NCBI RefSeq assembly: GCF_017876575.1
Contig: NZ_JAGIOE010000001.1
Span: 2,728,001-2,792,000, forward strand
Direction: 5' to 3'
Source: Paeniglutamicibacter psychrophenolicus
GTDB lineage: Bacteria; Actinomycetota; Actinomycetes; Actinomycetales; Micrococcaceae
DNA: 64,000 nucleotides
Shown piece after piece: positions 1 to 64,000 of the stretch; positions within the stretch are counted from its first letter, which is position 1, and each line of letters starts with the position of its first letter. The notes under the pieces are model-generated. The model saw only the letters and a program-made list of their open reading frames with translations. It had not been told where the DNA came from and did no database searches. Both the position numbers and the translations under genes were made by a program.

Positions 1-466
1 GGGGAATTCCAGATCGCCCGAAGAGCCGTCAGACTCCGGGAAGGTTTTGAGAAATGGCTACAGGTCGCGATCGATTGATCGAATCGAGAGAGCGCATCCA
101 CGACCGATCTGGAGCTATCAAAGGTTGCGCCCCTCGACCGTCTTGGGCACCCGGAAAGGGAGCGAAAGTCCGGGGCAGAACCGGAGAAATTTTCTCTTTA
201 GGGTCCCGGAATTAGATCGTGGGCTGCATCTTCAATGAACTCATGGGCCGTGACTGTGACAAGATTCGTGGCACTAATTGTATCGTTGGAGATTTCGTCT
301 TTGGGCATGTCCGAGAGACGTGATGGTGTAACAGGGAAGCTTATGCGGTCTCTCATCGGTCGTGAATACTATTGCGGTTGCGCACTCACTGAAACAAGCA
401 GGACTCTCTTCTGCATGCGCCTGAATTACTTCTATTTCTGTCGGTGTAGGGGATTACACTCGCGGT
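1..466. other. no recognisable gene
   Basis: I see no convincing gene here. Short open frames exist on both strands but lack protein-like composition and clear ribosome-binding sites. The base composition is lower in GC than most of the window, as in the next two genes, which suggests that the left end belongs to an accessory segment. Confidence 0.4.
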
Positions 467-1612
467 ATGACTGAACCATCGGAATACGAGCTCGCCGCCT
501 GGCGCGACATTCAACGATTCAAGGGTCGCCCCCTCTCCCAAATGATGAGGAATACAGGCGAGCAGGTAGCCGCTGGGGCCATGAAACTGGGCAATCATGC
601 AACGCAATTCCTGGAGAAGCGCCCGGGAGCCTTAGCAGCCGTATCTCGTGGGCAAGATCTCGTAGGCAAAGGCGCCCATGTGATCGGCACCGGTGCCCGA
701 AAAGCCGCCGGTTCAATACCCGATGGCATGGTCGACTGGGGCGGATCTGCCTTTGACTCGATGCGGCAAACCGTTGGTCGGGTCTCACGAGCGGGACTTT
801 CCACTCAGCGGGTGGTGACGAAGCACAGGAAGCGCGGCCATAACGTTGTATCGCTTAACGACCTGCGCCGTCTCGACCTCCAACAGATTGACGCCGTGCG
901 TGGACAAGGAACGAGTTGGGGCTATCCGATTGCCGCGGCGTTGTCGGGAATGGGGGCGGGGCTCGTGATCTCCGGTGGAGAACTCGCTATCCCCATTACC
1001 GGCGGCGTCGCGGCAGCGCCATCGGGAGCAGCAATCGCCGGAGCAATCGTTGGCGACGCGGCGTGGGTTCTCGGACTCGCCTCTCGCTCCGTTGGCCACG
1101 TCTCGCTGCTCTACGGCTACGATCCCGAGGAGCCTGGCGAGAAGATGTTCGTGATGTCCGTCGTCAATGCAGGAACCGCAATGTCGGCCAGCGCGAAGAC
1201 CGCTGCGATGGCTGACATCTCGCGGCTCACCCAAGCGCTCGTCAGAGGCAAAGCATGGGCGATCTTGGACAAGTCAATTGTCGCCCAGGTATCCAAACAG
1301 TTCGCGAACAAATTCGCTATTCGCCTCACCAAGCAGGGTCTTGGCAAGGTCGTACCCGTAGCAGGGATCGCCATTGGCGGTGCCTTTAACTGGGCCACCT
1401 TGGAGTCGATCGTCGACGCCGCTGGCATTGCCTACCGACGGCGTTTCCTGTTGGAGAAGTACCCACACCTTGCCGACGAAGAAGCGCACGGTTCCTTTCC
1501 CCAAATGGGCCAGGATGACCCAAGCGGTGCCGATGAAGTGATCAGCGTCCTTGATGAACTAGCCGAGATGGGCGGACCCGCGCTCCAAACGTCCAAAGAC
1601 AATTCACAATGA
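467..1612 (+). CDS. EcsC family protein
   Basis: Protein of 381 residues resembling the EcsC family, whose molecular role is not established; Bacillus EcsC is named from its neighbourhood to the EcsAB ABC transporter. Residues about 145–200 form a glycine/alanine-rich stretch (contains GMGAGLVISGGE and GAAIAGAIVGDAAW) that may insert into or lie on a membrane. It is followed by the family-typical GYDPEEPGEK segment near residue 222. A second small hydrophobic patch (GKVVPVAGIAIGGAFN) lies near residue 300. There is no signal peptide. No ecsA or ecsB gene is nearby, so it is solitary. The start has no strong ribosome-binding site. Codon use is less GC-rich than in the core genes. Confidence 0.7.
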   Translation: MTEPSEYELAAWRDIQRFKGRPLSQMMRNTGEQVAAGAMKLGNHATQFLEKRPGALAAVSRGQDLVGKGAHVIGTGARKAAGSIPDGMVDWGGSAFDSMRQTVGRVSRAGLSTQRVVTKHRKRGHNVVSLNDLRRLDLQQIDAVRGQGTSWGYPIAAALSGMGAGLVISGGELAIPITGGVAAAPSGAAIAGAIVGDAAWVLGLASRSVGHVSLLYGYDPEEPGEKMFVMSVVNAGTAMSASAKTAAMADISRLTQALVRGKAWAILDKSIVAQVSKQFANKFAIRLTKQGLGKVVPVAGIAIGGAFNWATLESIVDAAGIAYRRRFLLEKYPHLADEEAHGSFPQMGQDDPSGADEVISVLDELAEMGGPALQTSKDNSQ

Positions 1613-1843
1613 CCGATCTGTCGCTGACTCTGGATCGACGTCTCAGCCCCATTCCAGAGTCAGGCGGGATCTCTTGGGTTGTTGAGCAGTTTCTGGGCCG
1701 TCCGGGGGGTGGGTTCTGGGCGTCGCGGGGTCAGTTCTCCTTGTGCCACTCAAAAGTTGACTGTGGCGCACTGCCATTCGCGCCAGTCGACCGCCAACGC
1801 CCTCGGTTCCAACTTGTTCGTCGGGCGATACTAGGATTTGATC

Positions 1844-2653
1844 ATGTACCTGTTGGATACGAATCGACTTTCCCCGGACTGGATGGTCGAGCATGGCACA
1901 TGGCTCGATAGACCCCTGTTTGCATCCTCGGTGTCTGCCCAAGAGCTCCTTGGTATCCAAGTTCCGGACAAGGAGACGGGATACCGCTATGCGCTGCCGG
2001 TACTCGATGAGCGCGTCCTCAACATCCACCACGGGATGTCACCGGACGGGTTTATTCGCTTGGTCATCGACCACGGGAAGCGTTTCCCTGTCTCAAAACA
2101 TGCTGATCGCCTGACCGTACCCCGATCGCGTCTTCGGGCTGAATCGCTCGAACTGGGGCATGCGGCCATCGCGGTCGCTCATAGTGGCGGGCACGATCGC
2201 CTCTTCCGCGCCTTCGCCTCGAGAGGCCTCCGAGGCAAGACGCTCAAGCGAGTTCTCAGCAAATGGGAGTTTCTACGTAGTGACATTGAAGCTGTGATCC
2301 CTTTGGACGAAGAGATCGCGGCTGAGGCGGTCGTCCTCGCGAACCAGTTCGTTGAGGACGGATATCGCGTCAAGGGCACGGCGCGGAACACCATGAATGA
2401 CATGTATGTGGCCGCGACGTCCTATGTCCTTGCAATGCCCCTGTTGACCGACGACGCGCAGCTGAAAATTTTCTACCAGAAGCGTGGATGGTCTGTGACA
2501 GAGACGGACTCGGTATTCGTCGCTACTCCCGGCCCTCGTGCGATAGATATTCTGAAGGAACTGAAGTCCCATTCGGATTCTCGCGCATATATTAATCAAC
2601 CACCGTGGCTCCGCTCGCGCGTCAATCGAGCCCCACCACCACTGCCGCGCTAA
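1844..2653 (+). CDS. PIN-domain protein (putative ribonuclease), solitary
   Basis: Protein of 269 residues with the acidic residues expected of a PIN nuclease: D5 in YLLDTNR, E34 in AQELLG, D186 in NDMYVAA and D203/D204 in LLTDDA. PIN domains bind Mg2+/Mn2+ and cut RNA, and many are VapC-type toxins. This one is about twice the length of a typical VapC, with an additional middle region of unknown function (about residues 60–150). No antitoxin-like gene lies next to it; the 225 bases upstream hold nothing recognisable. ATG at 1844 is chosen because an AGGA lies seven bases before it; an in-frame TTG at 1838 is less likely. Nuclease activity is an inference from the motifs. Confidence 0.6.
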   Translation: MYLLDTNRLSPDWMVEHGTWLDRPLFASSVSAQELLGIQVPDKETGYRYALPVLDERVLNIHHGMSPDGFIRLVIDHGKRFPVSKHADRLTVPRSRLRAESLELGHAAIAVAHSGGHDRLFRAFASRGLRGKTLKRVLSKWEFLRSDIEAVIPLDEEIAAEAVVLANQFVEDGYRVKGTARNTMNDMYVAATSYVLAMPLLTDDAQLKIFYQKRGWSVTETDSVFVATPGPRAIDILKELKSHSDSRAYINQPPWLRSRVNRAPPPLPR

Positions 2654-2732
2654 CCTGTGCGGATATGCGGTGCGGAATGGCGACATCTAATCCTGCATGG
2701 TCATGGGTCGTGCCAGACGGATGCATCTCTGC

Positions 2733-3677
2733 CTAGACGCGTCCTTCCCCGGACGGTCCCTTCCCCGCACGGAACCGCACGTCGACCGCGGCCAGCGTGA
2801 GCACTTCCAGGGCCTCGGCCAGCACCGGCTGGGAGCCGCTGCCGCGGCGCACCACGGTGCGGATGTGCCTCGAGGGGGCCGGATCCCCGCGCAGCGGTAC
2901 CCGCACGATCGGGTAGCCGGAGGGAAGCCGGGCCAGCCGCGGGACCAGGCAGACCCCGAACCCGGCCGCCACGAGCGCCGCGGCGGTGTCCCATTCCGCC
3001 GCCTCGTGGGCCACCGTCGGGGTGAAGCCCGCCTCGGCGCAGGAGTTGAACACCAATTGCCGGTGTGGTCTTCCCGGCCGGTCCACGATCCACTGCTGGT
3101 CAGCGGTCTCCGCCAATCCCACGTCGGTCCGGAAGGCCAACGGGTGGCCCACCGGGACCAGCAGCTCCAGCGGGTCATCGAGCAGGAATTTCGTTTCGAA
3201 GCGGCTGTCCGCGCTCGTCGGGGTGGCCTCGGTGGAGACGATCACCGCCAGGTCGGCGTCGTCCGCTAGCAACAGATCCAGACATTCGGCCGGGTCGGCC
3301 TCGATGATCCGCACCTCCATCGCCGGCCGGCTGGCCCGCAGCGCCGTGACCACCGCCGGCAGCAGGGCCGCGGCCGCGGTGGAGAATCCGCAGATCCGCA
3401 GCGAGCCCGCGTAGCTGCCGGATTCGGCGGCCAGCAGCCCGCGGATGTGCTCCCAACTGGAGAACAGCGAATCGACGTGGCTGAGCAGGATGCGCGCGGC
3501 CGGGGTCAGCCGGACCCCGCGTCCCTGCGGGACCAGCAGCACCACGTCGAGGTCCTCGGCCAGCGTGCGCAGCTGGTGGGAGACGGCCGAGGGCGTGTAG
3601 TGCAGCGCCCCGGCGGTGGCGGTGACGGTCCCGTGGGCGGCAAGCATGCGCAGCACGTGGAGCCTCGGATCGATCAT
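2733..3677 (-). CDS. LysR-family transcriptional regulator
   Basis: Protein of 314 residues. An N-terminal winged helix-turn-helix occupies about residues 1–60 (TATAGALHYTPSAVSHQLRT is the recognition-helix region). It is followed by the two-lobed LysR effector-binding domain (residues about 90–300; LVPVGHPLA and GFGVCLVPRLA are family-typical). It is divergent from the flavoprotein–Rieske–reductase operon with 120 bases between the starts, the classical arrangement for a LysR activator of a catabolic operon that responds to the substrate or an intermediate. A probable operator lies just before its own start. The effector is unknown; a betaine or N-methylated amino acid is the natural guess. 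Confidence 0.85.
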   Translation of the reverse strand: MIDPRLHVLRMLAAHGTVTATAGALHYTPSAVSHQLRTLAEDLDVVLLVPQGRGVRLTPAARILLSHVDSLFSSWEHIRGLLAAESGSYAGSLRICGFSTAAAALLPAVVTALRASRPAMEVRIIEADPAECLDLLLADDADLAVIVSTEATPTSADSRFETKFLLDDPLELLVPVGHPLAFRTDVGLAETADQQWIVDRPGRPHRQLVFNSCAEAGFTPTVAHEAAEWDTAAALVAAGFGVCLVPRLARLPSGYPIVRVPLRGDPAPSRHIRTVVRRGSGSQPVLAEALEVLTLAAVDVRFRAGKGPSGEGRV

Positions 3678-3682
3678 GCACG

Positions 3683-3700
3683 AAGATTACACGGTATCTT
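3683..3700. promoter_or_regulatory. LysR-type operator candidate
   Basis: Inverted repeat AAGAT-N8-ATCTT only six bases before the lysR start codon, in the 120-base gap between lysR and the divergent demethylase operon. Size and position fit an autoregulatory LysR box. Only the symmetry is seen; binding is inferred. Confidence 0.4.
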
Positions 3701-3797
3701 GCCATTTCGTTTGCTGGTCTTCAGCAATGGCCCGGGTCACACTGGAGGCAACGGGTCCCCGGGACCGGGGCACCCGCTGAACGAAGGGGCCTGGCGC

Positions 3798-5840
3798 ATG
3801 AAACTGGTGGACCCGCTGCTCGAGCCGTTTGCGCTTCGGCACCTGGTGCTGCGCAACCGGATCGTGAGCACCTCGCACGAGCCGGCCTACGCGGAGAACG
3901 GGATGCCCACCGACCGCTACCGGGCCTACCACGTGGAGCGCGCCAAGGGCGGGGCGGCACTGCTGATGATCGGCGGATCCGCGGTGGTTTCACCCGACAG
4001 CCCGCCCTCCTTCGGGAACCTCCAGCTGCACCGTGACGAGATTTCCGCCTGGCTGCGCAAACTCACCGCCGAGGTCCACGAGGTGGGGGCGGCGGTGATG
4101 TGCCAGATCACCCACCTGGGGCGGCGCACCAGCAACTACGCCGGGGATTGGCTGCCGGTCCCGTATCCCTCGGCCATGCGCGAGCCGGCCCACCGCGCCT
4201 TCCCCAAGGTCGCCGAGGAATGGGACCTGCACCGGATCGCGGCCGACTACGCCGCCGCCGCGGTGCGCTGCCGCGACGCCGGCATGGACGGGATCGAGAT
4301 CCAGTCCTACGGGCACTTCATGGATGCCTTCCTGTCCCCGGCCACCAACGACCGCACCGACGCCTGGGGCGGCAGCTTCGAAAACCGCATCGCCTTCCCG
4401 CTGCTGGTGATCAACTCGGTGCGCGAGGCCGTGGGCCCGGACTTCATCGTGGGCATCCGCATGTCCATGGACGAGGACAAGGAACACGGGCTGGGGCGCA
4501 CCGAGGCCATGGCCGCACTGCACCGCTACATCGAGGCCGGCATCGACTTCCTGTCCGTGATCAAGGGGTCCATCGAATCCGACGCCGCCCTGGCCAAGGT
4601 GATCCCGTCCATGGGTGTGCCCTCGGCCCCGTTCCTGGACTTCGCCGGATCCATCAAGGAGCAGATCGGGATCCCGGTCATGCACGCGTCGAAGATCGCC
4701 GACATCGCCACCGCCCGCCACGCAGTGTCCCACGGGCTGCTGGACCTGGTCGGGATGACCCGGGCCCAGATCGCCGATCCGCATCTGGTCGCCAAGCTGG
4801 CAGCGGGGCAGGAGGAGCGGATCCGGCCCTGCGTGGGGGCGAACTACTGCCTGGATTCCATCTACGCCTCCGGGGACGCCAAGTGCATCCACAACCCCGC
4901 CACGGGGCGCGAACTGCAGCTGCCGCACCTGGTGCCGCCGGCGGCCGCACCGTCGAAGGTCGCCGTGGTCATCGGTGCCGGGCCGGCCGGACTGGAATGC
5001 GCGCGCGTGCTGGGCGAACGCGGGCACCGGGTCGTGGTGCTCGAGGCCGCCGACGCACCCGGAGGACAGGTGCGGATCGCCGCCTCCACACCCCGGAGGC
5101 GGGACCTGATGGGCATCATCGACTGGCGGGTCTCCGAGGCGCTGCTGGCCGGGGTCGAAATCCGCTACGGGGTCTACGCCGAGGCCCACACCGTGCTGGC
5201 CGAAAACCCGGACGTGGTCCTGGTGGCCACCGGCGGGATGCCCAACCACGACTTCCTGCCCGTCGGCGGGGACCTGACTGCCGATTGCTGGGATGTGCTC
5301 GGGCACCTGCCCTCCGTCCCCGAAACCGTGCTGGTCTATGACGACAACGGGGCAGAGCCGGGCATGGACGCCGCGGAGAAGCTCGCGGCCGCCGGCGCGA
5401 AGGTGGAAATAGTCACCCCCGAACGCATGCTCGCCCCCGATGTCGGGGCCATGAACTCCCCGGCCTACCTGCGGGCGTTCTCCGAGCACGGGGTCACCAC
5501 GACCCTGGCGCACCGGCTGCGCTCGGTGGTGCGCGAACCGGACGGCAGGTTCACCGCGGTGCTCTACAGCGAGTACTCGGGCCTCGAAACCACCCGCATC
5601 GTGGACCTGGTGGTCACCGAGCACGGCACCCTGCCCAACACCGAGCTGTACTTCGAGCTGCTGCCCGATTCGACCAACGCCGGGGAGATCGACTACCCGG
5701 CGCTGCTGGCCGGGGCGCCGCAGCCGGCGGGGAGGAACCCCGAGGGCCGCTTCGCGCTCTACCGCGTCGGGGACGCGGTGGCCAGCCGGAACATCCACGC
5801 GGCCATCTACGACGCCCTGCGATTGTGCCTGCCCATGTAA
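3798..5840 (+). CDS. FMN/FAD oxidoreductase of the trimethylamine dehydrogenase/DgcA type (N-demethylase)
   Basis: Protein of 680 residues: an N-terminal Old Yellow Enzyme-type FMN barrel (about residues 1–340, with SPATNDRTDAWGGSFENR) and a C-terminal FAD/NAD-binding part starting with the glycine-rich VVIGAGPAGLECA near residue 390. This is the layout of trimethylamine dehydrogenase, 2,4-dienoyl-CoA reductase, dimethylglycine demethylase DgcA and the N-methylproline demethylase of stachydrine breakdown. The iron-sulfur site reads C345-x2-A348-x2-C351-x11-C363: the second cysteine of the trimethylamine dehydrogenase pattern is alanine. It heads the operon with the Rieske oxygenase. Likely role: removal of a methyl group from the tertiary amine made by that oxygenase. 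ATG at 3798 fits the family N-terminus; the open frame extends further upstream. Confidence 0.75.
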   Translation: MKLVDPLLEPFALRHLVLRNRIVSTSHEPAYAENGMPTDRYRAYHVERAKGGAALLMIGGSAVVSPDSPPSFGNLQLHRDEISAWLRKLTAEVHEVGAAVMCQITHLGRRTSNYAGDWLPVPYPSAMREPAHRAFPKVAEEWDLHRIAADYAAAAVRCRDAGMDGIEIQSYGHFMDAFLSPATNDRTDAWGGSFENRIAFPLLVINSVREAVGPDFIVGIRMSMDEDKEHGLGRTEAMAALHRYIEAGIDFLSVIKGSIESDAALAKVIPSMGVPSAPFLDFAGSIKEQIGIPVMHASKIADIATARHAVSHGLLDLVGMTRAQIADPHLVAKLAAGQEERIRPCVGANYCLDSIYASGDAKCIHNPATGRELQLPHLVPPAAAPSKVAVVIGAGPAGLECARVLGERGHRVVVLEAADAPGGQVRIAASTPRRRDLMGIIDWRVSEALLAGVEIRYGVYAEAHTVLAENPDVVLVATGGMPNHDFLPVGGDLTADCWDVLGHLPSVPETVLVYDDNGAEPGMDAAEKLAAAGAKVEIVTPERMLAPDVGAMNSPAYLRAFSEHGVTTTLAHRLRSVVREPDGRFTAVLYSEYSGLETTRIVDLVVTEHGTLPNTELYFELLPDSTNAGEIDYPALLAGAPQPAGRNPEGRFALYRVGDAVASRNIHAAIYDALRLCLPM

Positions 5841-5894
5841 ATGCCCCCGCTCGCTCTGCCCAGACCCCGCCACCTCGCCACGAAAGGAACCGCC

Positions 5895-7193
5895 ATGACC
5901 ACGACCACGACACCGGTCCACCACCTGCCGCCCTCGCACACCCCCTCCGCCGGGATCGCCGAACTGGTTGCCCGGCGGATTCCGGGGCTGAGCCTCGAGG
6001 CCCCGTTCTACACCTCGCCCGAGGTGCTTGGGATGGACATCTCCGAGATCTTCGCCAAGCACTGGATCTTCGTGGCCACCGACGCCGAAATCCCGGAACC
6101 CGGGGACTACCTCACCATCTCGGTGGGTCCGCACTCGGTGATCCTGCTGCGCGACGACGACGAGGAAATATCCGCGCTGCACAACGTCTGCCGGCACCGC
6201 GGGGCCCGGATCCTGAACGACCCGGCCGGCTCCGTCGGCAACCTGGTCTGCGGCTACCACCACTGGACCTACGGATCCGACGGCGCCCTGCTGCACGCCG
6301 ACTCGCAGCCGGCCGACTTCGACAAGACCCGGTTCGGGCTTCGGAAGGTGGCGGTGCAATCGGTGGCCGGGCTCATCTTCATCTGCCTCTCCAACGCCCC
6401 GCCGGAAGACTTCGCCTCCTACGCGAGCCGGATCGAACCCTACCTGGCCCCACACCAGCTGCGCCGCACCAAGGTCGCCGCGCAGGAGGACCTGGTGGAG
6501 CACGGGAACTGGAAGCTGGTGATGGAGAACAACCGGGAGTGCTACCACTGCGACGGGCACCCCGAGCTCTCCTGCTCGTTGTTCCCCACCTACGGCTACG
6601 ACCCCGACGGGCTGCCGCCGCGGCTGCGCCCCGCCCACGAGCGCTACCTCGCCGCGGAGGCCGACCTGGTCCAACGCTGTACGGCCAACAACCTTCCCTA
6701 CGCGCAGATCCAGGAGTTGCGCGCCCCGGGCACCGGATTCCGCATCCAGCGCGAACCCATGGACGGCGCGGGAGAGTCCTTCAGCCCCGACGGGACCCTG
6801 CTGTGCCGCAGGCTCCTGGGGGAGCTCACCGAGCCCAGGCTCGGGCGCCTGTCCATGCACCTGCAGCCCAACGCCTGGTTCCACGTGCTCTCCGACCACG
6901 CGGTGACCTTCTCGGTGCTGCCGTTGGCCCCGAACAAGACGCTGCTGCGCACCACCTGGCTGGTCCACGAGGACGCCGTGGAGGGGCAAGACTACGACCT
7001 CGAGGAACTGAAGCGGGTGTGGCAACGCACCAACGAGCAGGACGGCACCTTCGTGCAACGCGCCCAGCTCGGGGTCACCAGCCCCGCCTACCTCCAGGGG
7101 CCCTACGCCCCCAACGAATACCAGGTCGAGGACTTCTGCTCCTGGTACATCGACCGCCTGCGCACGGGCCTCGGAATGGAGGTGCAGCCATGA
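5895..7193 (+). CDS. Rieske oxygenase alpha subunit for quaternary ammonium compounds (GbcA/Stc2-like)
   Basis: Protein of 432 residues. The Rieske [2Fe-2S] site is C99-x-H101 and C119-x2-H122. The mononuclear iron site carries H218 and H222 in the run NNRECYHCDGHPEL, a signature shared by glycine betaine monooxygenase GbcA, stachydrine demethylase Stc2 and related N-demethylases. Expected reaction: O2- and NAD(P)H-dependent oxidation of an N-methyl group of a betaine, releasing formaldehyde. ATG at 5895 follows a GAAAGGA ribosome-binding site; an upstream in-frame start at 5841 is less likely. The stop overlaps the reductase start by four bases (ATGA), so the two are translationally coupled. 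The substrate (glycine betaine, proline betaine, carnitine or other) cannot be told from sequence alone. Confidence 0.8.
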   Translation: MTTTTTPVHHLPPSHTPSAGIAELVARRIPGLSLEAPFYTSPEVLGMDISEIFAKHWIFVATDAEIPEPGDYLTISVGPHSVILLRDDDEEISALHNVCRHRGARILNDPAGSVGNLVCGYHHWTYGSDGALLHADSQPADFDKTRFGLRKVAVQSVAGLIFICLSNAPPEDFASYASRIEPYLAPHQLRRTKVAAQEDLVEHGNWKLVMENNRECYHCDGHPELSCSLFPTYGYDPDGLPPRLRPAHERYLAAEADLVQRCTANNLPYAQIQELRAPGTGFRIQREPMDGAGESFSPDGTLLCRRLLGELTEPRLGRLSMHLQPNAWFHVLSDHAVTFSVLPLAPNKTLLRTTWLVHEDAVEGQDYDLEELKRVWQRTNEQDGTFVQRAQLGVTSPAYLQGPYAPNEYQVEDFCSWYIDRLRTGLGMEVQP

Positions 7194-8284
7194 CGCAGGA
7201 ACTCCAGGCACTGCCGGCTTCCCTTCCGGCGGCACCCGCGGACCGATCCCTGCGCTGCACCGCCATCCGCCCGGAGACCGCGGAGGTAACGACCTTCACC
7301 TTCGAGCCCGAAACGGGAGAAGTGTTCGGCTGGCTGCCGGGGCAGTACCTGACGCTCTTGCTGGATACGCCCCACGGGCAGCTGGCCCGCTGCTACACCA
7401 TCAGCTCCATCCCGCGGGACGGGCTGGAGATCACGGTCAAGGCCCTGCCAGGGGGACCGGCCTCGAGATGGCTGCACGACTCGCTGGCCCCCGGCGCGGT
7501 GATCGAGGCACACGGCCCGCTGGGCGGCTTCACCCCGCCCGCGCTCGCCGGAGCACTGCCCGGCCCGCAGCCGGGCTACCTTTTCCTTGCGGCGGGCTCG
7601 GGCATCACCCCGCTGATGTCCATCACCCGGGCGCTGCTTGATTCCGGCGATCCGGTGGATGCGGTGCTGCTTTACAGCGCGCACGATCCGGGGGACGTGA
7701 TTTTCCACCGCGAGCTGCGCTCAATCCCGGAGGCCAGCGGCATCCGCGTGGAAACGATCCTCAGCACCGGGTCCATTCCCACCGTTGGCATCCCGCGGGC
7801 ACCCGGCCGGCTGGATGCGGACCTCCTGCTCGAACTGGTGCCCGATGTGCGCGGGCGCGAGGTCTTCGCCTGCGGCCCGCCGCAGTACCTGGAGGCGGTC
7901 CGCGGGATGCTGGAAACTGCGGGCTGCGAAGCCTCGGCGCTCACGGTGGAAAGCTTTGATATCGCCGACCACGCCCCTGCCAACACCACGGCGCAGCCGC
8001 CGGAGGCCGCCAGGGAATCGCAGGTGTTCAGCGTCGAGTTCGTGCGCAGCGGGCGGACCATCGAGTGCCCGGCCGACACCTTCGTGCTTGATGCTGCCTT
8101 GGCCGCCGGGATTCCGGTGCCCTCTTCGTGCACGTTGGGGATGTGCGGGACCTGCAAGTCGGGGCTGCTCCAGGGCACGGTGGAGATGAACCACGCCGGC
8201 GGGATCAGGCCCAGGGAAATCGCCGCGGGCAAGATCCTGATCTGCTGCTCCACGCCGACCGGCGACCTGGTGATCGACGCCTAA
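7190..8284 (+). CDS. ferredoxin-type reductase component of the Rieske oxygenase (GbcB-like)
   Basis: Protein of 364 residues with the order FAD-binding barrel (RCYTISS near residue 66), NAD(P)-binding domain (LAAGSGITPLMS; FACGPPQYLE) and a C-terminal plant-type [2Fe-2S] ferredoxin domain with C314, C319, C322 and C352 or C353. This is the domain order of GbcB and other reductases that pass electrons from NAD(P)H to a Rieske N-demethylase. It is coupled to the oxygenase gene by a four-base overlap and followed by an inverted repeat. It should deliver two electrons per turnover to the upstream oxygenase. Confidence 0.8.
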   Translation: MTQELQALPASLPAAPADRSLRCTAIRPETAEVTTFTFEPETGEVFGWLPGQYLTLLLDTPHGQLARCYTISSIPRDGLEITVKALPGGPASRWLHDSLAPGAVIEAHGPLGGFTPPALAGALPGPQPGYLFLAAGSGITPLMSITRALLDSGDPVDAVLLYSAHDPGDVIFHRELRSIPEASGIRVETILSTGSIPTVGIPRAPGRLDADLLLELVPDVRGREVFACGPPQYLEAVRGMLETAGCEASALTVESFDIADHAPANTTAQPPEAARESQVFSVEFVRSGRTIECPADTFVLDAALAAGIPVPSSCTLGMCGTCKSGLLQGTVEMNHAGGIRPREIAAGKILICCSTPTGDLVIDA

Positions 8285-8302
8285 GCGCCCGGAAGAAAAA
8301 CG

Positions 8303-8342
8303 TCGGGCCGCACCTTCCCTCCGAGGGGATGCTGCGGCCCGA
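8303..8342. terminator. bidirectional terminator-like hairpin
   Basis: Perfect ten-base inverted repeat (TCGGGCCGCA / TGCGGCCCGA) with a 20-base loop, between the convergent demethylase operon and prfC. There is an A-run on the left side but no strong T-run on the right, so it works best for the minus strand. Confidence 0.5.
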
Positions 8343-8471
8343 TATCTAACGTGCGCGGTATGCGGCTTGGATTCCAGGGGGAGTCGGGCGACTTCTTGAT
8401 CTCGTCGATGAAGGTGGCCTCTGTTCGACCTGCGAGGCACCGGCCGGACCCGGTCCCCGCAGGTTCCCGTG

Positions 8472-10097
8472 TTATTCGGCTTCGTCGTCGGTGATGCCGA
8501 AGAGCTCGGGGCTATCGGTCATGGTGCGACCGAGCTTCCACTGGTTCCTGAAGAGCCCCACGGGATTCCCGTTCGACCGGTAGACGACGTCGATGGCGGC
8601 GGCCTTGGCGGTCTTTTCCGGCTCCGGGCCGAAGAGGTCCCTGGCCATTTCGTAGGGCAGTGCCTCTTCGATTGCGGCAGGGGCGCCGAACTCGCGCTTC
8701 AGCCGATCCAGGGCGACCTCGAACTGCAAGACTCCGACCGCCGCGAAGATCGGCGACTGGCTCGTCCCGAAGCCGCGGTAGAGAACCTGGATGGTGCCTT
8801 CTTCTTCGAGGTGGGAGATTCCCCGGGCGAAGGCCTTGGAACGGCCTGCATCCAGGCTGCGTACCATGCGGAAGTGCTCGGCGTTGAAGTGCGGCAAGCG
8901 CGGAAAGGAAACAGCCTTGCCGGCATGTACCGTGTCGCCGATCCGCAATCCGCTGGCGTTGCTGAAGCCCACCACGTCTCCGGGCCACGATTCATCTGCT
9001 GAATCGCGGTCCCTGCCGCTCATGTGGTGGGTGTATTTGGAGGAAACGGGCTTTGCCGTGGATTCGTTCTGTAGGGCCATGCCGCGTCGGAACGTCCCCG
9101 AGCACACCCGGACAAAGGCAAGTTTGTCGTGGTGGTTCGGGTTCATGCCCGACTGCATCTTGAAGACGAACCCGGAGAAATCCGAATCCAGTGGACGTAG
9201 GGTGCCGGCCGTATCCGGGCGCGGACCAGGCGCTGGCGCCCGGTCCACCAGGAAATCCAGGAGCGGGGCGACCCCGAAGTTTGATGCCGCGGCAGCGAAA
9301 AGCACCGGCGTGGCCCGGCCGGCCAAGAAATCTTCCCCGTCGAAGTTGCCATTGAGGGAGACGGCCATGTCGCAGTCTTCGCGGGCGGCCTCCCAGGCAT
9401 CTCCGGCGTCCAGGGCGGCCTCTTCGGGGCTGAGTTCTTCGGCCTGTGCGAGACTGGCGCCTGCATTGGTGCGAGATAGGCGCGTGTAGGTTCCGCTTTC
9501 CGGGTTGTACAGTCCGCGGAAGTCGCCCGCGATGCCCACGGGCCAGTTCAGCGGCACCGGCATGCGGCCGGTGGCATCCTGGACCTCATCGAGCAGCTCC
9601 AACGTTTCTTGTCCGGGTCGGTCCCATTTGTTGAACACGGTGACCACCGGCAGCCCGAGTTCCTTGCAGACGGCAAAGAGCTTCAGGGTCTGGGTTTCCA
9701 TTCCCCGTGCGGAATCGACAAGCATGATGGCGCAGTCCACGGCCGTCAGCACCCGGTAGGTGTCTTCGGAGAAGTCGGCGTGCCCCGGGGTGTCGAGTAG
9801 GTTGAAAATGACATTGCCGTGTTCGAACCGCAATGCGGTGGAGCTGATGGAGATCCCGCGTTCGCGTTCCATGGTGCCCCAGTCGGACATGCTCGCCTGG
9901 CGCCCCTGCTTGCCGTGCGTCACACCTGCCTCCGTGATGACCCGCGCATGCAGGGCCAGGGCCTCGGTCAAGGTCGACTTGCCGGCGTCGGGGTGCGCAA
10001 TGATGGCAAAGGTCCGGCGTCTGCGGGCCTGGTGAAACACGTCATTGCCGTCGGTGGTGGGTGGGGAGTCGAAATCAGTGAAAGTGCCGGGAACCAT
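8472..10097 (-). CDS. prfC: peptide chain release factor 3
   Basis: Protein of 541 residues, the normal length for RF3, a translational GTPase that removes RF1 or RF2 from the ribosome after peptide release. GTPase motifs are visible: HPDAGKST (G1, near residue 36), the ISISST switch region (G2), DTPGHADF (G3) and NKWD (G4). The middle and C-terminal domains (FVFKMQSGMNPNHHDK; GVLQFEVALDRLKREF) match RF3 rather than EF-G. It is monocistronic. The next downstream operon converges on it, and the gene just upstream is a small frame on the same strand. Confidence 0.93.
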   Translation of the reverse strand: MVPGTFTDFDSPPTTDGNDVFHQARRRRTFAIIAHPDAGKSTLTEALALHARVITEAGVTHGKQGRQASMSDWGTMERERGISISSTALRFEHGNVIFNLLDTPGHADFSEDTYRVLTAVDCAIMLVDSARGMETQTLKLFAVCKELGLPVVTVFNKWDRPGQETLELLDEVQDATGRMPVPLNWPVGIAGDFRGLYNPESGTYTRLSRTNAGASLAQAEELSPEEAALDAGDAWEAAREDCDMAVSLNGNFDGEDFLAGRATPVLFAAAASNFGVAPLLDFLVDRAPAPGPRPDTAGTLRPLDSDFSGFVFKMQSGMNPNHHDKLAFVRVCSGTFRRGMALQNESTAKPVSSKYTHHMSGRDRDSADESWPGDVVGFSNASGLRIGDTVHAGKAVSFPRLPHFNAEHFRMVRSLDAGRSKAFARGISHLEEEGTIQVLYRGFGTSQSPIFAAVGVLQFEVALDRLKREFGAPAAIEEALPYEMARDLFGPEPEKTAKAAAIDVVYRSNGNPVGLFRNQWKLGRTMTDSPELFGITDDEAE

Positions 10098-10239
10098 GCC
10101 TACGAGAATACCCTCGCGTGAGGGTTGCCCCGAGCCATCATGCTTCGCCGTGGACTCCCCGGGTCCGAATCTTTCCCGTAAACAGGCCTCCGGGAGCCCT
10201 TCCGATCAGTGGCTTGCGCGGTGCCAGGGGGGAGCCAGG

Positions 10240-10521
10240 CTACTGCTTCAATTCGTATCGATAGGTGTCCCCGGTGTCTTCCACGATGCACCTGCCGGAG
10301 AGACCGGGATACGGCAGCTCGCACGCCCCGTGGCCCATGAGCTCGACGACGCCTGCGCTCGGCCGGGTGTCCGACAGCTTCTGCACGAACGCCCTGGCCT
10401 GTGCGCAGCCCATGCCGGAGCCCGCCAGATCGTAGGCATGCACTGCGCCGACCCCGGCTCCGGCCGAGACGCCGGCGGAGAGCAGGGTGGCCAGTGCGCT
10501 GCCCGGGCACGGCGGGGCCAA
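10240..10521 (-). CDS. small hypothetical protein
   Basis: Open frame of 93 codons with a TTG start, directly after the MFS gene on the same strand and in the same reading frame as its TGA stop. The N-terminal part (ALATLLSAGVSAGAGVGA) is weakly hydrophobic and the rest contains three cysteines. There is no clear ribosome-binding site. I do not recognise a family. It could be a small exported protein, a decayed extension of the MFS gene, or not a gene. Confidence 0.35.
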   Translation of the reverse strand: MAPPCPGSALATLLSAGVSAGAGVGAVHAYDLAGSGMGCAQARAFVQKLSDTRPSAGVVELMGHGACELPYPGLSGRCIVEDTGDTYRYELKQ

Positions 10522-10560
10522 GGTGCTGGGTGTTGGAGGTCGTGCGGGTTGGTGTCCGGG

Positions 10561-11796
10561 TCAGGAGGCCGCTTCGCGGTCCTTGCGGCGCCGGCGCAGC
10601 ACCAGGTATCCGGCGAGCGCCACGCACAGCGCGTAGGTCCAGGCCACCGCGCCCCAGCCCAGCGCAAAGCCGCCGGGGGAGCCGATCAGCGCGCCCATGG
10701 CCAGCGGGCCGACGGTGAATCCGCCGAACTGCCCGGCGGTGACCATTCCGGTGGCCATGCCGATGGTGGAGGCCGGGACGCTGCGCACCACCGCCGCCAT
10801 CAGCACCACCGAGACGCCCAGGGCCGAGGCCCCGTGCAGGGCCACGGCCAGCCAGAGCAGCGCCGCGGACCCGGTCGCCCCGGCCGCCAGGAACACCCCG
10901 GCCCCGGCGAGCGCCAGGGTGGCCAGCAGCAGCAACAGCGGGGGAGCGGCCATGCCGCCGGACATCATCTTGCCCCAGCCCACGCGTGCTGCCACGCCGA
11001 TCGCCCCGGCGGCCGCGGCCGCGACACCGCCCATGACCAGGGTGAAGTCCAGTTCGCGCACCGCATACAGGGACAGGTAGACGTTGGTGGCCTGCACGCC
11101 CATGCCGTTGACGAAGCCGAAGATGGCCAGCGCGTAGATCAGGAACGTGGTGTTCGGCGGGGCCGCGGGTATGGGGGCGGGGCCCTCGGGCAGCGGGCCG
11201 ATGCGGGTGGGGGCCTTGGGCAGCAGCGGCACCGAGGCGACAACGCGCACCGCGAGAACGCCAATCAGCCCCGCCACCACGGCGCCCACGGCGTTGGCTC
11301 CGTGCCAGCCGATCCAGGCGGCCAGTGCCGGGAAGGCCAGGGATGCCACCAACTGGCTGACCTGGACGCCGGATTGCTTGATGCCGATCCAGCCGATGCG
11401 CTTCTCGGCCGGGACGCGTTCGGCCAGGATGCGGTTGGTGACCCCGTTGGGGAAGGACTGGGCCAGCCCGGAGAGGCCCGCGGCGACCAGCAGCAGCACG
11501 TAGCCGCCCGGAATCGCGGCGAGGGCCAGGGCCGCGGCGGCCATCGCGAAGACCAGCACCAGCAGCCGGGTGTCGGGCTGCCGGTCCGTGAAGCGGCCGA
11601 AGGCCGCGTTGCCGATCGCCCCTGCGGCAAAGCAGACGGTGGCCAGCAGGCCGAATTGCGCCTCGGTGATGCCCAGGTCGGTGATCACCAGGTCGCTGAT
11701 GGCGCTCAGCCCGTAGTTCAGGATCGGTCCGGCTGCCACGGCTGCCAGCATGGCGGCCAGCAGCAACTTCCCGGGGCGCCCGGCGCGTGCCTGCAT
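10561..11796 (-). CDS. MFS transporter
   Basis: Integral membrane protein of 411 residues with about twelve hydrophobic segments and the loop motif GNAAFGRFTDR after the second helix, typical of the major facilitator superfamily. A symmetrical two-half layout is visible. A GGAGAG ribosome-binding site precedes the ATG. It is divergent from the molybdoenzyme gene, with a 230-base gap. The substrate is unknown; short drug/anion-type exporters and CynX-like carriers look similar. Confidence 0.8.
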   Translation of the reverse strand: MQARAGRPGKLLLAAMLAAVAAGPILNYGLSAISDLVITDLGITEAQFGLLATVCFAAGAIGNAAFGRFTDRQPDTRLLVLVFAMAAAALALAAIPGGYVLLLVAAGLSGLAQSFPNGVTNRILAERVPAEKRIGWIGIKQSGVQVSQLVASLAFPALAAWIGWHGANAVGAVVAGLIGVLAVRVVASVPLLPKAPTRIGPLPEGPAPIPAAPPNTTFLIYALAIFGFVNGMGVQATNVYLSLYAVRELDFTLVMGGVAAAAAGAIGVAARVGWGKMMSGGMAAPPLLLLLATLALAGAGVFLAAGATGSAALLWLAVALHGASALGVSVVLMAAVVRSVPASTIGMATGMVTAGQFGGFTVGPLAMGALIGSPGGFALGWGAVAWTYALCVALAGYLVLRRRRKDREAAS

Positions 11797-12028
11797 TCGG
11801 CTCTCCTCATGTCACTGTGCGGTTTCCGGTTCTGCTCCGGGTCGAAGACCAGTGTTTCACAACTGGGCTGCGCCACCGCCACTGGGTTACCGACCCTTGT
11901 ATGCCATGTGCCGCGGTGCTACACATGAGGGCATACGGCACCGGAGGTTGGGGGTTGGCCTTGCGCCGGCGCTGATTCCATTGACGGGCCCGGGGTCTCG
12001 GGCCCGCACACGAGGGGTGCAGTTGGGC

Positions 12029-14335
12029 ATGGCAAGCAAACCGTTGAAGGATGATCCCACCGACAAGGACCTGGTCGTGGGCCCGCCGCTGCGCAGCGCC
12101 GTCGGGCTGCCCAGCCTGCTGGCTTCGATCCCGCTGGCGCTTTCGGAGATGGGGCCGGGCCGGGCGGCGGCGACGCTGCTGCACATGAACCAGAAGGACG
12201 GGTTCGACTGCATGAGTTGCGCCTGGCCGGACCCGCCACACCGCAAGACGGCCGAGTTCTGCGAGAACGGGGCCAAGGCCGTGTCCTGGGAGGCGGACCC
12301 GCTGAAGGTCCCGCAATCCTTCTGGGCGCAGCACCCGGTTTCCGAGCTCAGGGAACGCAGCGAATACTGGCTGGGGCAACAGGGCCGGCTGGTGGAACCG
12401 GTCTACAAGCCGGCCGGATCCGAACACTACCGCCCGATCTCCTGGGACAACGCCTTCGGGATCATCGCCCGGGAACTGAACGCGCTTGAATCGCCGAACG
12501 AGGCCACGTTCTACACCTCGGGGCGGGCCAGCAACGAGGTGGCCTTCATCTACCAGCTGTTCGTGCGCGCCTTTGGCACCAACAACCTGCCCGACTGCTC
12601 GAACATGTGCCACGAGTCCACCGGCGTGGCCATGACGCAAAGCATCGGGGTCGGCAAGTCCGCGATCCACTACGAGGACTTCGCCAAGTCGGATTTGATC
12701 ATCATCATGGGGCAGAACCCCGGCACCAACCACCCGCGCATGCTCACCGCCCTGGAGGAAGCCAAACGCGCCGGATCCTCCATCATCGCGATCAACCCGC
12801 TGCCCGAGGCCGGGCTGATCAACTTCAAGAACCCGCAGCGCCCGCGCGGGCTCATCGGCAAGGGCACCGACCTGGCTGACCAGTACCTGCAGATCCGCCT
12901 GGCCGGGGACATGGCGCTGATGCAGGCACTGGCCAAGCGCGTGTTCGAGGCCGAGGACGCCGCCCCCGGCTCGGTGCTTGACCACCGGTTCCTGGAGGGG
13001 CACTGCATCGGGCTTGCCGAATACCGCCAGCACCTGTCCACGCTGCGCGAGGCCGACGTGCTGGCTGCCACCGGGTTGGACAGCGCGCAGATCGACGAGC
13101 TGGCCCAACGCTACCTGCTGGCCGAAAACGTGATCATCACCTGGGCCATGGGCCTGACCCAGCACAAGAAGGCGGTGGACACGATCAAGGAAATCATGAA
13201 CGTGTTGCTGCTGCGCGGGAACATCGGCAAGCCCGGCGCCGGCCCCTGCCCGATCCGCGGGCACTCCAACGTGCAGGGGGACCGAACCATGGGCATCTGG
13301 GAACAGATGCCGCAGGGCTTCATGGACAAGCTCGGGGCCGAATTCGACTTCGACACGCCGGCCGGGCACGGGTACGACGCTGTGCAATCCATCCAGGCCA
13401 TGGCCGACGGGCGGGTCAAGGTGCTCGTGGCCCTGGGCGGGAACCTGGTCCACGCGGTCTCCGACACCGCCGCGGCGCAGGAGGCGATCGGAAAGACCCG
13501 GCTCTCGGTGCAGATCTCCACCAAGCTCAACCGCTCCCACGCCCACACCGGGGAACAAGCGCTGATCCTGCCCACGCTGGGGCGCAGCGACATCGACGAA
13601 CAGGCCGCCGGCGTCCAGTTCGTCACCGTGGAGGACACCGTCTGCGCGGTGCACGCCTCGCAGGGACGGGTTGCCCCGATCTCCGCCAAGATGCTCTCGG
13701 AGGTCGCGATCGTCTCGCGCATGGCCCGGGCCGTGCTCGGGCCCGGGCACCCCTTTGGCTGGGAGGGGTTTGCGGACAACTACGACACCATCCGCGAGCA
13801 CATCGCCGCGGTGGTCGATGGCTGCGAAAACTACAATTCCCGGGTCCGGGAGCCCGGCGGCTTCGTGCTGGCCCACCCGCCGCGGGATTCGCGCACCTTC
13901 CCGACCCCCAGCGGCAAGGCGGTGATCACCATCAACCACCTGGAGACGCTAGCGCTGCCCGCGGGGCGCCTGATCCTCCAATCCCTGCGCTCCCACGACC
14001 AGTTCAACACCACCACCTATTCCCTGAACGACCGCTACCGCGGGGTGCGCAAGGGACGCAACGTGGTCTTCGTGAGCCCCTCGGACCTGTCCGCGCTGGG
14101 CCTGACGGACGGCAGTTACGTGGATGTGCACTCGGAATCCGAAGACAAGGTGGACCGGGTGCTGCGCGGGCTGCGGGTCATTTCCTACCCCACCGCGCAG
14201 GGGTGCGGGGCGACCTACTTCCCGGAAGGCAACGTGCTGGTTCCCCTTTCAGCCACCGCGGAAGGGTCCAACACCCCGGTGTCCAAGTCGATCATCGTGC
14301 GCCTCGAGCCGGTCCCCGCCCCGTTCTTCGGTTGA
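12029..14335 (+). CDS. FdhF/YdeP-family molybdopterin oxidoreductase
   Basis: Protein of 768 residues of the molybdopterin (bis-MGD) oxidoreductase superfamily, YdeP branch. An N-terminal Cys-rich segment (KDGFDCMSCAWPDPP, near residue 60) takes the place of the usual [4Fe-4S] motif. The active-site region reads CSNMCHESTGVAM near residue 190, so the metal ligand would be cysteine, not selenocysteine. The C-terminal molybdopterin-binding domain includes QSLRSHDQFNTTTYS. Family members are annotated as formate dehydrogenase-like, but the substrate of most is unproven. The start at 12029 is preceded by a GGGGTG-rich stretch; an open frame continues upstream. A link to formaldehyde/formate released by the demethylase operon is possible but not shown. 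Confidence 0.82.
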   Translation: MASKPLKDDPTDKDLVVGPPLRSAVGLPSLLASIPLALSEMGPGRAAATLLHMNQKDGFDCMSCAWPDPPHRKTAEFCENGAKAVSWEADPLKVPQSFWAQHPVSELRERSEYWLGQQGRLVEPVYKPAGSEHYRPISWDNAFGIIARELNALESPNEATFYTSGRASNEVAFIYQLFVRAFGTNNLPDCSNMCHESTGVAMTQSIGVGKSAIHYEDFAKSDLIIIMGQNPGTNHPRMLTALEEAKRAGSSIIAINPLPEAGLINFKNPQRPRGLIGKGTDLADQYLQIRLAGDMALMQALAKRVFEAEDAAPGSVLDHRFLEGHCIGLAEYRQHLSTLREADVLAATGLDSAQIDELAQRYLLAENVIITWAMGLTQHKKAVDTIKEIMNVLLLRGNIGKPGAGPCPIRGHSNVQGDRTMGIWEQMPQGFMDKLGAEFDFDTPAGHGYDAVQSIQAMADGRVKVLVALGGNLVHAVSDTAAAQEAIGKTRLSVQISTKLNRSHAHTGEQALILPTLGRSDIDEQAAGVQFVTVEDTVCAVHASQGRVAPISAKMLSEVAIVSRMARAVLGPGHPFGWEGFADNYDTIREHIAAVVDGCENYNSRVREPGGFVLAHPPRDSRTFPTPSGKAVITINHLETLALPAGRLILQSLRSHDQFNTTTYSLNDRYRGVRKGRNVVFVSPSDLSALGLTDGSYVDVHSESEDKVDRVLRGLRVISYPTAQGCGATYFPEGNVLVPLSATAEGSNTPVSKSIIVRLEPVPAPFFG

Positions 14336-14353
14336 GGTAGGGTCCCGAACGCG

Positions 14354-14383
14354 TTGACACCTGTCAGGGAACAAGTGTTGAAT
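14354..14383 (+). promoter_or_regulatory. promoter and operator candidate of the sugar ABC operon
   Basis: TTGACA at 14354–14359 is a consensus -35 box. It is followed after 18 bases by TTGAAT at 14378–14383, a weak -10 box. The palindrome TGACA-CC-TGTCA (14355–14366) overlaps the -35 box, an ideal place for a repressor operator. Confidence 0.5.
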
Positions 14384-14410
14384 ACGCGCCTGTTCGGGGC
14401 CAGACTGAAA

Positions 14411-14430
14411 GCACCGCCGAACGGCGGTGC
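14411..14430 (+). promoter_or_regulatory. leader hairpin before the sugar-binding protein
   Basis: Perfect nine-base-pair stem GCACCGCCG / CGGCGGTGC with a two-base loop, ending a few bases before the TGGAGG ribosome-binding site of the gene starting at 14450. It could tune translation or mRNA stability. Confidence 0.45.
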
Positions 14431-14449
14431 AATGTGGAGGCAAACACAA

Positions 14450-15538
14450 ATGAAAAAACTTGGGTACAAACTTGCCACCGTTGCCGTGGGCGCCCTGCTC
14501 ACGGCCACGACTCTCACCGCATGCGGGGGAAACAATCCCCCGGCAGCGAGCAGCAACAGCTCCTCCGGCCCGGCCGTGAAGATCGGCCTGTTGCTCCCCG
14601 AAACCAAGACCACTCGCTACGAGGCCTTTGACAGGCCCTTGTTTGAAGCCAAGATCAAGTCGCTGGGCAACTACGACGTCGTCTACTCCAACGCCAGCCA
14701 GGATGCGTCCAAGCAGCAGGAGCAGGCCGAGTCCGCGCTCACCGACGGGGTGAAGGTGCTGGTCCTTGACCCGGTCAACGCGCAGGCCGCGGCCAGCATC
14801 GTCGCCAGCGCCAAGGCGCAGGACGTGCCGGTGATTTCCTACGACCGGCTGGTTGCCGGAACCACCGACCTGGCCTACTACATCTCCTTCGACAACGAAC
14901 AGGTCGGGGTGCTGCAGGGCAACGCGCTGGTTGACAAGCTCGCCAAGGACGGCGTCAAGAACCCCGGCATCCTGATGGTCAACGGCTCGCCCACCGACGG
15001 CAACGCGGTGCTGTTCAAGAAGGGCGCCCACTCGGTCATCGACAAGTCCGACGTGAAGGTGCTGGCCGAGTACGACACCCCGGACTGGTCGCCGGACAAG
15101 GCCCAGAGTTTCGTGGCCGGGCAGATCACGCAGTTCACCGGGCAGATCGACGGGGTCTACGCCGCCAATGACGGCACCGCCGGGGGCGCGGTGGCCGCAT
15201 TGAAGGCAGCAAACGTCAGCCCGTGGCCGATCATCACCGGCCAGGACGCCGAAATCACCGGCATCCAGCGGATCGTGGCCGGGGACCAGTACATGACCAT
15301 CTACAAGGCCATCAAGACCGAGGCCGAACTTGCCGCAACCGTCGCCGACCAGCTGGCCAAGGGCGAGACACCGTCCGATGCCACCGACGTCGCAGGGGTT
15401 CCGACAAAGCTGCTGACCCCGGTGGTCGTGACCAAGGAGAACATCATGGACACCGTGGTCAAGGACGGCTTCTACACGGTGGCGCAGATCTGCACCACCG
15501 AATACGCCAAGGCCTGCGCCGCGGCAAACATCAAGTAG
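14450..15538 (+). CDS. sugar ABC transporter substrate-binding lipoprotein (xylose type)
   Basis: Exported lipoprotein of 362 residues: MKK start, hydrophobic core and lipobox LTAC near residue 22, so it would be anchored to the outer face of the membrane. The mature part is a periplasmic-binding-protein type I fold (KIGLLLPETKTTRYEAFDRP; VYAANDGTAGGAVAAL) closest to XylF/ChvE-type binders of xylose and related sugars. ATG at 14450 follows TGGAGG and places the signal peptide at the N-terminus. It is the first gene of an operon with an ATPase and a permease. The sugar is inferred, not proven. Confidence 0.85.
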   Translation: MKKLGYKLATVAVGALLTATTLTACGGNNPPAASSNSSSGPAVKIGLLLPETKTTRYEAFDRPLFEAKIKSLGNYDVVYSNASQDASKQQEQAESALTDGVKVLVLDPVNAQAAASIVASAKAQDVPVISYDRLVAGTTDLAYYISFDNEQVGVLQGNALVDKLAKDGVKNPGILMVNGSPTDGNAVLFKKGAHSVIDKSDVKVLAEYDTPDWSPDKAQSFVAGQITQFTGQIDGVYAANDGTAGGAVAALKAANVSPWPIITGQDAEITGIQRIVAGDQYMTIYKAIKTEAELAATVADQLAKGETPSDATDVAGVPTKLLTPVVVTKENIMDTVVKDGFYTVAQICTTEYAKACAAANIK

Positions 15539-15626
15539 GCACCCCTTGCGGGCCAGCGGGACCGGCGGCAACCGGCCCCGCACCCGCACCGGTGCACGGC
15601 ACGGAACAACCCTTGGGGAGCGGAAC

Positions 15627-16451
15627 GTGGTTCAGGCCGACTCGAACACCGCGGCGCCCGCGGCGGCGCCGCAACGGATACTGCGCATGACCGGGATCTC
15701 CAAGCGCTTCGGCGCCGTCCAGGCGCTGACCGAGGTCGAACTGGAGATCTACTCCGGGCAGGTCGTGGCCATCGTCGGGGACAACGGCGCGGGCAAGTCA
15801 ACCCTGGTCAAGGTGCTCGCCGGGGTCCACCCGGCCGACGAGGGGGCCATCGAGATGGGCGATGCGCGCGTGTCGATCACCTCGCCCACCGACGCCAGGG
15901 CGCTGGGCATCGCCACGGTCTACCAGGACCTGGCGCTGTGCGACAACCTGGACGTCGTGGCCAACCTCTGGCTCGGGCACGAGCTGACCTTCCGCGGCCG
16001 GCTCGACGAGGTGGCCATGGAGAAGCAGTCCTGGAAGCTCTTGCGCGAGCTGAGCGCCAAGATCCCCTCGGTGCGCATCGCCGTTGCATCGCTTTCCGGC
16101 GGGCAGCGCCAGACCGTGGCCATCGCCCGCTCGCTGATCGGCGAGCCGCGCATCGTGATCCTGGACGAGCCCACCGCGGCCCTGGGCGTCGCACAGACCG
16201 CCGAGGTGCTCAACCTGATCGAGCGGCTGCGCGAACGCAACTACGGGGTGGTGCTGATCAGCCACAACATGGCCGACGTGATGGCTGTCGCGGACCGCAT
16301 CGTGGTGCTGCGCCTGGGACGGAACAACGGGGAGTTCCTCGCCTCCGAGGCCACCAGCGAAGACATCGTCGCGGCGATCACCGGGGCCACGGACAACGCC
16401 GTCACCCGCCGGGCCGCGACCCGGCCGGTGCCAGGAACGGAGGAGCCATGA
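15627..16451 (+). CDS. sugar ABC transporter ATP-binding protein
   Basis: Protein of 274 residues with one ABC ATPase domain: Walker A GDNGAGKS near residue 53, signature LSGGQRQ near 157, Walker B VILDEP near 180 and an H-loop in LISHNMADV. Many XylG/RbsA proteins have two fused ATPase domains; this has one and would work as a homodimer, as is common in Actinobacteria. GTG at 15627 follows GGGGAG. The stop overlaps the permease start by four bases (ATGA). It powers the transporter with the flanking genes. Confidence 0.88.
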   Translation: MVQADSNTAAPAAAPQRILRMTGISKRFGAVQALTEVELEIYSGQVVAIVGDNGAGKSTLVKVLAGVHPADEGAIEMGDARVSITSPTDARALGIATVYQDLALCDNLDVVANLWLGHELTFRGRLDEVAMEKQSWKLLRELSAKIPSVRIAVASLSGGQRQTVAIARSLIGEPRIVILDEPTAALGVAQTAEVLNLIERLRERNYGVVLISHNMADVMAVADRIVVLRLGRNNGEFLASEATSEDIVAAITGATDNAVTRRAATRPVPGTEEP

Positions 16452-17713
16452 GTGCCAAGGTGCCCGAACCGGGCCCGGAGCCCGGAACGGTGGCGGCGGA
16501 CCTGCTCGATGAGCGATTGATCCAATCCGCGGGGTTCGGCGGCGCGGTGCGCGCGTTCACCCGCCGGATCCGCGGCGGCGACCTGGGCTCCCTGCCGGTG
16601 GTGGTGGGGCTGGTGGTCATCTGGGCCGTCTTCGGGATCGTGAACCCGCGCTTCCTCTCCAGCATCAACCTGGTGAACCTGTCCATGCAATGCGCCGCGG
16701 TGGGCACCATCGCCATCGGGGTGGTGCTGGTGCTGCTGCTGGCCGAGATCGACTTGTCCATCGGATCGGTCTCCGGCCTGGCCGCTGCCATCGTGGCGGT
16801 CGGCTTCGTCGGCCACGCCTGGCCGTTGTGGACCGCCGTGGTCGCGGCGATTGCCGCGGGCGCGCTGATCGGGCTGTTCTATGCGCTGCTGAACACCCGC
16901 TTCGGGGTGCCCAGCTTCGTGATCACCCTGGCCGGGCTGCTGGGGATCCTCGGGGCGCAATTGTGGGTGCTGGGCAAGTTCGGCTCGATCAACCTGCCCT
17001 TCGACTCCTGGCTGGTCTACTACGCCCAGCAGCTGTACATGCCCGACTGGCTCGCCTATGTGTTTGTGGCGGTCGCGGTGGCCGGCTACTGGCTGGCGAA
17101 GTCCCTGGCCTCGAACAAGCGCAAGGCCGCGGGGCTCTCGGGCACCTCGGCCTCGGCGCTGGGGCTGCGTGCCGCCGGGCTGCTGGTGGTGCTCGGGGTC
17201 CCGGTCTGGTACCTGAACCGCAGCCGCGGGGTCGGGGTGATGTTCCTGTCCTTCGTGGCCCTGGTGCTCATCATGCACTTCTTCCTTTCCCGCACCCGCT
17301 GGGGGCGGGCCGTGTTTGCGGTGGGCGGCAACGTGGAGGCCGCCCGCCGCGCCGGCATCAACGTGCGCGCCGTGGCGTTGAGCGTGTTCATCCTGTGCTC
17401 GACCTTCGCCGCGCTGGGCGGGCTGATGGCCGCGGGCCGGCTGGCGGCGGCCAACCAGTCCTCGGGTGGCGGGGACATCAACCTCAACGCGATCGCCGCC
17501 GCGGTGATCGGCGGGACCAGCCTGTTCGGCGGGCGCGGCTCGGCGTTCTCCGCGCTGCTGGGGATCCTGGTGATCCAGTCGATCTCTTCCGGGTTGACCC
17601 TGGTGAACCTGGATTCCTCGCTGCGGTACATGATCACCGGCGCGGTGCTGTTGCTGGCCGTGGTCATCGACTCGCTCTCCCGGCGCTCCCGCCGGGCCGC
17701 CGGTCGCGCGTAG
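16448..17713 (+). CDS. sugar ABC transporter permease (XylH/RbsC type)
   Basis: Integral membrane protein of 421 residues with about ten to eleven hydrophobic segments. A cytoplasmic N-terminus of about 50 residues precedes the first helix. The branched-chain/ribose permease family pattern is clear (GVVLVLLLAEIDLSIGSVSG; AAAVIGGTSLFGGRGS near the C-terminus). It is translationally coupled to the ATPase. It ends 13 bases from the convergent DUF4389 gene. Confidence 0.88.
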   Translation: MSAKVPEPGPEPGTVAADLLDERLIQSAGFGGAVRAFTRRIRGGDLGSLPVVVGLVVIWAVFGIVNPRFLSSINLVNLSMQCAAVGTIAIGVVLVLLLAEIDLSIGSVSGLAAAIVAVGFVGHAWPLWTAVVAAIAAGALIGLFYALLNTRFGVPSFVITLAGLLGILGAQLWVLGKFGSINLPFDSWLVYYAQQLYMPDWLAYVFVAVAVAGYWLAKSLASNKRKAAGLSGTSASALGLRAAGLLVVLGVPVWYLNRSRGVGVMFLSFVALVLIMHFFLSRTRWGRAVFAVGGNVEAARRAGINVRAVALSVFILCSTFAALGGLMAAGRLAAANQSSGGGDINLNAIAAAVIGGTSLFGGRGSAFSALLGILVIQSISSGLTLVNLDSSLRYMITGAVLLLAVVIDSLSRRSRRAAGRA

Positions 17714-17726
17714 CCGCGCCCGCGCA

Positions 17727-18665
17727 TCAGGTTCGCGGCCCGGACCCGGGCACCGGTTCCCCGGCGCCCTGGTCCAGGCGGAAGGGCGGATACGTATCGG
17801 TCATCAGGGCGGTGTAGGCCGCGGTGCGCAGCGCCCAGCGGTTCAGCCCCACCAGCAGGTTGAAGATTCCCTGCCGGTACACGCCGGTGAACAGCAGGAT
17901 CACCGCGGCGATGAGCACCAGTGCACCGGTCAGCGAGATGCCCCGGGTCTCGGTGGACCAGGATTCGTTGGACCACGAATCGTTGGCCCAGGCACCTCCG
18001 GTCATCGCGGCCACGATGAGCAGGTTCGGCAGCGCGAACAGCCAGGACTTCACCAGCACCTGCCAGTGCGAGAGCCGCTCCGGGTAGGCGACGTCGAAGC
18101 GGGCGGGGTAGGGGCCGCGGGCCAGGGTGAAGGGCGGGTAGGCGTCGGTGCCCAGCACCGAATAGGCGTAGAAGGACACCCGCCAGTTCCAGCGCAGCAC
18201 CCCGACGCAGAACTGGAACCAGGAGGCCGGATACCTCCCGGTCACCAGGATCACCAGGCCGGCGGCCAGCGTCACCACCGGGAACGCTGCCCACAAAAGC
18301 GCGAGCACCACCACGTGCGGGATGGCCAGGAACCACTTGACCAGCCACTTCCAGCGCGAGAGCCCCGGATCCAGGTGCCCGGAGACTTCCGTGGGCAGCG
18401 CTGCGGAGGATTCGTCGACCTGCGGGGCACCGGCGGCGATGCTGCGGCCCAGGCCGGCGGCACCCACGAGGATCGCCAGGACACCCAGTGCCGCCACGGC
18501 GGCCACCGCCGCGAGTTCCGGGCCCGTGTCGGGAAAGCCCGGCACGGCAATGGACCCGAGGGATGCGGCGGTGAGCAGCACCCCGATCACGAGCAGGGCC
18601 ATGTGGAGTCCGGACATGTGTCCGGTGGAAGGAATTCGGGGTGCGGATGCTGGCTGGGTGGTCAT
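17727..18665 (-). CDS. DUF4389 membrane protein
   Basis: Protein of 312 residues with an internal duplication. Two units (residues about 105–190 and 205–300) each carry a hydrophobic segment, a G-x-Y-P/R-x-W/G-x-F run and a conserved end (SVLGTDAYPPFTL and ALMTDTYPPFRL). This is the DUF4389 pattern. Two additional N-terminal transmembrane segments lie at about 20–75. About five to six membrane spans are predicted. The function of the family is unknown. It is on its own transcript between two unrelated neighbours. Confidence 0.75.
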   Translation of the reverse strand: MTTQPASAPRIPSTGHMSGLHMALLVIGVLLTAASLGSIAVPGFPDTGPELAAVAAVAALGVLAILVGAAGLGRSIAAGAPQVDESSAALPTEVSGHLDPGLSRWKWLVKWFLAIPHVVVLALLWAAFPVVTLAAGLVILVTGRYPASWFQFCVGVLRWNWRVSFYAYSVLGTDAYPPFTLARGPYPARFDVAYPERLSHWQVLVKSWLFALPNLLIVAAMTGGAWANDSWSNESWSTETRGISLTGALVLIAAVILLFTGVYRQGIFNLLVGLNRWALRTAAYTALMTDTYPPFRLDQGAGEPVPGSGPRT

Positions 18666-18761
18666 GGTGTTCGGCTTTCACGAAGCGGTGGTGAAACGGG
18701 GGATGTGGAATTCCGCGGGCGGGGACGTGCGTGGATGGGTGTGGGGTGCGGGCGGCGTGGC

Positions 18762-19793
18762 CTAGATGGTGATGGCGATCTTCCCGCGGGCCTTGCCGGC
18801 CACCAGATGCTCCATGGCCTCGCGCGCCCGTTCCAGCGGGAAGGAAACATCGATGTGCGGGAGCACCGCTCCCGATTCCAGGAACGTGGCCAGTTCCTCC
18901 AGGTCGGTGGCGCGCTGGGCGGAGGCCAGCATGACCAGGCGCTGGCGGATGAACGGGGAGAGTGCCACGGCCCTGAACTGGCGGTTCATGCCCAGCCACT
19001 TTCCGGCGCCCTCGCCGCCGACGATGACCGCGGTGCCCGTGGGTGCCAGTGCCATGCGCAGCCGGCGCAGGCTCGGGTTTCCGCCGGTGTCAACGATCAG
19101 GTCGTAGTGCTGGGCGAACTCGGCAAAATCCTGGTGCTTGTAGTCGATGGCGTGCTCGGCGCCCAGTGCCAGGACGAGGTCCTGCTTGGCGGTGGAGGCC
19201 ACGCCGGTGACCTCGGCGCCAAGCGCCTTGGCCAGCTGCACGGCATAGCTTCCCACTCCGCCCGAGGCGCCGGTGACCAGGACCCGCTGGCCGGCGGCGA
19301 CACGTCCCAGGCGCAGTGCCTGGAGCGCGGTGGCAGCCGACACCGGGACCACCGCGGCCTGGCGGAAGTCGAGGTTTGCAGGCTTCTTGGCCAGCCTGTC
19401 CTCCTTGGCCACCGCGTATTCGGCGAACGTTCCGCGTCCGAAGCCATAGACCGCATCCCCGACGGCGAAGCGGGTGGCTGCCGCTCCGACCGCGGCCACC
19501 GTTCCGGCCAGGTCGAGCCCGGGCACCGGGTTGCTCGGCCGGCGCAGGCCCACGGCCAGGCGTGCGAGCAGCGGGGTGCCGGTCATCAGGTGCCAGGTGC
19601 CGCGGTCCAGTCCGGCGGCATGGACCCGCACGAGCACCTCGTTGTCCCGCGGAACGGGTGCGGGGATGGAGGCCTGGTGGAGGACCTCGGCATCCCCGTA
19701 CCGGTCCTGGGTGACGGCGCGCATGGTTGCCTGGGGCGCCGTCCGGCCCGTCGTCTCGGGTGCCTGTGGTGGTACTTGCCCTTCGCCGTTCAT
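18762..19793 (-). CDS. NAD(P)-dependent alcohol dehydrogenase/quinone oxidoreductase (MDR family)
   Basis: Protein of 343 residues in the medium-chain dehydrogenase/reductase superfamily: N-terminal GroES-like domain (PGLDLAGTVAAVG) and Rossmann domain with VTGASGGVGSYAVQLAK near residue 150. The zinc ligands of true alcohol dehydrogenases are not evident, pointing to the zinc-free quinone oxidoreductase branch. ATG at 19793 has an AAGGAA ribosome-binding site six bases upstream; an alternative ATG lies ten codons earlier. It is divergent from the TetR gene, with an operator-like palindrome between them, so TetR probably represses it. Confidence 0.82.
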   Translation of the reverse strand: MNGEGQVPPQAPETTGRTAPQATMRAVTQDRYGDAEVLHQASIPAPVPRDNEVLVRVHAAGLDRGTWHLMTGTPLLARLAVGLRRPSNPVPGLDLAGTVAAVGAAATRFAVGDAVYGFGRGTFAEYAVAKEDRLAKKPANLDFRQAAVVPVSAATALQALRLGRVAAGQRVLVTGASGGVGSYAVQLAKALGAEVTGVASTAKQDLVLALGAEHAIDYKHQDFAEFAQHYDLIVDTGGNPSLRRLRMALAPTGTAVIVGGEGAGKWLGMNRQFRAVALSPFIRQRLVMLASAQRATDLEELATFLESGAVLPHIDVSFPLERAREAMEHLVAGKARGKIAITI

Positions 19794-19833
19794 GGCGATT
19801 CCTTCCGGGATGCAAGGCTTCACGAGTTGTTGC

Positions 19834-19860
19834 CTTACTTAGTAAGTGAGCTTAGCTTAC
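19834..19860. promoter_or_regulatory. TetR operator candidate
   Basis: Perfect 13-base palindrome CTTACT-T-AGTAAG at 19834–19846, with a further CTTAC at 19856–19860 that can pair with the inner GTAAG to form an overlapping second site. It sits between the MDR gene (start 19793) and the TetR gene (start 19890), a position where a TetR dimer would block both promoters. Confidence 0.6.
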
Positions 19861-19889
19861 ATAGTACGAAAATGCGATAGGATCGGGAC

Positions 19890-20600
19890 ATGACGGCCGA
19901 AGAAATTTCTGAAGATCCCTCGCCACGTATTCCGCTGAGTCGGGAACGCGTGCTGAGCAGTGCCGTTGCGATTGCCGACGCCGACGGGATCGGGGCGCTG
20001 ACCATGAGGTCGCTGGCCAGAGAGCTCGGCGTGAAGCCGATGTCGCTCTACTACTACGTGGCCAACAAGGGCGAGATCCTCGATGCCATCATCGACATGG
20101 TGTTCGCCGAGGTGGATGTCCCATCCGTCGTGGGGGACTGGAAGCGGGAAATGCGCCGGCGCGCCGGCGCGGTGCGCCAGGCCCTGGGCCGCCACACCTG
20201 GGCCATCGGCCTGCTCGAGTCGCGCTCGGCCCCCGGCCCGGCGACGCTTCGCCACCACGATGCAACGCTCGGGGTCCTGCGAACCGCCGGATTCTCGGTG
20301 AAGTCCGCGGCGCATGCCTACGCGTTGCTGGACAGCTACACCTATGGCTTCGCCTTGCAGGAGGCAGCGCTTCCCTTCAACGGCCGCGACACCGCGGCAA
20401 GCGTCACCGATCCGATCGTGCAGATGTTCTCCGCCGGCGAGTACCCCCACCTGATGGAAATCGCCACCGAACACGTGCTGCAGCCGGGCTATGACTTCGG
20501 CGATGAATTCGAGATCGGCCTCGAGCTGATCCTCGACGCCCTGCAGCGCTGGCTCCCCGAAACCGAAGACGGGCCGAAGGCCACTGAGCCCACCGGGTGA
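19890..20600 (+). CDS. TetR/AcrR-family regulator
   Basis: Protein of 236 residues with an N-terminal helix-turn-helix ([20 protein letters not shown], residues about 37–56) and a C-terminal ligand domain of the TetR_C type. Family members are dimeric repressors released by a small ligand. It is divergent from the MDR oxidoreductase gene with a strong palindrome in the 96-base gap, so self-regulation and control of that gene are likely. The inducer is unknown. Confidence 0.88.
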
Positions 20601-21009
20601 ACCAGGCCGCACCCGGCAGGGGGATGCTCCCGGCCTTGGACGCTGCGCTCGCCGGTCAGTCGCTGCTTGATCCGCACCCCCCGTCTCCGATCGTTCCGTC
20701 ACGGACCGGGGCAAGTGTCGCCCGCACCCACGCGTTGACCGGGGGTTCTGGAGACCGGCCCGCAGCCCGACCTTGCCGCGCTCCCGGAGCTGCGCCTGGA
20801 CGTGGGCCAGATCGTGGAAGCCCAGTGCGAGCTCGGCCTGCTCATCGAACCCGAGTTCTGCGGTTGTGGCGCCGCCGGCGCACACCGCCGGCGCATGCCG
20901 TCCCGCCCGGAAACCAACTCCTGCTTCACCGGGGTGACGACTTGCCGGCGGGCCCCGGCCGAGGGAACCCGATTCCCAAACTGTCTGTGGGGCTTTCTAG
21001 AATTGAGTC
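20601..21009. other. gene-free gap with a possible coding remnant
   Basis: The gap has no intact gene. From 20739 to about 20870 one + strand frame reads like protein (LRLDVGQIVEAQCELGLLIE and a CGCGAAG run), starts right after an in-frame TGA and has no good start codon. It may be the decayed end of a gene. The promoter for the DUF222-HNH gene should lie near 20950–21000. Confidence 0.3.
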
Positions 21010-22488
21010 ATGGCAACGTCGTCATCGTCTTCCGGATTCGGCAGCATCGCAGATGCTGGCCTCGACGATGAGCTGTTCGCGGACCTGGAATCAGACCTCG
21101 AATCCGTGGACCTAAGCTACGGAGCGCTGCTCGGCCGGGGCCTGGACATGAACGCCCTGCTGGCCGACTTCTTCGCCTGCACCGGGGTCGACGGCATCCG
21201 CACCGTGACCCAGGCCGTCGCGCATGTGCCGCTGGAGATTTCCCCGTACGAGGCAATCGAGGGCGTCGGGGCGCTGGAAGACCTGAAATCCTGCGCCAAC
21301 GCGGTGCAGGCAGAAATCGCCTGCGCACACGAGGCCGCGGTCACCACCGACCGCACCCGTCGCGGCGTCATGGAAAAGAACCCACAGCAGGGCATCGGCG
21401 CCGACGTGGCCATGGCCCGGCACGAACCCCCGCGCTCCGGAACCCGGGAACTGAACTATTCCCGGATGCTCTGCCAATCGCTGCCCTTCACCAAGGCCGG
21501 CCTCACGTTCGGCGTCATCAACGACGCCGAAGCCCGCATCATTTACCGCGTGCTGAAGGACCTGGACGAAGACGCCCGGGCGGAGCTCAATGCCCGGCTC
21601 TTCATGGAAACCCACACCTGCTTCGGCCTGGGCGGCAAGAAGCTCGAATCGATGCTGCGCCAATGGGCGCTGGCCTACCAAAACCCGACCGAAGCCGACC
21701 TCGAAGCCAAGGCCGCCAAGGACCGCTACGTAAACGTTTACCCGATCGACACGCACCGGATGAAGATCGTCGGCGTCGTCCCCACCGAGATCGGGGCCGC
21801 CATCGCGCAGGTGCTGGCCCGGGCAATCGCCAGCGCGCAAGCGGCGGGGGACACCCGCAACGCCGCGCAGATCGCCGCCGACACCGTCCTGGAGGGCCTG
21901 ACCGGCATCAAGGACTTCACCAACATCCCGGTCGCCCTCGAACTGGTCATGACCGACCGGACGCTCATGCAGGGACACCCGGAACCGGCCTTCCTGCAGG
22001 GCTACGGCGTCATCTCCGCGAAAAAGGCCCGCGAACTCTTCGCCGGCAACCCGGACAACCCGCTCGCAACCTGGGTTCGCCGGCTTTACACGGCACCGGG
22101 CACCGGCGACCTCATCGCCATGGACCGCAAGGCCAGACTCTTCACCGGCGGGCTCAAGCGCTTCATCACCACCCGCGACCAGTTCTGCCGGACCCCCTAC
22201 TGCACCGGCAAGGTCCAGCACCTTGACCACGTGGTCCAGGCAGCCCTCGGCGGAGAAACCTGCGCGGAAAACGGTGGAGCGAGATGCGCCTGGTGCAACG
22301 CCACCAAGGAATCACCCGACTGGTCGGAAATCCCGGTGCCCGGGGACCGGCACAGCATCCGGATCACCACCTCCAGCGGACATTCCTATACTTCCAGCGC
22401 ACCGCGGATGCCCGGCACCGAAGATTATGCCGTGCACCCCACCGAACCTCCGTCCCCTCCGCGGACCCCACCGCGCCGGCGGCAGTAG
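21010..22488 (+). CDS. DUF222/HNH endonuclease domain protein (13E12-repeat type)
   Basis: Protein of 492 residues with an N-terminal DUF222 region (about 40–330) and a C-terminal HNH nuclease domain: CRTPYC near residue 398, the LDH core (HLDHVV), then CAENGGARCAWCNATKE with the second metal-binding CxxC. Members of this family occur in many copies in Actinobacteria and are suspected selfish or DNA-processing nucleases; their role is unproven. The C-terminal tail is proline- and arginine-rich. The gene stands alone on its strand. Confidence 0.82.
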   Translation: MATSSSSSGFGSIADAGLDDELFADLESDLESVDLSYGALLGRGLDMNALLADFFACTGVDGIRTVTQAVAHVPLEISPYEAIEGVGALEDLKSCANAVQAEIACAHEAAVTTDRTRRGVMEKNPQQGIGADVAMARHEPPRSGTRELNYSRMLCQSLPFTKAGLTFGVINDAEARIIYRVLKDLDEDARAELNARLFMETHTCFGLGGKKLESMLRQWALAYQNPTEADLEAKAAKDRYVNVYPIDTHRMKIVGVVPTEIGAAIAQVLARAIASAQAAGDTRNAAQIAADTVLEGLTGIKDFTNIPVALELVMTDRTLMQGHPEPAFLQGYGVISAKKARELFAGNPDNPLATWVRRLYTAPGTGDLIAMDRKARLFTGGLKRFITTRDQFCRTPYCTGKVQHLDHVVQAALGGETCAENGGARCAWCNATKESPDWSEIPVPGDRHSIRITTSSGHSYTSSAPRMPGTEDYAVHPTEPPSPPRTPPRRRQ

Positions 22489-22614
22489 GCCGCCAAAAAC
22501 CGCAGGACAACACCGCTGCCACCGAATAGCTTCCCTCCGTCGATTCGGGTACCGGTCCGTGTGCGCGCTATGGTCGTCTAGGTCCATTTCGTGCATCGTC
22601 CCCAGGAGGATTCC

Positions 22615-23769
22615 TTGCCGCACCAGGCCCACCAATCGATGGCCACCTTCCCCGTCCTGCGCGCCCTGCCGAAGCGGCGGATCGCGATGATGCTTGGCCT
22701 GGGCCTGCTGCTGACCGGCTGCGGAGCCGACTACCCGCTGGGCGAGGCCCAACGCCAGGCCGCCGAAAACAACACCTCGCATCTTTCGGGCACCCTGACC
22801 GGTGGCGGGTCCAGCGCGCAGAACTCCGCCATGAACGCCTGGATCGGCGGATTCGCCACCCTGAACCCCAAGGTGCAGGTGCAATACGCCTCGGTGGGTT
22901 CCGGTGCCGGACGTGCGGGCCTGCTGGCCGGGGCCACGCAATTCGCCGGCTCCGACGCCTACCTGAAGGAATCCGAGGTGGCCCGCTCGCAGCAAACCTG
23001 CGGCCCCGAGGGCGCGATCAACATCCCCGTGTACATCTCGCCGATTTCCATCGCCTTCAACCTGCCCGGAATCAAGGAACTGGATTTTGACGCGGCAACC
23101 ATCGCGAAGATCTTCTCCGGCACCATCACCTCCTGGCAAGACCCGGCCATCAAGGCCCTGAACCCGGATGCGGCGCTGCCCGATGTCCCGATGACGGTGG
23201 TCGCCCGCTCGGACGACTCGGGAACCACCGAGAACTTCACCGACTACCTCCATGCCGCCGCCCCCGAGGCCTGGACGCACGATCCTTCCGGGTCCTGGCC
23301 CGGCGGGCTGGGCACCGAGCAGGCCCAGGGAAACTCCGGGGTCGTCACCACGGTGGCCCGCACCGCCGGTGCGGTGACCTACGCCGATGACTCGCTGGTC
23401 GACGCGACCCTGGGCAAGGGCACGCTGAAGGTCGGGGAATCCTTCGTGCCGGTCAGCGGCAAGGCCGCGGCCATCGCGGTGAGCGCCTCACACCGGGTGC
23501 CCGGACGCCACGGCAACGACATCGCCCTGGAGCTGGACCGCACCACCACCAAGCCCGGGGCCTACCCGCTGGTGCTGGTCTCCTACTTCATCGTGTGCAG
23601 CGGCTACACAGATGCCAACTCCCTGGAACTGGTCAAGGCCTTCGGCCACTACATCGTCAGCGACAAGGGCCAAAAGGTCGCCGCCGACTCGGCCAAGAGC
23701 GCACCGATGCCCCGGGACCTGGCCGCCGAGGCCGCCGCAGCGATCGATTCGATCACGCTGCGCCAATAG
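22615..23769 (+). CDS. pstS: phosphate-binding lipoprotein PstS, solitary
   Basis: Exported lipoprotein of 384 residues with lipobox LLTGCG near residue 38. It has PstS-type motifs: GTLTGGGSSAQNSAMNAWI (phosphate loop), FAGSDAYL and ARSDDSGTTENFTDYL. It would bind phosphate on the cell surface and hand it to a PstCAB transporter. No pstC, pstA or pstB is next to it, which is unusual. TTG at 22615 is chosen because AGGAGGA ends five bases before it; an in-frame GTG at 22591 lacks such a site. A strong hairpin follows the stop. Confidence 0.88.
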   Translation: MPHQAHQSMATFPVLRALPKRRIAMMLGLGLLLTGCGADYPLGEAQRQAAENNTSHLSGTLTGGGSSAQNSAMNAWIGGFATLNPKVQVQYASVGSGAGRAGLLAGATQFAGSDAYLKESEVARSQQTCGPEGAINIPVYISPISIAFNLPGIKELDFDAATIAKIFSGTITSWQDPAIKALNPDAALPDVPMTVVARSDDSGTTENFTDYLHAAAPEAWTHDPSGSWPGGLGTEQAQGNSGVVTTVARTAGAVTYADDSLVDATLGKGTLKVGESFVPVSGKAAAIAVSASHRVPGRHGNDIALELDRTTTKPGAYPLVLVSYFIVCSGYTDANSLELVKAFGHYIVSDKGQKVAADSAKSAPMPRDLAAEAAAAIDSITLRQ

Positions 23770-23780
23770 CATTTCCGTTC

Positions 23781-23830
23781 AATGGCAGCGGCCCGCCCCC
23801 CCAAATCAAGGGGGACGGGCAGCTGCCATT
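23781..23830. terminator. convergent-gene terminator
   Basis: Long stem from AATGGCAGC to GCTGCCATT with inner CCCG/CGGG and CCCCC/GGGGG pairs and a nine-base loop, between pstS and the convergent CBS-domain gene. It probably serves both directions. Confidence 0.7.
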
Positions 23831-23845
23831 TGCCTGGTGCCGGAG

Positions 23846-24886
23846 TCAGGCGCTGGTGGCGTCCTGCACCTCGCCGACCAGTTCCTCGATGATGTCCTCC
23901 AGGAACAGCACACCCGTGGTGGCACCCGCGGCGTCCAACACGCGGGCCACGTGGGAACCGCTGCGGCGCATGGCCGCCAGCGCGTCCTCCAGCTCGCAGA
24001 CACCAGGCACCGAGGCCAGGGCCCGGATCCGCTTGGCCGGGACCGCCACCGCGAAGGCGTCCGGGGCCGTGAGGTCCATGACGTCCTTCAGGTGCAGGTA
24101 CCCGGATGGTTCCCCGTCCCCGTCCACCAGGATGTAGCGGGAGTAGCCGTGCGTGGCGACCGCACCCTGGATGTCGGCCGGGGAGGAAACCTTCGGCAAC
24201 ACCACCATCGCCCCGATCGGCACCTCGACCTCGGAAACCTTCCTGGTGGTGAACTCGAAGGCCTTGCCCAGGGTTCCGCTGGCGTCGGACAGCACCCCGT
24301 CACGGGTGGACTGCTCCACGATGCCGGCGACTTCCTCGAGGGTGAACGCGCTGGTGGCCTCGTCCTTGGGCTCGACGCGGAACAGGCGCAGCACGGCGTT
24401 CGCGATGCCGTTCAGGCTCCAGATCACCGGCTTGACGATCCGGGCCACCAGCACCAGCGGGGGAGCCAGCAGCAGGGCTGCGCGCGTGGGCACCGAGAAG
24501 GAGATGTTTTTCGGGACCATCTCGCCGATGACCACGTGCAGGAAGATGACCAGCAGCAGGGCCATGACGAAGGCGATCACGCCGATGGCCTCGGCCGAGA
24601 GCGAGGTGAACCCCAGCGGGATTTCCAGCAGGTGGTGGATCGCCGGTTCTGACACGTTCAGGATCACCAGCGAGCACACTGTGATGCCCAGCTGCCTGGT
24701 GGCAAGCATCAGCGTCGCGTGCTCCATGGCCCACAGCGTGGTCTTCGCGGCCTTGGAGCCGGCCTCGGCCTTCGGCTCGATCTGCGAGCGGCGGGCGGAG
24801 ATCACGGCGTATTCGGCGCCGACGAAGAACGCGTTGACCACCAGCAGCACCACCAGCCAGATGATTCCGGGCAGGTACTCGCTCAT
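23846..24886 (-). CDS. CNNM/CBS-domain membrane protein (TlyC/CorC family)
   Basis: Protein of 346 residues: an N-terminal CNNM (DUF21) membrane domain with about four hydrophobic segments (residues about 1–150) and a pair of CBS domains (about 200–345). It lacks the C-terminal CorC_HlyC domain that its upstream partner has. Proteins of this family are linked to Mg2+/Co2+ export; 'hemolysin' is a historical label. It is translationally coupled to the upstream paralogue by a four-base overlap, suggesting that the two form a heteromer. Confidence 0.82.
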   Translation of the reverse strand: MSEYLPGIIWLVVLLVVNAFFVGAEYAVISARRSQIEPKAEAGSKAAKTTLWAMEHATLMLATRQLGITVCSLVILNVSEPAIHHLLEIPLGFTSLSAEAIGVIAFVMALLLVIFLHVVIGEMVPKNISFSVPTRAALLLAPPLVLVARIVKPVIWSLNGIANAVLRLFRVEPKDEATSAFTLEEVAGIVEQSTRDGVLSDASGTLGKAFEFTTRKVSEVEVPIGAMVVLPKVSSPADIQGAVATHGYSRYILVDGDGEPSGYLHLKDVMDLTAPDAFAVAVPAKRIRALASVPGVCELEDALAAMRRSGSHVARVLDAAGATTGVLFLEDIIEELVGEVQDATSA

Positions 24887-26187
24887 CGGGGCTGCTCCTG
24901 GGTCGAATCGGCGGGGTTGGGGGTGAATTTCAGGCGTTGGACGGCGGTGCCCTCGACGCGTTCGACCCGCAGGGAGCCGGCGTCGATGCGCACCTCGAGA
25001 CCGGGTTCCGGGACCCTGTCCAGTTGCTGGGCGACGAAGCCGGCCAGGGTGTCGTAGTCCTCGTGCTCGGGCACCAAGACGCCCGTGCGCTCGAGCAGCT
25101 CGTCGGGACGCAGCGATGCGTCGAAGGTGATCGCGCCTGCGGCCCGCAGCACCCCGACGCGGACGCGGTCGTGCTCGTCCTCCAGTTCGCCGACGAGTTC
25201 CTCCACGAGGTCCTCGAGGGCGACCATGCCGGCGGTTCCGCCGTGTTCGTCGGAGACGATCGCCACCTGAAGGCCGCGGGTGCGCAACCGGCCCAGCAGC
25301 GAATCGACGCCCATGGACTCGGGCACCATCAGCGGGCCGGCCATCAGCTCGGTCGCGGCGGTGGTGGAGCGCTCGGCAAGGGACAGGGCGAATGCGGCCT
25401 TGAGGTGCACCACCCCGAGGATCTCGTCGCGGCCCCGCCCGATCACCGGGAAGCGGGAGAAGCCGGTGGCAACCGCGGTCTCGAGGATGTCACCGGCGGA
25501 GGTGGAGGCTTCGACGGCAACCATGCGCACTCGCGGGGTCATCACGTCCCCGGCCGTTCGCTCGGAGAAGCGCAGCGTGCGGTGCAGCAGCGTCGCGTGG
25601 TCCTGTTCCAGGGCGCCCTCGAGGGCGGAGCGGCGCACGAGGGAGATGAGTTCCTCGGCGCTGCGGGCCCCGGAAAGCTCTTCCTTCGGCTCGATGCCGA
25701 AGGAGCGGATGATGGCGTTGGCGGTGCTGTTGAAAAGCAGGATGACCGGCTTGAACACCGCGGTGAAGACGGCCTGGAAGGGCACCACCAACTTGGCGGT
25801 GGCCAGCGGAACGGCCAGGGCAAAGTTCTTGGGCACCAGCTCGCCGATCACCATGGAGAACACCGTGGCCAAAAAGACCCCGACGACGGTGCCGATGCCG
25901 GGGACCAGCGCCTCGGCGACGCCCGCGGACTGCATCGGGCCGCGCAGCAGGGAACTGATCGCCGGTTCGAAGGTGTAGCCGGTCAGCAGCGTGGTCAGGG
26001 TGATGCCCAGCTGGGCGCTGGAGAGGTGGGTCGAGGTGATCTTCAGGGCCTTGATGGTGGTTCCCAAGCGCTTCTCGCCGCACCCGGCGCGCGCCTCGAG
26101 GTCGTGCCGATCAAGGTTCACCAAGGCGAATTCGGAGGCAACGAACAAACCGGTGCCAACGGTCAGCAGCAGACCGATGCCGATCAT
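24883..26187 (-). CDS. CNNM/CBS-domain membrane protein with CorC_HlyC domain
   Basis: Protein of 434 residues with a CNNM membrane domain (about 1–190), two CBS domains (about 210–340, including EILGVVHLKAAF and GTAGMVALEDLVEELVGE) and a C-terminal transporter-associated CorC_HlyC domain (about 350–430). Likely role: Mg2+/Co2+ efflux or its regulation at the plasma membrane. It is first in a two-gene operon with its shorter paralogue. Its leader holds a nested stem-loop that could be regulatory. Confidence 0.85.
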   Translation of the reverse strand: MIGIGLLLTVGTGLFVASEFALVNLDRHDLEARAGCGEKRLGTTIKALKITSTHLSSAQLGITLTTLLTGYTFEPAISSLLRGPMQSAGVAEALVPGIGTVVGVFLATVFSMVIGELVPKNFALAVPLATAKLVVPFQAVFTAVFKPVILLFNSTANAIIRSFGIEPKEELSGARSAEELISLVRRSALEGALEQDHATLLHRTLRFSERTAGDVMTPRVRMVAVEASTSAGDILETAVATGFSRFPVIGRGRDEILGVVHLKAAFALSLAERSTTAATELMAGPLMVPESMGVDSLLGRLRTRGLQVAIVSDEHGGTAGMVALEDLVEELVGELEDEHDRVRVGVLRAAGAITFDASLRPDELLERTGVLVPEHEDYDTLAGFVAQQLDRVPEPGLEVRIDAGSLRVERVEGTAVQRLKFTPNPADSTQEQPR

Positions 26188-26208
26188 GATCCACTCATTC
26201 GTGTGGGC

Positions 26209-26258
26209 GCCCCTCTCCGCCGGGTGCCGGAGTCGAACCGGCAGTCAGTGGGAGGGGC
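26209..26258 (-). promoter_or_regulatory. nested stem-loop in the leader of the CBS operon
   Basis: Outer stem GCCCCTC/GAGGGGC (26209–26215 with 26252–26258) encloses an inner stem GCCGG/CCGGC (26226–26230 with 26238–26242), 22 bases before the start codon of the CBS gene. The inner loop reads TTCGACT on the minus strand and looks like a tRNA T-arm, but no tRNA can be folded around it. The rest of the 26188–26465 gap shows nothing else. Confidence 0.35.
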
Positions 26259-26465
26259 CAGGGCATGTGTGTTGGGGGGTCGTCCGTAGTGCAACCCATG
26301 CTATCGGCCCAGGGTGTCCTGCTGATTAACGAGAGCCCTGTTTGGTGTGGTCAGGCCTGCCTCGGGATACCGGTGCCCAGGCAAGCGGCGACCGCGGGAG
26401 GCCCGGGATCACGCCGCTGGGGATCCCTTGCACGGGGTGCGCTGGATTCCAAGGAATTTCCCAGC

Positions 26466-27164
26466 TTAGAGCAGGGTTGCGAAGCGTTCGGCCGCGGAGG
26501 TTGCCCCGGCGACGATGATCTCATCGTCCTCGTGCAGCACCGTGGAGGTGGTGGTGTAGTCCCAGTCGTGGTTCAGCCGCTTGACCGCCACGATGGTGAC
26601 ATGGTGCTTGGCCCTGATCCCCGTCTCGCCCAGCGCCCTGCCCAGCGCCTCCTTCGGCGGGCGGGTCTTGACCATCGCGAACCCGTCCTCGAATTCGACG
26701 TAGTCGAGCATCGCTCCGCGGACCAGGTGCGCCACCCGCCGGCCCATGTCCTGCTCGGGGCGGATCACGTGCTCGACGCCCAGCTGCTCGAGGATCTGTC
26801 CGTGCGCGGCGCTGACGGCCTTGGCCCAGATGGTGGGCTTGTTGAAGCGAAGCAGGGCCGAGGTGGTCAGGATGCTGGCCTCCAGGTCGCTGCCGATGCC
26901 GACCACGGCGCGGTCGAACTCGTGCACCGAGAGTTGGCGCAGCGCCTCCTCCTTGGTCGAGTCGGCGCGCACCACGTGGGTGAGGCGGCCGTTGAAAGAC
27001 TGGACGATGTCCTCGTCGTTGTCGATGCCCAGCACCTCGGTGCCGGCTGCTGCCAGCTCCAGGGCCAGTGCCCCGCCGAAGCGTCCCAGGCCGATGACGA
27101 CCACCGAGTTGGCCTCGGCAATGCGTTCCATGGACTTGGGCGTGAACAAATGGTGCTTAGCCAA
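26466..27164 (-). CDS. ktrA: potassium uptake regulator KtrA (TrkA-N/TrkA-C)
   Basis: Cytoplasmic protein of 232 residues: RCK/TrkA-N Rossmann domain with GLGRFGGALA near residue 21, and a C-terminal TrkA-C domain (about 140–225). It forms a ring that gates the KtrB channel in response to ATP/ADP. TTG at 27164 is chosen since GAGAGG lies seven bases upstream; it overlaps the end of ktrB by eight bases. An in-frame ATG at 27191 is the alternative. The order ktrB–ktrA on one transcript fits a complete K+ uptake system. Confidence 0.85.
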   Translation of the reverse strand: MAKHHLFTPKSMERIAEANSVVVIGLGRFGGALALELAAAGTEVLGIDNDEDIVQSFNGRLTHVVRADSTKEEALRQLSVHEFDRAVVGIGSDLEASILTTSALLRFNKPTIWAKAVSAAHGQILEQLGVEHVIRPEQDMGRRVAHLVRGAMLDYVEFEDGFAMVKTRPPKEALGRALGETGIRAKHHVTIVAVKRLNHDWDYTTTSTVLHEDDEIIVAGATSAAERFATLL

Positions 27165-28524
27165 TGAGTGGCCTCTCTTTCGGGAATTCATACATCACGG
27201 GTCGGGCGCGCAATGCCAGCGCCGAGGCCAGGGTGACCGGCCCCAGACGCCCGATGAACATCAGGAACACCAGCAGCAGCTGCCCGGCCGGCGGCAGCGA
27301 GGCGGTGATGCCGGTGGACAGCCCCACGGTGGCGAAGGCGGAGATCGTTTCGAAGAGCAACCGGTCCAGGCCGATGTCCGTCATCAGCATCAGCGCCATG
27401 GTCGAGCCGATGACCAGTGCCACGGCCAGCAGCACGATGGTGATGGCCTGGCGGTGCACCGAGCGGGAGAGCCGCTTGCCAAAGACGTTCACTGCCGCGC
27501 CGCCCTGGATCTCGGTGAGCAGGATGAAGAACAGCACGGCGAACGTGGTGATCTTCAGCCCGCCCGCGGTGCCTGCCGGGCCGCCGCCGATGAACATCAG
27601 GATGTCCATGCCCAGCCAGGTCGCCGGATCCATCTGCCCGAAGTCCAGCGAGTTGAATCCGGCGGTGCGGGTCATGACCGATTGGAAGAACCCGGCCAAC
27701 AACTTGTCGGCCGTGGACAGCACGCCCAGGGTCTTGGGGTTGGTCCATTCCAGGGCGCAGATGAATGCGGTGCCGCCGGCCAGCAGCGTCACCGTCCCGC
27801 CCAGGACCAGCTTGGTGTTCATGGTCCAGTGCAGCGGCCGGCGGTAGTGGCGCCGAAGTTCGAAGAGCACCGGGAAACCCAGCCCGCCGATGATGATGGC
27901 GGCGGCGATCGGCAGGCAGATCCAGGGATCGCCCACGAAACCCATCAGGTTGTCGCTGAACAGCGCAAACCCTGCATTGTTGAACGCCGAGATCGAGTGG
28001 AAGAAGCCCAGCCAGATGGAGTGTGCCCACGGGTTGCCCAGGCCCACGGCAAAGCGCAGGGTCAGCAGCACCGCGACAACCAGCTCTGTTCCCGCGGTGA
28101 TGCGCAGGACCCCCAGCAGCACCGAGCGCACGTCGCCGAAGCCGGCACTCTTGGTTTCGGCCGCCGCCTGGATCCGCGATCTCAGTCCCAGCCGCCTGGC
28201 CATCAGCACCCCGAGCAGCGAGGCGAAGGACATGATGCCAAAGCCGCCGAGCTGGATCAGCACGAGGATCACGACCTGCCCGAACCTCGTCCAGTAGGTC
28301 GCGGTGTCAACGACCGCCAAACCGGTCACGCAGACGGCCGAGGTGGCGGTGAACAGGGCCTCGAGGAAGCCGGCCCCGCCCGGCCCCGTCTTGGCCATGG
28401 GCAGCATCAGGATCGCCGTTCCGACGGCGACTGCCAAACCGAAACCCAGGGCGATTGCCTGGGCAGGGTGCCGGGGGAACAGTGCCCGAACCAAGGGCCT
28501 GTATTTCATTGCAGGGACACGCAT
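27157..28524 (-). CDS. ktrB: potassium transporter KtrB (TrkH family)
   Basis: Membrane protein of about 455 residues with the four pore repeats of the Trk/Ktr family; selectivity-filter glycines are visible in TSAVCVTGLAV, SISAFNNAGF, TRTAGFN and FATVGLSTGI. It carries K+ (often with Na+) inward and pairs with KtrA. The start is uncertain: ATG at 28524 or, five codons later, at 28509; neither has a strong ribosome-binding site. It is divergent from the M20 amidohydrolase gene. Confidence 0.88.
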   Translation of the reverse strand: MRVPAMKYRPLVRALFPRHPAQAIALGFGLAVAVGTAILMLPMAKTGPGGAGFLEALFTATSAVCVTGLAVVDTATYWTRFGQVVILVLIQLGGFGIMSFASLLGVLMARRLGLRSRIQAAAETKSAGFGDVRSVLLGVLRITAGTELVVAVLLTLRFAVGLGNPWAHSIWLGFFHSISAFNNAGFALFSDNLMGFVGDPWICLPIAAAIIIGGLGFPVLFELRRHYRRPLHWTMNTKLVLGGTVTLLAGGTAFICALEWTNPKTLGVLSTADKLLAGFFQSVMTRTAGFNSLDFGQMDPATWLGMDILMFIGGGPAGTAGGLKITTFAVLFFILLTEIQGGAAVNVFGKRLSRSVHRQAITIVLLAVALVIGSTMALMLMTDIGLDRLLFETISAFATVGLSTGITASLPPAGQLLLVFLMFIGRLGPVTLASALALRARPVMYEFPKERPLIG

Positions 28525-28680
28525 AGATCCCAGAATAAGCGCTGCGGGCCCAAAACCATGGCTTGGTGCTTCGATGCCCAAAACCCGGGCTGCCGAACCG
28601 GGGTCCCGAAACATCGGAATCCGCTCTCGGCTCGGCAAAACCATGGCACTGACGGGTGTTGGGGTCCTAGACTCGGGCCC

Positions 28681-29898
28681 ATGGGCATTGATCTGGAGCA
28701 CCTCTACCGCGACCTGCATGCAAACCCCGAACTCTCCTTCCAGGAACACCGCACCGCCGGCATCGTCGCCGGGCACCTGTCCGAGCTCGGCCTCCAGGTC
28801 CAGGACGGCATCGGCGGCACCGGCGTCGTCGGCGTGCTGGCCAACGGGCCCGGGTCCACGGTGCTGCTGCGTGCGGACATGGACGGCCTGCCGGTGCTCG
28901 AGGCCACCGGGCTGGACTACGCCAGCACCGTGGTCGCGACCGACAGCGACGACCACCTGGTCCCGGTGATGCATGCCTGCGGCCACGACGTGCACGTCAC
29001 CTGCCTGCTGGGCGCCGTGGAAAAACTTGTCGCCGAACGCGGAACCTGGTCAGGGACCTTGGTGGCGCTCTTCCAGCCCGCCGAGGAACAAGGCGGCGGT
29101 GCCCAGGCGATGGTTGATGACGGGCTCTACGCGAAGGTGCCGAAACCCGACGTCGTGCTGGGCCAGCACGTCGCGCCGTTCCCCGCCGGCTGGCTCGGGT
29201 TGCGCCCTGGAGTCGCCATGGCCTCGGCCGATTCGCTGAACATCACCCTGTACGGATCCGGCGGGCACGGTTCGCGCCCGGAGACCACCGTCGACCCGGT
29301 GCTGCTGGCCGCGGCCACCACCATGCGCCTGCAGGGCATCGTCTCGCGGGAGCTTGCCGCCGCCGACCAGGCGGTGCTGACCGTGGGACAGATCCACGCC
29401 GGCACCAAGAACAACATCATTGCCTCGCACGCCACCCTGGGGCTGAGCATCAGGACCTTTGACGAATCGGTGCGCGCCAAGGTGCTTGGTTCCATCGAAC
29501 GCGTGGTGCGCGGCGAGGCCATGGCATCCGGGTCGCCCACGGAGCCAGCGATCACCCTGGAGGAGCATTTCCCTTTGACCGTCAACGACACCGCGGCGTC
29601 GGCACGGGTTGCCTCGGCGCTGGCCGGGCGCTTCGGCACGGAGCATGTCATTGATCCCGGACCGGTCGCGGGCAGCGAGGATGTGGGCGTCCTGGCCACG
29701 GCGGCCGGGGTGCCGCTGGTGTACTGGTTGTTGGGCGGGGCCGACCCAAGCCTGTTCGCGGACTTTGCCGCGACGGGAAGGATGCCGGAGAACATTCCCT
29801 CGAACCATTCCCCGCATTTCGCCCCACTGATCCAGCCGACACTGGGCGCGGGAGTCGATGCCCTGGTCGTTGCTGCCCGCGCGTGGTTGGCCGATTAG
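28681..29898 (+). CDS. M20-family amidohydrolase
   Basis: Protein of 405 residues of the M20D peptidase family (hippurate hydrolase, IAA-amino acid hydrolase and N-acyl-amino acid deacylase type). Metal ligands are visible: MHACGHDVH (near residues 99–107), the PAEEQGGGA Glu pair and a C-terminal NHSP. A lid/dimerisation domain lies at about 190–300. It hydrolyses an N-acyl or amide bond; the substrate is unknown. ATG at 28681 fits the family start; the frame is open further upstream. Confidence 0.87.
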   Translation: MGIDLEHLYRDLHANPELSFQEHRTAGIVAGHLSELGLQVQDGIGGTGVVGVLANGPGSTVLLRADMDGLPVLEATGLDYASTVVATDSDDHLVPVMHACGHDVHVTCLLGAVEKLVAERGTWSGTLVALFQPAEEQGGGAQAMVDDGLYAKVPKPDVVLGQHVAPFPAGWLGLRPGVAMASADSLNITLYGSGGHGSRPETTVDPVLLAAATTMRLQGIVSRELAAADQAVLTVGQIHAGTKNNIIASHATLGLSIRTFDESVRAKVLGSIERVVRGEAMASGSPTEPAITLEEHFPLTVNDTAASARVASALAGRFGTEHVIDPGPVAGSEDVGVLATAAGVPLVYWLLGGADPSLFADFAATGRMPENIPSNHSPHFAPLIQPTLGAGVDALVVAARAWLAD

Positions 29899-30052
29899 CG
29901 TCGGGGCCGGGAGGCGGACCCTGGCATGGTGCCGTGAGCGGAATCCGGCGGGTTCAGCCAAATGCACAGCAATACAGGCTAGGGTTTGCCGGTAGGGGTA
30001 CTTTCCCCTAAATTTTGGGATTGCCGAGCGATCCCAGCTAGGACGGCACATC

Positions 30053-30181
30053 ATGTCGAAGTCACCGCGTAAGGCAGAAGCCAAGAAACCTTCAAAGTCC
30101 ATCAAGGAAAAGCGCGCCGAAAAGCGCACCAAGACGGCGGGGGAAACGATCCTTGACCCCGTGCGCAAGGTTTCGAAATAA
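30053..30181 (+). CDS. small basic conserved protein (42 residues)
   Basis: Very small lysine/arginine-rich protein starting MSKSPRKAEAKK and ending ILDPVRKVSK. AGGA lies ahead of the ATG and a strong terminator follows the stop, so it looks like a real monocistronic gene. From memory, similar short KSIKEKRAEKR-type proteins occur in other Arthrobacter-like genomes, where they are annotated as hypothetical. The charge suggests nucleic-acid or ribosome binding, but this is only an inference. Confidence 0.65.
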   Translation: MSKSPRKAEAKKPSKSIKEKRAEKRTKTAGETILDPVRKVSK

Positions 30182-30228
30182 CCGCCATGCGGTGTGGCTG
30201 ATCTAAATGGCCACCTCGAAAACACGTG

Positions 30229-30276
30229 AAAATGCCTGTTCGGCGGAAGGGAAACCTTCGCCGAACAGGCATTTTT
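30229..30276. terminator. strong bidirectional terminator
   Basis: Stem starting AAAATGCCTGTTCGGCG and closing with the complementary CGCCGAACAGGCATTTTT, extended by AAGG/CCTT around a GAAA loop with one bulged G. It has an A-run on the left and a T-run on the right, so it ends both the small basic gene and the convergent gene at 30302. Confidence 0.9.
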
Positions 30277-30301
30277 GTGTCTGCAGCCGTTCCGTGCGTT
30301 C

Positions 30302-31186
30302 CTAGCGGAGGCCGGAACCTCGGTAGACCCGCACCCAGGTGTCCGCGGTGACGCCCAGCGCGCGCCGCTGGCCTGCAACCTCGACGGTCAGGGTCACTCG
30401 CCACTCGGGGCTCGGCTGGAAGGCCTTGAGCAGGGGACCATGCAGCGTCTGGCTGCCGTCGCTGACCTCGATCACGCGCTTGAGGTGCTCGGGACCAAGA
30501 TCGGCGGCACGCACCATCGATTCGCGGCGGGGTCCTGCCGGACCGCGGGGGACCTTAACGATCGTGCGGGCCTCGCGCATGGCTTCGGAGCGACGGGCAA
30601 TGCGCTGCTCGCGCTGTGCCGTGGTGCCGCTCAGCGAGAGCGGGGCGGGCGAGAAGCTGGGGATGGCAGTGATCCGTGTGATTGCCTCCGGGTATTTCTT
30701 GGTCAGCTTGGCCCAGAATTCCTCGGGGCCCTTGCCCATGAGAATGACCGCGCGCAGGTTGGGAACCAGTCGCAACAATCTGCCCATGGGTTCGAGCCCG
30801 GCATTCGTCTCCGCGCCGGTCAATCGCCCGGCAACACCCTCGGCCCGGTACCAGGGATAGGCGTGCCAGAGCGCGACTTCCTTGGCATCGATTCCCGACT
30901 CGGCCAGCAAGGTGGCCAGTGCCTCGGCCGCCGCATCATCGTCCTCGGTGGAGAGGATGTCCTCGCCGTCCTCGGCACGGTTGGCGGCCTCGGGGGCCGG
31001 CATCAGGCACAGGATGGTGGCGTCGGTGCCGCCATGAAGGGGCGCGAAGAACGGGACGGATCCGGTGTTCCCGGGCGATTCGGCGCGCAAGTCCTGGACC
31101 AGGGAATTGAGGGGTGCAACGTGTTCGGCCCACAACTCCGATTCCTGCGAGTTCCTGAATTCGGGGTCGATCATTTTGCGGGGCAT
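30302..31186 (-). CDS. uracil-DNA-glycosylase-fold protein with C-terminal extension
   Basis: Protein of 294 residues sharing its first two-thirds with the next gene: APLHGGTDATILCLMPAPE (counterpart of glycosylase motif 1), WHAYPWY and VILMGKGPEEFW. This resembles the uracil-DNA-glycosylase superfamily. The HP motif that is RSLHPLG in the neighbour reads IPSFSPAPLS here, so the key histidine is absent and activity is doubtful. The last 80 residues (from about 215) form a separate, probably beta-rich, domain that I do not recognise. ATG at 31186 is chosen; an ATG at 31202 is also possible. The two genes probably arose by duplication and are 142 bases apart. Confidence 0.6.
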   Translation of the reverse strand: MPRKMIDPEFRNSQESELWAEHVAPLNSLVQDLRAESPGNTGSVPFFAPLHGGTDATILCLMPAPEAANRAEDGEDILSTEDDDAAAEALATLLAESGIDAKEVALWHAYPWYRAEGVAGRLTGAETNAGLEPMGRLLRLVPNLRAVILMGKGPEEFWAKLTKKYPEAITRITAIPSFSPAPLSLSGTTAQREQRIARRSEAMREARTIVKVPRGPAGPRRESMVRAADLGPEHLKRVIEVSDGSQTLHGPLLKAFQPSPEWRVTLTVEVAGQRRALGVTADTWVRVYRGSGLR

Positions 31187-31327
31187 GAAGGTTTCTCTCA
31201 TGTAACTTTCGAGGGGGTCTAGCCACAAGCATGGCACGGGCCGGAGTCGAACCCGCACCCCGGGTACCACGACGTATCACGCGTCACGCGGTTGTTCGTG
31301 TGGAACCTGCGGATTCGGAGCGATCCG

Positions 31328-31960
31328 TCACGCTCCCGTATTGCGCTCACGGAGCCGGTCGGCAATCCCCGCCCAGACACGTTTTTGTTCCTCCCGGTCG
31401 ACGGTCCGCTTGGCGCCCAGCGGGTGAAGCGAGCGCACGATGTGCAGTTCGGGGAACGTGGAATGGATTTGTGGAAGCACCGCATCCGCCGCTTCCTGGG
31501 CCTTCTTCCCCAGGAGCAACAGCATCTTCAGGTCAGTCATCAGTCCCATGACCTCCAGCAGTGCCCGGCCGCCCTCGACCGACTGCTCGGGCGTCAGGTC
31601 CCGCTTGGGGTCCTTGCGCGGCCATGGATAGCCGTTCCAATGGCAAAAGTCCGCCGGGTCGATGTCGAACTCGGTCATCAAGTGGCGTTGGCGATCCGCT
31701 GCCCGGTCCGGGTTCCTGATGCACAGGAACGTGGTTTCGTCGCGGGGTTCGCCTGCGTCGTTCAGGACGATCAAGGCCGGGGCATGGATCCCGCCGTGCC
31801 ACGGGGCAGCCAGCGGCAGGCGGACCCCGCCCTTGGCATCGCCAAGTCGCATGATCAACTCGTTGAGGGGAGCCACATGCGCAGCTTGCAGGCCAGCCGC
31901 CTGCTCGTCCCAGAACGCGTCGCCGGGCTGGGCGCGCTCCCAGTTGTCTGCCAGTGCCAT
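31328..31960 (-). CDS. uracil-DNA-glycosylase-fold protein
   Basis: Protein of 210 residues. Motifs: APWHGGIHAPALIVLNDAGEP near residues 52–70 (position of the glycosylase water-activating loop), CHWNGYPWP near 107, LLLLGKKAQEAAD, and SLHPLG near 182 (position of the DNA-intercalation motif with its histidine). These suggest a uracil-DNA-glycosylase-type fold, but the first motif is not the canonical GQDPY or GExPG, so the true substrate is uncertain. Upstream paralogue of the gene ending at 30302 on the same strand. Confidence 0.6.
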   Translation of the reverse strand: MALADNWERAQPGDAFWDEQAAGLQAAHVAPLNELIMRLGDAKGGVRLPLAAPWHGGIHAPALIVLNDAGEPRDETTFLCIRNPDRAADRQRHLMTEFDIDPADFCHWNGYPWPRKDPKRDLTPEQSVEGGRALLEVMGLMTDLKMLLLLGKKAQEAADAVLPQIHSTFPELHIVRSLHPLGAKRTVDREEQKRVWAGIADRLRERNTGA

Positions 31961-32428
31961 CGATTCCCTTTGCTTCGCCTTCGTCCCAGGACCTCGAACC
32001 TCTTCCCTGGTGGATACCGAAATATATCAAGGGAAGGGTGCCGTGCACTTTCCGGCCGGGGATTCATCGTCAGATCCCGCGACTCGGGCCGACGGGTTTT
32101 CCTCGTGGACGTCGCGCCGGAGCGCTCGTGCCCGGGCACGGTGGCTGGGCCCGGACACGTCGCATGCCTGGCGAAAGGCAGCCGCATTCGACGTCGAAGC
32201 CCGCCTGTCCGGGCGATGGTTTTTGTGCGATGCGACACGCAGCCAAGGAAAAGTGCTGGCAGGTCCATTGCGGTCAAATCTATCTGGCATAATGGACAGG
32301 TACTCGATTTGAAGTGGCCCCTCTCTCCGCCTTGAATCCTGTCCTTTTGAAGATCTGCGGTATGGCCCGCCCCACGGGTGCAGAAACAGGACTTCGCACA
32401 TGTTGAGAAAACAGGAGTGACCACTACC
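31961..32428 (+). promoter_or_regulatory. upstream region of rpsP with promoter candidate
   Basis: No gene seen in this 470-base gap between the minus-strand glycosylase-like gene and rpsP. Near its end TGGCATAAT (about 32285–32293) resembles an extended -10 box, about 135 bases before the rpsP start, which leaves a long leader. No clear -35 box at ideal spacing. Confidence 0.3.
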
Positions 32429-32842
32429 GTGGCCGTTAAAATTCGTCTGAAGCGTTTCGGCAAGATTCGCGCACCTTACTACCGCATCGTTGTCATGGAT
32501 GCTCGCGCCAAGCGCGACGGCCGTGCCATCGAAGAAATCGGCAAGTACCACCCGACCGAAGAGCCTTCGTTCATCGAGGTCAAGTCCGACCGCGCTCAGT
32601 ACTGGCTCTCCGTCGGCGCACAGCCGACCGAGCAGGTTGCCGCTCTCTTGAAGATCACCGGTGACTGGCAGAAGTTCAAGGGCATCGAAGGCCAGGAAGG
32701 CACCTTGCGCGTCAAGGAAGCCAAGCCTGCGTTCGTCGTCCCGGAGAAGGGCTCGGTCATCTTGCCCGAGGCCATCACCAAGAAGGCTGAAAAGCCTGCT
32801 GCCGAGGCCGAGGTCGAGGCAGAAGCAACCGAGGCTGAGTAA
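32429..32842 (+). CDS. rpsP: 30S ribosomal protein S16
   Basis: Protein of 137 residues; the N-terminal 80 residues ([37 protein letters not shown]) are S16, which binds 16S rRNA and is needed for 30S assembly. An acidic, alanine/glutamate-rich C-terminal tail (about 115–137) is common in this lineage. GTG at 32429 is the family start; AGGAG lies eleven bases upstream. It heads the rpsP–khpA–rimM–trmD cluster. Confidence 0.96.
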
Positions 32843-32845
32843 CCA

Positions 32846-33085
32846 GTGCTCGTTGAGGCGCTGGATCACCTGGTACGTGGCATCGTAGACACCCCCGAAG
32901 ACGTGCAGGTTGCGTTGAAGGCAAATCGTCGCGGTGACATCCTTGAGGTGCGCGTGCACCCCGAGGATCTCGGTCGGGTCATTGGCCGCCAGGGTCGCAC
33001 CGCCAAGGCGCTGCGCACCGTGGTTGCAGCACTGGCGGAGGAACCGATCCGCGTTGACGTAGTCGACACGGACCGTCGCCGGTAG
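32846..33085 (+). CDS. khpA: KH-domain RNA-binding protein KhpA
   Basis: Protein of 79 residues with a single KH domain; the GxxG loop is in RVIGRQGRTAKALR near residues 45–58. KhpA works with KhpB/Jag in RNA binding and control of cell division in other Gram-positive bacteria. It starts with GTG three bases after the rpsP stop, consistent with co-translation, and is followed by a long hairpin. Confidence 0.92.
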   Translation: MLVEALDHLVRGIVDTPEDVQVALKANRRGDILEVRVHPEDLGRVIGRQGRTAKALRTVVAALAEEPIRVDVVDTDRRR

Positions 33086-33113
33086 CCAGCCTCACCACAC
33101 ATTTTTTGTGTAC

Positions 33114-33152
33114 CTTTGGTCCCACGATCCATGACGGATCGTGGGACCAAAG
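33114..33152 (+). terminator. long perfect hairpin between khpA and rimM
   Basis: Seventeen-base-pair perfect stem CTTTGGTCCCACGATCC / GGATCGTGGGACCAAAG with loop ATGAC. No T-run follows on the + strand; just before it a small ACACA-TTTTTT-TGTGT hairpin lies at about 33097–33111. It may be a terminator, an attenuator or an RNA-processing site that lowers rimM–trmD expression relative to rpsP. Confidence 0.5.
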
Positions 33153-33324
33153 TGGCTTAACGGCCAAGGTGCGACGCAACCGTTGCCGGCACGGAACCGA
33201 CAACGACCAACTCGCACGTAAGATTGAACCTAGAAAAGTGCCCGGGGGATGAGAATCCCGCCAATGCACGCCCCTTGCCGGATTTCTCCGGCCACCCACT
33301 GATTTGTATTCAAGGAGAAAACGC

Positions 33325-33870
33325 ATGCGCCTCCAGGTCGCCCGCATTGGCAAACCACACGGCATCCGCGGAGAGGTGACCGTCCAGGTGCTCACCGATG
33401 CGCCGGAAGACAGGTTTGTTCCCGGTGCGGTCTTCGAGGTCGAGCACCCCAGCATCAAGCAACTCACCGTCGAGGGAGCACGCTGGAACAAGGAAATCCT
33501 GTTGCTGGCCTTCGAGGAGCTGCTTGACCGCAACACCGCCGAGACGGTGCGCGGGGCCAAGCTGTTCATCGACACCGAAGAGGTCGAGGACGATTCCGAG
33601 GGCTGGTACGAGCACGAACTGGTGGACCTCGAGGCCCGCGTGGATGACAAGGTCGTCGGCAAGGTCACCGCGCTGCGCACCGGCAATGTCCAGGACCTGC
33701 TGGTTGTCGAATCCACCGAAGGCCACGAGATCTACGTGCCCTTCGTCGAGGACATCGTCCCCGAGGTCAACATCGAGGGCGGCTACATCATGCTGACCCC
33801 GCCGGCCGGCCTCTTCGAGGTCAACCGCGAGGACGGCACGGGCGAGAACGCAGCAGGCAAGGAAGCCTAG
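33325..33870 (+). CDS. rimM: ribosome maturation factor RimM
   Basis: Protein of 181 residues: an N-terminal RimM beta-barrel ([20 protein letters not shown]) and a C-terminal PRC barrel ([26 protein letters not shown]). It helps to mature the 16S rRNA 3' domain and binds S19. ATG at 33325 has an AAGGAG ribosome-binding site. Five bases separate it from trmD, so the two are co-transcribed. Confidence 0.96.
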
Positions 33871-33875
33871 GCACG

Positions 33876-34691
33876 ATGCGCATCGATGTTGTCTCCATCT
33901 TCCCGGAGTACCTTGCCGCCCTGGACTTGTCGCTGATCGGCAAGGCCCGGCGGGAGAAGCTGCTGGATCTGAACGTGCACGACCTGCGCGACTACACCCA
34001 CGACCGCCACCGCACCGTGGACGACACCCCCTACGGCGGCGGCGCCGGCATGGTCATGAAACCGGAACCTTGGGGTGCCGCGCTGGCACGCATCGCCACC
34101 GAATCCCCGGTCTCCAACGCGCCGCTGGGCGACAAGCCGATCCTGATCGTTCCCTCGCCGGCCGGCGCGGTCTTCGACCAGGAAATGGCCTACGAACTGG
34201 CCGAGGCACAGCACCTGGCCTTTGCCTGCGGCAGGTACGAGGGCATCGACGAGCGGGTCCTGGAATATGCCTCCGAGGCCTTCGACGTGCGCCCGGTCTC
34301 CATCGGCGACTACGTGCTCAACGGGGGAGAGGTCGCGGTGTTGGCGATGGTCGAGGCCATTGGCCGGCTGATCCCCGGGGTCATCGGAAACCCGGAGTCG
34401 CTCATCGAGGAATCGCACTCCGACGGACTGCTGGAATACCCGGTGTACACCAAGCCCGGCACCTGGGAGGGCCGCGAGGTCCCCGAGGTGCTGCTCTCGG
34501 GCAACCACGGCAAGATCGCGCGCTTCCGCCGCAACAAGCAGCTGGAGCGCACCGCCACCCGGCGCCCGGACCTGATCGTGCAGCTGGATGCCTCCACGCT
34601 GAATCGCCACGACCGCGACACCCTGTGGCACAACGGCTTTGCCATCATTGATGGCCGCGTCGTGTCCAAGGACCAGATCGCACCCCAGTAG
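33876..34691 (+). CDS. trmD: tRNA (guanine37-N1)-methyltransferase
   Basis: Protein of 271 residues. TrmD makes m1G37 in tRNAs using S-adenosylmethionine and prevents frameshifting. The deep-trefoil-knot motifs are present: [11 protein letters not shown] near residue 112 and [15 protein letters not shown] near residue 139. The N-terminus [12 protein letters not shown] is typical. Last gene of the cluster, followed by a strong terminator. Confidence 0.97.
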
Positions 34692-34713
34692 TACGGCACG
34701 AGGCAATGCTCCC

Positions 34714-34771
34714 GGGGCTGCCCCCGTCCTTTCCCCTAACTCAGGGAAAGGACGGGAGCAGCCCCTTTTTT
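34714..34771 (+). terminator. terminator of the rpsP–trmD cluster
   Basis: Long stem GGGGCTGC…CCGTCCTTTCCC pairing with GGGAAAGGACGG…GCAGCCCC, interrupted by a two-base internal loop, followed by six Ts. Classic intrinsic terminator, also placed to separate trmD from the convergent thiC. Confidence 0.9.
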
Positions 34772-34789
34772 GTGGGCCGGCCGGTGGCG

Positions 34790-36688
<1,899 letters not shown>

Positions 36689-37189
36689 TCGAAATCGAAA
36701 CTATCACATGATCCGGCCCGGCACCGTTTGTGACCTTGGGCACCGGCACGCTGCACCGGGTCGAACTGTCCGGGACCCGTGCGAAGCGGACGTGTCGTCA
36801 AGATGCCCTGGAATCGAGCCGTGCTCGCTGCGGAATCCGGCCCCTGGGGCGCGCCCGGTGCCATGGCCGCGGCGGGATTCCGTCAGCTCCGTTGTTGCGG
36901 AAGCCCAGCATCATCTGGCGGTTCCCTTCCGTGGAGGTCCGTCGGCGGGCGCGGAACTTCGCGCCATGCCCCGGAGTGTGGCAAAATAGATTCTTGGGTC
37001 TACTGGGTTCTGCTCCTGCCGCAGGGGGAACGAGTCAACAGTTGGACCAGCCGTCGATTCGCAAACGGATCGCGGTACCAAGCTTCGGACCGCCACATCT
37101 TTTTCCGAGCGCACTTGTGCGCCCCGGGGAACAATTGCGGTCCGTGTCTAAGATAGGTGACCTGCGGCGTCTATCTAGGAGATGCATTC
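36689..37189. other. divergent gap between thiC and rplS
   Basis: Holds the thiC promoter (minus strand, beyond the riboswitch) and the rplS promoter (+ strand). No gene seen. Candidates such as TGGCAAAAT near 36980 are too weak to name. AGGAG at 37177–37181 is the rplS ribosome-binding site. Confidence 0.4.
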
Positions 37190-37549
37190 ATGCATATTCT
37201 CGACTCTGTCGATGCAGCCTCGCTGCGCAACGATGTTCCTGACTTCCGCCCGGGCGATACCGTCAAGGTCCACGTCAACATCATCGAAGGCAAGAACACC
37301 CGTGTTCAGGTTTTCCAGGGCTTCGTCCTTGGTCGCCAGGGCCGCGGCGTGGGCGAAACCTTCACCGTTCGCAAGGTCTCCTTCGGCGTCGGCGTAGAGC
37401 GTACCTTCCCGGTGCACTCCCCGGTCCTCGAAAAGATCGAACTGGTCTCCCGCGGTGACGTTCGCCGTGCGAAGCTGTTCTACATGCGCGATCGCCACGG
37501 CAAGGCCGCGAAGATCCGCGAAAAGCGCGACTTCCGGACCGCCAAGTAG
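37190..37549 (+). CDS. rplS: 50S ribosomal protein L19
   Basis: Protein of 119 residues matching L19 along its full length ([40 protein letters not shown]). It lies at the 30S–50S interface. ATG at 37190 follows AGGAG by eight bases. Position before lepB and rnhB is the usual actinobacterial order. Confidence 0.97.
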
Positions 37550-37609
37550 CCAGAAAAGCGAGAGCCTTCATCTTCTCGGCCCCCAGGGCAGCGGGGATGG
37601 GGATCCATC

Positions 37610-38281
37610 GTGGATCGATCTACTGAATCGGAAAGTTTTTCCGCTTCGACAAAGCGCCGGTCTCCTTCGAGGGGCTGGCGCTTTGTCGTTGGCGCGCTTG
37701 CAGCGGCGGCGCTGATCACCCTGGTTGTTCGGGCCACCGTCGTTGACTTCTTCTACATCGGTTCCACCTCCATGGAATCCACGTTGAACCCGGGTGATGG
37801 GTTGCTGGTGAACCGGCTTGCCTACAAGGACGCGGAGATCCAGCGCGGAGACGTGGTCATCTTTGACGGCCGCGGTTCTTTCCTGCCCTACGAGCGTCCC
37901 GGTGCCCTCGATTCCCTGGCCTGGGCGCTGCGCCTTGCCGGCAAGGATGCGGTGTACGTCAAGCGCGTCATCGGCGTCGGAGGCGACACCGTCACCTGCT
38001 GCAGCCCCGACGGACGACTGGTCGTCAACGGCATCCCGCTGGACGAGCCCTACGTTCTTGACGGAAACAAGCCAAGCGACCTCGAGTTCGACGTGAAGAT
38101 CCCCGAGGGGCGCTTGTGGGTCATGGGGGACCACCGTTCGGTGTCCGAGGACTCGCGTGCGCTTCTTGGTGCACCGGGCGGCGGCATGATTCCCGTCGAT
38201 CGAGTAATCGGCAAGGTCACCGATGTGATCTGGCCGCTGGATCGCCGGCACCCCGTCGAGGGCCACGCGCCGGCCCCATAG
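37610..38281 (+). CDS. lepB: signal peptidase I (first copy)
   Basis: Protein of 223 residues: N-terminal transmembrane segment (about 27–45) and an extracellular catalytic domain with the Ser-Lys dyad S54 (GSTSMESTL) and K118 (YVKRVIGVGGD). It cleaves signal peptides from exported proteins. GTG start. A strong terminator follows, and the second lepB lies 4.9 kb downstream, after an inserted protease/lipoprotein segment. The two copies differ clearly in sequence. Confidence 0.93.
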   Translation: MDRSTESESFSASTKRRSPSRGWRFVVGALAAAALITLVVRATVVDFFYIGSTSMESTLNPGDGLLVNRLAYKDAEIQRGDVVIFDGRGSFLPYERPGALDSLAWALRLAGKDAVYVKRVIGVGGDTVTCCSPDGRLVVNGIPLDEPYVLDGNKPSDLEFDVKIPEGRLWVMGDHRSVSEDSRALLGAPGGGMIPVDRVIGKVTDVIWPLDRRHPVEGHAPAP

Positions 38282-38286
38282 CTTGG

Positions 38287-38317
38287 AACCCGCCACTGTT
38301 GCAGTGGCGGGTTTTTT
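38287..38317 (+). terminator. terminator after the first lepB
   Basis: Stem CCCGCCACTG / CAGTGGCGGG with a three-base loop and six Ts. Six bases after the lepB stop. Confidence 0.9.
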
Positions 38318-39279
38318 ATTGCCCATTCCGAACACGCCCCTGCGGGCGCCGGATCCATTTCCGCTTGCACAAATCATTGGATTCCCTTGGGCCGGTGGGA
38401 CGTCATTGAAGTCGAGCTGCCTGCGACGGATGATGCCGCGTAGGTTGTGGCTTCCCTCAAGGCTGGTACCTGCCATGCGGCAGGCCGATCGAGCGAGGCC
38501 GGCAGATCCTTGGATGCTTGTCGTTGCACATGCCGGAGACGTGGTTGCTTCAACTTCCAGGCGAGGGCCGTCGTGTTCCTTGAAGATCTCCTTCGTCCCG
38601 ACTCGAAGCCGGATTGCATCTTGGGCCGGGATCGAGCGTGGCCGCTGTCTCCAATGGATTGCGTGTCGCTGCAGGCATCGACCATGTGCGCCACGCGGTA
38701 TGGCTGCGTGTGGCCGATGGACGGGGTTGAAGCGGCGGCGTGGCGCGGCATCACACCTTAGTGGTGATGGATCGTTGGAGCATCCCGGGAAGCAGCCCGA
38801 AGGGCGCAATCATCCCCGTCGTGCGCCATGAAAGTTGTTGGAGAGAGACAGCGCACGGTTTTGGTTGGAGATTCAAGTATCTACATTTAATGTTTAAATC
38901 AGCCGACGTGCCGCGGGCGCACCCGGCGCCGAGCAGCAGATTGCTTCGGACGCACATCATCCTGCGCAGGAGCTGGGAATTTCGAGAAAATTACTTGAGT
39001 GCGCCTAGGAATTTTTGCTCGGGCGTGTCGCGGGCGGTAGAAGGCCGCCCTTCCCGTCCTGCCCCGGAATTGCGCGGATGCCACCAAAGTGATTGATACG
39101 TCAAATTATCCAATGGGTGGAGATTAACCCTCTTGACGTTTGTATCTGGATATCTACAGAGGTTAGGGTTTCATTTTGGTAACACTCATTGCTCGCGGTA
39201 GGCCCAATCGGATGTCCCCAACGACAGACGCGGCGCACACAAAAGCGAGGTACCACACCTTGAATTGGGAGAATTCCAT
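38318..39279. other. 960-base gap without a convincing gene
   Basis: Open frames on both strands are out of character for real genes (many rare residues, no ribosome-binding sites). The right half (about 38870–39180) is richer in A/T and should hold the promoter of the surface protease. A TTGACG at 39133–39138 may be a -35 box, lying within an imperfect inverted repeat (TAACCCTCT … AGAGGTTA). The low-quality coding look may reflect a decayed gene. Confidence 0.35.
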
Positions 39280-42276
39280 ATGCACGATTCATCACGTGCT
39301 CTACTAAAGCGGGGCAGCATCGCCGCCGCGACCACGGCGTTGGTGATCGGCAGCAGCTTCGCTGCGCCGGCAATCGCCACCACCACGGCAAGCCCCGAGC
39401 CTGTATCCACGGAAATGTCGGCGGCCCCCACAGTCGAAAAACCGGAGAACGAGCCCAAAGCGGAACTGCCCGGCGGCCTCAAAGAGGCGCTCAAGCGTGA
39501 CCTGGGAATTTCGCCTGAGGAATTTGAAGAGCGTGGCGACATCGCTGCGTTGGCGGATGAGTTGCAGGTGCAACTCAAGCAGGCGGGGCTTGAAGCTACC
39601 TTCGAGCTTGCTGAAAAGACCATCAACGTGAGCGTGGAAGCATCCACATTTGAAGCCGTCACGAAAAAGCTCAACGAGCTGACCAAAGACATCACTGTCG
39701 ATCTAAACGTGGTCGCAGTAAAGCCGTTAGAAATTTCCGAAGCCGATGGTAAGTCATCGAATGATTCGGATTCGAAAGACGACAAGACCGTCGAGCACAA
39801 ACTTGATCATGATGAGGCGCCCAAAGCTACTCTTCCTGCCCCAACGAAGGGTGCAGAGCCCAAGGCTGAGGCGCCCAAGACTGAGTTGAAGGCTCCGAGG
39901 TCCGCAGAGGCATTGCTTGACGCGTTTGTTGAGAGCGTAGACGCAGATTCCGTCGCCCAGCTACAAGCAGTCATGGAGACACGAGACGGATTTGTCATCC
40001 GAAGTGGTGGGCCGGCAACCGTCGAATCGCCCACTCCGACGCCCAGTAACGCGCGCCTGCTTAGGGTGCCGCAGCCTGAGAAGTTGAGCCCCGCTGAATT
40101 TGCTGATCAATTCGTTAATGTCACCTTCGAAGCGTCGAAGGGTCCGGCGAAGGCCGCGGACGCAAGCGATGTGCTTGGTGGGATGGGTTACGGGGCTCCC
40201 TTCGGCGCTCCGGGAAGTTACGCACTGTGTTCAATTGGATTCAACGGCTTCAATGGGGCTGGCGAGGCGGCCGCAATTTCGGCGGGCCATTGCACGCACG
40301 ATGGAGCCATCAAGGACGTACAGATCATCGAGCACGACGCTCCGAATGATCCTTCCGGGATTGGCTCTGATCTAGGGACCTTTGGCTTCTCTCAGTTCGG
40401 TGGACCGGGTAACTCCGGTATCCCCGGATGGACGAATACTACGCCCCCCAAGGATTACACCAACGTCGGAACCGACATCGCCGTCATCGACAAGATCAAC
40501 CCGGAGTTGACGCAGCCTGCCTTAGTTACCAAGTGGGGAAAAGGTGTTGACGAGCGCGAATCCAGCACCAAGGTCACTGGGGTTGCTTCGGCCATTATCG
40601 GCACCGACATTTGCAAGTCCGGTCGCACCACGGGTTGGCAGTGCGGCACTGTAGATGAAGTCGGTGTCTTTGTCGTGGGCGGCTACAAGCCCGGCACGGA
40701 CGTTCGTGGTGTATCAGGTTTTGGAATGATGAATCCCGGTTTCACGAAAGCCAACGAGGGTGATTCCGGTGGTGCCGCCATTGCTGGCGGAAACGCCGTG
40801 GGTGTTACCAGCGCGATTGGCCAGAGCGAAGATCCAGAAACTCATGTGGTTTACGATCGTGCGTACTTTACCGACATCAAGGATGGCCTGAAGCACACCG
40901 CCGGCTACTCCATCGCACTGTTCCTGAACGCACCTGCCGTTGCCACTCCGGCAAGCGGCTCGAACGTCTCCGCGGGTGAAACCCTCAACGGCACCGTGGC
41001 AGGCGCACCGACCGGTTCGACAGTGCGGATCAAGTCGGCCGGCCAGAAGGACATTTCCGCGAAGGTCGCCAACGGCAAGTTCAGCTTCAAGGCGCCGGCC
41101 AAGTTCGGCAAGTTCGACTTCACCCTGCAGACGATCAACGGACACAACGAGTCCACGATCACCGCAGGATCGTTCAACGTCGTCATCGGCGCCCCGGCCA
41201 TCACCACCCCGAAGAACGACGCCACGCTCAACGCACCGGTGTCCACCATCTCGGGTACCGGCGTCGTCGGAGCCACCGTGACCCTCACCGGCGATGCCAC
41301 CGGCACCGCCAAGGTCGCAGCGGACGGCACCTGGAGCGTCAAGCTTGCCTTGGCACTGTCCTACGGCGAACACTCGATCTCCGCGACCCAGGCGCGAGAC
41401 GGCCAGACCTCGAAGGCAGTTACCAGCGCCTTCAAGATCCAGCTTGTTGCCCCGGCCATCACCACCCCGGCCAACGGCAAGACCTACACCGAGGCACAGA
41501 AGGTGATTGCCGGTACCGGCGTCGCCGGCGCCGAGGTCAAGCTGACTCTGCCCGATGCCGAGCAGGCCTCCGCGGCTGCCACGCAGCTGGTCACCGTCGG
41601 CAACGACGGCAAGTGGAGCTTCACGCTGGAAGACGATGCCGCCCTGTCCTACGGGTCGCACAGCGTCACCGCCGTGCAGAGCGTCGGGGAAACCACCTCG
41701 GCCGCCGCAAAGAGCAGCTTCAAGGTGGTCCCGGTCGCCCCGTCGATCGATTCGCCGACCGATGGCCAGAAGTTCGCCTTTGACGAGGCCCCGAAGACCA
41801 TCAGCGGCTTCGGCATCAACGGTGCCACCATCAAGGTGACTATCGGCGACACCGAGCTCACCGCAACGGTTGCCGACGGCGCCTGGACCGTCCTGGTTCC
41901 GGCCGATCTCAAGTCCGGCGACCACAAGGTCACCGCCGTGCAGGTCATTGACGAGGTTGCCTCGGCATCCACGTCGATCTCCTTCGCCCTGGCGGCCGAG
42001 CCGAAGCCGGAGCCGACCGAGGAGCCGACCGCATCGCCGGAGCCTTCCGAGGAGCCGACCGCATCGCCGAAGCCCAGCCAGGAACCGGAGCCTTCCAAGG
42101 CACCGGTAGTCCCGCAGGGCAACACCAACGACGATGACAGCGACAGCGACCCACTGGCCAACACCGGCCCGAACGCCGCATTGCCGTTCATCGCCACCGG
42201 CGGCGTCCTGCTGGTCGCAGGCGGAGCGTTCCTGCTCTTCCGCCGCAAGAACACCAACGGGCACCACGGTGCCTAA
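39280..42276 (+). CDS. cell-wall-anchored S1-family serine protease with Ig-like repeats
   Basis: Exported protein of 998 residues. Order: signal peptide (about 1–35); a prodomain-like region (about 55–150) resembling the alpha-lytic/streptogrisin prosegment; an acidic linker; a chymotrypsin-fold protease with H337 (SAGHC), D399 (GTDIAVID) and S496 (NEGDSGGAA); four Ig-like repeats starting near 549, 637, 723 and 819, each opening with an APxIxxP-type motif; a Pro/Glu/Ser-rich spacer; and the sortase signal LANTG (959–963) followed by a hydrophobic helix and RRK tail. ATG at 39280 follows GGGAGA. Base composition changes near 40910: the protease half is less GC-rich than the repeat half, suggesting a fusion. 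Confidence 0.85.
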   Translation: MHDSSRALLKRGSIAAATTALVIGSSFAAPAIATTTASPEPVSTEMSAAPTVEKPENEPKAELPGGLKEALKRDLGISPEEFEERGDIAALADELQVQLKQAGLEATFELAEKTINVSVEASTFEAVTKKLNELTKDITVDLNVVAVKPLEISEADGKSSNDSDSKDDKTVEHKLDHDEAPKATLPAPTKGAEPKAEAPKTELKAPRSAEALLDAFVESVDADSVAQLQAVMETRDGFVIRSGGPATVESPTPTPSNARLLRVPQPEKLSPAEFADQFVNVTFEASKGPAKAADASDVLGGMGYGAPFGAPGSYALCSIGFNGFNGAGEAAAISAGHCTHDGAIKDVQIIEHDAPNDPSGIGSDLGTFGFSQFGGPGNSGIPGWTNTTPPKDYTNVGTDIAVIDKINPELTQPALVTKWGKGVDERESSTKVTGVASAIIGTDICKSGRTTGWQCGTVDEVGVFVVGGYKPGTDVRGVSGFGMMNPGFTKANEGDSGGAAIAGGNAVGVTSAIGQSEDPETHVVYDRAYFTDIKDGLKHTAGYSIALFLNAPAVATPASGSNVSAGETLNGTVAGAPTGSTVRIKSAGQKDISAKVANGKFSFKAPAKFGKFDFTLQTINGHNESTITAGSFNVVIGAPAITTPKNDATLNAPVSTISGTGVVGATVTLTGDATGTAKVAADGTWSVKLALALSYGEHSISATQARDGQTSKAVTSAFKIQLVAPAITTPANGKTYTEAQKVIAGTGVAGAEVKLTLPDAEQASAAATQLVTVGNDGKWSFTLEDDAALSYGSHSVTAVQSVGETTSAAAKSSFKVVPVAPSIDSPTDGQKFAFDEAPKTISGFGINGATIKVTIGDTELTATVADGAWTVLVPADLKSGDHKVTAVQVIDEVASASTSISFALAAEPKPEPTEEPTASPEPSEEPTASPKPSQEPEPSKAPVVPQGNTNDDDSDSDPLANTGPNAALPFIATGGVLLVAGGAFLLFRRKNTNGHHGA

Positions 42277-42312
42277 CCACGTGGTTCCCGGCTAGCCGAG
42301 AACCGTGAGCGG

Positions 42313-42354
42313 GGGGCCTTTCGTGGAATTGCTTGCAATTCCGGGGGAGGCCCC
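42313..42354 (+). terminator. terminator after the surface protease
   Basis: Outer stem GGGGCCT/AGGCCCC enclosing an inner GAATTGC/GCAATTC hairpin, followed by TTCCGCTTTT. Thirty-six bases after the protease stop. Confidence 0.7.
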
Positions 42355-42436
42355 TTCCGCTTTTCCCACAAGCCTTTCAGCAAACACCCCGGATGGGCCC
42401 CTAGACTCGGCCCCCAGAAGAAGGTGGTCAACACAC

Positions 42437-42997
42437 ATGAAGAACCCCACGACACGCGTTGCCCTGGGCGGGGCCGCACTGGCCGCGGCGCTGCTGCTTT
42501 CGGCTTGCGGTTCCGAGGCCGGTGCCCCGGCCTCCTCCGATCCGACAGCCTCGACATCCGTCAGCACCGCCCCCGAGCAGAGCCAGGACCCCCAATTGCT
42601 CCAACTTAACGAAACCCTCAAGGACACCCTGGGGGACAAGTACTCCGAGGCGTGGATCGCCGACAACAAGCTGAACGTCGCGGTCACCGACAAGGCCGCC
42701 GAGGCCATCGTCACCGAGGCCGGCGCGGTGGCGCACCTGGCCAAGTACTCCGCGGCCGAACTTGATGCCGCGATCGGCAAGGTCATGGCCTGGCAGCGCG
42801 AGCAGGGCGGAGCCGTCGCCACCGCCATCCACCGCTACGTCCCCTCCGGGCGCAACGGATCGATCACCCTGGCCGTGGACCCGGCCCAGCTCGAAACCAT
42901 CAAGAAGGGCCTGGCCGCAGACGATGTCACCGGCGGCATCTCCCTGGTCTTCCAGGAATCGGCAGGACCGGCCTCCCCGGCGGCAGGCACCAGCTAG
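42437..42997 (+). CDS. lipoprotein resembling a free-standing S1-protease prodomain
   Basis: Exported lipoprotein of 186 residues with lipobox LSAC and lipidated C24. The mature part (DKYSEAWIADNKLNVAVTDKA, then AVAHLAKYSAAELDAAIGK) resembles the propeptide of streptogrisin/alpha-lytic proteases, which act as foldase and inhibitor. No protease domain follows, so this would be a prodomain alone, tethered to the membrane. It lies 160 bases after the surface S1 protease and before the second lepB. Role as inhibitor or folding aid of an S1 protease is an inference; another possibility is an unrelated small lipoprotein. Confidence 0.55.
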   Translation: MKNPTTRVALGGAALAAALLLSACGSEAGAPASSDPTASTSVSTAPEQSQDPQLLQLNETLKDTLGDKYSEAWIADNKLNVAVTDKAAEAIVTEAGAVAHLAKYSAAELDAAIGKVMAWQREQGGAVATAIHRYVPSGRNGSITLAVDPAQLETIKKGLAADDVTGGISLVFQESAGPASPAAGTS

Positions 42998-43182
42998 ATC
43001 GTGCCGCGGTGTGTGGCGCGCCGCGGCATTCGCAGGCGCGCCACGGACGGCTCCCACTTGCCGTGCGACGTAGGGTGGTAGCTGAGGGATCGTGATTCGT
43101 TCCCGCTTTCCCTCCGGGGGCGGGCGGGCGCGGTGACGGCCCGCATTGCCAGAGACAAGAACTTGAAAGGGCCTGCACCCAC

Positions 43183-43899
43183 GTGAGCCACGCCAGCGAC
43201 CCAGCCGCAACACCGGAGCAACCGGGCAAGAAGAGAAATCCCGTATGGGCAGCGGTCCGCGAGGTCCTGATCATCGTCGTGGTCGCCCTGGTGATCTCGC
43301 TGGTCGTCAAGACGTTCTTCTTCCGCGCCTTCTACATTCCCTCGGGGTCGATGGAAGAAACGCTGCAGGTCAACGACCGCATCTTTGCCAACCTCATGGC
43401 CCCGGGCCCCTTTGAACTCAACCGCGGGGACGTGGTGGTCTTCCGCGACGAGGAGGGCTGGCTGCCCCCGATCCCCGCCACGGCCACCAACCCGGTGACC
43501 GAGTTCTTCACCTTCGTCGGCCTGGTCCCGGACCCTTCCAACCAGCACCTGATCAAGCGGATCATCGGCATGCCGGGGGATACCGTGAGCTGCTGCTCCG
43601 CCGACGGGAAACTGACGGTCAACGGCACGGAAATCACCGAGCCCTACATCTTCCCGGGGGACAACCCCTCGGACTCCGAGTTCACCAAGACCGTGCCCGA
43701 GGGCAAGATCTGGGTCATGGGGGACCACCGCGCGGCCTCGGCTGACTCCCGCTACCACGAGGACCTGCAGGGCGGTTTCGTGGACATCTCCTCCGTCGAG
43801 GGACGCGCCGCGGTGATCTCCTGGCCACTGGACCGCCTCGGTTCGATCTCCGGGCACCACGAGGTCTTCGCCAACGTCCCGGTCCCGGCCAGCAAATGA
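43183..43899 (+). CDS. lepB: signal peptidase I (second copy)
   Basis: Protein of 238 residues: cytoplasmic start of about 25 residues, a transmembrane helix (about 31–50) and the catalytic dyad S56 (IPSGSMEETL) and K125 (LIKRIIGMPGD). This is the copy normally found before rnhB. It starts with GTG and its stop overlaps rnhB by four bases. The presence of two copies in one locus is common in Actinobacteria. Confidence 0.94.
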   Translation: MSHASDPAATPEQPGKKRNPVWAAVREVLIIVVVALVISLVVKTFFFRAFYIPSGSMEETLQVNDRIFANLMAPGPFELNRGDVVVFRDEEGWLPPIPATATNPVTEFFTFVGLVPDPSNQHLIKRIIGMPGDTVSCCSADGKLTVNGTEITEPYIFPGDNPSDSEFTKTVPEGKIWVMGDHRAASADSRYHEDLQGGFVDISSVEGRAAVISWPLDRLGSISGHHEVFANVPVPASK

Positions 43900-44636
43900 G
43901 CTCGGTCCCACCGACCCTGCAACACGAACTGGCCCTGGCCGCTGCCGGCGGCCACCGCTTCATCGGCGCCGCCGACGAGGTGGGGCGCGGTTCGCTGGCC
44001 GGGCCGGTGTCCGTGGGCTACGTCGTGATCGACCCCGCGGCGGTTCCCGAGCTGCCCGGGGTGCGCGATTCGAAGCTGCTTTCCGATGCCGTGCGCCACG
44101 AGCTGGTCCCGGTGATCAAGTCCTGGGCCGCTGCCTGGGGCGTGGGGCACGCCAGTGCCGCGGAGATCGACGCACTGGGCCTGGTACCTGCGCTGCGCCT
44201 GGCCGGGTACCGTGCCGCCACCGCCGCGCACCGGGTGCAGCAGGCGGACGCGGTGCTGCTGGACGGGAACCTCGACTGGCTCTCGGCCACCGTCCAACCC
44301 ACGCTGCTCGATTCCCTGGTGCCCGGTTTCGGGGAACCGGAGGACATTGACGGGCTGCTGATCCCGGTCCGCACCCTGATCAAGGGCGACCTGCTGGCGC
44401 TGTCCATCGCCGCGGCCTCCGTTTTGGCCAAAGTCGAACGTGACGACCTCATGGATGGGTACGATCGCGATTACCCGGCGTACGGTTGGATACAGAACAA
44501 GGGGTATGGCACCACCGCCCACCGGGCGGGCATCCTCGCGCACGGCGCGAGCGAGTACCACCGCAAGACCTGGCAGCTGACACCCAAGTCGCCGGGAACA
44601 ACCAGCAAGGCGAAGGGCGAGGGGAGAACACCATGA
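43896..44636 (+). CDS. rnhB: ribonuclease HII
   Basis: Protein of 246 residues. RNase HII removes ribonucleotides from DNA and RNA primers. Catalytic acidic residues are visible in GAADEVGRGSLAGPV (near residue 27) and DSKLL, and in VLLDGNLD. Overlaps both lepB and the downstream DUF2469 gene by four bases, so all three are translationally coupled. Confidence 0.95.
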   Translation: MSSVPPTLQHELALAAAGGHRFIGAADEVGRGSLAGPVSVGYVVIDPAAVPELPGVRDSKLLSDAVRHELVPVIKSWAAAWGVGHASAAEIDALGLVPALRLAGYRAATAAHRVQQADAVLLDGNLDWLSATVQPTLLDSLVPGFGEPEDIDGLLIPVRTLIKGDLLALSIAAASVLAKVERDDLMDGYDRDYPAYGWIQNKGYGTTAHRAGILAHGASEYHRKTWQLTPKSPGTTSKAKGEGRTP

Positions 44637-44953
44637 GTGCCGAAGACCTGGAAAACTACGAAGCGGAACTCGAGCTGCAGCTCTACCGCGAATACAAGGA
44701 CGTGGCGAACCTCTTCAATTACGTCGTGGAAACCGAGCGGCGTTTTTACCTGGCCAACAACGTGGACCTCAAGACCCGGTCGGCCGACGGCGAGGTCTTC
44801 TTCGACCTCACGCTCACCGACGCCTGGGTCTGGGACGTCTACCGCACCGGCCGTTTCGTGCAGTCGGTGCGCATCGTGACCTTCAAGGACGTGAACATCG
44901 AGGAACTGAACCGCGTCGATGATCTGTCCATCCCCAAGGACGGGCTGAACTAG
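44633..44953 (+). CDS. DUF2469 family protein
   Basis: Protein of 106 residues starting MSAEDLENYEAELELQLYRE, a highly conserved actinobacterial family always near rnhB and yraN. Function unknown. It overlaps rnhB by four bases. In related genomes it is usually followed closely by yraN; here five accessory genes separate them. Confidence 0.93.
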   Translation: MSAEDLENYEAELELQLYREYKDVANLFNYVVETERRFYLANNVDLKTRSADGEVFFDLTLTDAWVWDVYRTGRFVQSVRIVTFKDVNIEELNRVDDLSIPKDGLN

Positions 44954-45082
44954 GCCGCACCGCCATCTGCCCCCGATGCCGCGCACGCGTTTCGTGCCCG
45001 GACTCGGGGGCATTGTCGTTTGCGGCGACGCTGCTACGCTCGATCGAAACATGGATCCGGGCCCCAAGGCGAGGAAGCACGC

Positions 45083-46054
45083 ATGAACGAGCAGCCAGGC
45101 ACCGAGAACCCCGACGGGGAAAACACAGGGGCACAGGAAGCCGGGAAGGTGTCCTTCGGCAGGATATCGGGCGGCAGCAGGAACGGGCTGCCCTTCCTCA
45201 GCACGCTGTCCTTCGAATCCGACGCCGGGGCCCCGGACGCCGGGGCCGGCAGGCAGGCCTTCGAGTCCGCAATCGCCGGCCTGAACACCGCGCTGCACGA
45301 ATACGGCCGGGTGCTGGGGACCCGCGCGCCGGACTTTGCTTCCGCACCGGGGCAGGGGAATCCAGACTCCGAGGTGCTGGCCGCCTCCGACACGGTGCAC
45401 AACGCGCTCGATGCCCTGGGCCAGGGCCACCGCGCCTGGACCGGCCGCTCGTTCCTGGAAGGCCCGCTGTATCGCGAGGTGCCGTTCGAACCCGGGGATC
45501 CGGATGCCTGGGCGCGGATGCTCGAAGCGGACGAGCTCGCCCGGGACCAGGAAGGGGATCGCTTCGGGCCGCGGCTCGATGAAGTGGGCGCCACGGTGCT
45601 GCTGGGCAGGTTGCTGCACGAGAGTGCGCACGAGGTGCTGCACCTGGGGACCGCGACGGTGCACAGCAACGGGGTGCTGTTGTCCTTCGACTACCTGAAC
45701 CTGCGCGGCGCCCACGAGGACGCCCTCGGCTGGTACCGGCGCAGCCACGAGAACCTCGGTGCCGTCGAACTCGCCCTGGAGCTGCTGGACCCCGCCACCG
45801 GGACCGGTTACCCCGGTGAGGTGCACGGGGGCGAGGGGAACGTGGAGCGCGGGTGCTACCGGCTGACCCACCGCTTCTGGATGTCGCGCGCCCTGGACGC
45901 CGACATGCTCACCGGAACCTTCACGGTCAGCGGCGCGCCCACCGCAGAGGGGCGCACCGAACCGCTGGCAATCGGGTTCGAGCTGGACACCGCGGTGCTG
46001 CGCGAGGCCGCCACCGGCATCCGCGCCTTCGGGAACCAAACACCGGGCGGCTGA
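45083..46054 (+). CDS. uncharacterised protein, paralogue A of a three-member local family
   Basis: Cytoplasmic protein of 323 residues without a signal peptide. It is clearly related to the gene at 48635 over nearly the whole length: shared features include a helical N-terminal half (AFESAIAGLNTAL), the core GATVLLGRLLH…HSNGVLLSFDYLNLRG (about 170–215), LTHRFW and the C-terminal end LREAATGIRAFGNQTPGG. GAGGAAG precedes the ATG at 45083. First gene of the five-gene insertion between DUF2469 and yraN. I do not recognise the family. Confidence 0.7.
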   Translation: MNEQPGTENPDGENTGAQEAGKVSFGRISGGSRNGLPFLSTLSFESDAGAPDAGAGRQAFESAIAGLNTALHEYGRVLGTRAPDFASAPGQGNPDSEVLAASDTVHNALDALGQGHRAWTGRSFLEGPLYREVPFEPGDPDAWARMLEADELARDQEGDRFGPRLDEVGATVLLGRLLHESAHEVLHLGTATVHSNGVLLSFDYLNLRGAHEDALGWYRRSHENLGAVELALELLDPATGTGYPGEVHGGEGNVERGCYRLTHRFWMSRALDADMLTGTFTVSGAPTAEGRTEPLAIGFELDTAVLREAATGIRAFGNQTPGG

Positions 46055-46269
46055 GGCGTTCCGCACAGTTGATTGCAGAACTTCACATCTCCTTTTGGCG
46101 GTGCTGGCCACTACCAACGCGCCAACAAAATGAGTACATTGAACCGTAATATCGCGTTCTAATTCAGATCATCCATTCGTCGCACGTATGGTTGATCCAA
46201 TGCCTTCGCCGGGCCGCCACAGCGGCCGAGCGCGGCATCGAGCAAAACCAGGACCATTGGGGGATCCGA

Positions 46270-47925
46270 GTGCAAAAGAAGAGAATCGCCGCAGTGCTGG
46301 CACTGGCCATCGCCGTGACCGGAAGCAGCACCGGATTCGTGTCGCCGGCGACCAGCCAGGTCCTCGCTCCGGCCGCGACAACGACCGGGACGATGCCGAC
46401 GTTGCTCGAACCGATGATGGGCTCGCCCGTGGGCATCGCCGCGAAAAAGGTGAACCTGAAGAAGGCCACCACCAACAACCTGAACCTGCGCAAGTCGCGC
46501 AGCGCCAAGGCCAAGGTCCTGCTGGTGATCCCGAAGAGCGCCGCGGTGGCCGTCACCGAGACCATCGGCACCTGGAGCAAGACCACGTACAAGGGCAAGG
46601 CCGGTTGGGTTGCCTCCAAGTACCTGAAGAACGCTCCCGCCGCGAAGAAGCCGGCACCCCAAAAGGCCGCACCCCAGGCGAAGGCCAAGCCCTCCGCCCT
46701 TAAGATCACCAAGAACAACCTCAACCTGCGCCAGGGCAAGAGCACCAAGACCAAGGCGTTGGTGACCATCCCGAAGAACACCACAATCACCGTCACCGCG
46801 ACCAGCGGCACCTGGAGCCAGACGAAGTACAAGGGCAAGACCGGCTGGGTGGCCTCCAGCTACCTCAAGAACGCCCCCGCCGCCAAGAAACCGGCACCCA
46901 AGCCACAGTCCGCCACGCACAGGTACACCACCGCCTTCACCACGCTGCGCAAGGGCGCATCGAAGACCAGCGAATCGCTTGGGGCCTACCAGCGCCGTGC
47001 CAAAGTTGAATACCTCGCGGCCTCCGGGTCCTGGACCAGGGTCAAGGTCTCTGGAAAGACCGGCTACATCGAATCCGCCCACCTTTCCAAGACCAACCCC
47101 GCCATCGTGAACCGCTGGCTGAAATCCACGCAGGTCGTGTACGCGGGGACAAACAACAAGTCGGCCAGGGTCACCACGGTGAAGCAGCACGCGAAGGTCG
47201 AATGGCTGCGCACCATTGGCGACTGGACCGGCATCCGGACGGGCAACGGCAACGGCTGGGTGCCGACCTCGACGCTGTCCAAGAGCACCATCGGCCCCAC
47301 CACCGCCAAGCCCCCGACACCCCGGGCCACCTACCGCTGGACCACGGCACCGGTCAACATCCGCAAGGGGTCGGACACCGGGCACAAGAGCCTGGGCCTG
47401 GTCCCGGCCAACGAGCGGGTCACCTACCTCAAAACCGCCAACGGCTGGTCGAACGTGGTCTCCTCCAAGGGCACCGGCTGGATCTCCAACCAATACCTGG
47501 ACAAGGAAGGCCAGCACTCCTTCGCCGTCTACGGGACCCTGCGCAAGGGGCAATCGGCGTACTACATCCTCAAGGGCAAGACCTCGAAGGAAACCAAGAC
47601 AACGATCGCCTCCCACCGCATGTACCTGCAGCCGAACAAGACCTGGCTCTCCTACGTCATCCCCAGCAAGAGCGCCTCCGACAAGGTGGTTGTCGAGCGG
47701 ATGGAAATCAAGCCGGCCAGCTACCGGGCGACCGTGGTGAACATGGACAAGTGGGAGCGCTTTGACCCCAACAAGCCGCTGGCCGACCAGAACTACAACC
47801 GCGTGCTGGTCACCGACAGGGACGGCCACAGGTCCTGGGCCTACCTGGGATCGAAGAAGATCGGCAGCTACCTGACCAAAAACGGAATCCGTGTGACTTC
47901 CGGCGACTACCTGAAGAGGTTCTGA
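46270..47925 (+). CDS. exported protein with five SH3b repeats and a gamma-glutamylcyclotransferase-like domain
   Basis: Protein of 551 residues with a signal peptide (AAVLALAIAVTG) and five bacterial SH3 repeats at about 60–125, 145–210, 220–275, 285–345 and 365–415; each has an LNLR/LRK/NIRKG-type start and a TGW(V/I)xSxYL-type end. The C-terminal part (about 420–540) starts FAVYGTLRKGQ, the signature of the gamma-glutamylcyclotransferase/AIG2 fold, and contains MDKWERF at the place of the catalytic glutamate. SH3b repeats bind the cell wall or peptides. GTG at 46270 follows GGGGGA. Such a fusion, outside the cell, is unusual. Downstream gene starts two bases after the stop. Confidence 0.75.
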   Translation: MQKKRIAAVLALAIAVTGSSTGFVSPATSQVLAPAATTTGTMPTLLEPMMGSPVGIAAKKVNLKKATTNNLNLRKSRSAKAKVLLVIPKSAAVAVTETIGTWSKTTYKGKAGWVASKYLKNAPAAKKPAPQKAAPQAKAKPSALKITKNNLNLRQGKSTKTKALVTIPKNTTITVTATSGTWSQTKYKGKTGWVASSYLKNAPAAKKPAPKPQSATHRYTTAFTTLRKGASKTSESLGAYQRRAKVEYLAASGSWTRVKVSGKTGYIESAHLSKTNPAIVNRWLKSTQVVYAGTNNKSARVTTVKQHAKVEWLRTIGDWTGIRTGNGNGWVPTSTLSKSTIGPTTAKPPTPRATYRWTTAPVNIRKGSDTGHKSLGLVPANERVTYLKTANGWSNVVSSKGTGWISNQYLDKEGQHSFAVYGTLRKGQSAYYILKGKTSKETKTTIASHRMYLQPNKTWLSYVIPSKSASDKVVVERMEIKPASYRATVVNMDKWERFDPNKPLADQNYNRVLVTDRDGHRSWAYLGSKKIGSYLTKNGIRVTSGDYLKRF

Positions 47926-47927
47926 GC

Positions 47928-48584
47928 ATGAAGAAGCAGGGCAAGATCATCACCGGCGTCGTCTCATCCGCTGCGGCAGTGGGCCTGGTGGCGTGGGGCA
48001 TCGGATTCGCCGGTGCGGCCAACAGCAATGAATGGGAGCTTCCCGGCGACCTGGTGGCCGGGCCCGCGATCGCCGAGGCCAACCCGTCCACCGGCACCGA
48101 GGTGAAAACGGACAGGTTCGACAACGTGCAGAAGAAGGTCGGCGAAAAGGCCGGCCTCATCGACGAAAAGACCAACAAGAGCTACTTCACCATCGAGGTC
48201 ACCAAGACGCAGCTGCTCTCCAGCTGCACCTCGCGCGTGGGAAACCAGCAGCTGGCCCCGACCCGCTCCAGGTTCCTGGTCCTGGACGTCAAGGCAACCC
48301 TGGACGCCTCGGTCTCCGAACAGGTAGGCGGCAGCACCAAGGACCTGTTCATGCCGCTGGTCGCAGAGGCGTTCTCGGTGACCACCTCCAGCGGTACGCC
48401 GGACCGCAACGTCACCTCGGAAACGGCCTGGGGCTGCTTCGACGACTCGGTGTTGTTGCCGCCAGTACTCAACCCCGGCCAAAGCGTCAAGGGCAAGGTC
48501 GTCCTGGATGTGGGCGCACCCAAGGGCAAGGTCGCCTACGACCCCGAGGACAACGGCGGCTGGTCCTGGCCCTACGGCGGGTAG
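47928..48584 (+). CDS. exported hypothetical protein, possibly DUF4352-like
   Basis: Protein of 218 residues with an N-terminal signal or anchor segment (IITGVVSSAAAVGLVAWGIGF). The remainder has the alternating strand pattern of a small Ig-like DUF4352/MPT63-type domain (RFLVLDVKATLDASV; NPGQSVKGKVVLDVGAP) with two cysteines that could pair. The start is two bases after the stop of the SH3b gene, so the two are co-translated and probably act together on the cell surface. Confidence 0.65.
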   Translation: MKKQGKIITGVVSSAAAVGLVAWGIGFAGAANSNEWELPGDLVAGPAIAEANPSTGTEVKTDRFDNVQKKVGEKAGLIDEKTNKSYFTIEVTKTQLLSSCTSRVGNQQLAPTRSRFLVLDVKATLDASVSEQVGGSTKDLFMPLVAEAFSVTTSSGTPDRNVTSETAWGCFDDSVLLPPVLNPGQSVKGKVVLDVGAPKGKVAYDPEDNGGWSWPYGG

Positions 48585-48634
48585 CCCGGAGCAAACGCAC
48601 TTACCACCGAGTCACCGAAGGAGCCCCCACGATC

Positions 48635-49603
48635 ATGAGCGAGCAGCCAGGCAATCCCGACCCCGAGGACCCCAATGGTTCAGGTGATGCGCACGGGGAA
48701 GAACCTGAAGGCGAGGACTTCGGGTTCCTCGTCGGCTCAGACGGCTACGAGAGCTCGCTGTCCCTCGACCTCGGCGGCGTCGAGCACGATCCCGAGGTCG
48801 GCAAGCGTGCCTTCGATGCCTCCATCCCCGCCCTGAACGCGGCACTGCTGGACTACGCCCACGCATTGGAGGCGCGCCAGGGACGGATCTCCGACGCCCT
48901 GCTCCGGCCCGAGCTGGCACCCGAGCTGTTCACCGCCTCCGGCGGCGTCCACGCGGCGCTTGACGAGCTATTGGTCGCGCACCAGGTGTACACCGGTGAG
49001 GGCCTGCCCGAGGTGCCGCCACAGCGGTCACTCCCGGACGAGCCAACCGCCCCGGAGGACTGGGCGGAACTTGTTGCGGCCATCGAGGCCACCGAGGATG
49101 CCGACGACACGCACTGGCCGCGCCCCACCGAGCTCGGCGCCACCGTGATCCTGGACCACGTCATCCACCAAACACCGACCGAGTTCCTGCGGCTGGACAC
49201 CGCGCAGGTCTTCGGCAACGGGGTGCTGCTGATGATCGACTGCGTCGTGGTGCGCGGCGTGCGCGAAGACGGATTGATATGGTTCCGGCGCAGCAACGAA
49301 CAGCACGGGAACGTCGAGATCACCCTGGAGCTTCGCGATGCGGACACCGGCGCGCCGCAGCCCTGCGCGCCACACCGGGCCGACGGGAACGTGGGGCCGC
49401 ACTCCTACACGCTGAACCACCAATTCTGGATCCATCCCGCACCGGAAGCCGAGGAGCTCGCCGGGACCGTTACGGTCCACGACGCGATCGGACCCGACGG
49501 CACTGCAGAACCCCTGGAGGTCCAATTCCGGTTGGCCACCTCCGCGCTGCGCGAGGCGGCACAACGCATCCGCACCTTCGGCAACCGGGAGCCGGGCACA
49601 TGA
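48635..49603 (+). CDS. uncharacterised protein, paralogue B of the local family
   Basis: Cytoplasmic protein of 322 residues. It shares with the 45083 gene the acidic N-terminus, KRAFDASIPALNAAL, the core GATVILDHVIH…FGNGVLLMIDCVVVRG, LNHQFW and the ending REAAQRIRTFGN. AAGGAG lies eleven bases before the ATG. It overlaps the next gene by four bases. Function unknown; a beta-sandwich core is suggested by the strand-like pattern. Confidence 0.7.
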   Translation: MSEQPGNPDPEDPNGSGDAHGEEPEGEDFGFLVGSDGYESSLSLDLGGVEHDPEVGKRAFDASIPALNAALLDYAHALEARQGRISDALLRPELAPELFTASGGVHAALDELLVAHQVYTGEGLPEVPPQRSLPDEPTAPEDWAELVAAIEATEDADDTHWPRPTELGATVILDHVIHQTPTEFLRLDTAQVFGNGVLLMIDCVVVRGVREDGLIWFRRSNEQHGNVEITLELRDADTGAPQPCAPHRADGNVGPHSYTLNHQFWIHPAPEAEELAGTVTVHDAIGPDGTAEPLEVQFRLATSALREAAQRIRTFGNREPGT

Positions 49604-50094
49604 ACCCCGGTTCCCCGCTCGATCCCGTCCCCGCAACCGAGGTGCCCTTCGTGCTCGCCTTCAACCGGGTGCTGCACCGGGACCAGCGGCACCGGCTGTC
49701 CCTGCGCGAGGCCCGCGTCCACTCCACCGGCGCCGTGCTGGTCCTGGACCGCGTCTTCCACCGCCTGCCCGCCGAGGAGCAGCTGGCCTACCGCCAGGCG
49801 TTGATGGACTCCTACGCGGCAGGGGAAGGGGAACTCGTGGCGCTTGACGCGGACGGGACCGAAACGGTCCTCGGCCTGCTCGCCGGCGAATCAGCGGAAG
49901 ACCGCAGCGGAAGCCACGCCCGCCTCGAGCACTGGGTGCCGGGCACCTTCGGAACGGCGCCCCTGCCGCTGTGCCTGCGCGGCACCGACCTCCCGCGCGA
50001 GGTCGAATTCGAGATCGACGGGCACCTTCTTCGTGTGGCCCAGTCCCAGGTCCATTCGACCGAAACCTCCGGGCTCGGCTTTCCCCTGACCTGA
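49600..50094 (+). CDS. uncharacterised protein, short paralogue C of the local family
   Basis: Protein of 164 residues corresponding to only the core half of paralogues A and B: VPFVLAFNRVLH…VHSTGAVLVLDRVFHR lines up with their GATVLLGRLLH…VHSNGVLLSFDYL, and the C-terminal FEIDGHLLRVAQSQV with their FELDTAVLREAAT. It is translationally coupled to paralogue B by a four-base overlap, suggesting that they form a complex. Last gene of the insertion before yraN. Confidence 0.65.
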   Translation: MNPGSPLDPVPATEVPFVLAFNRVLHRDQRHRLSLREARVHSTGAVLVLDRVFHRLPAEEQLAYRQALMDSYAAGEGELVALDADGTETVLGLLAGESAEDRSGSHARLEHWVPGTFGTAPLPLCLRGTDLPREVEFEIDGHLLRVAQSQVHSTETSGLGFPLT

Positions 50095-50248
50095 GCCAGC
50101 CGCCCGCCGGGGTCCATGCCGGCGGTTATCCACACTCCTGCCGCCACCCCGGCGCTCGCCGGCAGGCCCGGTGCATCCTTGGAACCAACCGGTCAGCAAC
50201 CCCGTCAACGCGCGGGGGACCGCGGCCGGATGACCCAGGAGTGTGCCC

Positions 50249-50608
50249 ATGAACCACAACCAGGAACTCGGTGCCAAAGGTGAGGAGCTTGCGGCCAGCT
50301 ACCTGCTCAACGCCGGCTACACAGTGCTGGAGCGCAATTGGCGCTGCAACCTCGGCGAGCTGGACATCGTTGCCGAGACCGACGGGCAGGTCATCGGCGT
50401 CGAGGTCAAGACCCGCAGCTCGATGGGCTTCGGGCACCCGGCCGAGGCGGTGAACCCGGCCAAGCTGCGCAGGCTCTCGCGCCTGGTGCGGCGCTGGTGC
50501 GTGACCCATCGCCGCAATCCGTGCGCCGTGCGGGTGGACGTGGTGGCGATCCTGATGCCGCCGGGTGCGGAACCCAGCATCGAGCACCTGGTGGGGGTCG
50601 AGTCATGA
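50249..50608 (+). CDS. yraN: YraN family protein (UPF0102)
   Basis: Protein of 119 residues of the restriction-endonuclease-like fold: GELDIVA and VEVKTRSS contain the D-ExK nuclease residues. Function unproven; often near comM and rnhB. ATG at 50249 follows CAGGAG. Its stop overlaps comM by four bases. Confidence 0.92.
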   Translation: MNHNQELGAKGEELAASYLLNAGYTVLERNWRCNLGELDIVAETDGQVIGVEVKTRSSMGFGHPAEAVNPAKLRRLSRLVRRWCVTHRRNPCAVRVDVVAILMPPGAEPSIEHLVGVES

Positions 50609-52155
50609 GCCTGGCCCGAACCCTCGGCATCGGGCTCACGGGCCTGTCCGGGGCGCTCATCGAGGTGGAGGCGGATGTCGGCAACGGCATCCCCGGCTTC
50701 ATCCTGCTGGGGCTGCCCGATGCCGCATTGAACGAATCGCGCGAGCGCATCCGCTCCGCGGCACGGAATTCCGGCATCCCGCTGCCCAACCGCCGACTGA
50801 CGGTGAACCTGACCCCCGCCACGCTGCACAAGCGCGGCTCCGGATTCGATCTGGCCATCCTGTTGGCGGCACTGGCAGCGGACCGGGCCATCACCCCGGC
50901 CCCGGGCGTCGTCTATCTGGCCGAGCTGGGGCTTGACGGGTCCCTGCGCCCGATCCCCGGGGTGCTTCCCGCCGTCATGGCCGCTGTGCGCGCCGGCTGC
51001 CCGGCGGTGGTGGTCGCCGAGGAGAACAGCTCGGAGGCGCAACTTGTGGCCGGTGCCCGCGTGCGCTCCTACGCGCACCTGTCCCAGGTCCTGGCCGACT
51101 GCGGCGCCGACGCCCTCGCGCTGCGCTACAGGGCGCGGCACAATTCGCCGGCGCGCAAGAGCGCGGCGTGGTCGGTGACCGGCGCGCCGGCGCCGGACCT
51201 GTCCGAGGTCCTCGGCCAGGCCCAGGGCAAGTATGCCCTGGAGGTCGCGGCGGCCGGAGGGCACCACCTGCTGTTCACCGGGCCTCCCGGGGCCGGAAAG
51301 ACCATGCTCGCCCAACGCCTGCCCGGGCTGCTGCCCGACCTCGACGATGCCCAGGCACTGGAAACCACCGCCGTGCACTCGCTGGCCGCCGGTGGGACGC
51401 CCATCACCTCGCTGCTGCGCCGCCCGCCCTTCGAGTCCCCGCACCACAGCGCCTCCATGGTGGCGCTCATTGGAGGAGGCAGCGGCATCCCGCGCCCCGG
51501 TGCCGCCTCGCGGGCCCATCGGGGCGTGCTCTTCCTGGATGAGGCGCCGGAGTTCTCCGCCACGGCCCTGGACGCGTTGCGCCAACCCCTGGAATCCGGG
51601 GTGCTGGTGCTGCACCGGGCGGCGGGCACAGCCAGCTACCCGGCACGCTTCCAGCTGCTGCTGGCGGCCAACCCGTGTCCCTGCGGGCGGAACCTGGGAA
51701 AGGGGACCGAGTGCACCTGCACCCCGATGCAGCGCCGCCGTTACCTGGCCCGGCTCTCGGGCCCGTTGCTGGACAGGATCGACATGCAGCTCTTTGTCCC
51801 GCAGCTGTCCTCCAAGGAGCTGGCCGGGCGCGGAACCGGCGAATGCTCGGCGGTGGTGGCCGCCCGGGTGGCCGAAGCCCGTGCCGCGGCTCGCGACCGG
51901 CTCAAGCGCTGGGGGATCACCACCAATGCCGAGGTGCCAGGGGCGATCCTGCGCAACGATCTGCGCCCGTTGACGGCCACCTTGGCCGGGCTGAACCGGG
52001 CCACCGAGTCACTGCGGCTGAGCGCCCGCGGATATGACCGGGTGCTGCGCATTGCCTGGTCCATCGCGGACCTGAACGAGCATGCCTGCCCTACCGCGGA
52101 CGACTTGGATGTGGCGATCCAGCTGCGCCAGCACGGCAAGGGGGACGTGGGCTGA
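50605..52155 (+). CDS. comM: ComM/Mg-chelatase-like AAA+ helicase
   Basis: Protein of 516 residues: N-terminal Lon-like (ChlI) domain (about 1–150), an AAA+ domain with Walker A GPPGAGKT near residue 226 and Walker B GVLFLDEAPEF near 310, a Cys-containing insert (PCPCGR…CTC) and a C-terminal Mg-chelatase domain. ComM is a branch-migration helicase in natural transformation and recombination. It is normally followed by dprA; here 5.3 kb of unrelated genes intervene. Confidence 0.94.
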   Translation: MSLARTLGIGLTGLSGALIEVEADVGNGIPGFILLGLPDAALNESRERIRSAARNSGIPLPNRRLTVNLTPATLHKRGSGFDLAILLAALAADRAITPAPGVVYLAELGLDGSLRPIPGVLPAVMAAVRAGCPAVVVAEENSSEAQLVAGARVRSYAHLSQVLADCGADALALRYRARHNSPARKSAAWSVTGAPAPDLSEVLGQAQGKYALEVAAAGGHHLLFTGPPGAGKTMLAQRLPGLLPDLDDAQALETTAVHSLAAGGTPITSLLRRPPFESPHHSASMVALIGGGSGIPRPGAASRAHRGVLFLDEAPEFSATALDALRQPLESGVLVLHRAAGTASYPARFQLLLAANPCPCGRNLGKGTECTCTPMQRRRYLARLSGPLLDRIDMQLFVPQLSSKELAGRGTGECSAVVAARVAEARAAARDRLKRWGITTNAEVPGAILRNDLRPLTATLAGLNRATESLRLSARGYDRVLRIAWSIADLNEHACPTADDLDVAIQLRQHGKGDVG

Positions 52156-52175
52156 ACCTGGCGGCGATGGCACCG

Positions 52176-52793
52176 CTACCCGGGGATGTCGATGACCTCG
52201 CCGTTGCGCGGCAGCGCCGAGTTGAACGTCAGGGGCACCGCGTGGGCGGCGTCGACGTCGCGGATGTCGATGGCTTGGATGTGGACGTGGGGTTCGGTGC
52301 TGTTGCCGGAGTTTCCGCAGCGACCGATCATCTGGCCGGTGGTTACGCGCTGGCCCGGCCGGACCGCGATGCTTCCTCGTTGGAGGTGGCAGAGGGCCAC
52401 CACGCCGCCGTGGCTCTCGATCAAGAGATGGTTTCCGGCCAGCGCCTTCCAGCCGGCCCGGGCGCGGCGCTGCTGGGTCAGCGCGTAGCCGATCGAGGGC
52501 GGACCGCGATATGCGGCGTGGTCGGGCTCGGAGTCGTGGACGGCTACGACGATTCCGTCGATGGGTGCCAGCAGCGGGCGCCCGAAGCCGGGAAAGTTCT
52601 CGGGCGGTTCGGGACGCATGAGGGCGGCGAAGGTGATCGGTGCGGTGCCTCCGGCCTCGTTGACCGGTACGAAGTCGATGGCGTAGGAGGTGGCGAACAG
52701 TGTCGTGCCGTGGCTGGGCACGCGGTTGGCGGGGCTGTTTTGGGTGAGCCAGCGCCCGGTGAACGGGTATTCCAGGTCCATGGAGGCTGCCAT
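52176..52793 (-). CDS. M23-type metallopeptidase domain protein
   Basis: Protein of 205 residues with a LytM/M23-like fold: HGTT…YAIDF near residues 28–43 (Zn-ligand region), HLQRGS near 136 and EPHVHIQ near 174. M23 enzymes cut glycyl peptide bonds in cell walls. No signal peptide is seen, so the protein may be cytoplasmic or use another route. ATG at 52793 follows GAGAGGA; an in-frame upstream start is less likely. Convergent with comM. Confidence 0.72.
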   Translation of the reverse strand: MAASMDLEYPFTGRWLTQNSPANRVPSHGTTLFATSYAIDFVPVNEAGGTAPITFAALMRPEPPENFPGFGRPLLAPIDGIVVAVHDSEPDHAAYRGPPSIGYALTQQRRARAGWKALAGNHLLIESHGGVVALCHLQRGSIAVRPGQRVTTGQMIGRCGNSGNSTEPHVHIQAIDIRDVDAAHAVPLTFNSALPRNGEVIDIPG

Positions 52794-52957
52794 GGGGTTC
52801 CTCTCGGCAGGCGGTGCCCAGTCCATGAACGGGTGGCGCCCGTGGCTGGCTCGTGCCCACAGTCTGCCACCGCTTTCACCTTCGCACCCACCGTAGGCTC
52901 TCCTTCCGGTCGAACGCCCGCTGGCCGGGGCCCCAGCTGTTCAAGACCGTTCCATTG

Positions 52958-53455
52958 TCAATGGTGCTCCAGCCGGTAGACGTCCAGGCCCTCGGGCGTC
53001 GCCCCGTCGGCGTGGAAGCCGTGGCGCGCAAGGATGCGAACAGAAGCCCGGTTCCCGGGGTCGACCCGCGCGGAAAGCTGAATCGGACCGTAGGCATCCC
53101 AAACGGCGGGGATCGCCAGGGCCACCATGCGCCCGGCCAATCCCTTGCCCCAATGCTCGGGCGCCAACCAGTAGCCGATTTCGACGGCCCCTTCGTGGCG
53201 GGAGGAGACCACCAGGCCGGCTGGCTCGTCGCCGAGGGAAGCGATGAACCAGCGCTTGGCCTCCGGGTGCTGCGGCGGAACATCGCCCAAGGCGGAATCG
53301 ACCCGTGCGGCGATGAGCCCGCTGTCCCAGGTTCTTCCGTCGCCCACGAAACGCGTGACACGTTCATCGGTGGCGAGGCGCGAGAAGAACTCCGTGTCCG
53401 TGCGGGTGAAACGGCGCAGGACGAGATCTGGTTCCGGGTGCGGCGTGGATGGCAT
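52958..53455 (-). CDS. GNAT-family N-acetyltransferase
   Basis: Protein of 165 residues of the RimJ/RimL-type GNAT fold (LVLRRFTRTDTEFFSRL; EIGYWLAPEHWGKGLAGRMV with the acetyl-CoA-binding loop near residue 100; NRASVRILARHGFH). It transfers acetyl from acetyl-CoA to an amine or protein N-terminus; target unknown. Confidence 0.85.
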   Translation of the reverse strand: MPSTPHPEPDLVLRRFTRTDTEFFSRLATDERVTRFVGDGRTWDSGLIAARVDSALGDVPPQHPEAKRWFIASLGDEPAGLVVSSRHEGAVEIGYWLAPEHWGKGLAGRMVALAIPAVWDAYGPIQLSARVDPGNRASVRILARHGFHADGATPEGLDVYRLEHH

Positions 53456-53543
53456 GGGACCAGTATTTCAGGTGGCTTCCCTGGACCCCGACAAGGGCAC
53501 GTCGCCTCCCTGCTTTGCAGCGCGCTCGCCGACGGGCCCGGGC

Positions 53544-54206
53544 CTAGTTGGCGATCGCACGCCTGGCCGGGGAAAGCGCCCTGGCCGCCAGGGCCAGCAG
53601 CCCGTCGAGCACCAGCGCCAGGCCGGTGACCAGCACCGCGCCGACCAGCACCTGGCCGTAGTCGTAGAGCGCAAGCCCGTCGAAGATGTAGCGGCCCAGC
53701 CCGCCCAGGTTCACGTAGGCCGCGATCGTGGCGGTCGCGACGACCTGCAGGATCGCCCCGCGGAACCCGCCCAGGATCAGCGGCAGCGCCAGCGGCAACT
53801 CGACCTGCAAGATAATGCGCGAGTCCTTCATGCCGATGGCCCGGGCGGCATCCACCACCTCGGGATCGACGTTGGCGACCCCGGCATAGACCCCGGCCAG
53901 GATCGGCGGGATCGCGATCAGCACCAGCGCGGCCAGCGGCGGCAGCAGCCCGATGCCCATCAAGAGCACCAGCAGCGTCATGATGCCCAGCGAGGGCAGC
54001 GCGCGCAGCACATTGGAGGCCGAAACCAGGAACACCTTGCCGGTACCGGTGTGCCCGATGAACACCCCGACCGGGAACGCGAGAACCGCGGCGGCCGCAA
54101 CGGCCAGGAACGAGTACCAGAGGTGCTCGCCAAGCCGGGCCGGGATCCCGGTCTCCCCGGCCCAGTTGGCGCCCTGGGCGAAGTAGGTCAGCATTTCGTT
54201 GATCAT
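53544..54206 (-). CDS. opuCD: osmolyte ABC transporter permease (OpuCD-type)
   Basis: Membrane protein of 220 residues with about five to six spans and the binding-protein-dependent permease loop (EVVDAARAIGMKDSRIILQVELPLALPLI, residues about 110–140, EAA motif). Overlaps the upstream permease gene by four bases. With it, it forms the channel of the betaine/choline/carnitine-type importer encoded by the four-gene minus-strand operon. Confidence 0.85.
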   Translation of the reverse strand: MINEMLTYFAQGANWAGETGIPARLGEHLWYSFLAVAAAAVLAFPVGVFIGHTGTGKVFLVSASNVLRALPSLGIMTLLVLLMGIGLLPPLAALVLIAIPPILAGVYAGVANVDPEVVDAARAIGMKDSRIILQVELPLALPLILGGFRGAILQVVATATIAAYVNLGGLGRYIFDGLALYDYGQVLVGAVLVTGLALVLDGLLALAARALSPARRAIAN

Positions 54207-54937
54207 TTGGCCTCCCGCCCGGGTGCGGCCAGTTCTTGCGGTGCCGGCGCGGCGGGTGCCGGGCTGGTGCGGCGGCGCTTGCCTTCCCCGGAAGCCGCCG
54301 AAGCGCCCTGGTGAAGCCAGGGGGTCAGCAGCCGGGCGGTGACCGCGATGACCCGGTCAAAGACCAGGGCCAGGAGCAGGATCACGATGATTCCGGCCAG
54401 GATCTGGTCCGGGTAGTTGCGCTGGTAGCCCGAGACGAACAGCTGGCCCAGCCCGCCCACGCCGATCACCGCGCCCACCGACACCAGCGACACGTTGGTC
54501 ACCGCGGCGACCCGGGTGCCGGCGGCCAGCGGGGCCACGGCAAGCGGCAGGTCCACGAAGATCCGGCGCCTCGCGTGGGAGTAGCCCAGGGCCTCGGCGG
54601 CATTGAGCACCTCCGGGGCCACTGCGTCCAGCGCGTCGAACACGGTGCGCACCAGCAGCGAGGTCGAGTAGAGGGCCAGCGCGATGACCACGTTGAGCGG
54701 ATCCAGGATCTGGGTGCCGATGATCGAGGGGATCACCACGAACAGTGCCAGCGAGGGGATGGTGAAGATCGCGCTGGCCACCGCGGTGATGATCGCCCTG
54801 GCCCGCGGCCGGTTCCCGAAGGCCAGCCCGAGCCCCAGGGCCACCACGACCCCGACGAGGGTGGGGACCAGGCTCAGGTACAGGTGCTCAACGGTCAGCC
54901 CCATCGCCTGCGGGAGGTTGTCCAGCAGCCAGTTCAT
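54203..54937 (-). CDS. opuCB: osmolyte ABC transporter permease (OpuCB-type)
   Basis: Membrane protein of 244 residues with about six spans and an EAA loop (EVLNAAEALGYSHARRRIFVDLPLA). A charged C-terminal tail of about 30 residues follows the last span. Overlaps both the ATPase gene and the next permease by four bases. Confidence 0.86.
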   Translation of the reverse strand: MNWLLDNLPQAMGLTVEHLYLSLVPTLVGVVVALGLGLAFGNRPRARAIITAVASAIFTIPSLALFVVIPSIIGTQILDPLNVVIALALYSTSLLVRTVFDALDAVAPEVLNAAEALGYSHARRRIFVDLPLAVAPLAAGTRVAAVTNVSLVSVGAVIGVGGLGQLFVSGYQRNYPDQILAGIIVILLLALVFDRVIAVTARLLTPWLHQGASAASGEGKRRRTSPAPAAPAPQELAAPGREAK

Positions 54938-56001
54938 GCCCGGGCCTGTTCATTGGGGCGCAGCAGCGGCCCCAGATCCGCCAGGGTGAAGTAGGAACCG
55001 ATGTTCCCGGTTCCATCCACCAATAGGGCCGCGGAAGTCGGGGAGGCCAGCACCGCGTCCAGCCCGGTGCGCAGGGAGGCATCCGCCGGCACCAGCGGGT
55101 GCGGGCCGAACACGGCCCCGTCCGCGTCGATCCAGGCGGCGGTGCCGGAATCGCGGTTGACCCGCACGCCCCATCCCGGGGCCAGCGCGGACATGTCGAT
55201 GAGTCCCTCGGGGCCCGGAACCGGCAGGGCGGTGGTGCCCAGGCCGGTGAGCGTCTCGAAGGACAGGGCGCGGAACCCGCGGTCCTTGGCGACCAGCGAG
55301 GCGACGAAGTCGGTGGCAGGCCGGGCGAGGATGTCGATCGGGGAGGCGTATTGGTGCAGCACCCCGCCCGGAGCCAGCACCGCGATGCGGTCCCCGAGGA
55401 TCAAGGCCTCGTCGATGTCGTGGGTGACCATCACGATGGTCTTCTTGATTTCGGCCTGCAGGTGGGCGACCTCCTGCTGCAGTTCCAGGCGCACGATCGG
55501 GTCCACCGCGGAAAAGGGTTCGTCCATGAGCAGGATCGGCGGGTCGGCGGCCAGGGCGCGGGCGACCCCGACGCGTTGCTTCTGCCCGCCGGAGAGCTGC
55601 GCCGGGTACCGGGTGGCCAGCGAGGCATCCAACCCGACCCGTTCCATGGCCTCGTGGGCCTTGGCGCGGGCCTGGGCCTTGGACAGGCCCAGCAGGCGTT
55701 GGACGGTGGCGATGTTGTCCAGCACCGTGCGGTGCGGGAAAAGCCCGGCGTTTTGCAGCACGTAGCCGATCCCCAGACGCAGGGTGACGGCACGGATGTC
55801 CGCCACGTCCTGCCCGTCGATGAGGATCCGGCCGCTGGTCGGTGCGACCATGCGGTTGATCATCCGCATCGAGGTGGTCTTGCCGCAGCCGCTGGGGCCC
55901 ACCAGCACCGTGAAGGAGCCGGTGGCGATCTGCAGGTCCAGGTCGGTGACCGCCTGGGTGCCGCCCGGGTAGAGCTTGGACACTGATTCGAAGGTGATCA
56001 T
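54934..56001 (-). CDS. opuCA: osmolyte ABC transporter ATP-binding protein (OpuCA/ProV-type)
   Basis: Protein of 355 residues: ABC ATPase domain with Walker A GPSGCGKTT near residue 36, signature LSGGQKQR near 135, Walker B ILLMDEP, plus a C-terminal CBS-containing region (about 240–350) that senses ionic strength in OpuA-type systems. The start MITFESVSKLYPGG at 56001 matches the family; the frame is open further upstream. Powers the two permeases downstream. Confidence 0.9.
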   Translation of the reverse strand: MITFESVSKLYPGGTQAVTDLDLQIATGSFTVLVGPSGCGKTTSMRMINRMVAPTSGRILIDGQDVADIRAVTLRLGIGYVLQNAGLFPHRTVLDNIATVQRLLGLSKAQARAKAHEAMERVGLDASLATRYPAQLSGGQKQRVGVARALAADPPILLMDEPFSAVDPIVRLELQQEVAHLQAEIKKTIVMVTHDIDEALILGDRIAVLAPGGVLHQYASPIDILARPATDFVASLVAKDRGFRALSFETLTGLGTTALPVPGPEGLIDMSALAPGWGVRVNRDSGTAAWIDADGAVFGPHPLVPADASLRTGLDAVLASPTSAALLVDGTGNIGSYFTLADLGPLLRPNEQARA

Positions 56002-56142
56002 TGCGGTTTCTTGGGGTCCTTGTCGTGGCGGTGCGGCGCGGAAATCCGGTCGTGGATGGGTGTGGCCCACCGGCGGGCAAGTCCACCCATCAAAGAATCG
56101 AACATGCGTTCTAATTCGGTTGTTTTTGGGTTGAATCCCGCG

Positions 56143-57075
56143 CTATTTTCCCAGCAAACCCTGCTCGGTGAGCCAGGTGATGGCCGCCTGCTTCGGCTCG
56201 ACCTTCGCATCCCCGGAGACCTGCCCGTTGAGCTTGATCAGTTCCTCGGTGCTCAGCTTCGCGGAGATCGCATCGATCGCCGCAACGGCCTTGTCATCGA
56301 GCTTGCCCTCCGCGGCGACCGGGACGACCTGCTGGGCCGGGAAGTTGTTCTTCGGGTCCTCGAGGACCACCAGGTCGTTGGCCGGGATCGCGGTGGACGT
56401 GGTGAAGATGTTCGCCGCGGTGACCTTCCCGTCAAGCAGCGCCTTCACGGTTGCCGGGCCGCCGCCATCGGAAATCGGCTCGAACTTCACCGGCGCGAAC
56501 CCGTAGTTCTTCTCCAGGCCCGGCAACCCCACGGCCCGTTCCTTGAACTCGGGGGGGCCGGCCATGATGACCTCGTCGTTGTGCGGCACCAGGTCCTCAA
56601 TGGTCTTCAGGTTCCACTTCTCGGCCGTGGCCCGGGTGACAACGACCGCGTCCTTGTCCTCGGCCGAAGCCGCGGTGAGCATCGTCAGCTTCTTGGAGGC
56701 CAGCGCCGCGGGAAGGGCTGAAAGGATCGAGGACGGCGAGGACACATCGGCGTTCTTGTCCAGGAAGAGCAAAAGATTCCCGGTGTAGTCCGGGATCAAA
56801 TCTATCGAACCATCGGACAGCGCCGGGATGTAGGCCTCGCGGGTCCCGATGTTGAACTTCGTTTCCACGGTGAAGCCCGCATCCTTCAGCGCCTCGGCAT
56901 AGAGGTTGCCGATGATCTCGGATTCGGTGAAGTTCGCCGAGGACACCGTCAAGGTGCCGCCGCTTGCCGAATCGCTGGGGGAAGGCGCGGCGGTGGGATT
57001 GGAGCACCCGGACAGGATCAGCGAACCGGCCACGACGGACAGGGCTGCAATCAGGGGAAGCTTCTGTTTTCTCAT
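56143..57075 (-). CDS. opuCC: osmolyte-binding lipoprotein (OpuCC/OsmF-type)
   Basis: Exported lipoprotein of 310 residues with lipobox LSGC and the OpuAC-type ligand domain (NFTESEIIGNLYAEALK; LIPDYTGNLLLFL). Binds a quaternary amine such as glycine betaine, choline or carnitine outside the membrane. It is the first gene of the operon, with 141 bases to the ATPase. It would deliver substrate to the demethylase operon at 3.8–8.3 kb if that acts on the same compound. Confidence 0.87.
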   Translation of the reverse strand: MRKQKLPLIAALSVVAGSLILSGCSNPTAAPSPSDSASGGTLTVSSANFTESEIIGNLYAEALKDAGFTVETKFNIGTREAYIPALSDGSIDLIPDYTGNLLLFLDKNADVSSPSSILSALPAALASKKLTMLTAASAEDKDAVVVTRATAEKWNLKTIEDLVPHNDEVIMAGPPEFKERAVGLPGLEKNYGFAPVKFEPISDGGGPATVKALLDGKVTAANIFTTSTAIPANDLVVLEDPKNNFPAQQVVPVAAEGKLDDKAVAAIDAISAKLSTEELIKLNGQVSGDAKVEPKQAAITWLTEQGLLGK

Positions 57076-57460
57076 GTGTGGTGCCTAGTTTCGTTTCAGT
57101 TGTTTCGACCGGCGATCGCCCCCGGAAGCACGTGGCCGTCGGTAGGGGCGTTGATCCCATCGTTACCCATTTGCACTCCCACAAGCAACATTTGTGCCGC
57201 ACCGGCAGTACCCACGCACCGGTGGGGGCGATCACCGGCCCGCGATACGCACTTGCCCACACAACCTGCCAATGCCACGTGCCTGCGGTCCATCCACACA
57301 CCGCCTTCCCCGCCCGGACCCAGAGCGCCCGGGCAACGCACCATGAGGGGAACACCAAGAGCCTCCCGGCCAAGCCCCAGCCCTTCGCCGAACCCAAACG
57401 GCATGGGCAAGGCGCAATGCCCGGGAGGACGCCAACACACCAGCGGGAAGCAACAACGAC
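57076..57460. other. divergent gap between opuCC and dprA
   Basis: No gene seen. The segment after about 57200 is strikingly rich in C and A on the + strand, as are dprA and the first half of xerC. Must contain the promoters for opuCC (minus) and dprA (plus); no consensus boxes stand out. GGGAAG before the dprA ATG is its ribosome-binding site. Confidence 0.4.
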
Positions 57461-58759
57461 ATGGACAACACCAACCCGGAGGTCCTGGCGCGAGCCGGCC
57501 TCACCCACATCATCGAACCCAACGACCAAACCGGAGCCGCCCTCGTGCAGGTCACCGGAGCCATCGACGCCTACCGGCTCATCCGCGAACACACCGGACC
57601 AGCCCCGGCCCGCGAACAGCAACAAGTCGCAGAACTTCTCGACGCCCACGGAGCCTCCCGCTCCGCCCTGCGCCTGGACGCAGGACTCGAACGCTGGCGC
57701 CCACGCGCAGCGCTCGCCGACCCCGAATCCGACCTCAAGCTCATGACCCGCCTCGGGGGAGGACTCATCGCCCCGCAAGACCCCAACTGGCCCACCGGAT
57801 TTGAAGCCCTCGGCCTCGCCGCACCGCTGGCCCTGTGGTACCGCGGAGACGGGGACCTGGCCATCCTGCGAGACACCTCCCGCCTGGTCGCCATCGTCGG
57901 CTCACGCGACGCCACCGAGTACGGACGCACCATCACCGCAGAACTCGTCCACGGGCTGCGCGCCCACGGCATCTGCATCGTCTCGGGAGGCGCCTACGGC
58001 ATAGACGCCCAAGCCCACCAGGCGGCGCTCGCCGAAGACCCGCCGACCAACCAGTCCCCGGGCCAGCGCACCACGCCCCCGACCATTGCCGTCATGGCGG
58101 GGGGACTGAACCGCTTCTACCCCGTGGGGAACGAAGACCTGCTCAAGGCCGTCCACCGCCAGGGCCTGCTCATCGCCGAGGTGGCACCCGGGGCAACACC
58201 CAGCCGCTGGAGGTTTTTGCAACGCAACAGGATGATCGCCGCCCTATGTGCCACAACCATCGTCTCCGAAGCCCGCTGGCGCTCCGGAGCACTGAGCACC
58301 GCACACCACGCAGCCGAAATGGGCCGCGAGGTCGGAGCCGTCCCCGGCTCCGTATTCTCCGCCAACTCCGCAGGCTGCCACCGCCTCATCCGCGAGGGCG
58401 CCGCGACCCTTGTCACCGACGCCGCAGAAGCCATCGAACTACTCAACCTTCCCGTGCAGGCACCCATCCCCGCGGAAGCAGTCCCCGGAACCCGGGACTC
58501 CGGCACCACGGAAGCGGAGGACCGCAGGGACTACGACGGACTGCCCATCCAGGACCTGCTCCTGCTCGACGCCCTGCCCGTCCGCATCCCGCGCACCGCC
58601 GACCAGCTGGCCATCGTCGCCGGACTGGGCATGGGCTCCATCCTCGGGGGACTCTCCCGACTCGCAGCCCGCTCACTGGCCGAACGCACCGGCAACGGCT
58701 GGATACGCCGCTTCCCCAACGGACGCGAACCCCAACGCGGAGCCCCCACACCCAGATGA
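57461..58759 (+). CDS. dprA: DNA-processing protein DprA
   Basis: Protein of 432 residues: Rossmann-like DprA domain with VAIVGSRDATEYG near residue 147, SGGAYGIDAQAHQ near 178 and GLNRFYPVGNEDLL near 215, and a C-terminal winged-helix extension (about 365–425). DprA loads RecA on single-stranded DNA that enters during transformation. Normally next to comM; here separated from it. The gene is C- and A-rich on its coding strand compared with neighbours. Confidence 0.92.
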   Translation: MDNTNPEVLARAGLTHIIEPNDQTGAALVQVTGAIDAYRLIREHTGPAPAREQQQVAELLDAHGASRSALRLDAGLERWRPRAALADPESDLKLMTRLGGGLIAPQDPNWPTGFEALGLAAPLALWYRGDGDLAILRDTSRLVAIVGSRDATEYGRTITAELVHGLRAHGICIVSGGAYGIDAQAHQAALAEDPPTNQSPGQRTTPPTIAVMAGGLNRFYPVGNEDLLKAVHRQGLLIAEVAPGATPSRWRFLQRNRMIAALCATTIVSEARWRSGALSTAHHAAEMGREVGAVPGSVFSANSAGCHRLIREGAATLVTDAAEAIELLNLPVQAPIPAEAVPGTRDSGTTEAEDRRDYDGLPIQDLLLLDALPVRIPRTADQLAIVAGLGMGSILGGLSRLAARSLAERTGNGWIRRFPNGREPQRGAPTPR

Positions 58760-58829
58760 ACAACACCACGCACCAACCAAACGGCGTGGCACCATTGCCC
58801 CAAGCCCCCGCACGGGAGACAGTAGAGAC

Positions 58830-59813
58830 GTGCCAGAGCCAATCGAACAAAAAACCGAAGCCCCACCCATCCCGGCCGAACTCCAAGAAGCCCACGACGG
58901 CTTCCTGCGGCACATGGCCCTGGAACGCGAACGCAGCGAACACACCCTGCGCGCCTACGGCGGCGACATCACCAACCTCTACGCCTACGCCACCAAGCGC
59001 GGCGCCACCAACATGGCAGGCCTCGACCTCACCCTCCTGCGCGGCTGGCTCATGACCCTCCAGGAAGCCGGCCTTTCCCGCGCCACCCTCGCCCGCCGCT
59101 CCGCCACCATCCGCAGCTTCCTCGCCTGGGCAGTACGCGAAAACCTCATCACCACCAACCCGGCCATCCGCCTCCAATCACCCAAACGCGAACAACGCCT
59201 CCCGCACATCCTGCAAAACAACCAAATCGAACGAATCTTCCAACCCACGCCCCAACCACCCCGCACCCCGGACGACAAGACCCCGGAACCCACCGCCGAA
59301 CAGCTCGCGCTCGCCGACCGCAACAAACTCATCCTGGAACTGCTCTACGCCACCGCCATCCGCGTGGGGGAACTGGTGTCGCTGGACATCGGCGACCTCG
59401 ACCTGGATCGGCGGACGCTGCGGGTCATCGGCAAGGGCAACAAGGAACGCACCGTCCCCTTCGGCCAGCCGGCACTGAATGCGCTCGATGACTGGCTGCG
59501 TCGCGGCCGACCGGTCTTGCGCACCGATGGCTCGGCACGCGCACTGCTGCTTGGCCGTCGCGGGAAGCGGCTCGATGCCCGCCAAGCCCGCCAGGTGGTC
59601 TCCGACGCCCTGGCGGCGCTGGGCGACACCGCCGCGCGCGGACCCCACGCCCTGCGCCACAGCGCGGCTACCCACCTGCTGGACCGGGGAGCGGATTTGC
59701 GTGCCGTGCAGGAGATCCTGGGGCATTCCTCGCTGGCCACCACGCAGCTGTACACCCAGGTGTCGGTCGAGCGGCTCAAGGAGAGCTACCAAAAGGCCCA
59801 TCCGCGCGCATAA
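58830..59813 (+). CDS. xerC: tyrosine recombinase XerC
   Basis: Protein of 327 residues: N-terminal SAM-like domain (about 20–115), a proline-rich linker (about 130–155) and a catalytic domain with R177 in ATAIRVGEL, HALRHSAATH near 272–281, GHSSLATTQ and nucleophile Y306 in LYTQVS. XerC with XerD resolves chromosome dimers at dif. GTG at 58830 is the start. Codon use changes sharply near 59345 at the linker/catalytic-domain boundary. Confidence 0.9.
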   Translation: MPEPIEQKTEAPPIPAELQEAHDGFLRHMALERERSEHTLRAYGGDITNLYAYATKRGATNMAGLDLTLLRGWLMTLQEAGLSRATLARRSATIRSFLAWAVRENLITTNPAIRLQSPKREQRLPHILQNNQIERIFQPTPQPPRTPDDKTPEPTAEQLALADRNKLILELLYATAIRVGELVSLDIGDLDLDRRTLRVIGKGNKERTVPFGQPALNALDDWLRRGRPVLRTDGSARALLLGRRGKRLDARQARQVVSDALAALGDTAARGPHALRHSAATHLLDRGADLRAVQEILGHSSLATTQLYTQVSVERLKESYQKAHPRA

Positions 59814-59850
59814 ACCGAAGTCATGGTCGAAAGTCGCTGGCCGAACGACG

Positions 59851-59856
59851 TATAAT
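59851..59856 (+). promoter_or_regulatory. -10 box before the DUF3145 gene
   Basis: A perfect TATAAT, rare in such GC-rich DNA, 90 bases before the start at 59946. The matching -35 is not clear. AGGAAAG lies before the ATG. Confidence 0.4.
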
Positions 59857-59945
59857 CATGCACAATACTAAAGAGGACTTACTGGACTTCGAATCAGGGT
59901 TGTTGACGTTGGGGAAGACGTTCCAACAGCACATCGGAGGAAAGC

Positions 59946-60449
59946 ATGTCTGACGCACTGACAAGGGGCGTACTTTTCGTACACTCAGCCCCCTCAGCGC
60001 TGTGCCCGCATATCGAATGGGCGATCGGTTCCGTTGTCGACCAGCGGACCGACCTGCACTGGACGGAGCAGAGCGCGGCCCCCGGCATGTCCCGGGCGGA
60101 AGTCAACTGGACCGGCAAGCCCGGGACCGGTGCTCTTTTGGCGTCCGCTCTTCGCGGCTGGGCGCACCTTCGCTACGAGGTCACCGAGGAAGCAAGCCCC
60201 GGTGTCGACTCGAGCCGCTGGTCCCACACCCCGGAACTGGGCATCTTCCATGCCACCACGGACGCCGCCGGCAACATCATGGTTTCCGAGGAACGCATCC
60301 GCTGGGCCTACGAAAAGGGTGCCGGGGATCCGGCCATCGTGTACCAAGAGCTCTCCATCGCCCTGGGCGAGGCCTGGGACGAGGAACTCGAGCCCTTCCG
60401 CTATGCAGCCGAGGGCGCACCCGTCCGCTGGCTGCACCAGGTCATCTAG
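59946..60449 (+). CDS. DUF3145 family protein
   Basis: Protein of 167 residues starting MSDALTRGVLFVHSAPSALCPH, conserved in Actinobacteria and often near fatty-acid or xerC genes. Function unknown. No membrane segment. GGAAAG before the ATG. It has its own promoter candidate. Confidence 0.9.
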   Translation: MSDALTRGVLFVHSAPSALCPHIEWAIGSVVDQRTDLHWTEQSAAPGMSRAEVNWTGKPGTGALLASALRGWAHLRYEVTEEASPGVDSSRWSHTPELGIFHATTDAAGNIMVSEERIRWAYEKGAGDPAIVYQELSIALGEAWDEELEPFRYAAEGAPVRWLHQVI

Positions 60450-60767
60450 CCGGAACAGCCCACTGGCGCAAAGCGCGCCAAACAGCCACCGCTTTCCCTC
60501 CGGCCCTTGCCGACATCAGCACTGCGGCCGGGGCACGGATCGCGTGGTCACCAATGCAACCAGTTGGAACATCGTTCGGGGATAAGGCATCCGGCGACTT
60601 TACGATTGGATGCACCACGCCTGGCACATGGACAATCCTGCTCCCGGACTGACACGGGACCGATCCACGAAGTGCCGCAGAAGCTCAGCGCGGAGCCGCA
60701 ATTCAGGCAGTATTCCGCTTCGGAAGCGCTTGTCGATCCCAGGCTTCCCTGATTTACGTCGTCAACG
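60450..60767. other. gap between DUF3145 gene and terminator
   Basis: No gene seen. Open frames on the + strand lack protein-like sequence. Confidence 0.4.
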
Positions 60768-60804
60768 AAAATGCCCGGGACTCGAATCGAGTCCCGGGCA
60801 TTTT
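60768..60804. terminator. bidirectional terminator after fabF
   Basis: Near-perfect palindrome from AAAATGCCCGGGACTCGA to TCGAGTCCCGGGCATTTT, with A-run left and T-run right, between the convergent DUF3145 gene and the fab operon. Confidence 0.9.
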
Positions 60805-60834
60805 CTGGTCGGCGGGTGCTGCCCCGCCAGGGTG

Positions 60835-62073
60835 CTAGACGCTGCGGATGGCAACCACGGCGTTGTGCCCGCCGAAGCCGAACGAGTTGTTCAGCGCAAC
60901 GATGGAGCCCTCGGGCAGTTCACGCGGGGTGCCGACAACGACATCCAACGGGATCTCCGGATCCTGGTTTTCCAGGTTGATGGTCACCGGGGCCTTGCGG
61001 TGGTAGACGGCCAGCACGGCGAGCACCGATTCGACGGCACCGGAGGCGCCGAGCAGGTGGCCCATCTGCGACTTGGTGGCCGAGACGCAGACCTTGTCCA
61101 GGTGCGAGCCCAGGGCCGCACGCAGGGCCGTGTACTCGGGCTTGTCGCCAACCGGGGTCGAGGTCGCGTGCGCGTTGACGTGCACCACGTCCTCGGGCTG
61201 GATGCGACCGTCAAACATCGCGGCCTTCAGGGCGCGGGTGGCACCCAGGCCCTCCGGGTCCGGAGCGGTGATGTGGTAGGCGTCGGCGGTGACCGAGGTG
61301 CCGGCCAGTTCGGCGTAGATCGTGGCGCCGCGGGCAATGGCGTGCTCCTCGGCCTCGAGGACCAGGGCGCCTGCGCCTTCGCCCATGACGAAGCCGTCAC
61401 GGTCGATGTCGTAAGGGCGCGATGCATGCTCCGGATCGTCGTTGCGCTTGGACAGCGCCTGCATGGCTGCAAAGGAGGCCATCGGCATCGGGTGGATGGC
61501 TGCTTCCGCGCCACCGCAAACCACGACGTCGGCCTTGCCCGAACGGATCAGCTCGAGACCGATGTGCATGGCCTCGGTGCCCGAGGCGCAAGCCGAAACG
61601 GGGGTGTGGGCGCCGGCGCGGGCGCCGAGGTCCAGCGAGACGGCCGCGGCCGGGCCGTTGGGCATCAGCATCGGAACGGTCATGGGCAGCACGCGGCGCG
61701 GGCCCTTTTCCTTCAGCGTGTCCCAGGCGTCGAGAAGCGTCCAGACGCCGCCGATGCCGGTGGCAAAGGCCACGGCCAGACGGTCGTGGTCGACCGTTTC
61801 GATGCCGGAGTCCTTCCAGGCCTCGCGCGCTGCAACCACGGCGAACTGGGTGGAGGGGTCCATGCGCTTCATCTCGATGCGCGAGAGGACCTCGGAGGCC
61901 GGGGTGGATGCCTTGGCGGCAAATTTCACCGGCAGGTTGTAGGTTTCAACCCATTCATCGGGAAGTGTGTGGGCGCCGGAAACACCCTTGAGGGCGTTGG
62001 CCCACAGGGTCGGGACGTCGCCGCCGATGGGCGTGGTGGCACCAAGGCCGGTGATAACAACTTTGCGAGCCAT
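60835..62073 (-). CDS. fabF: beta-ketoacyl-ACP synthase II
   Basis: Protein of 412 residues. FabF condenses malonyl-ACP with acyl-ACP in chain elongation. Catalytic Cys in SACASGTEAMHIG near residue 162, His in VNAHATSTPVGD near 302 and His in KSQMGHLLGASG near 338. C-terminal NNSFGFGGHNAV is typical. Last gene of the fab operon; a hairpin separates it from acpP. Confidence 0.95.
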   Translation of the reverse strand: MARKVVITGLGATTPIGGDVPTLWANALKGVSGAHTLPDEWVETYNLPVKFAAKASTPASEVLSRIEMKRMDPSTQFAVVAAREAWKDSGIETVDHDRLAVAFATGIGGVWTLLDAWDTLKEKGPRRVLPMTVPMLMPNGPAAAVSLDLGARAGAHTPVSACASGTEAMHIGLELIRSGKADVVVCGGAEAAIHPMPMASFAAMQALSKRNDDPEHASRPYDIDRDGFVMGEGAGALVLEAEEHAIARGATIYAELAGTSVTADAYHITAPDPEGLGATRALKAAMFDGRIQPEDVVHVNAHATSTPVGDKPEYTALRAALGSHLDKVCVSATKSQMGHLLGASGAVESVLAVLAVYHRKAPVTINLENQDPEIPLDVVVGTPRELPEGSIVALNNSFGFGGHNAVVAIRSV

Positions 62074-62257
62074 GTTGAAACTCTCTACTGGTTGGGGGCG
62101 AAACGGCTAGCGATGCTAGCGCGCGATCCAAGCATCGGGCCGCGGCACCAGGGGTGCGGGATCCGGATTGAATCGAAAATCTGGGGATCGGTTACGAAAC
62201 CGGTAAAGCGGATTGGCTGGCATGTGCCGGCAAACCGGTGAACATGAGGGCCGGGGC

Positions 62258-62313
62258 GATGCCTCCCCTTGAAGCCCGTTCGCGTTACGGGTCGCGCTTC
62301 AAGGGGTGGCATC
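62258..62313 (-). promoter_or_regulatory. hairpin between acpP and fabF
   Basis: Stem GATGCC-CCCCTTGAAGC paired with GCTTCAAGGGG-GGCATC, with one T-T mismatch, enclosing an inner CCCGT/ACGGG stem. No T-run follows in the direction of transcription, so it is more likely an mRNA-processing or partial-termination element that keeps acpP more abundant than fabF. Confidence 0.5.
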
Positions 62314-62323
62314 AATGCCTTGC

Positions 62324-62569
62324 CTAGGCCTGTGCGCCGGCGATGAAGTTCACTGCATCGGCAACGGTCTTGAGGTTCTTGACCTCTTCGTCCGGGATCT
62401 TCACGTCGAACTTCTCTTCGGCGTTGACGACGATGGTCATCATCGAGATGGAGTCGATGTCCAGGTCCTCGGTGAAGGACTTGTCCATTTCGACCGCTTC
62501 GGTCTCCAGACCGGTCTCTTCGTTGACGATCTCGGCCAAGCCGGCCAGAATCTCTTCGTTGCTAGCCAT
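62324..62569 (-). CDS. acpP: acyl carrier protein
   Basis: Protein of 81 residues; the phosphopantetheine serine is in DLDIDSISMM near residue 40 (IDS in place of the usual LDS/ADSLD). Carries acyl chains for fatty-acid synthesis. AAGGAG is six bases before the ATG at 62569. Between fabH and fabF, the standard order. Confidence 0.95.
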   Translation of the reverse strand: MASNEEILAGLAEIVNEETGLETEAVEMDKSFTEDLDIDSISMMTIVVNAEEKFDVKIPDEEVKNLKTVADAVNFIAGAQA

Positions 62570-62667
62570 GATGGCTCCTTTTCTGTGTTTGCCGGTAACA
62601 AGCCCGACGACTATGCAGACCACAGGTGTGCGGTCCGAATGATGGGTTGTGTCCCTGGGGGTTAACC

Positions 62668-63723
62668 CTAGGGCAGGACAACGACCTGTGCGCCAAAGAC
62701 AAGCCCGGCGCCAAATCCAATTTGCAGGGCCAGGCCGCCGGAGAGCTCGGGGCTCTCCTTGAGCATCCGGTCCATGGCCATCGGGATGGAGGCGGCGGAG
62801 GTGTTTCCGGCGGTGGCGATGTCGCGGGCGACAACGACCGACTCGGGAAGCTTCAGCTGCTTGACCATCTCGTCGATGATGCGCATGTTGGCCTGGTGCG
62901 GGATGAACGCAGCCAGGTCGTCGGCGGTGAGGCCGGCGTCGGCCAGGGCCTTCTTGGCCATCTTCGCCATTTCCCACACGGCCCAGCGGAAGACCGTCTG
63001 GCCGTCCTGGCGAAGAGTCGGCCACAGCTGGGCCTCGGTGCCGGCCACCAGTGCGGTGCCCTCGGGGGAGGACTCGGCCTGCAGGACCGCGTCGCGCAGA
63101 TCCAGCTGCGAGTGGGTCATGCCGATGGCGGCCCACTTCGAGCCGTCAGAGCCCCAGACCGACGGGGAGATGCCCGGGATGTCCGAGGGGCCGATGACGA
63201 CGGCGCCGGCGCCGTCGCCGAGCAGGAAGGAGATGGTGCGCTCGTGGTTGTCGATGACGTCCGAGAGCTTCTCCGCACCAACGACCAGCACGTACTCGGC
63301 CATGCCGGAGCGAACCAGGGCATCCGCCTGGGCCACGCCGTAGCAGTAGCCGGCGCAGGCGGCCGAGATGTCGAAGGCCGGGGCCGGGGTGGCGCCGATG
63401 CGGTCGGCAAGGGCTGCCGCCGCGGACGGGGTGGCGTACGGGAAGGTCACAGTGGAAACGATGACGGCACCGATCTGGTTCGCCTCGATGCCTGCAGAAG
63501 CCAGGGCTTCGCGGGCCGCGCCTTCGGCCATGTCCAGCAGCGAGGTGTCCTCGCCGGCGCGGGCGCGGGTCACGATGCCGGTGCGCTGCTGGATCCACTC
63601 GTCGGAGGAGTCGATCCACTGGCAGACGTCGTCGTTGGTGACGATGACATCGGGGCGGAAGGAGCCCACACCGTGGATGCGGCTGAATTCGCGCGCGGTG
63701 GTCTGGTTCATCACTGCAGTCAT
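62668..63723 (-). CDS. fabH: beta-ketoacyl-ACP synthase III
   Basis: Protein of 351 residues. FabH starts fatty-acid synthesis from an acyl-CoA and malonyl-ACP. Catalytic triad visible: Cys in DISAACAGYCYG near residue 120, His in FIPHQANMRII near 270, Asn in ATAGNTSAASIP near 301. AGGAAG lies ten bases before the ATG; a second ATG follows four codons on. Fourteen bases from fabD. Confidence 0.95.
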   Translation of the reverse strand: MTAVMNQTTAREFSRIHGVGSFRPDVIVTNDDVCQWIDSSDEWIQQRTGIVTRARAGEDTSLLDMAEGAAREALASAGIEANQIGAVIVSTVTFPYATPSAAAALADRIGATPAPAFDISAACAGYCYGVAQADALVRSGMAEYVLVVGAEKLSDVIDNHERTISFLLGDGAGAVVIGPSDIPGISPSVWGSDGSKWAAIGMTHSQLDLRDAVLQAESSPEGTALVAGTEAQLWPTLRQDGQTVFRWAVWEMAKMAKKALADAGLTADDLAAFIPHQANMRIIDEMVKQLKLPESVVVARDIATAGNTSAASIPMAMDRMLKESPELSGGLALQIGFGAGLVFGAQVVVLP

Positions 63724-63737
63724 GGTTCGGTGACTTC

Positions 63738-64000
63738 CTATGCTTGGGTGTGTTCGAGTACGAAGGCACGGGCTGCCTCGAGGTCCTCGGGGGACTTCAG
63801 GGCGAGCGTCGGGATCCCCTTGAGGCCGCGGCGGGCCAGGCCCACCAGCGTTCCGGCCGGGGGAAGTTCAATGATTCCTGTGACGCCGAGGGCGGCGAGC
63901 TCTTCCATGCACTTGTCCCAGCGCACCGGGCGGGAGACCTGGGCGACGAGCGAGGCAAGGTTGGCCTGTCCGTCGGACACCGCGGCGCCGTCGTAGTTGG
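63738..64000 (-). CDS. fabD: malonyl-CoA:ACP transacylase, C-terminal part (cut by window edge)
   Basis: Only the last 86 codons are in the window; the gene continues beyond position 64000. The visible part (PVRWDKCMEELAALGVTGII and ELPPAGTLVGLARRGLKG) matches the C-terminal region of FabD, which charges ACP with malonate. First gene seen of the fabD–fabH–acpP–fabF operon. Confidence 0.88.
   Translation of the reverse strand, partial: NYDGAAVSDGQANLASLVAQVSRPVRWDKCMEELAALGVTGIIELPPAGTLVGLARRGLKGIPTLALKSPEDLEAARAFVLEHTQA

Follow-up and report, generated by a model that had tools for sequence, protein, structure and literature searches.

The window, a stretch of 64,000 nucleotides from Paeniglutamicibacter psychrophenolicus, contains five tightly packed open reading frames between the gene for a DUF2469 protein (44636–44953, + strand) and yraN (50249–50608, + strand). 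All five lie on the + strand at the positions given in the first-pass annotation and are termed here A to E: gene A (45083–46054) encodes 323 residues, gene B (46270–47925, with a GTG start) 551, gene C (47928–48584) 218, gene D (48635–49603) 322 and gene E (49600–50094) 164. The start of C lies 2 bases beyond the stop of B, 50 nt separate C from D, and the stop codon of D overlaps the start codon of E in the sequence ATGA. The gaps of 2 nt and 50 nt would allow B, C, D and E to be read as one transcript; a scan for terminator-like sites on the + strand found none inside this run and yielded fewer sites than shuffles. The dN/dS values for close species pairs, which carry no significance test, are 0.36–0.55 for A, 0.26–0.33 for B, 0.08–0.13 for C, 0.24–0.35 for D and 0.45–0.51 for E; all fall below 1, which fits real genes.

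Close spacing of DUF2469 and yraN is the norm in the family. Among 28 DUF2469 loci, the best-scoring from 38 genomes with a DUF2469 match and all outside the genus, the gap is 104–276 nt in 21 and 587 and 1079 nt in two, and in five YraN is absent within 1.5 kb of DUF2469. With the short gap as the usual state, the gene order is interrupted in the window, as had been proposed.

The putatively exported pair B and C

Protein B combines two modules behind a hydrophobic N-terminal segment that appears signal-like by eye. Five SH3_3 stretches (PF08239; E-value 1.2e-46, 157.1 bits against a cut-off of 27) are followed by a GGACT domain (PF06094; 1.4e-8, 35.7 bits against 22.8) that spans residues 419–548 in the Pfam coordinates (47524–47913, + strand), and the net charge of the protein is +70. 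The repeats place B, well over the cut-off, with the bacterial SH3b wall-binding modules; proteins of this kind usually bear a peptidase or amidase, whereas in B the repeats carry a GGACT domain. The second likeness is to mouse A2LD1 GGACT (AIG2-like, PF06094; PDB 1vkb and 2kl2), with which B shares the Pfam match, the YGTL motif and the catalytic Glu. To our knowledge, characterised GGACTs are single-domain and cytosolic; B adds an export-type N-terminus, wall-binding repeats and a partner, C.

The residues expected of the active site are well conserved. The substrate-binding YGxL motif is present as YGTL at residues 421–424, and neither YGTL nor the catalytic Glu varies across 11 GGACT sequences of the genus. 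Across a set of 15 GGACT domains, YGTL is exact in 13, while D-x-[WYF]-E and the catalytic Glu within it are retained in all; the equivalent of Tyr115 is Phe in one domain, and the first Tyr of the motif is Phe in one. The proposed catalytic residue of B is E496 (codon 47755–47757, + strand), put forward from this invariance and from an alignment to Glu82 of mouse GGACT (in LDDFE), a residue of the catalytic site according to PMC2954230. In profile comparisons of B with solved GGACT structures the best E-value is 0.0026 (1v30) and mouse GGACT matches at 0.21 and 0.31, the latter giving the Glu82 alignment; these matches are all weak, and the mouse ones in particular make the placement opposite Glu82 depend on a weak alignment. 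The SH3b repeats and the charge of +70 together suggest a location in the wall, and from its sequence B is best read as a wall-tethered γ-glutamyl(amine) cyclotransferase with a partner protein, of presumed activity and substrate.

Protein C also begins with a signal-like segment. Cys100 and Cys170 are invariant in 13 aligned members, and the C-terminus carries a GGWSWPY motif. C itself (P0003) has no match in Pfam, the 13 members give one unrelated weak match at E 10, and a search of the PDB by sequence returned no relatives. An export-type N-terminus, a β-rich pattern as judged by eye and the two conserved cysteines resemble features of DUF4352-type secreted Ig-like proteins; C differs from these in giving no Pfam profile match, and the likeness serves as a lead only. 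An Ig-like fold for C is a guess.

The first-pass annotation had described B and C as an exported-type pair 2 bases apart, an SH3b×5 protein with a GGCT-like domain beside a small protein, and had proposed that they belong together and act toward the cell wall. That proposal is supported by adjacency across genera, exchanged anchors and gene fusion. We examined 18 C loci outside the slot, picked from 66 genomes and mostly among the better-scoring (five further better-scoring genomes, G051, G169, G191, G245 and G261, and most weak matches were left out), and an SH3b–GGACT gene adjoins C in 14 of them; four distant C relatives (E-values 2e-10 to 3e-14) have no adjoining GGACT. Outside the family, six GGACT matches comprise three with a separate C gene directly downstream, two in which a C-like tail is part of the GGACT protein itself (a GGACT–C fusion) and one with no C in its 1.5-kb flank. 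A broadened C profile finds the fused tails at 2.9e-11 and 1.4e-6 (Z=402), against 0.095 for the best of 400 shuffles; with the narrow C profile the tail at locus L277 is found only at 2.5e-4 and that at L281 is missed. FG-GAP lies above the Pfam cut-off in three of the six proteins, one of which also carries SLH; a fourth has a weak FG-GAP match under the cut-off and two have none. The anchor is exchanged: it is SH3b in Micrococcaceae, and in other families of the order SH3b gives way to FG-GAP in these three of six, once together with SLH. B and C form a two-gene module with a separate history.

The paralogues A, D and E and their wider family

The three remaining proteins are paralogues, as the first reading of the sequence had held. 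A and D share 40% identity over their full length (E-value 2e-68), and E gives a match of 2e-7 to A and of 3e-4 to D. When E is left out of a profile built from slot relatives, the profile still retrieves it at 1.4e-17 in this genome. E consists of the core only and, given the ATGA overlap, stands in a coupled arrangement with D, again as described. The motifs said to be common to all three hold in part: LREAA...FGN occurs in A and D and is absent from E, and GATVLL...HxxGVLL is exact only in A, reading GATVIL...VFGNGVLL in D and being more divergent in E.

None of the three had been recognised at first, which stands for named families: A has no significant match in Pfam, NCBIfam, PADLOC or PHROG and no export signal was seen in it, and nothing significant came from PHROG for any of A, C, D and E. 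It does not stand for families at large, since the core is a divergent branch of a wide uncharacterised family. The A/D profile aligns to the wide-family profile over 153 columns (hhalign probability 96.3%, E 1.6e-9), and one wide-family member finds A at 2e-4. Searched at E 1e-5 in this genome, with seven candidates scored per genome, the wide-family profile did not return A, D or E. The WLWPLPP motif and Gly-rich loop are missing in all three, which marks them as a divergent branch of the superfamily and not as typical members. The core can be aligned and the succession of strands is similar in the predicted folds; A and D differ in adding a helical N-terminal region, and the three genes here make up a paralogue group within one slot. 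Three formerly unrecognised proteins are now joined to a family found in at least 37 of 394 genomes of the class, with records from Kineococcus, Kineosporia, Nostocoides, Frankiales, Acidimicrobiia and Nanopelagicales; the members scanned match no Pfam or NCBIfam model.

The core is predicted to be an Ig-like β-sandwich. The model of A places it at residues ~168–310, behind a predicted helical region at ~53–157, and a model of a wide-family member built without A, D and E reaches pLDDT 87.7 and pTM 0.82. For both the model of A (AF2) and this one the top solved match is 3fbq, at Z 10.7 (118 aligned, 3.0 Å) and Z 8.9 (114 aligned, 3.0 Å). PMC6066255 identifies 3fbq as the extracellular domain of BAS1627, an ECF anti-sigma factor. 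Only a common β-sandwich arrangement is shared, at 13–18% identity in the structural alignments, and 3fbq is the extracytoplasmic portion of a membrane protein, unlike the presumably cytoplasmic A, D and E. Further fold matches (adaptin ears, copper-binding P19/CrdA, Ig domains, efflux-adaptor helical hairpins) were set aside as common arrangements, and the one PDB match to the core by sequence was judged to be chance.

Recurrent neighbours of the wide family are few. A crude gene caller recovered the core gene at 54 of 61 wide-family loci (those dropped were L117, L126, L128, L131, L168, L192 and L202), and the only neighbourhood conserved gene by gene is that of six Frankiales/Frankiaceae MAGs. 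Other neighbour clusters join three to five loci at variable distance, one of them being a gene three to four places off in three distinct genomes; cluster counts are inflated because the same contigs occur twice (for example L112/L198, L113/L197, L114/L200, L118/L196 and L132/L185). No C-like or GGACT-like gene was found among the genes called around the 61 loci.

Relationship between the two gene sets and possible roles

Within the genus, the two sets of genes can be told apart by their histories. Four of 15 genomes (G094, G180, G200 and G210) hold A/E-type genes in the slot and B–C elsewhere, the GGACT and C matches of G210 being in pieces, and on a tree of the 15 genomes this is the arrangement of the deepest lineages. 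The presence of B–C in the slot requires one change on that tree, a single entry, after which the pair was kept there in 11 genomes, in G022 only as a remnant; the G022 slot is occupied instead by a RES-domain gene and a small gene that partners it. In G168, A has been lost, and D and B–C are retained. A, D and E here are subject to fast evolution, duplication and decay. Beyond the genus, ten genomes from other genera carry B–C, and nothing in them matches A at E 0.001.

The insertion is probably composed of two unrelated modules side by side, a wall-cutting B–C pair and a cytoplasmic, binding-type A/D/E group, a reading to which we give a probability of roughly 0.6. B would be exported and retained in the wall by its five SH3b repeats and very basic composition, where its GGACT domain may cut exposed N-terminal γ-glutamyl-amine links to release 5-oxoproline. 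The peptidoglycan of Paeniglutamicibacter has a bridge with glutamate, and likely substrates would be wall peptides such as the γ-glutamyl-ε-lysine of uncrosslinked bridges or, alternatively, the γ-D-Glu-Lys remaining after L-Ala-D-Glu cleavage. C may be an exported, probably disulphide-bearing, Ig-like partner of B, and the two are probably made from one transcript. A, D and E would be cytoplasmic Ig-like β-sandwich proteins, a divergent branch of the widespread actinobacterial family; they probably serve as modules for protein binding, assembling with themselves or in pairs, with D and E translationally coupled, and appear to evolve by birth and death.

The first-pass annotation had instead treated all five genes as one functional unit, for example a wall sensing or modification system. 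In such a unit A, D and E might be cytoplasmic regulators or chaperones that serve the exported B–C. Tight packing and a possible B–C–D–E transcript favour such a unit, as does the retention of B–C in the slot; a C relative is present in 15 of 15 genus genomes and an A/D/E gene in 14, together in 14, so that the two modules do co-occur within the genus. Against it stand the four genomes in which the sets lie apart, the single entry of B–C, the loss of A in G168 with D and B–C persisting, and unequal constraint, C being lower in dN/dS than A and E. The families also occur largely without each other, B–C lacking A in ten genomes and the core family lacking any called C- or GGACT-like gene nearby, which is largely the outcome that the first-pass annotation had named as counting against its own reading. 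On this separability we reject the one-unit reading, which we regard as improbable; a unit-like gene cluster can be an accident of location. The suggestion of a defence module fares worse still. Tandem, fast-evolving paralogues and the RES-domain gene of G022 might be expected if the slot were variable and A, D and E served in immunity or against phages, but at E 1 PADLOC matched none of the five proteins to any family, no recurrent defence-like neighbours were noticed at the wide-family loci, and D is unmatched in plasmids and the wide family in viral contigs. The PADLOC result, together with that from PHROG for A, C, D and E, led us to reject this candidate, and we consider it very improbable.

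The role of B within the two-module reading admits other possibilities. B could scavenge extracellular γ-glutamyl compounds (glutathione, γ-glutamyl peptides, poly-γ-glutamate) for nutrition instead of editing the wall: the substrates of the GGCT/GGACT superfamily are small γ-glutamyl compounds, and a wall-bound enzyme could still use those that diffuse to it. The wall-binding repeats, the strong positive charge and the replacement of SH3b by SLH or FG-GAP favour a bound target, however, and we think scavenging unlikely. It is similarly doubtful that the GGACT domain is a non-enzymatic binding domain and B–C a structural or adhesive surface pair. The weak similarity to characterised GGACTs, the long repeat regions and the two Phe substitutions point that way, but the motif and Glu are invariant in the 11 genus sequences and the Glu persists in every domain of the wider set. 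At the other extreme is a bolder and rather speculative proposal, that B–C would be a new wall-editing system that clips N-terminal γ-linked Glu as pyroglutamate and irreversibly removes cross-linking sites, with C as obligate activator or substrate-presenter and the A/D/E core as a general actinobacterial intracellular binding module. Were B active, it would be a wall-located γ-glutamyl cyclotransferase, a chemistry for which no description in the cell wall was found among the literature matches listed, and the conserved, unnamed exported GGACT–C pair would be testable in soil bacteria.

A mobile origin of the insertion was also considered and rejected for C, D and the wide family: neither D (P0004) nor C has a match in the plasmid search, and neither C nor the wide family in viral contigs. 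B gives partial matches, confined to the SH3b region, in plasmids and in one phage record.

Genes between DUF2469 and yraN

The first-pass annotation had described a five-gene insertion between the DUF2469 gene and yraN, and all five genes are present there on the forward strand, at the positions it gave. This interval, here termed the slot, is bounded upstream by the DUF2469 gene (44636–44953, +) and downstream by yraN (50249–50608, +), and holds genes A (45083–46054, 323 aa), B (46270–47925, 551 aa), C (47928–48584, 218 aa), D (48635–49603, 322 aa) and E (49600–50094, 164 aa). A and D are paralogous along their full length (40% identity, E = 2e-68); E consists only of the core, a predicted Ig-like beta-sandwich domain, and its similarity to A and D is weak but real. 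The start of E overlaps the stop codon of D as ATGA, and two bases separate B from C. B comprises five SH3b repeats and a gamma-glutamyl(amine) cyclotransferase domain (GGACT; PF06094), the latter above the Pfam cut-off, and A, C, D and E gave no significant match in Pfam, NCBIfam, PADLOC or PHROGs. In a comparison of close species dN/dS is below 1 for all five genes, being low for C (0.08–0.13) and higher for A and E (0.36–0.55). An M23 peptidase gene, another probable wall enzyme close to the slot, lies just past comM (52176–52826, −).

Outside the genus the usual gene order is the norm, with a DUF2469–yraN gap of 104–276 nt in 21 of 28 loci and of 587 and 1079 nt in two more. yraN was not found within 1.5 kb of DUF2469 in the other five (L258, L259, L260, L266 and L268, each from a genome of another genus), where unrelated genes follow DUF2469, so the boundary is variable more widely.

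Across the 15 genus genomes surveyed, the slot contains at least one A/D/E gene in 14; in G200 this gene adjoins DUF2469, and yraN was not found within the stretch fetched. The exception, G022, retains a broken B fragment with C, and in A's place a 196-aa gene without a Pfam match overlaps a RES-domain gene (PF08808, 3.3e-9; L087:7001–8229), a toxin–antitoxin-like arrangement. B–C lies inside the slot in 10 genomes, in addition to the G022 remnant, and is present twice in G141, G190 and G156. Four slots (G094, G180, G200 and G210) have A/E-type genes only, with B–C located elsewhere and, in G210, in pieces. The flanking genes of this outside site are common to G180 and G210, the upstream one resembling kdpA. 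In G200, transposase-like reading frames, recognized by eye, fall within the region encoding the SH3b part of B (L227:1834–2743), so that this B looks interrupted. Decay also affects A, which is broken in G050, and D, which is split into two pieces in G156; A is missing from the slot in G168 and G156. A tandem DUF2469 duplication stands upstream of the slot in G126 and G074 (L040 and L041, with 89% and 96% identity to the copy in the window).

On a genus tree built from four flanking proteins, with the root placed on the long-branched G200, the presence of B–C in the slot maps to a single change, on the branch leading to 11 genomes; its support of 94/95 is marginally short of the level marked with a star. 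The core tree pairs D with G219's slot gene, and E with the E of G210, indicating that the paralogues are subject to turnover and predate today's arrangement.

The B–C pair and its relatives

C has relatives in 66 of the 295 family genomes, spread over 15 of 32 genera. Eighteen C loci outside the slot were read, 14 of them better-scoring and four distant, leaving out the better-scoring genomes G051, G169, G191, G245 and G261. An SH3b–GGACT gene adjoins C in all 14 better-scoring loci, in reversed order in G003 and twice in G181; it is not beside C in the four distant loci. A GGACT profile search of 248 order-level genomes returned six matches apart from that of the window, each of them outside the family. 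A separate C gene lies directly downstream in three, one has no C in the flank fetched, and two of the proteins (G1025 and G1052) end in a C-like domain. Against a C profile widened to include relatives, these fused domains score 2.9e-11 and 1.4e-6 (Z = 402), the best of 400 shuffles scoring 0.095; a narrow C profile found the first tail at 2.5e-4 only and missed the second. In both (L277 and L281) one chain joins FG-GAP repeats, GGACT and the C-like domain, the latter two encoded by separate genes in the window. In L279 (G322) and L278 (G305) the GGACT gene is followed by two consecutive C-like matches, and an SLH domain together with FG-GAP repeats anchors the L279 protein. Three of the six proteins have FG-GAP repeats that exceed the Pfam cut-off (one of these with SLH as well), a fourth has a weak match below it and two have none. 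The anchor repeats thus differ among these proteins: GGACT and C form the constant part, and the anchor is exchangeable.

The YGTL motif is exact in 13 of 15 GGACT domains and the glutamate of D-x-[WYF]-E is kept in all 15. In a weak alignment this residue of B corresponds to Glu82 of mouse GGACT, which PMC2954230 lists as belonging to the catalytic site. Judged by these residues, the active site looks intact. B has a net charge of +70, and two cysteines of C are conserved in 13 of 13 aligned members.

The core family of A, D and E

When 295 family genomes were searched with protein A (P0001), relatives were confined to 13 of the 15 genus genomes plus a single further genome, G137, whose protein is single-domain (202 aa). 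With the latter as query, matches appeared in 17 of 198 order genomes, the window's included. The wider actinobacterial family with this core occurs in at least 37 of 394 class genomes and at least 19 of 138 genera, the class count being a lower bound with few candidates scored; it is also present in 21 named loci, from Kineococcus, Kineosporia, Nostocoides, Frankiales, Acidimicrobiia, Nanopelagicales and others. Its profile matches the A/D profile at 96.3% (E = 1.6e-9). Two results count against this kinship: a search of class genomes with the wide-family profile at 1e-5, few candidates being scored, did not return A, D or E, and all three are without the WLWPLPP motif.

The model of A (pLDDT 74 overall) has N-terminal helices and a beta-sandwich at about 168–310, where pLDDT is mostly 76–96, except for 52–57 at 211–230; the underlying alignment includes wide-family members. 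A wide-family member modelled without A, D or E (pLDDT 87.7, pTM 0.82) has a similar succession of strands. The best solved match of both models is 3fbq (Z 10.7 for A, 8.9 for the wide-family model), which comes from an anti-sigma ectodomain (PMC6066255). The match of these predicted structures gives the fold class of the core, not its function. Recurrent neighbours of wide-family loci are few. In one member (L189, from G654), 584 aa long, ankyrin repeats and DUF6461 accompany the core, and a second long member scanned (L174, 372 aa) carries an additional C-terminal region that matches no Pfam family. The core may be an intracellular protein-binding module, with which the few recurrent neighbours and these architectures fit.

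Two modules and a possible mechanism

A/D/E and B–C co-occur within the genus, as a lineage-specific link between the two modules would predict, yet such a link is improbable: ten B–C genomes of other genera (G003, G010, G017, G040, G055, G095, G157, G181, G229 and G253) are absent from the matches to A among the same 295 family genomes, four other-genus Micrococcaceae (G031, G039, G063 and G137) have the core and are not in the C list, and none of the genes called across 61 wide-family loci, a set that includes duplicates, is C- or GGACT-like.

Beyond the observed families, residues, B–C pairing, fusion and history, a mechanism can be proposed in which B would be exported and active as a cyclotransferase on a wall gamma-glutamyl-amine, C would assist B, and A, D and E would bind proteins. 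Literature searches on this combination gave nothing relevant among the matches listed. To act, GGACT needs the alpha-amino group of the gamma-linked glutamate to be free; plausible wall targets are therefore uncrosslinked bridges with a terminal Glu, or stems cleaved at the L-Ala–D-Glu bond.
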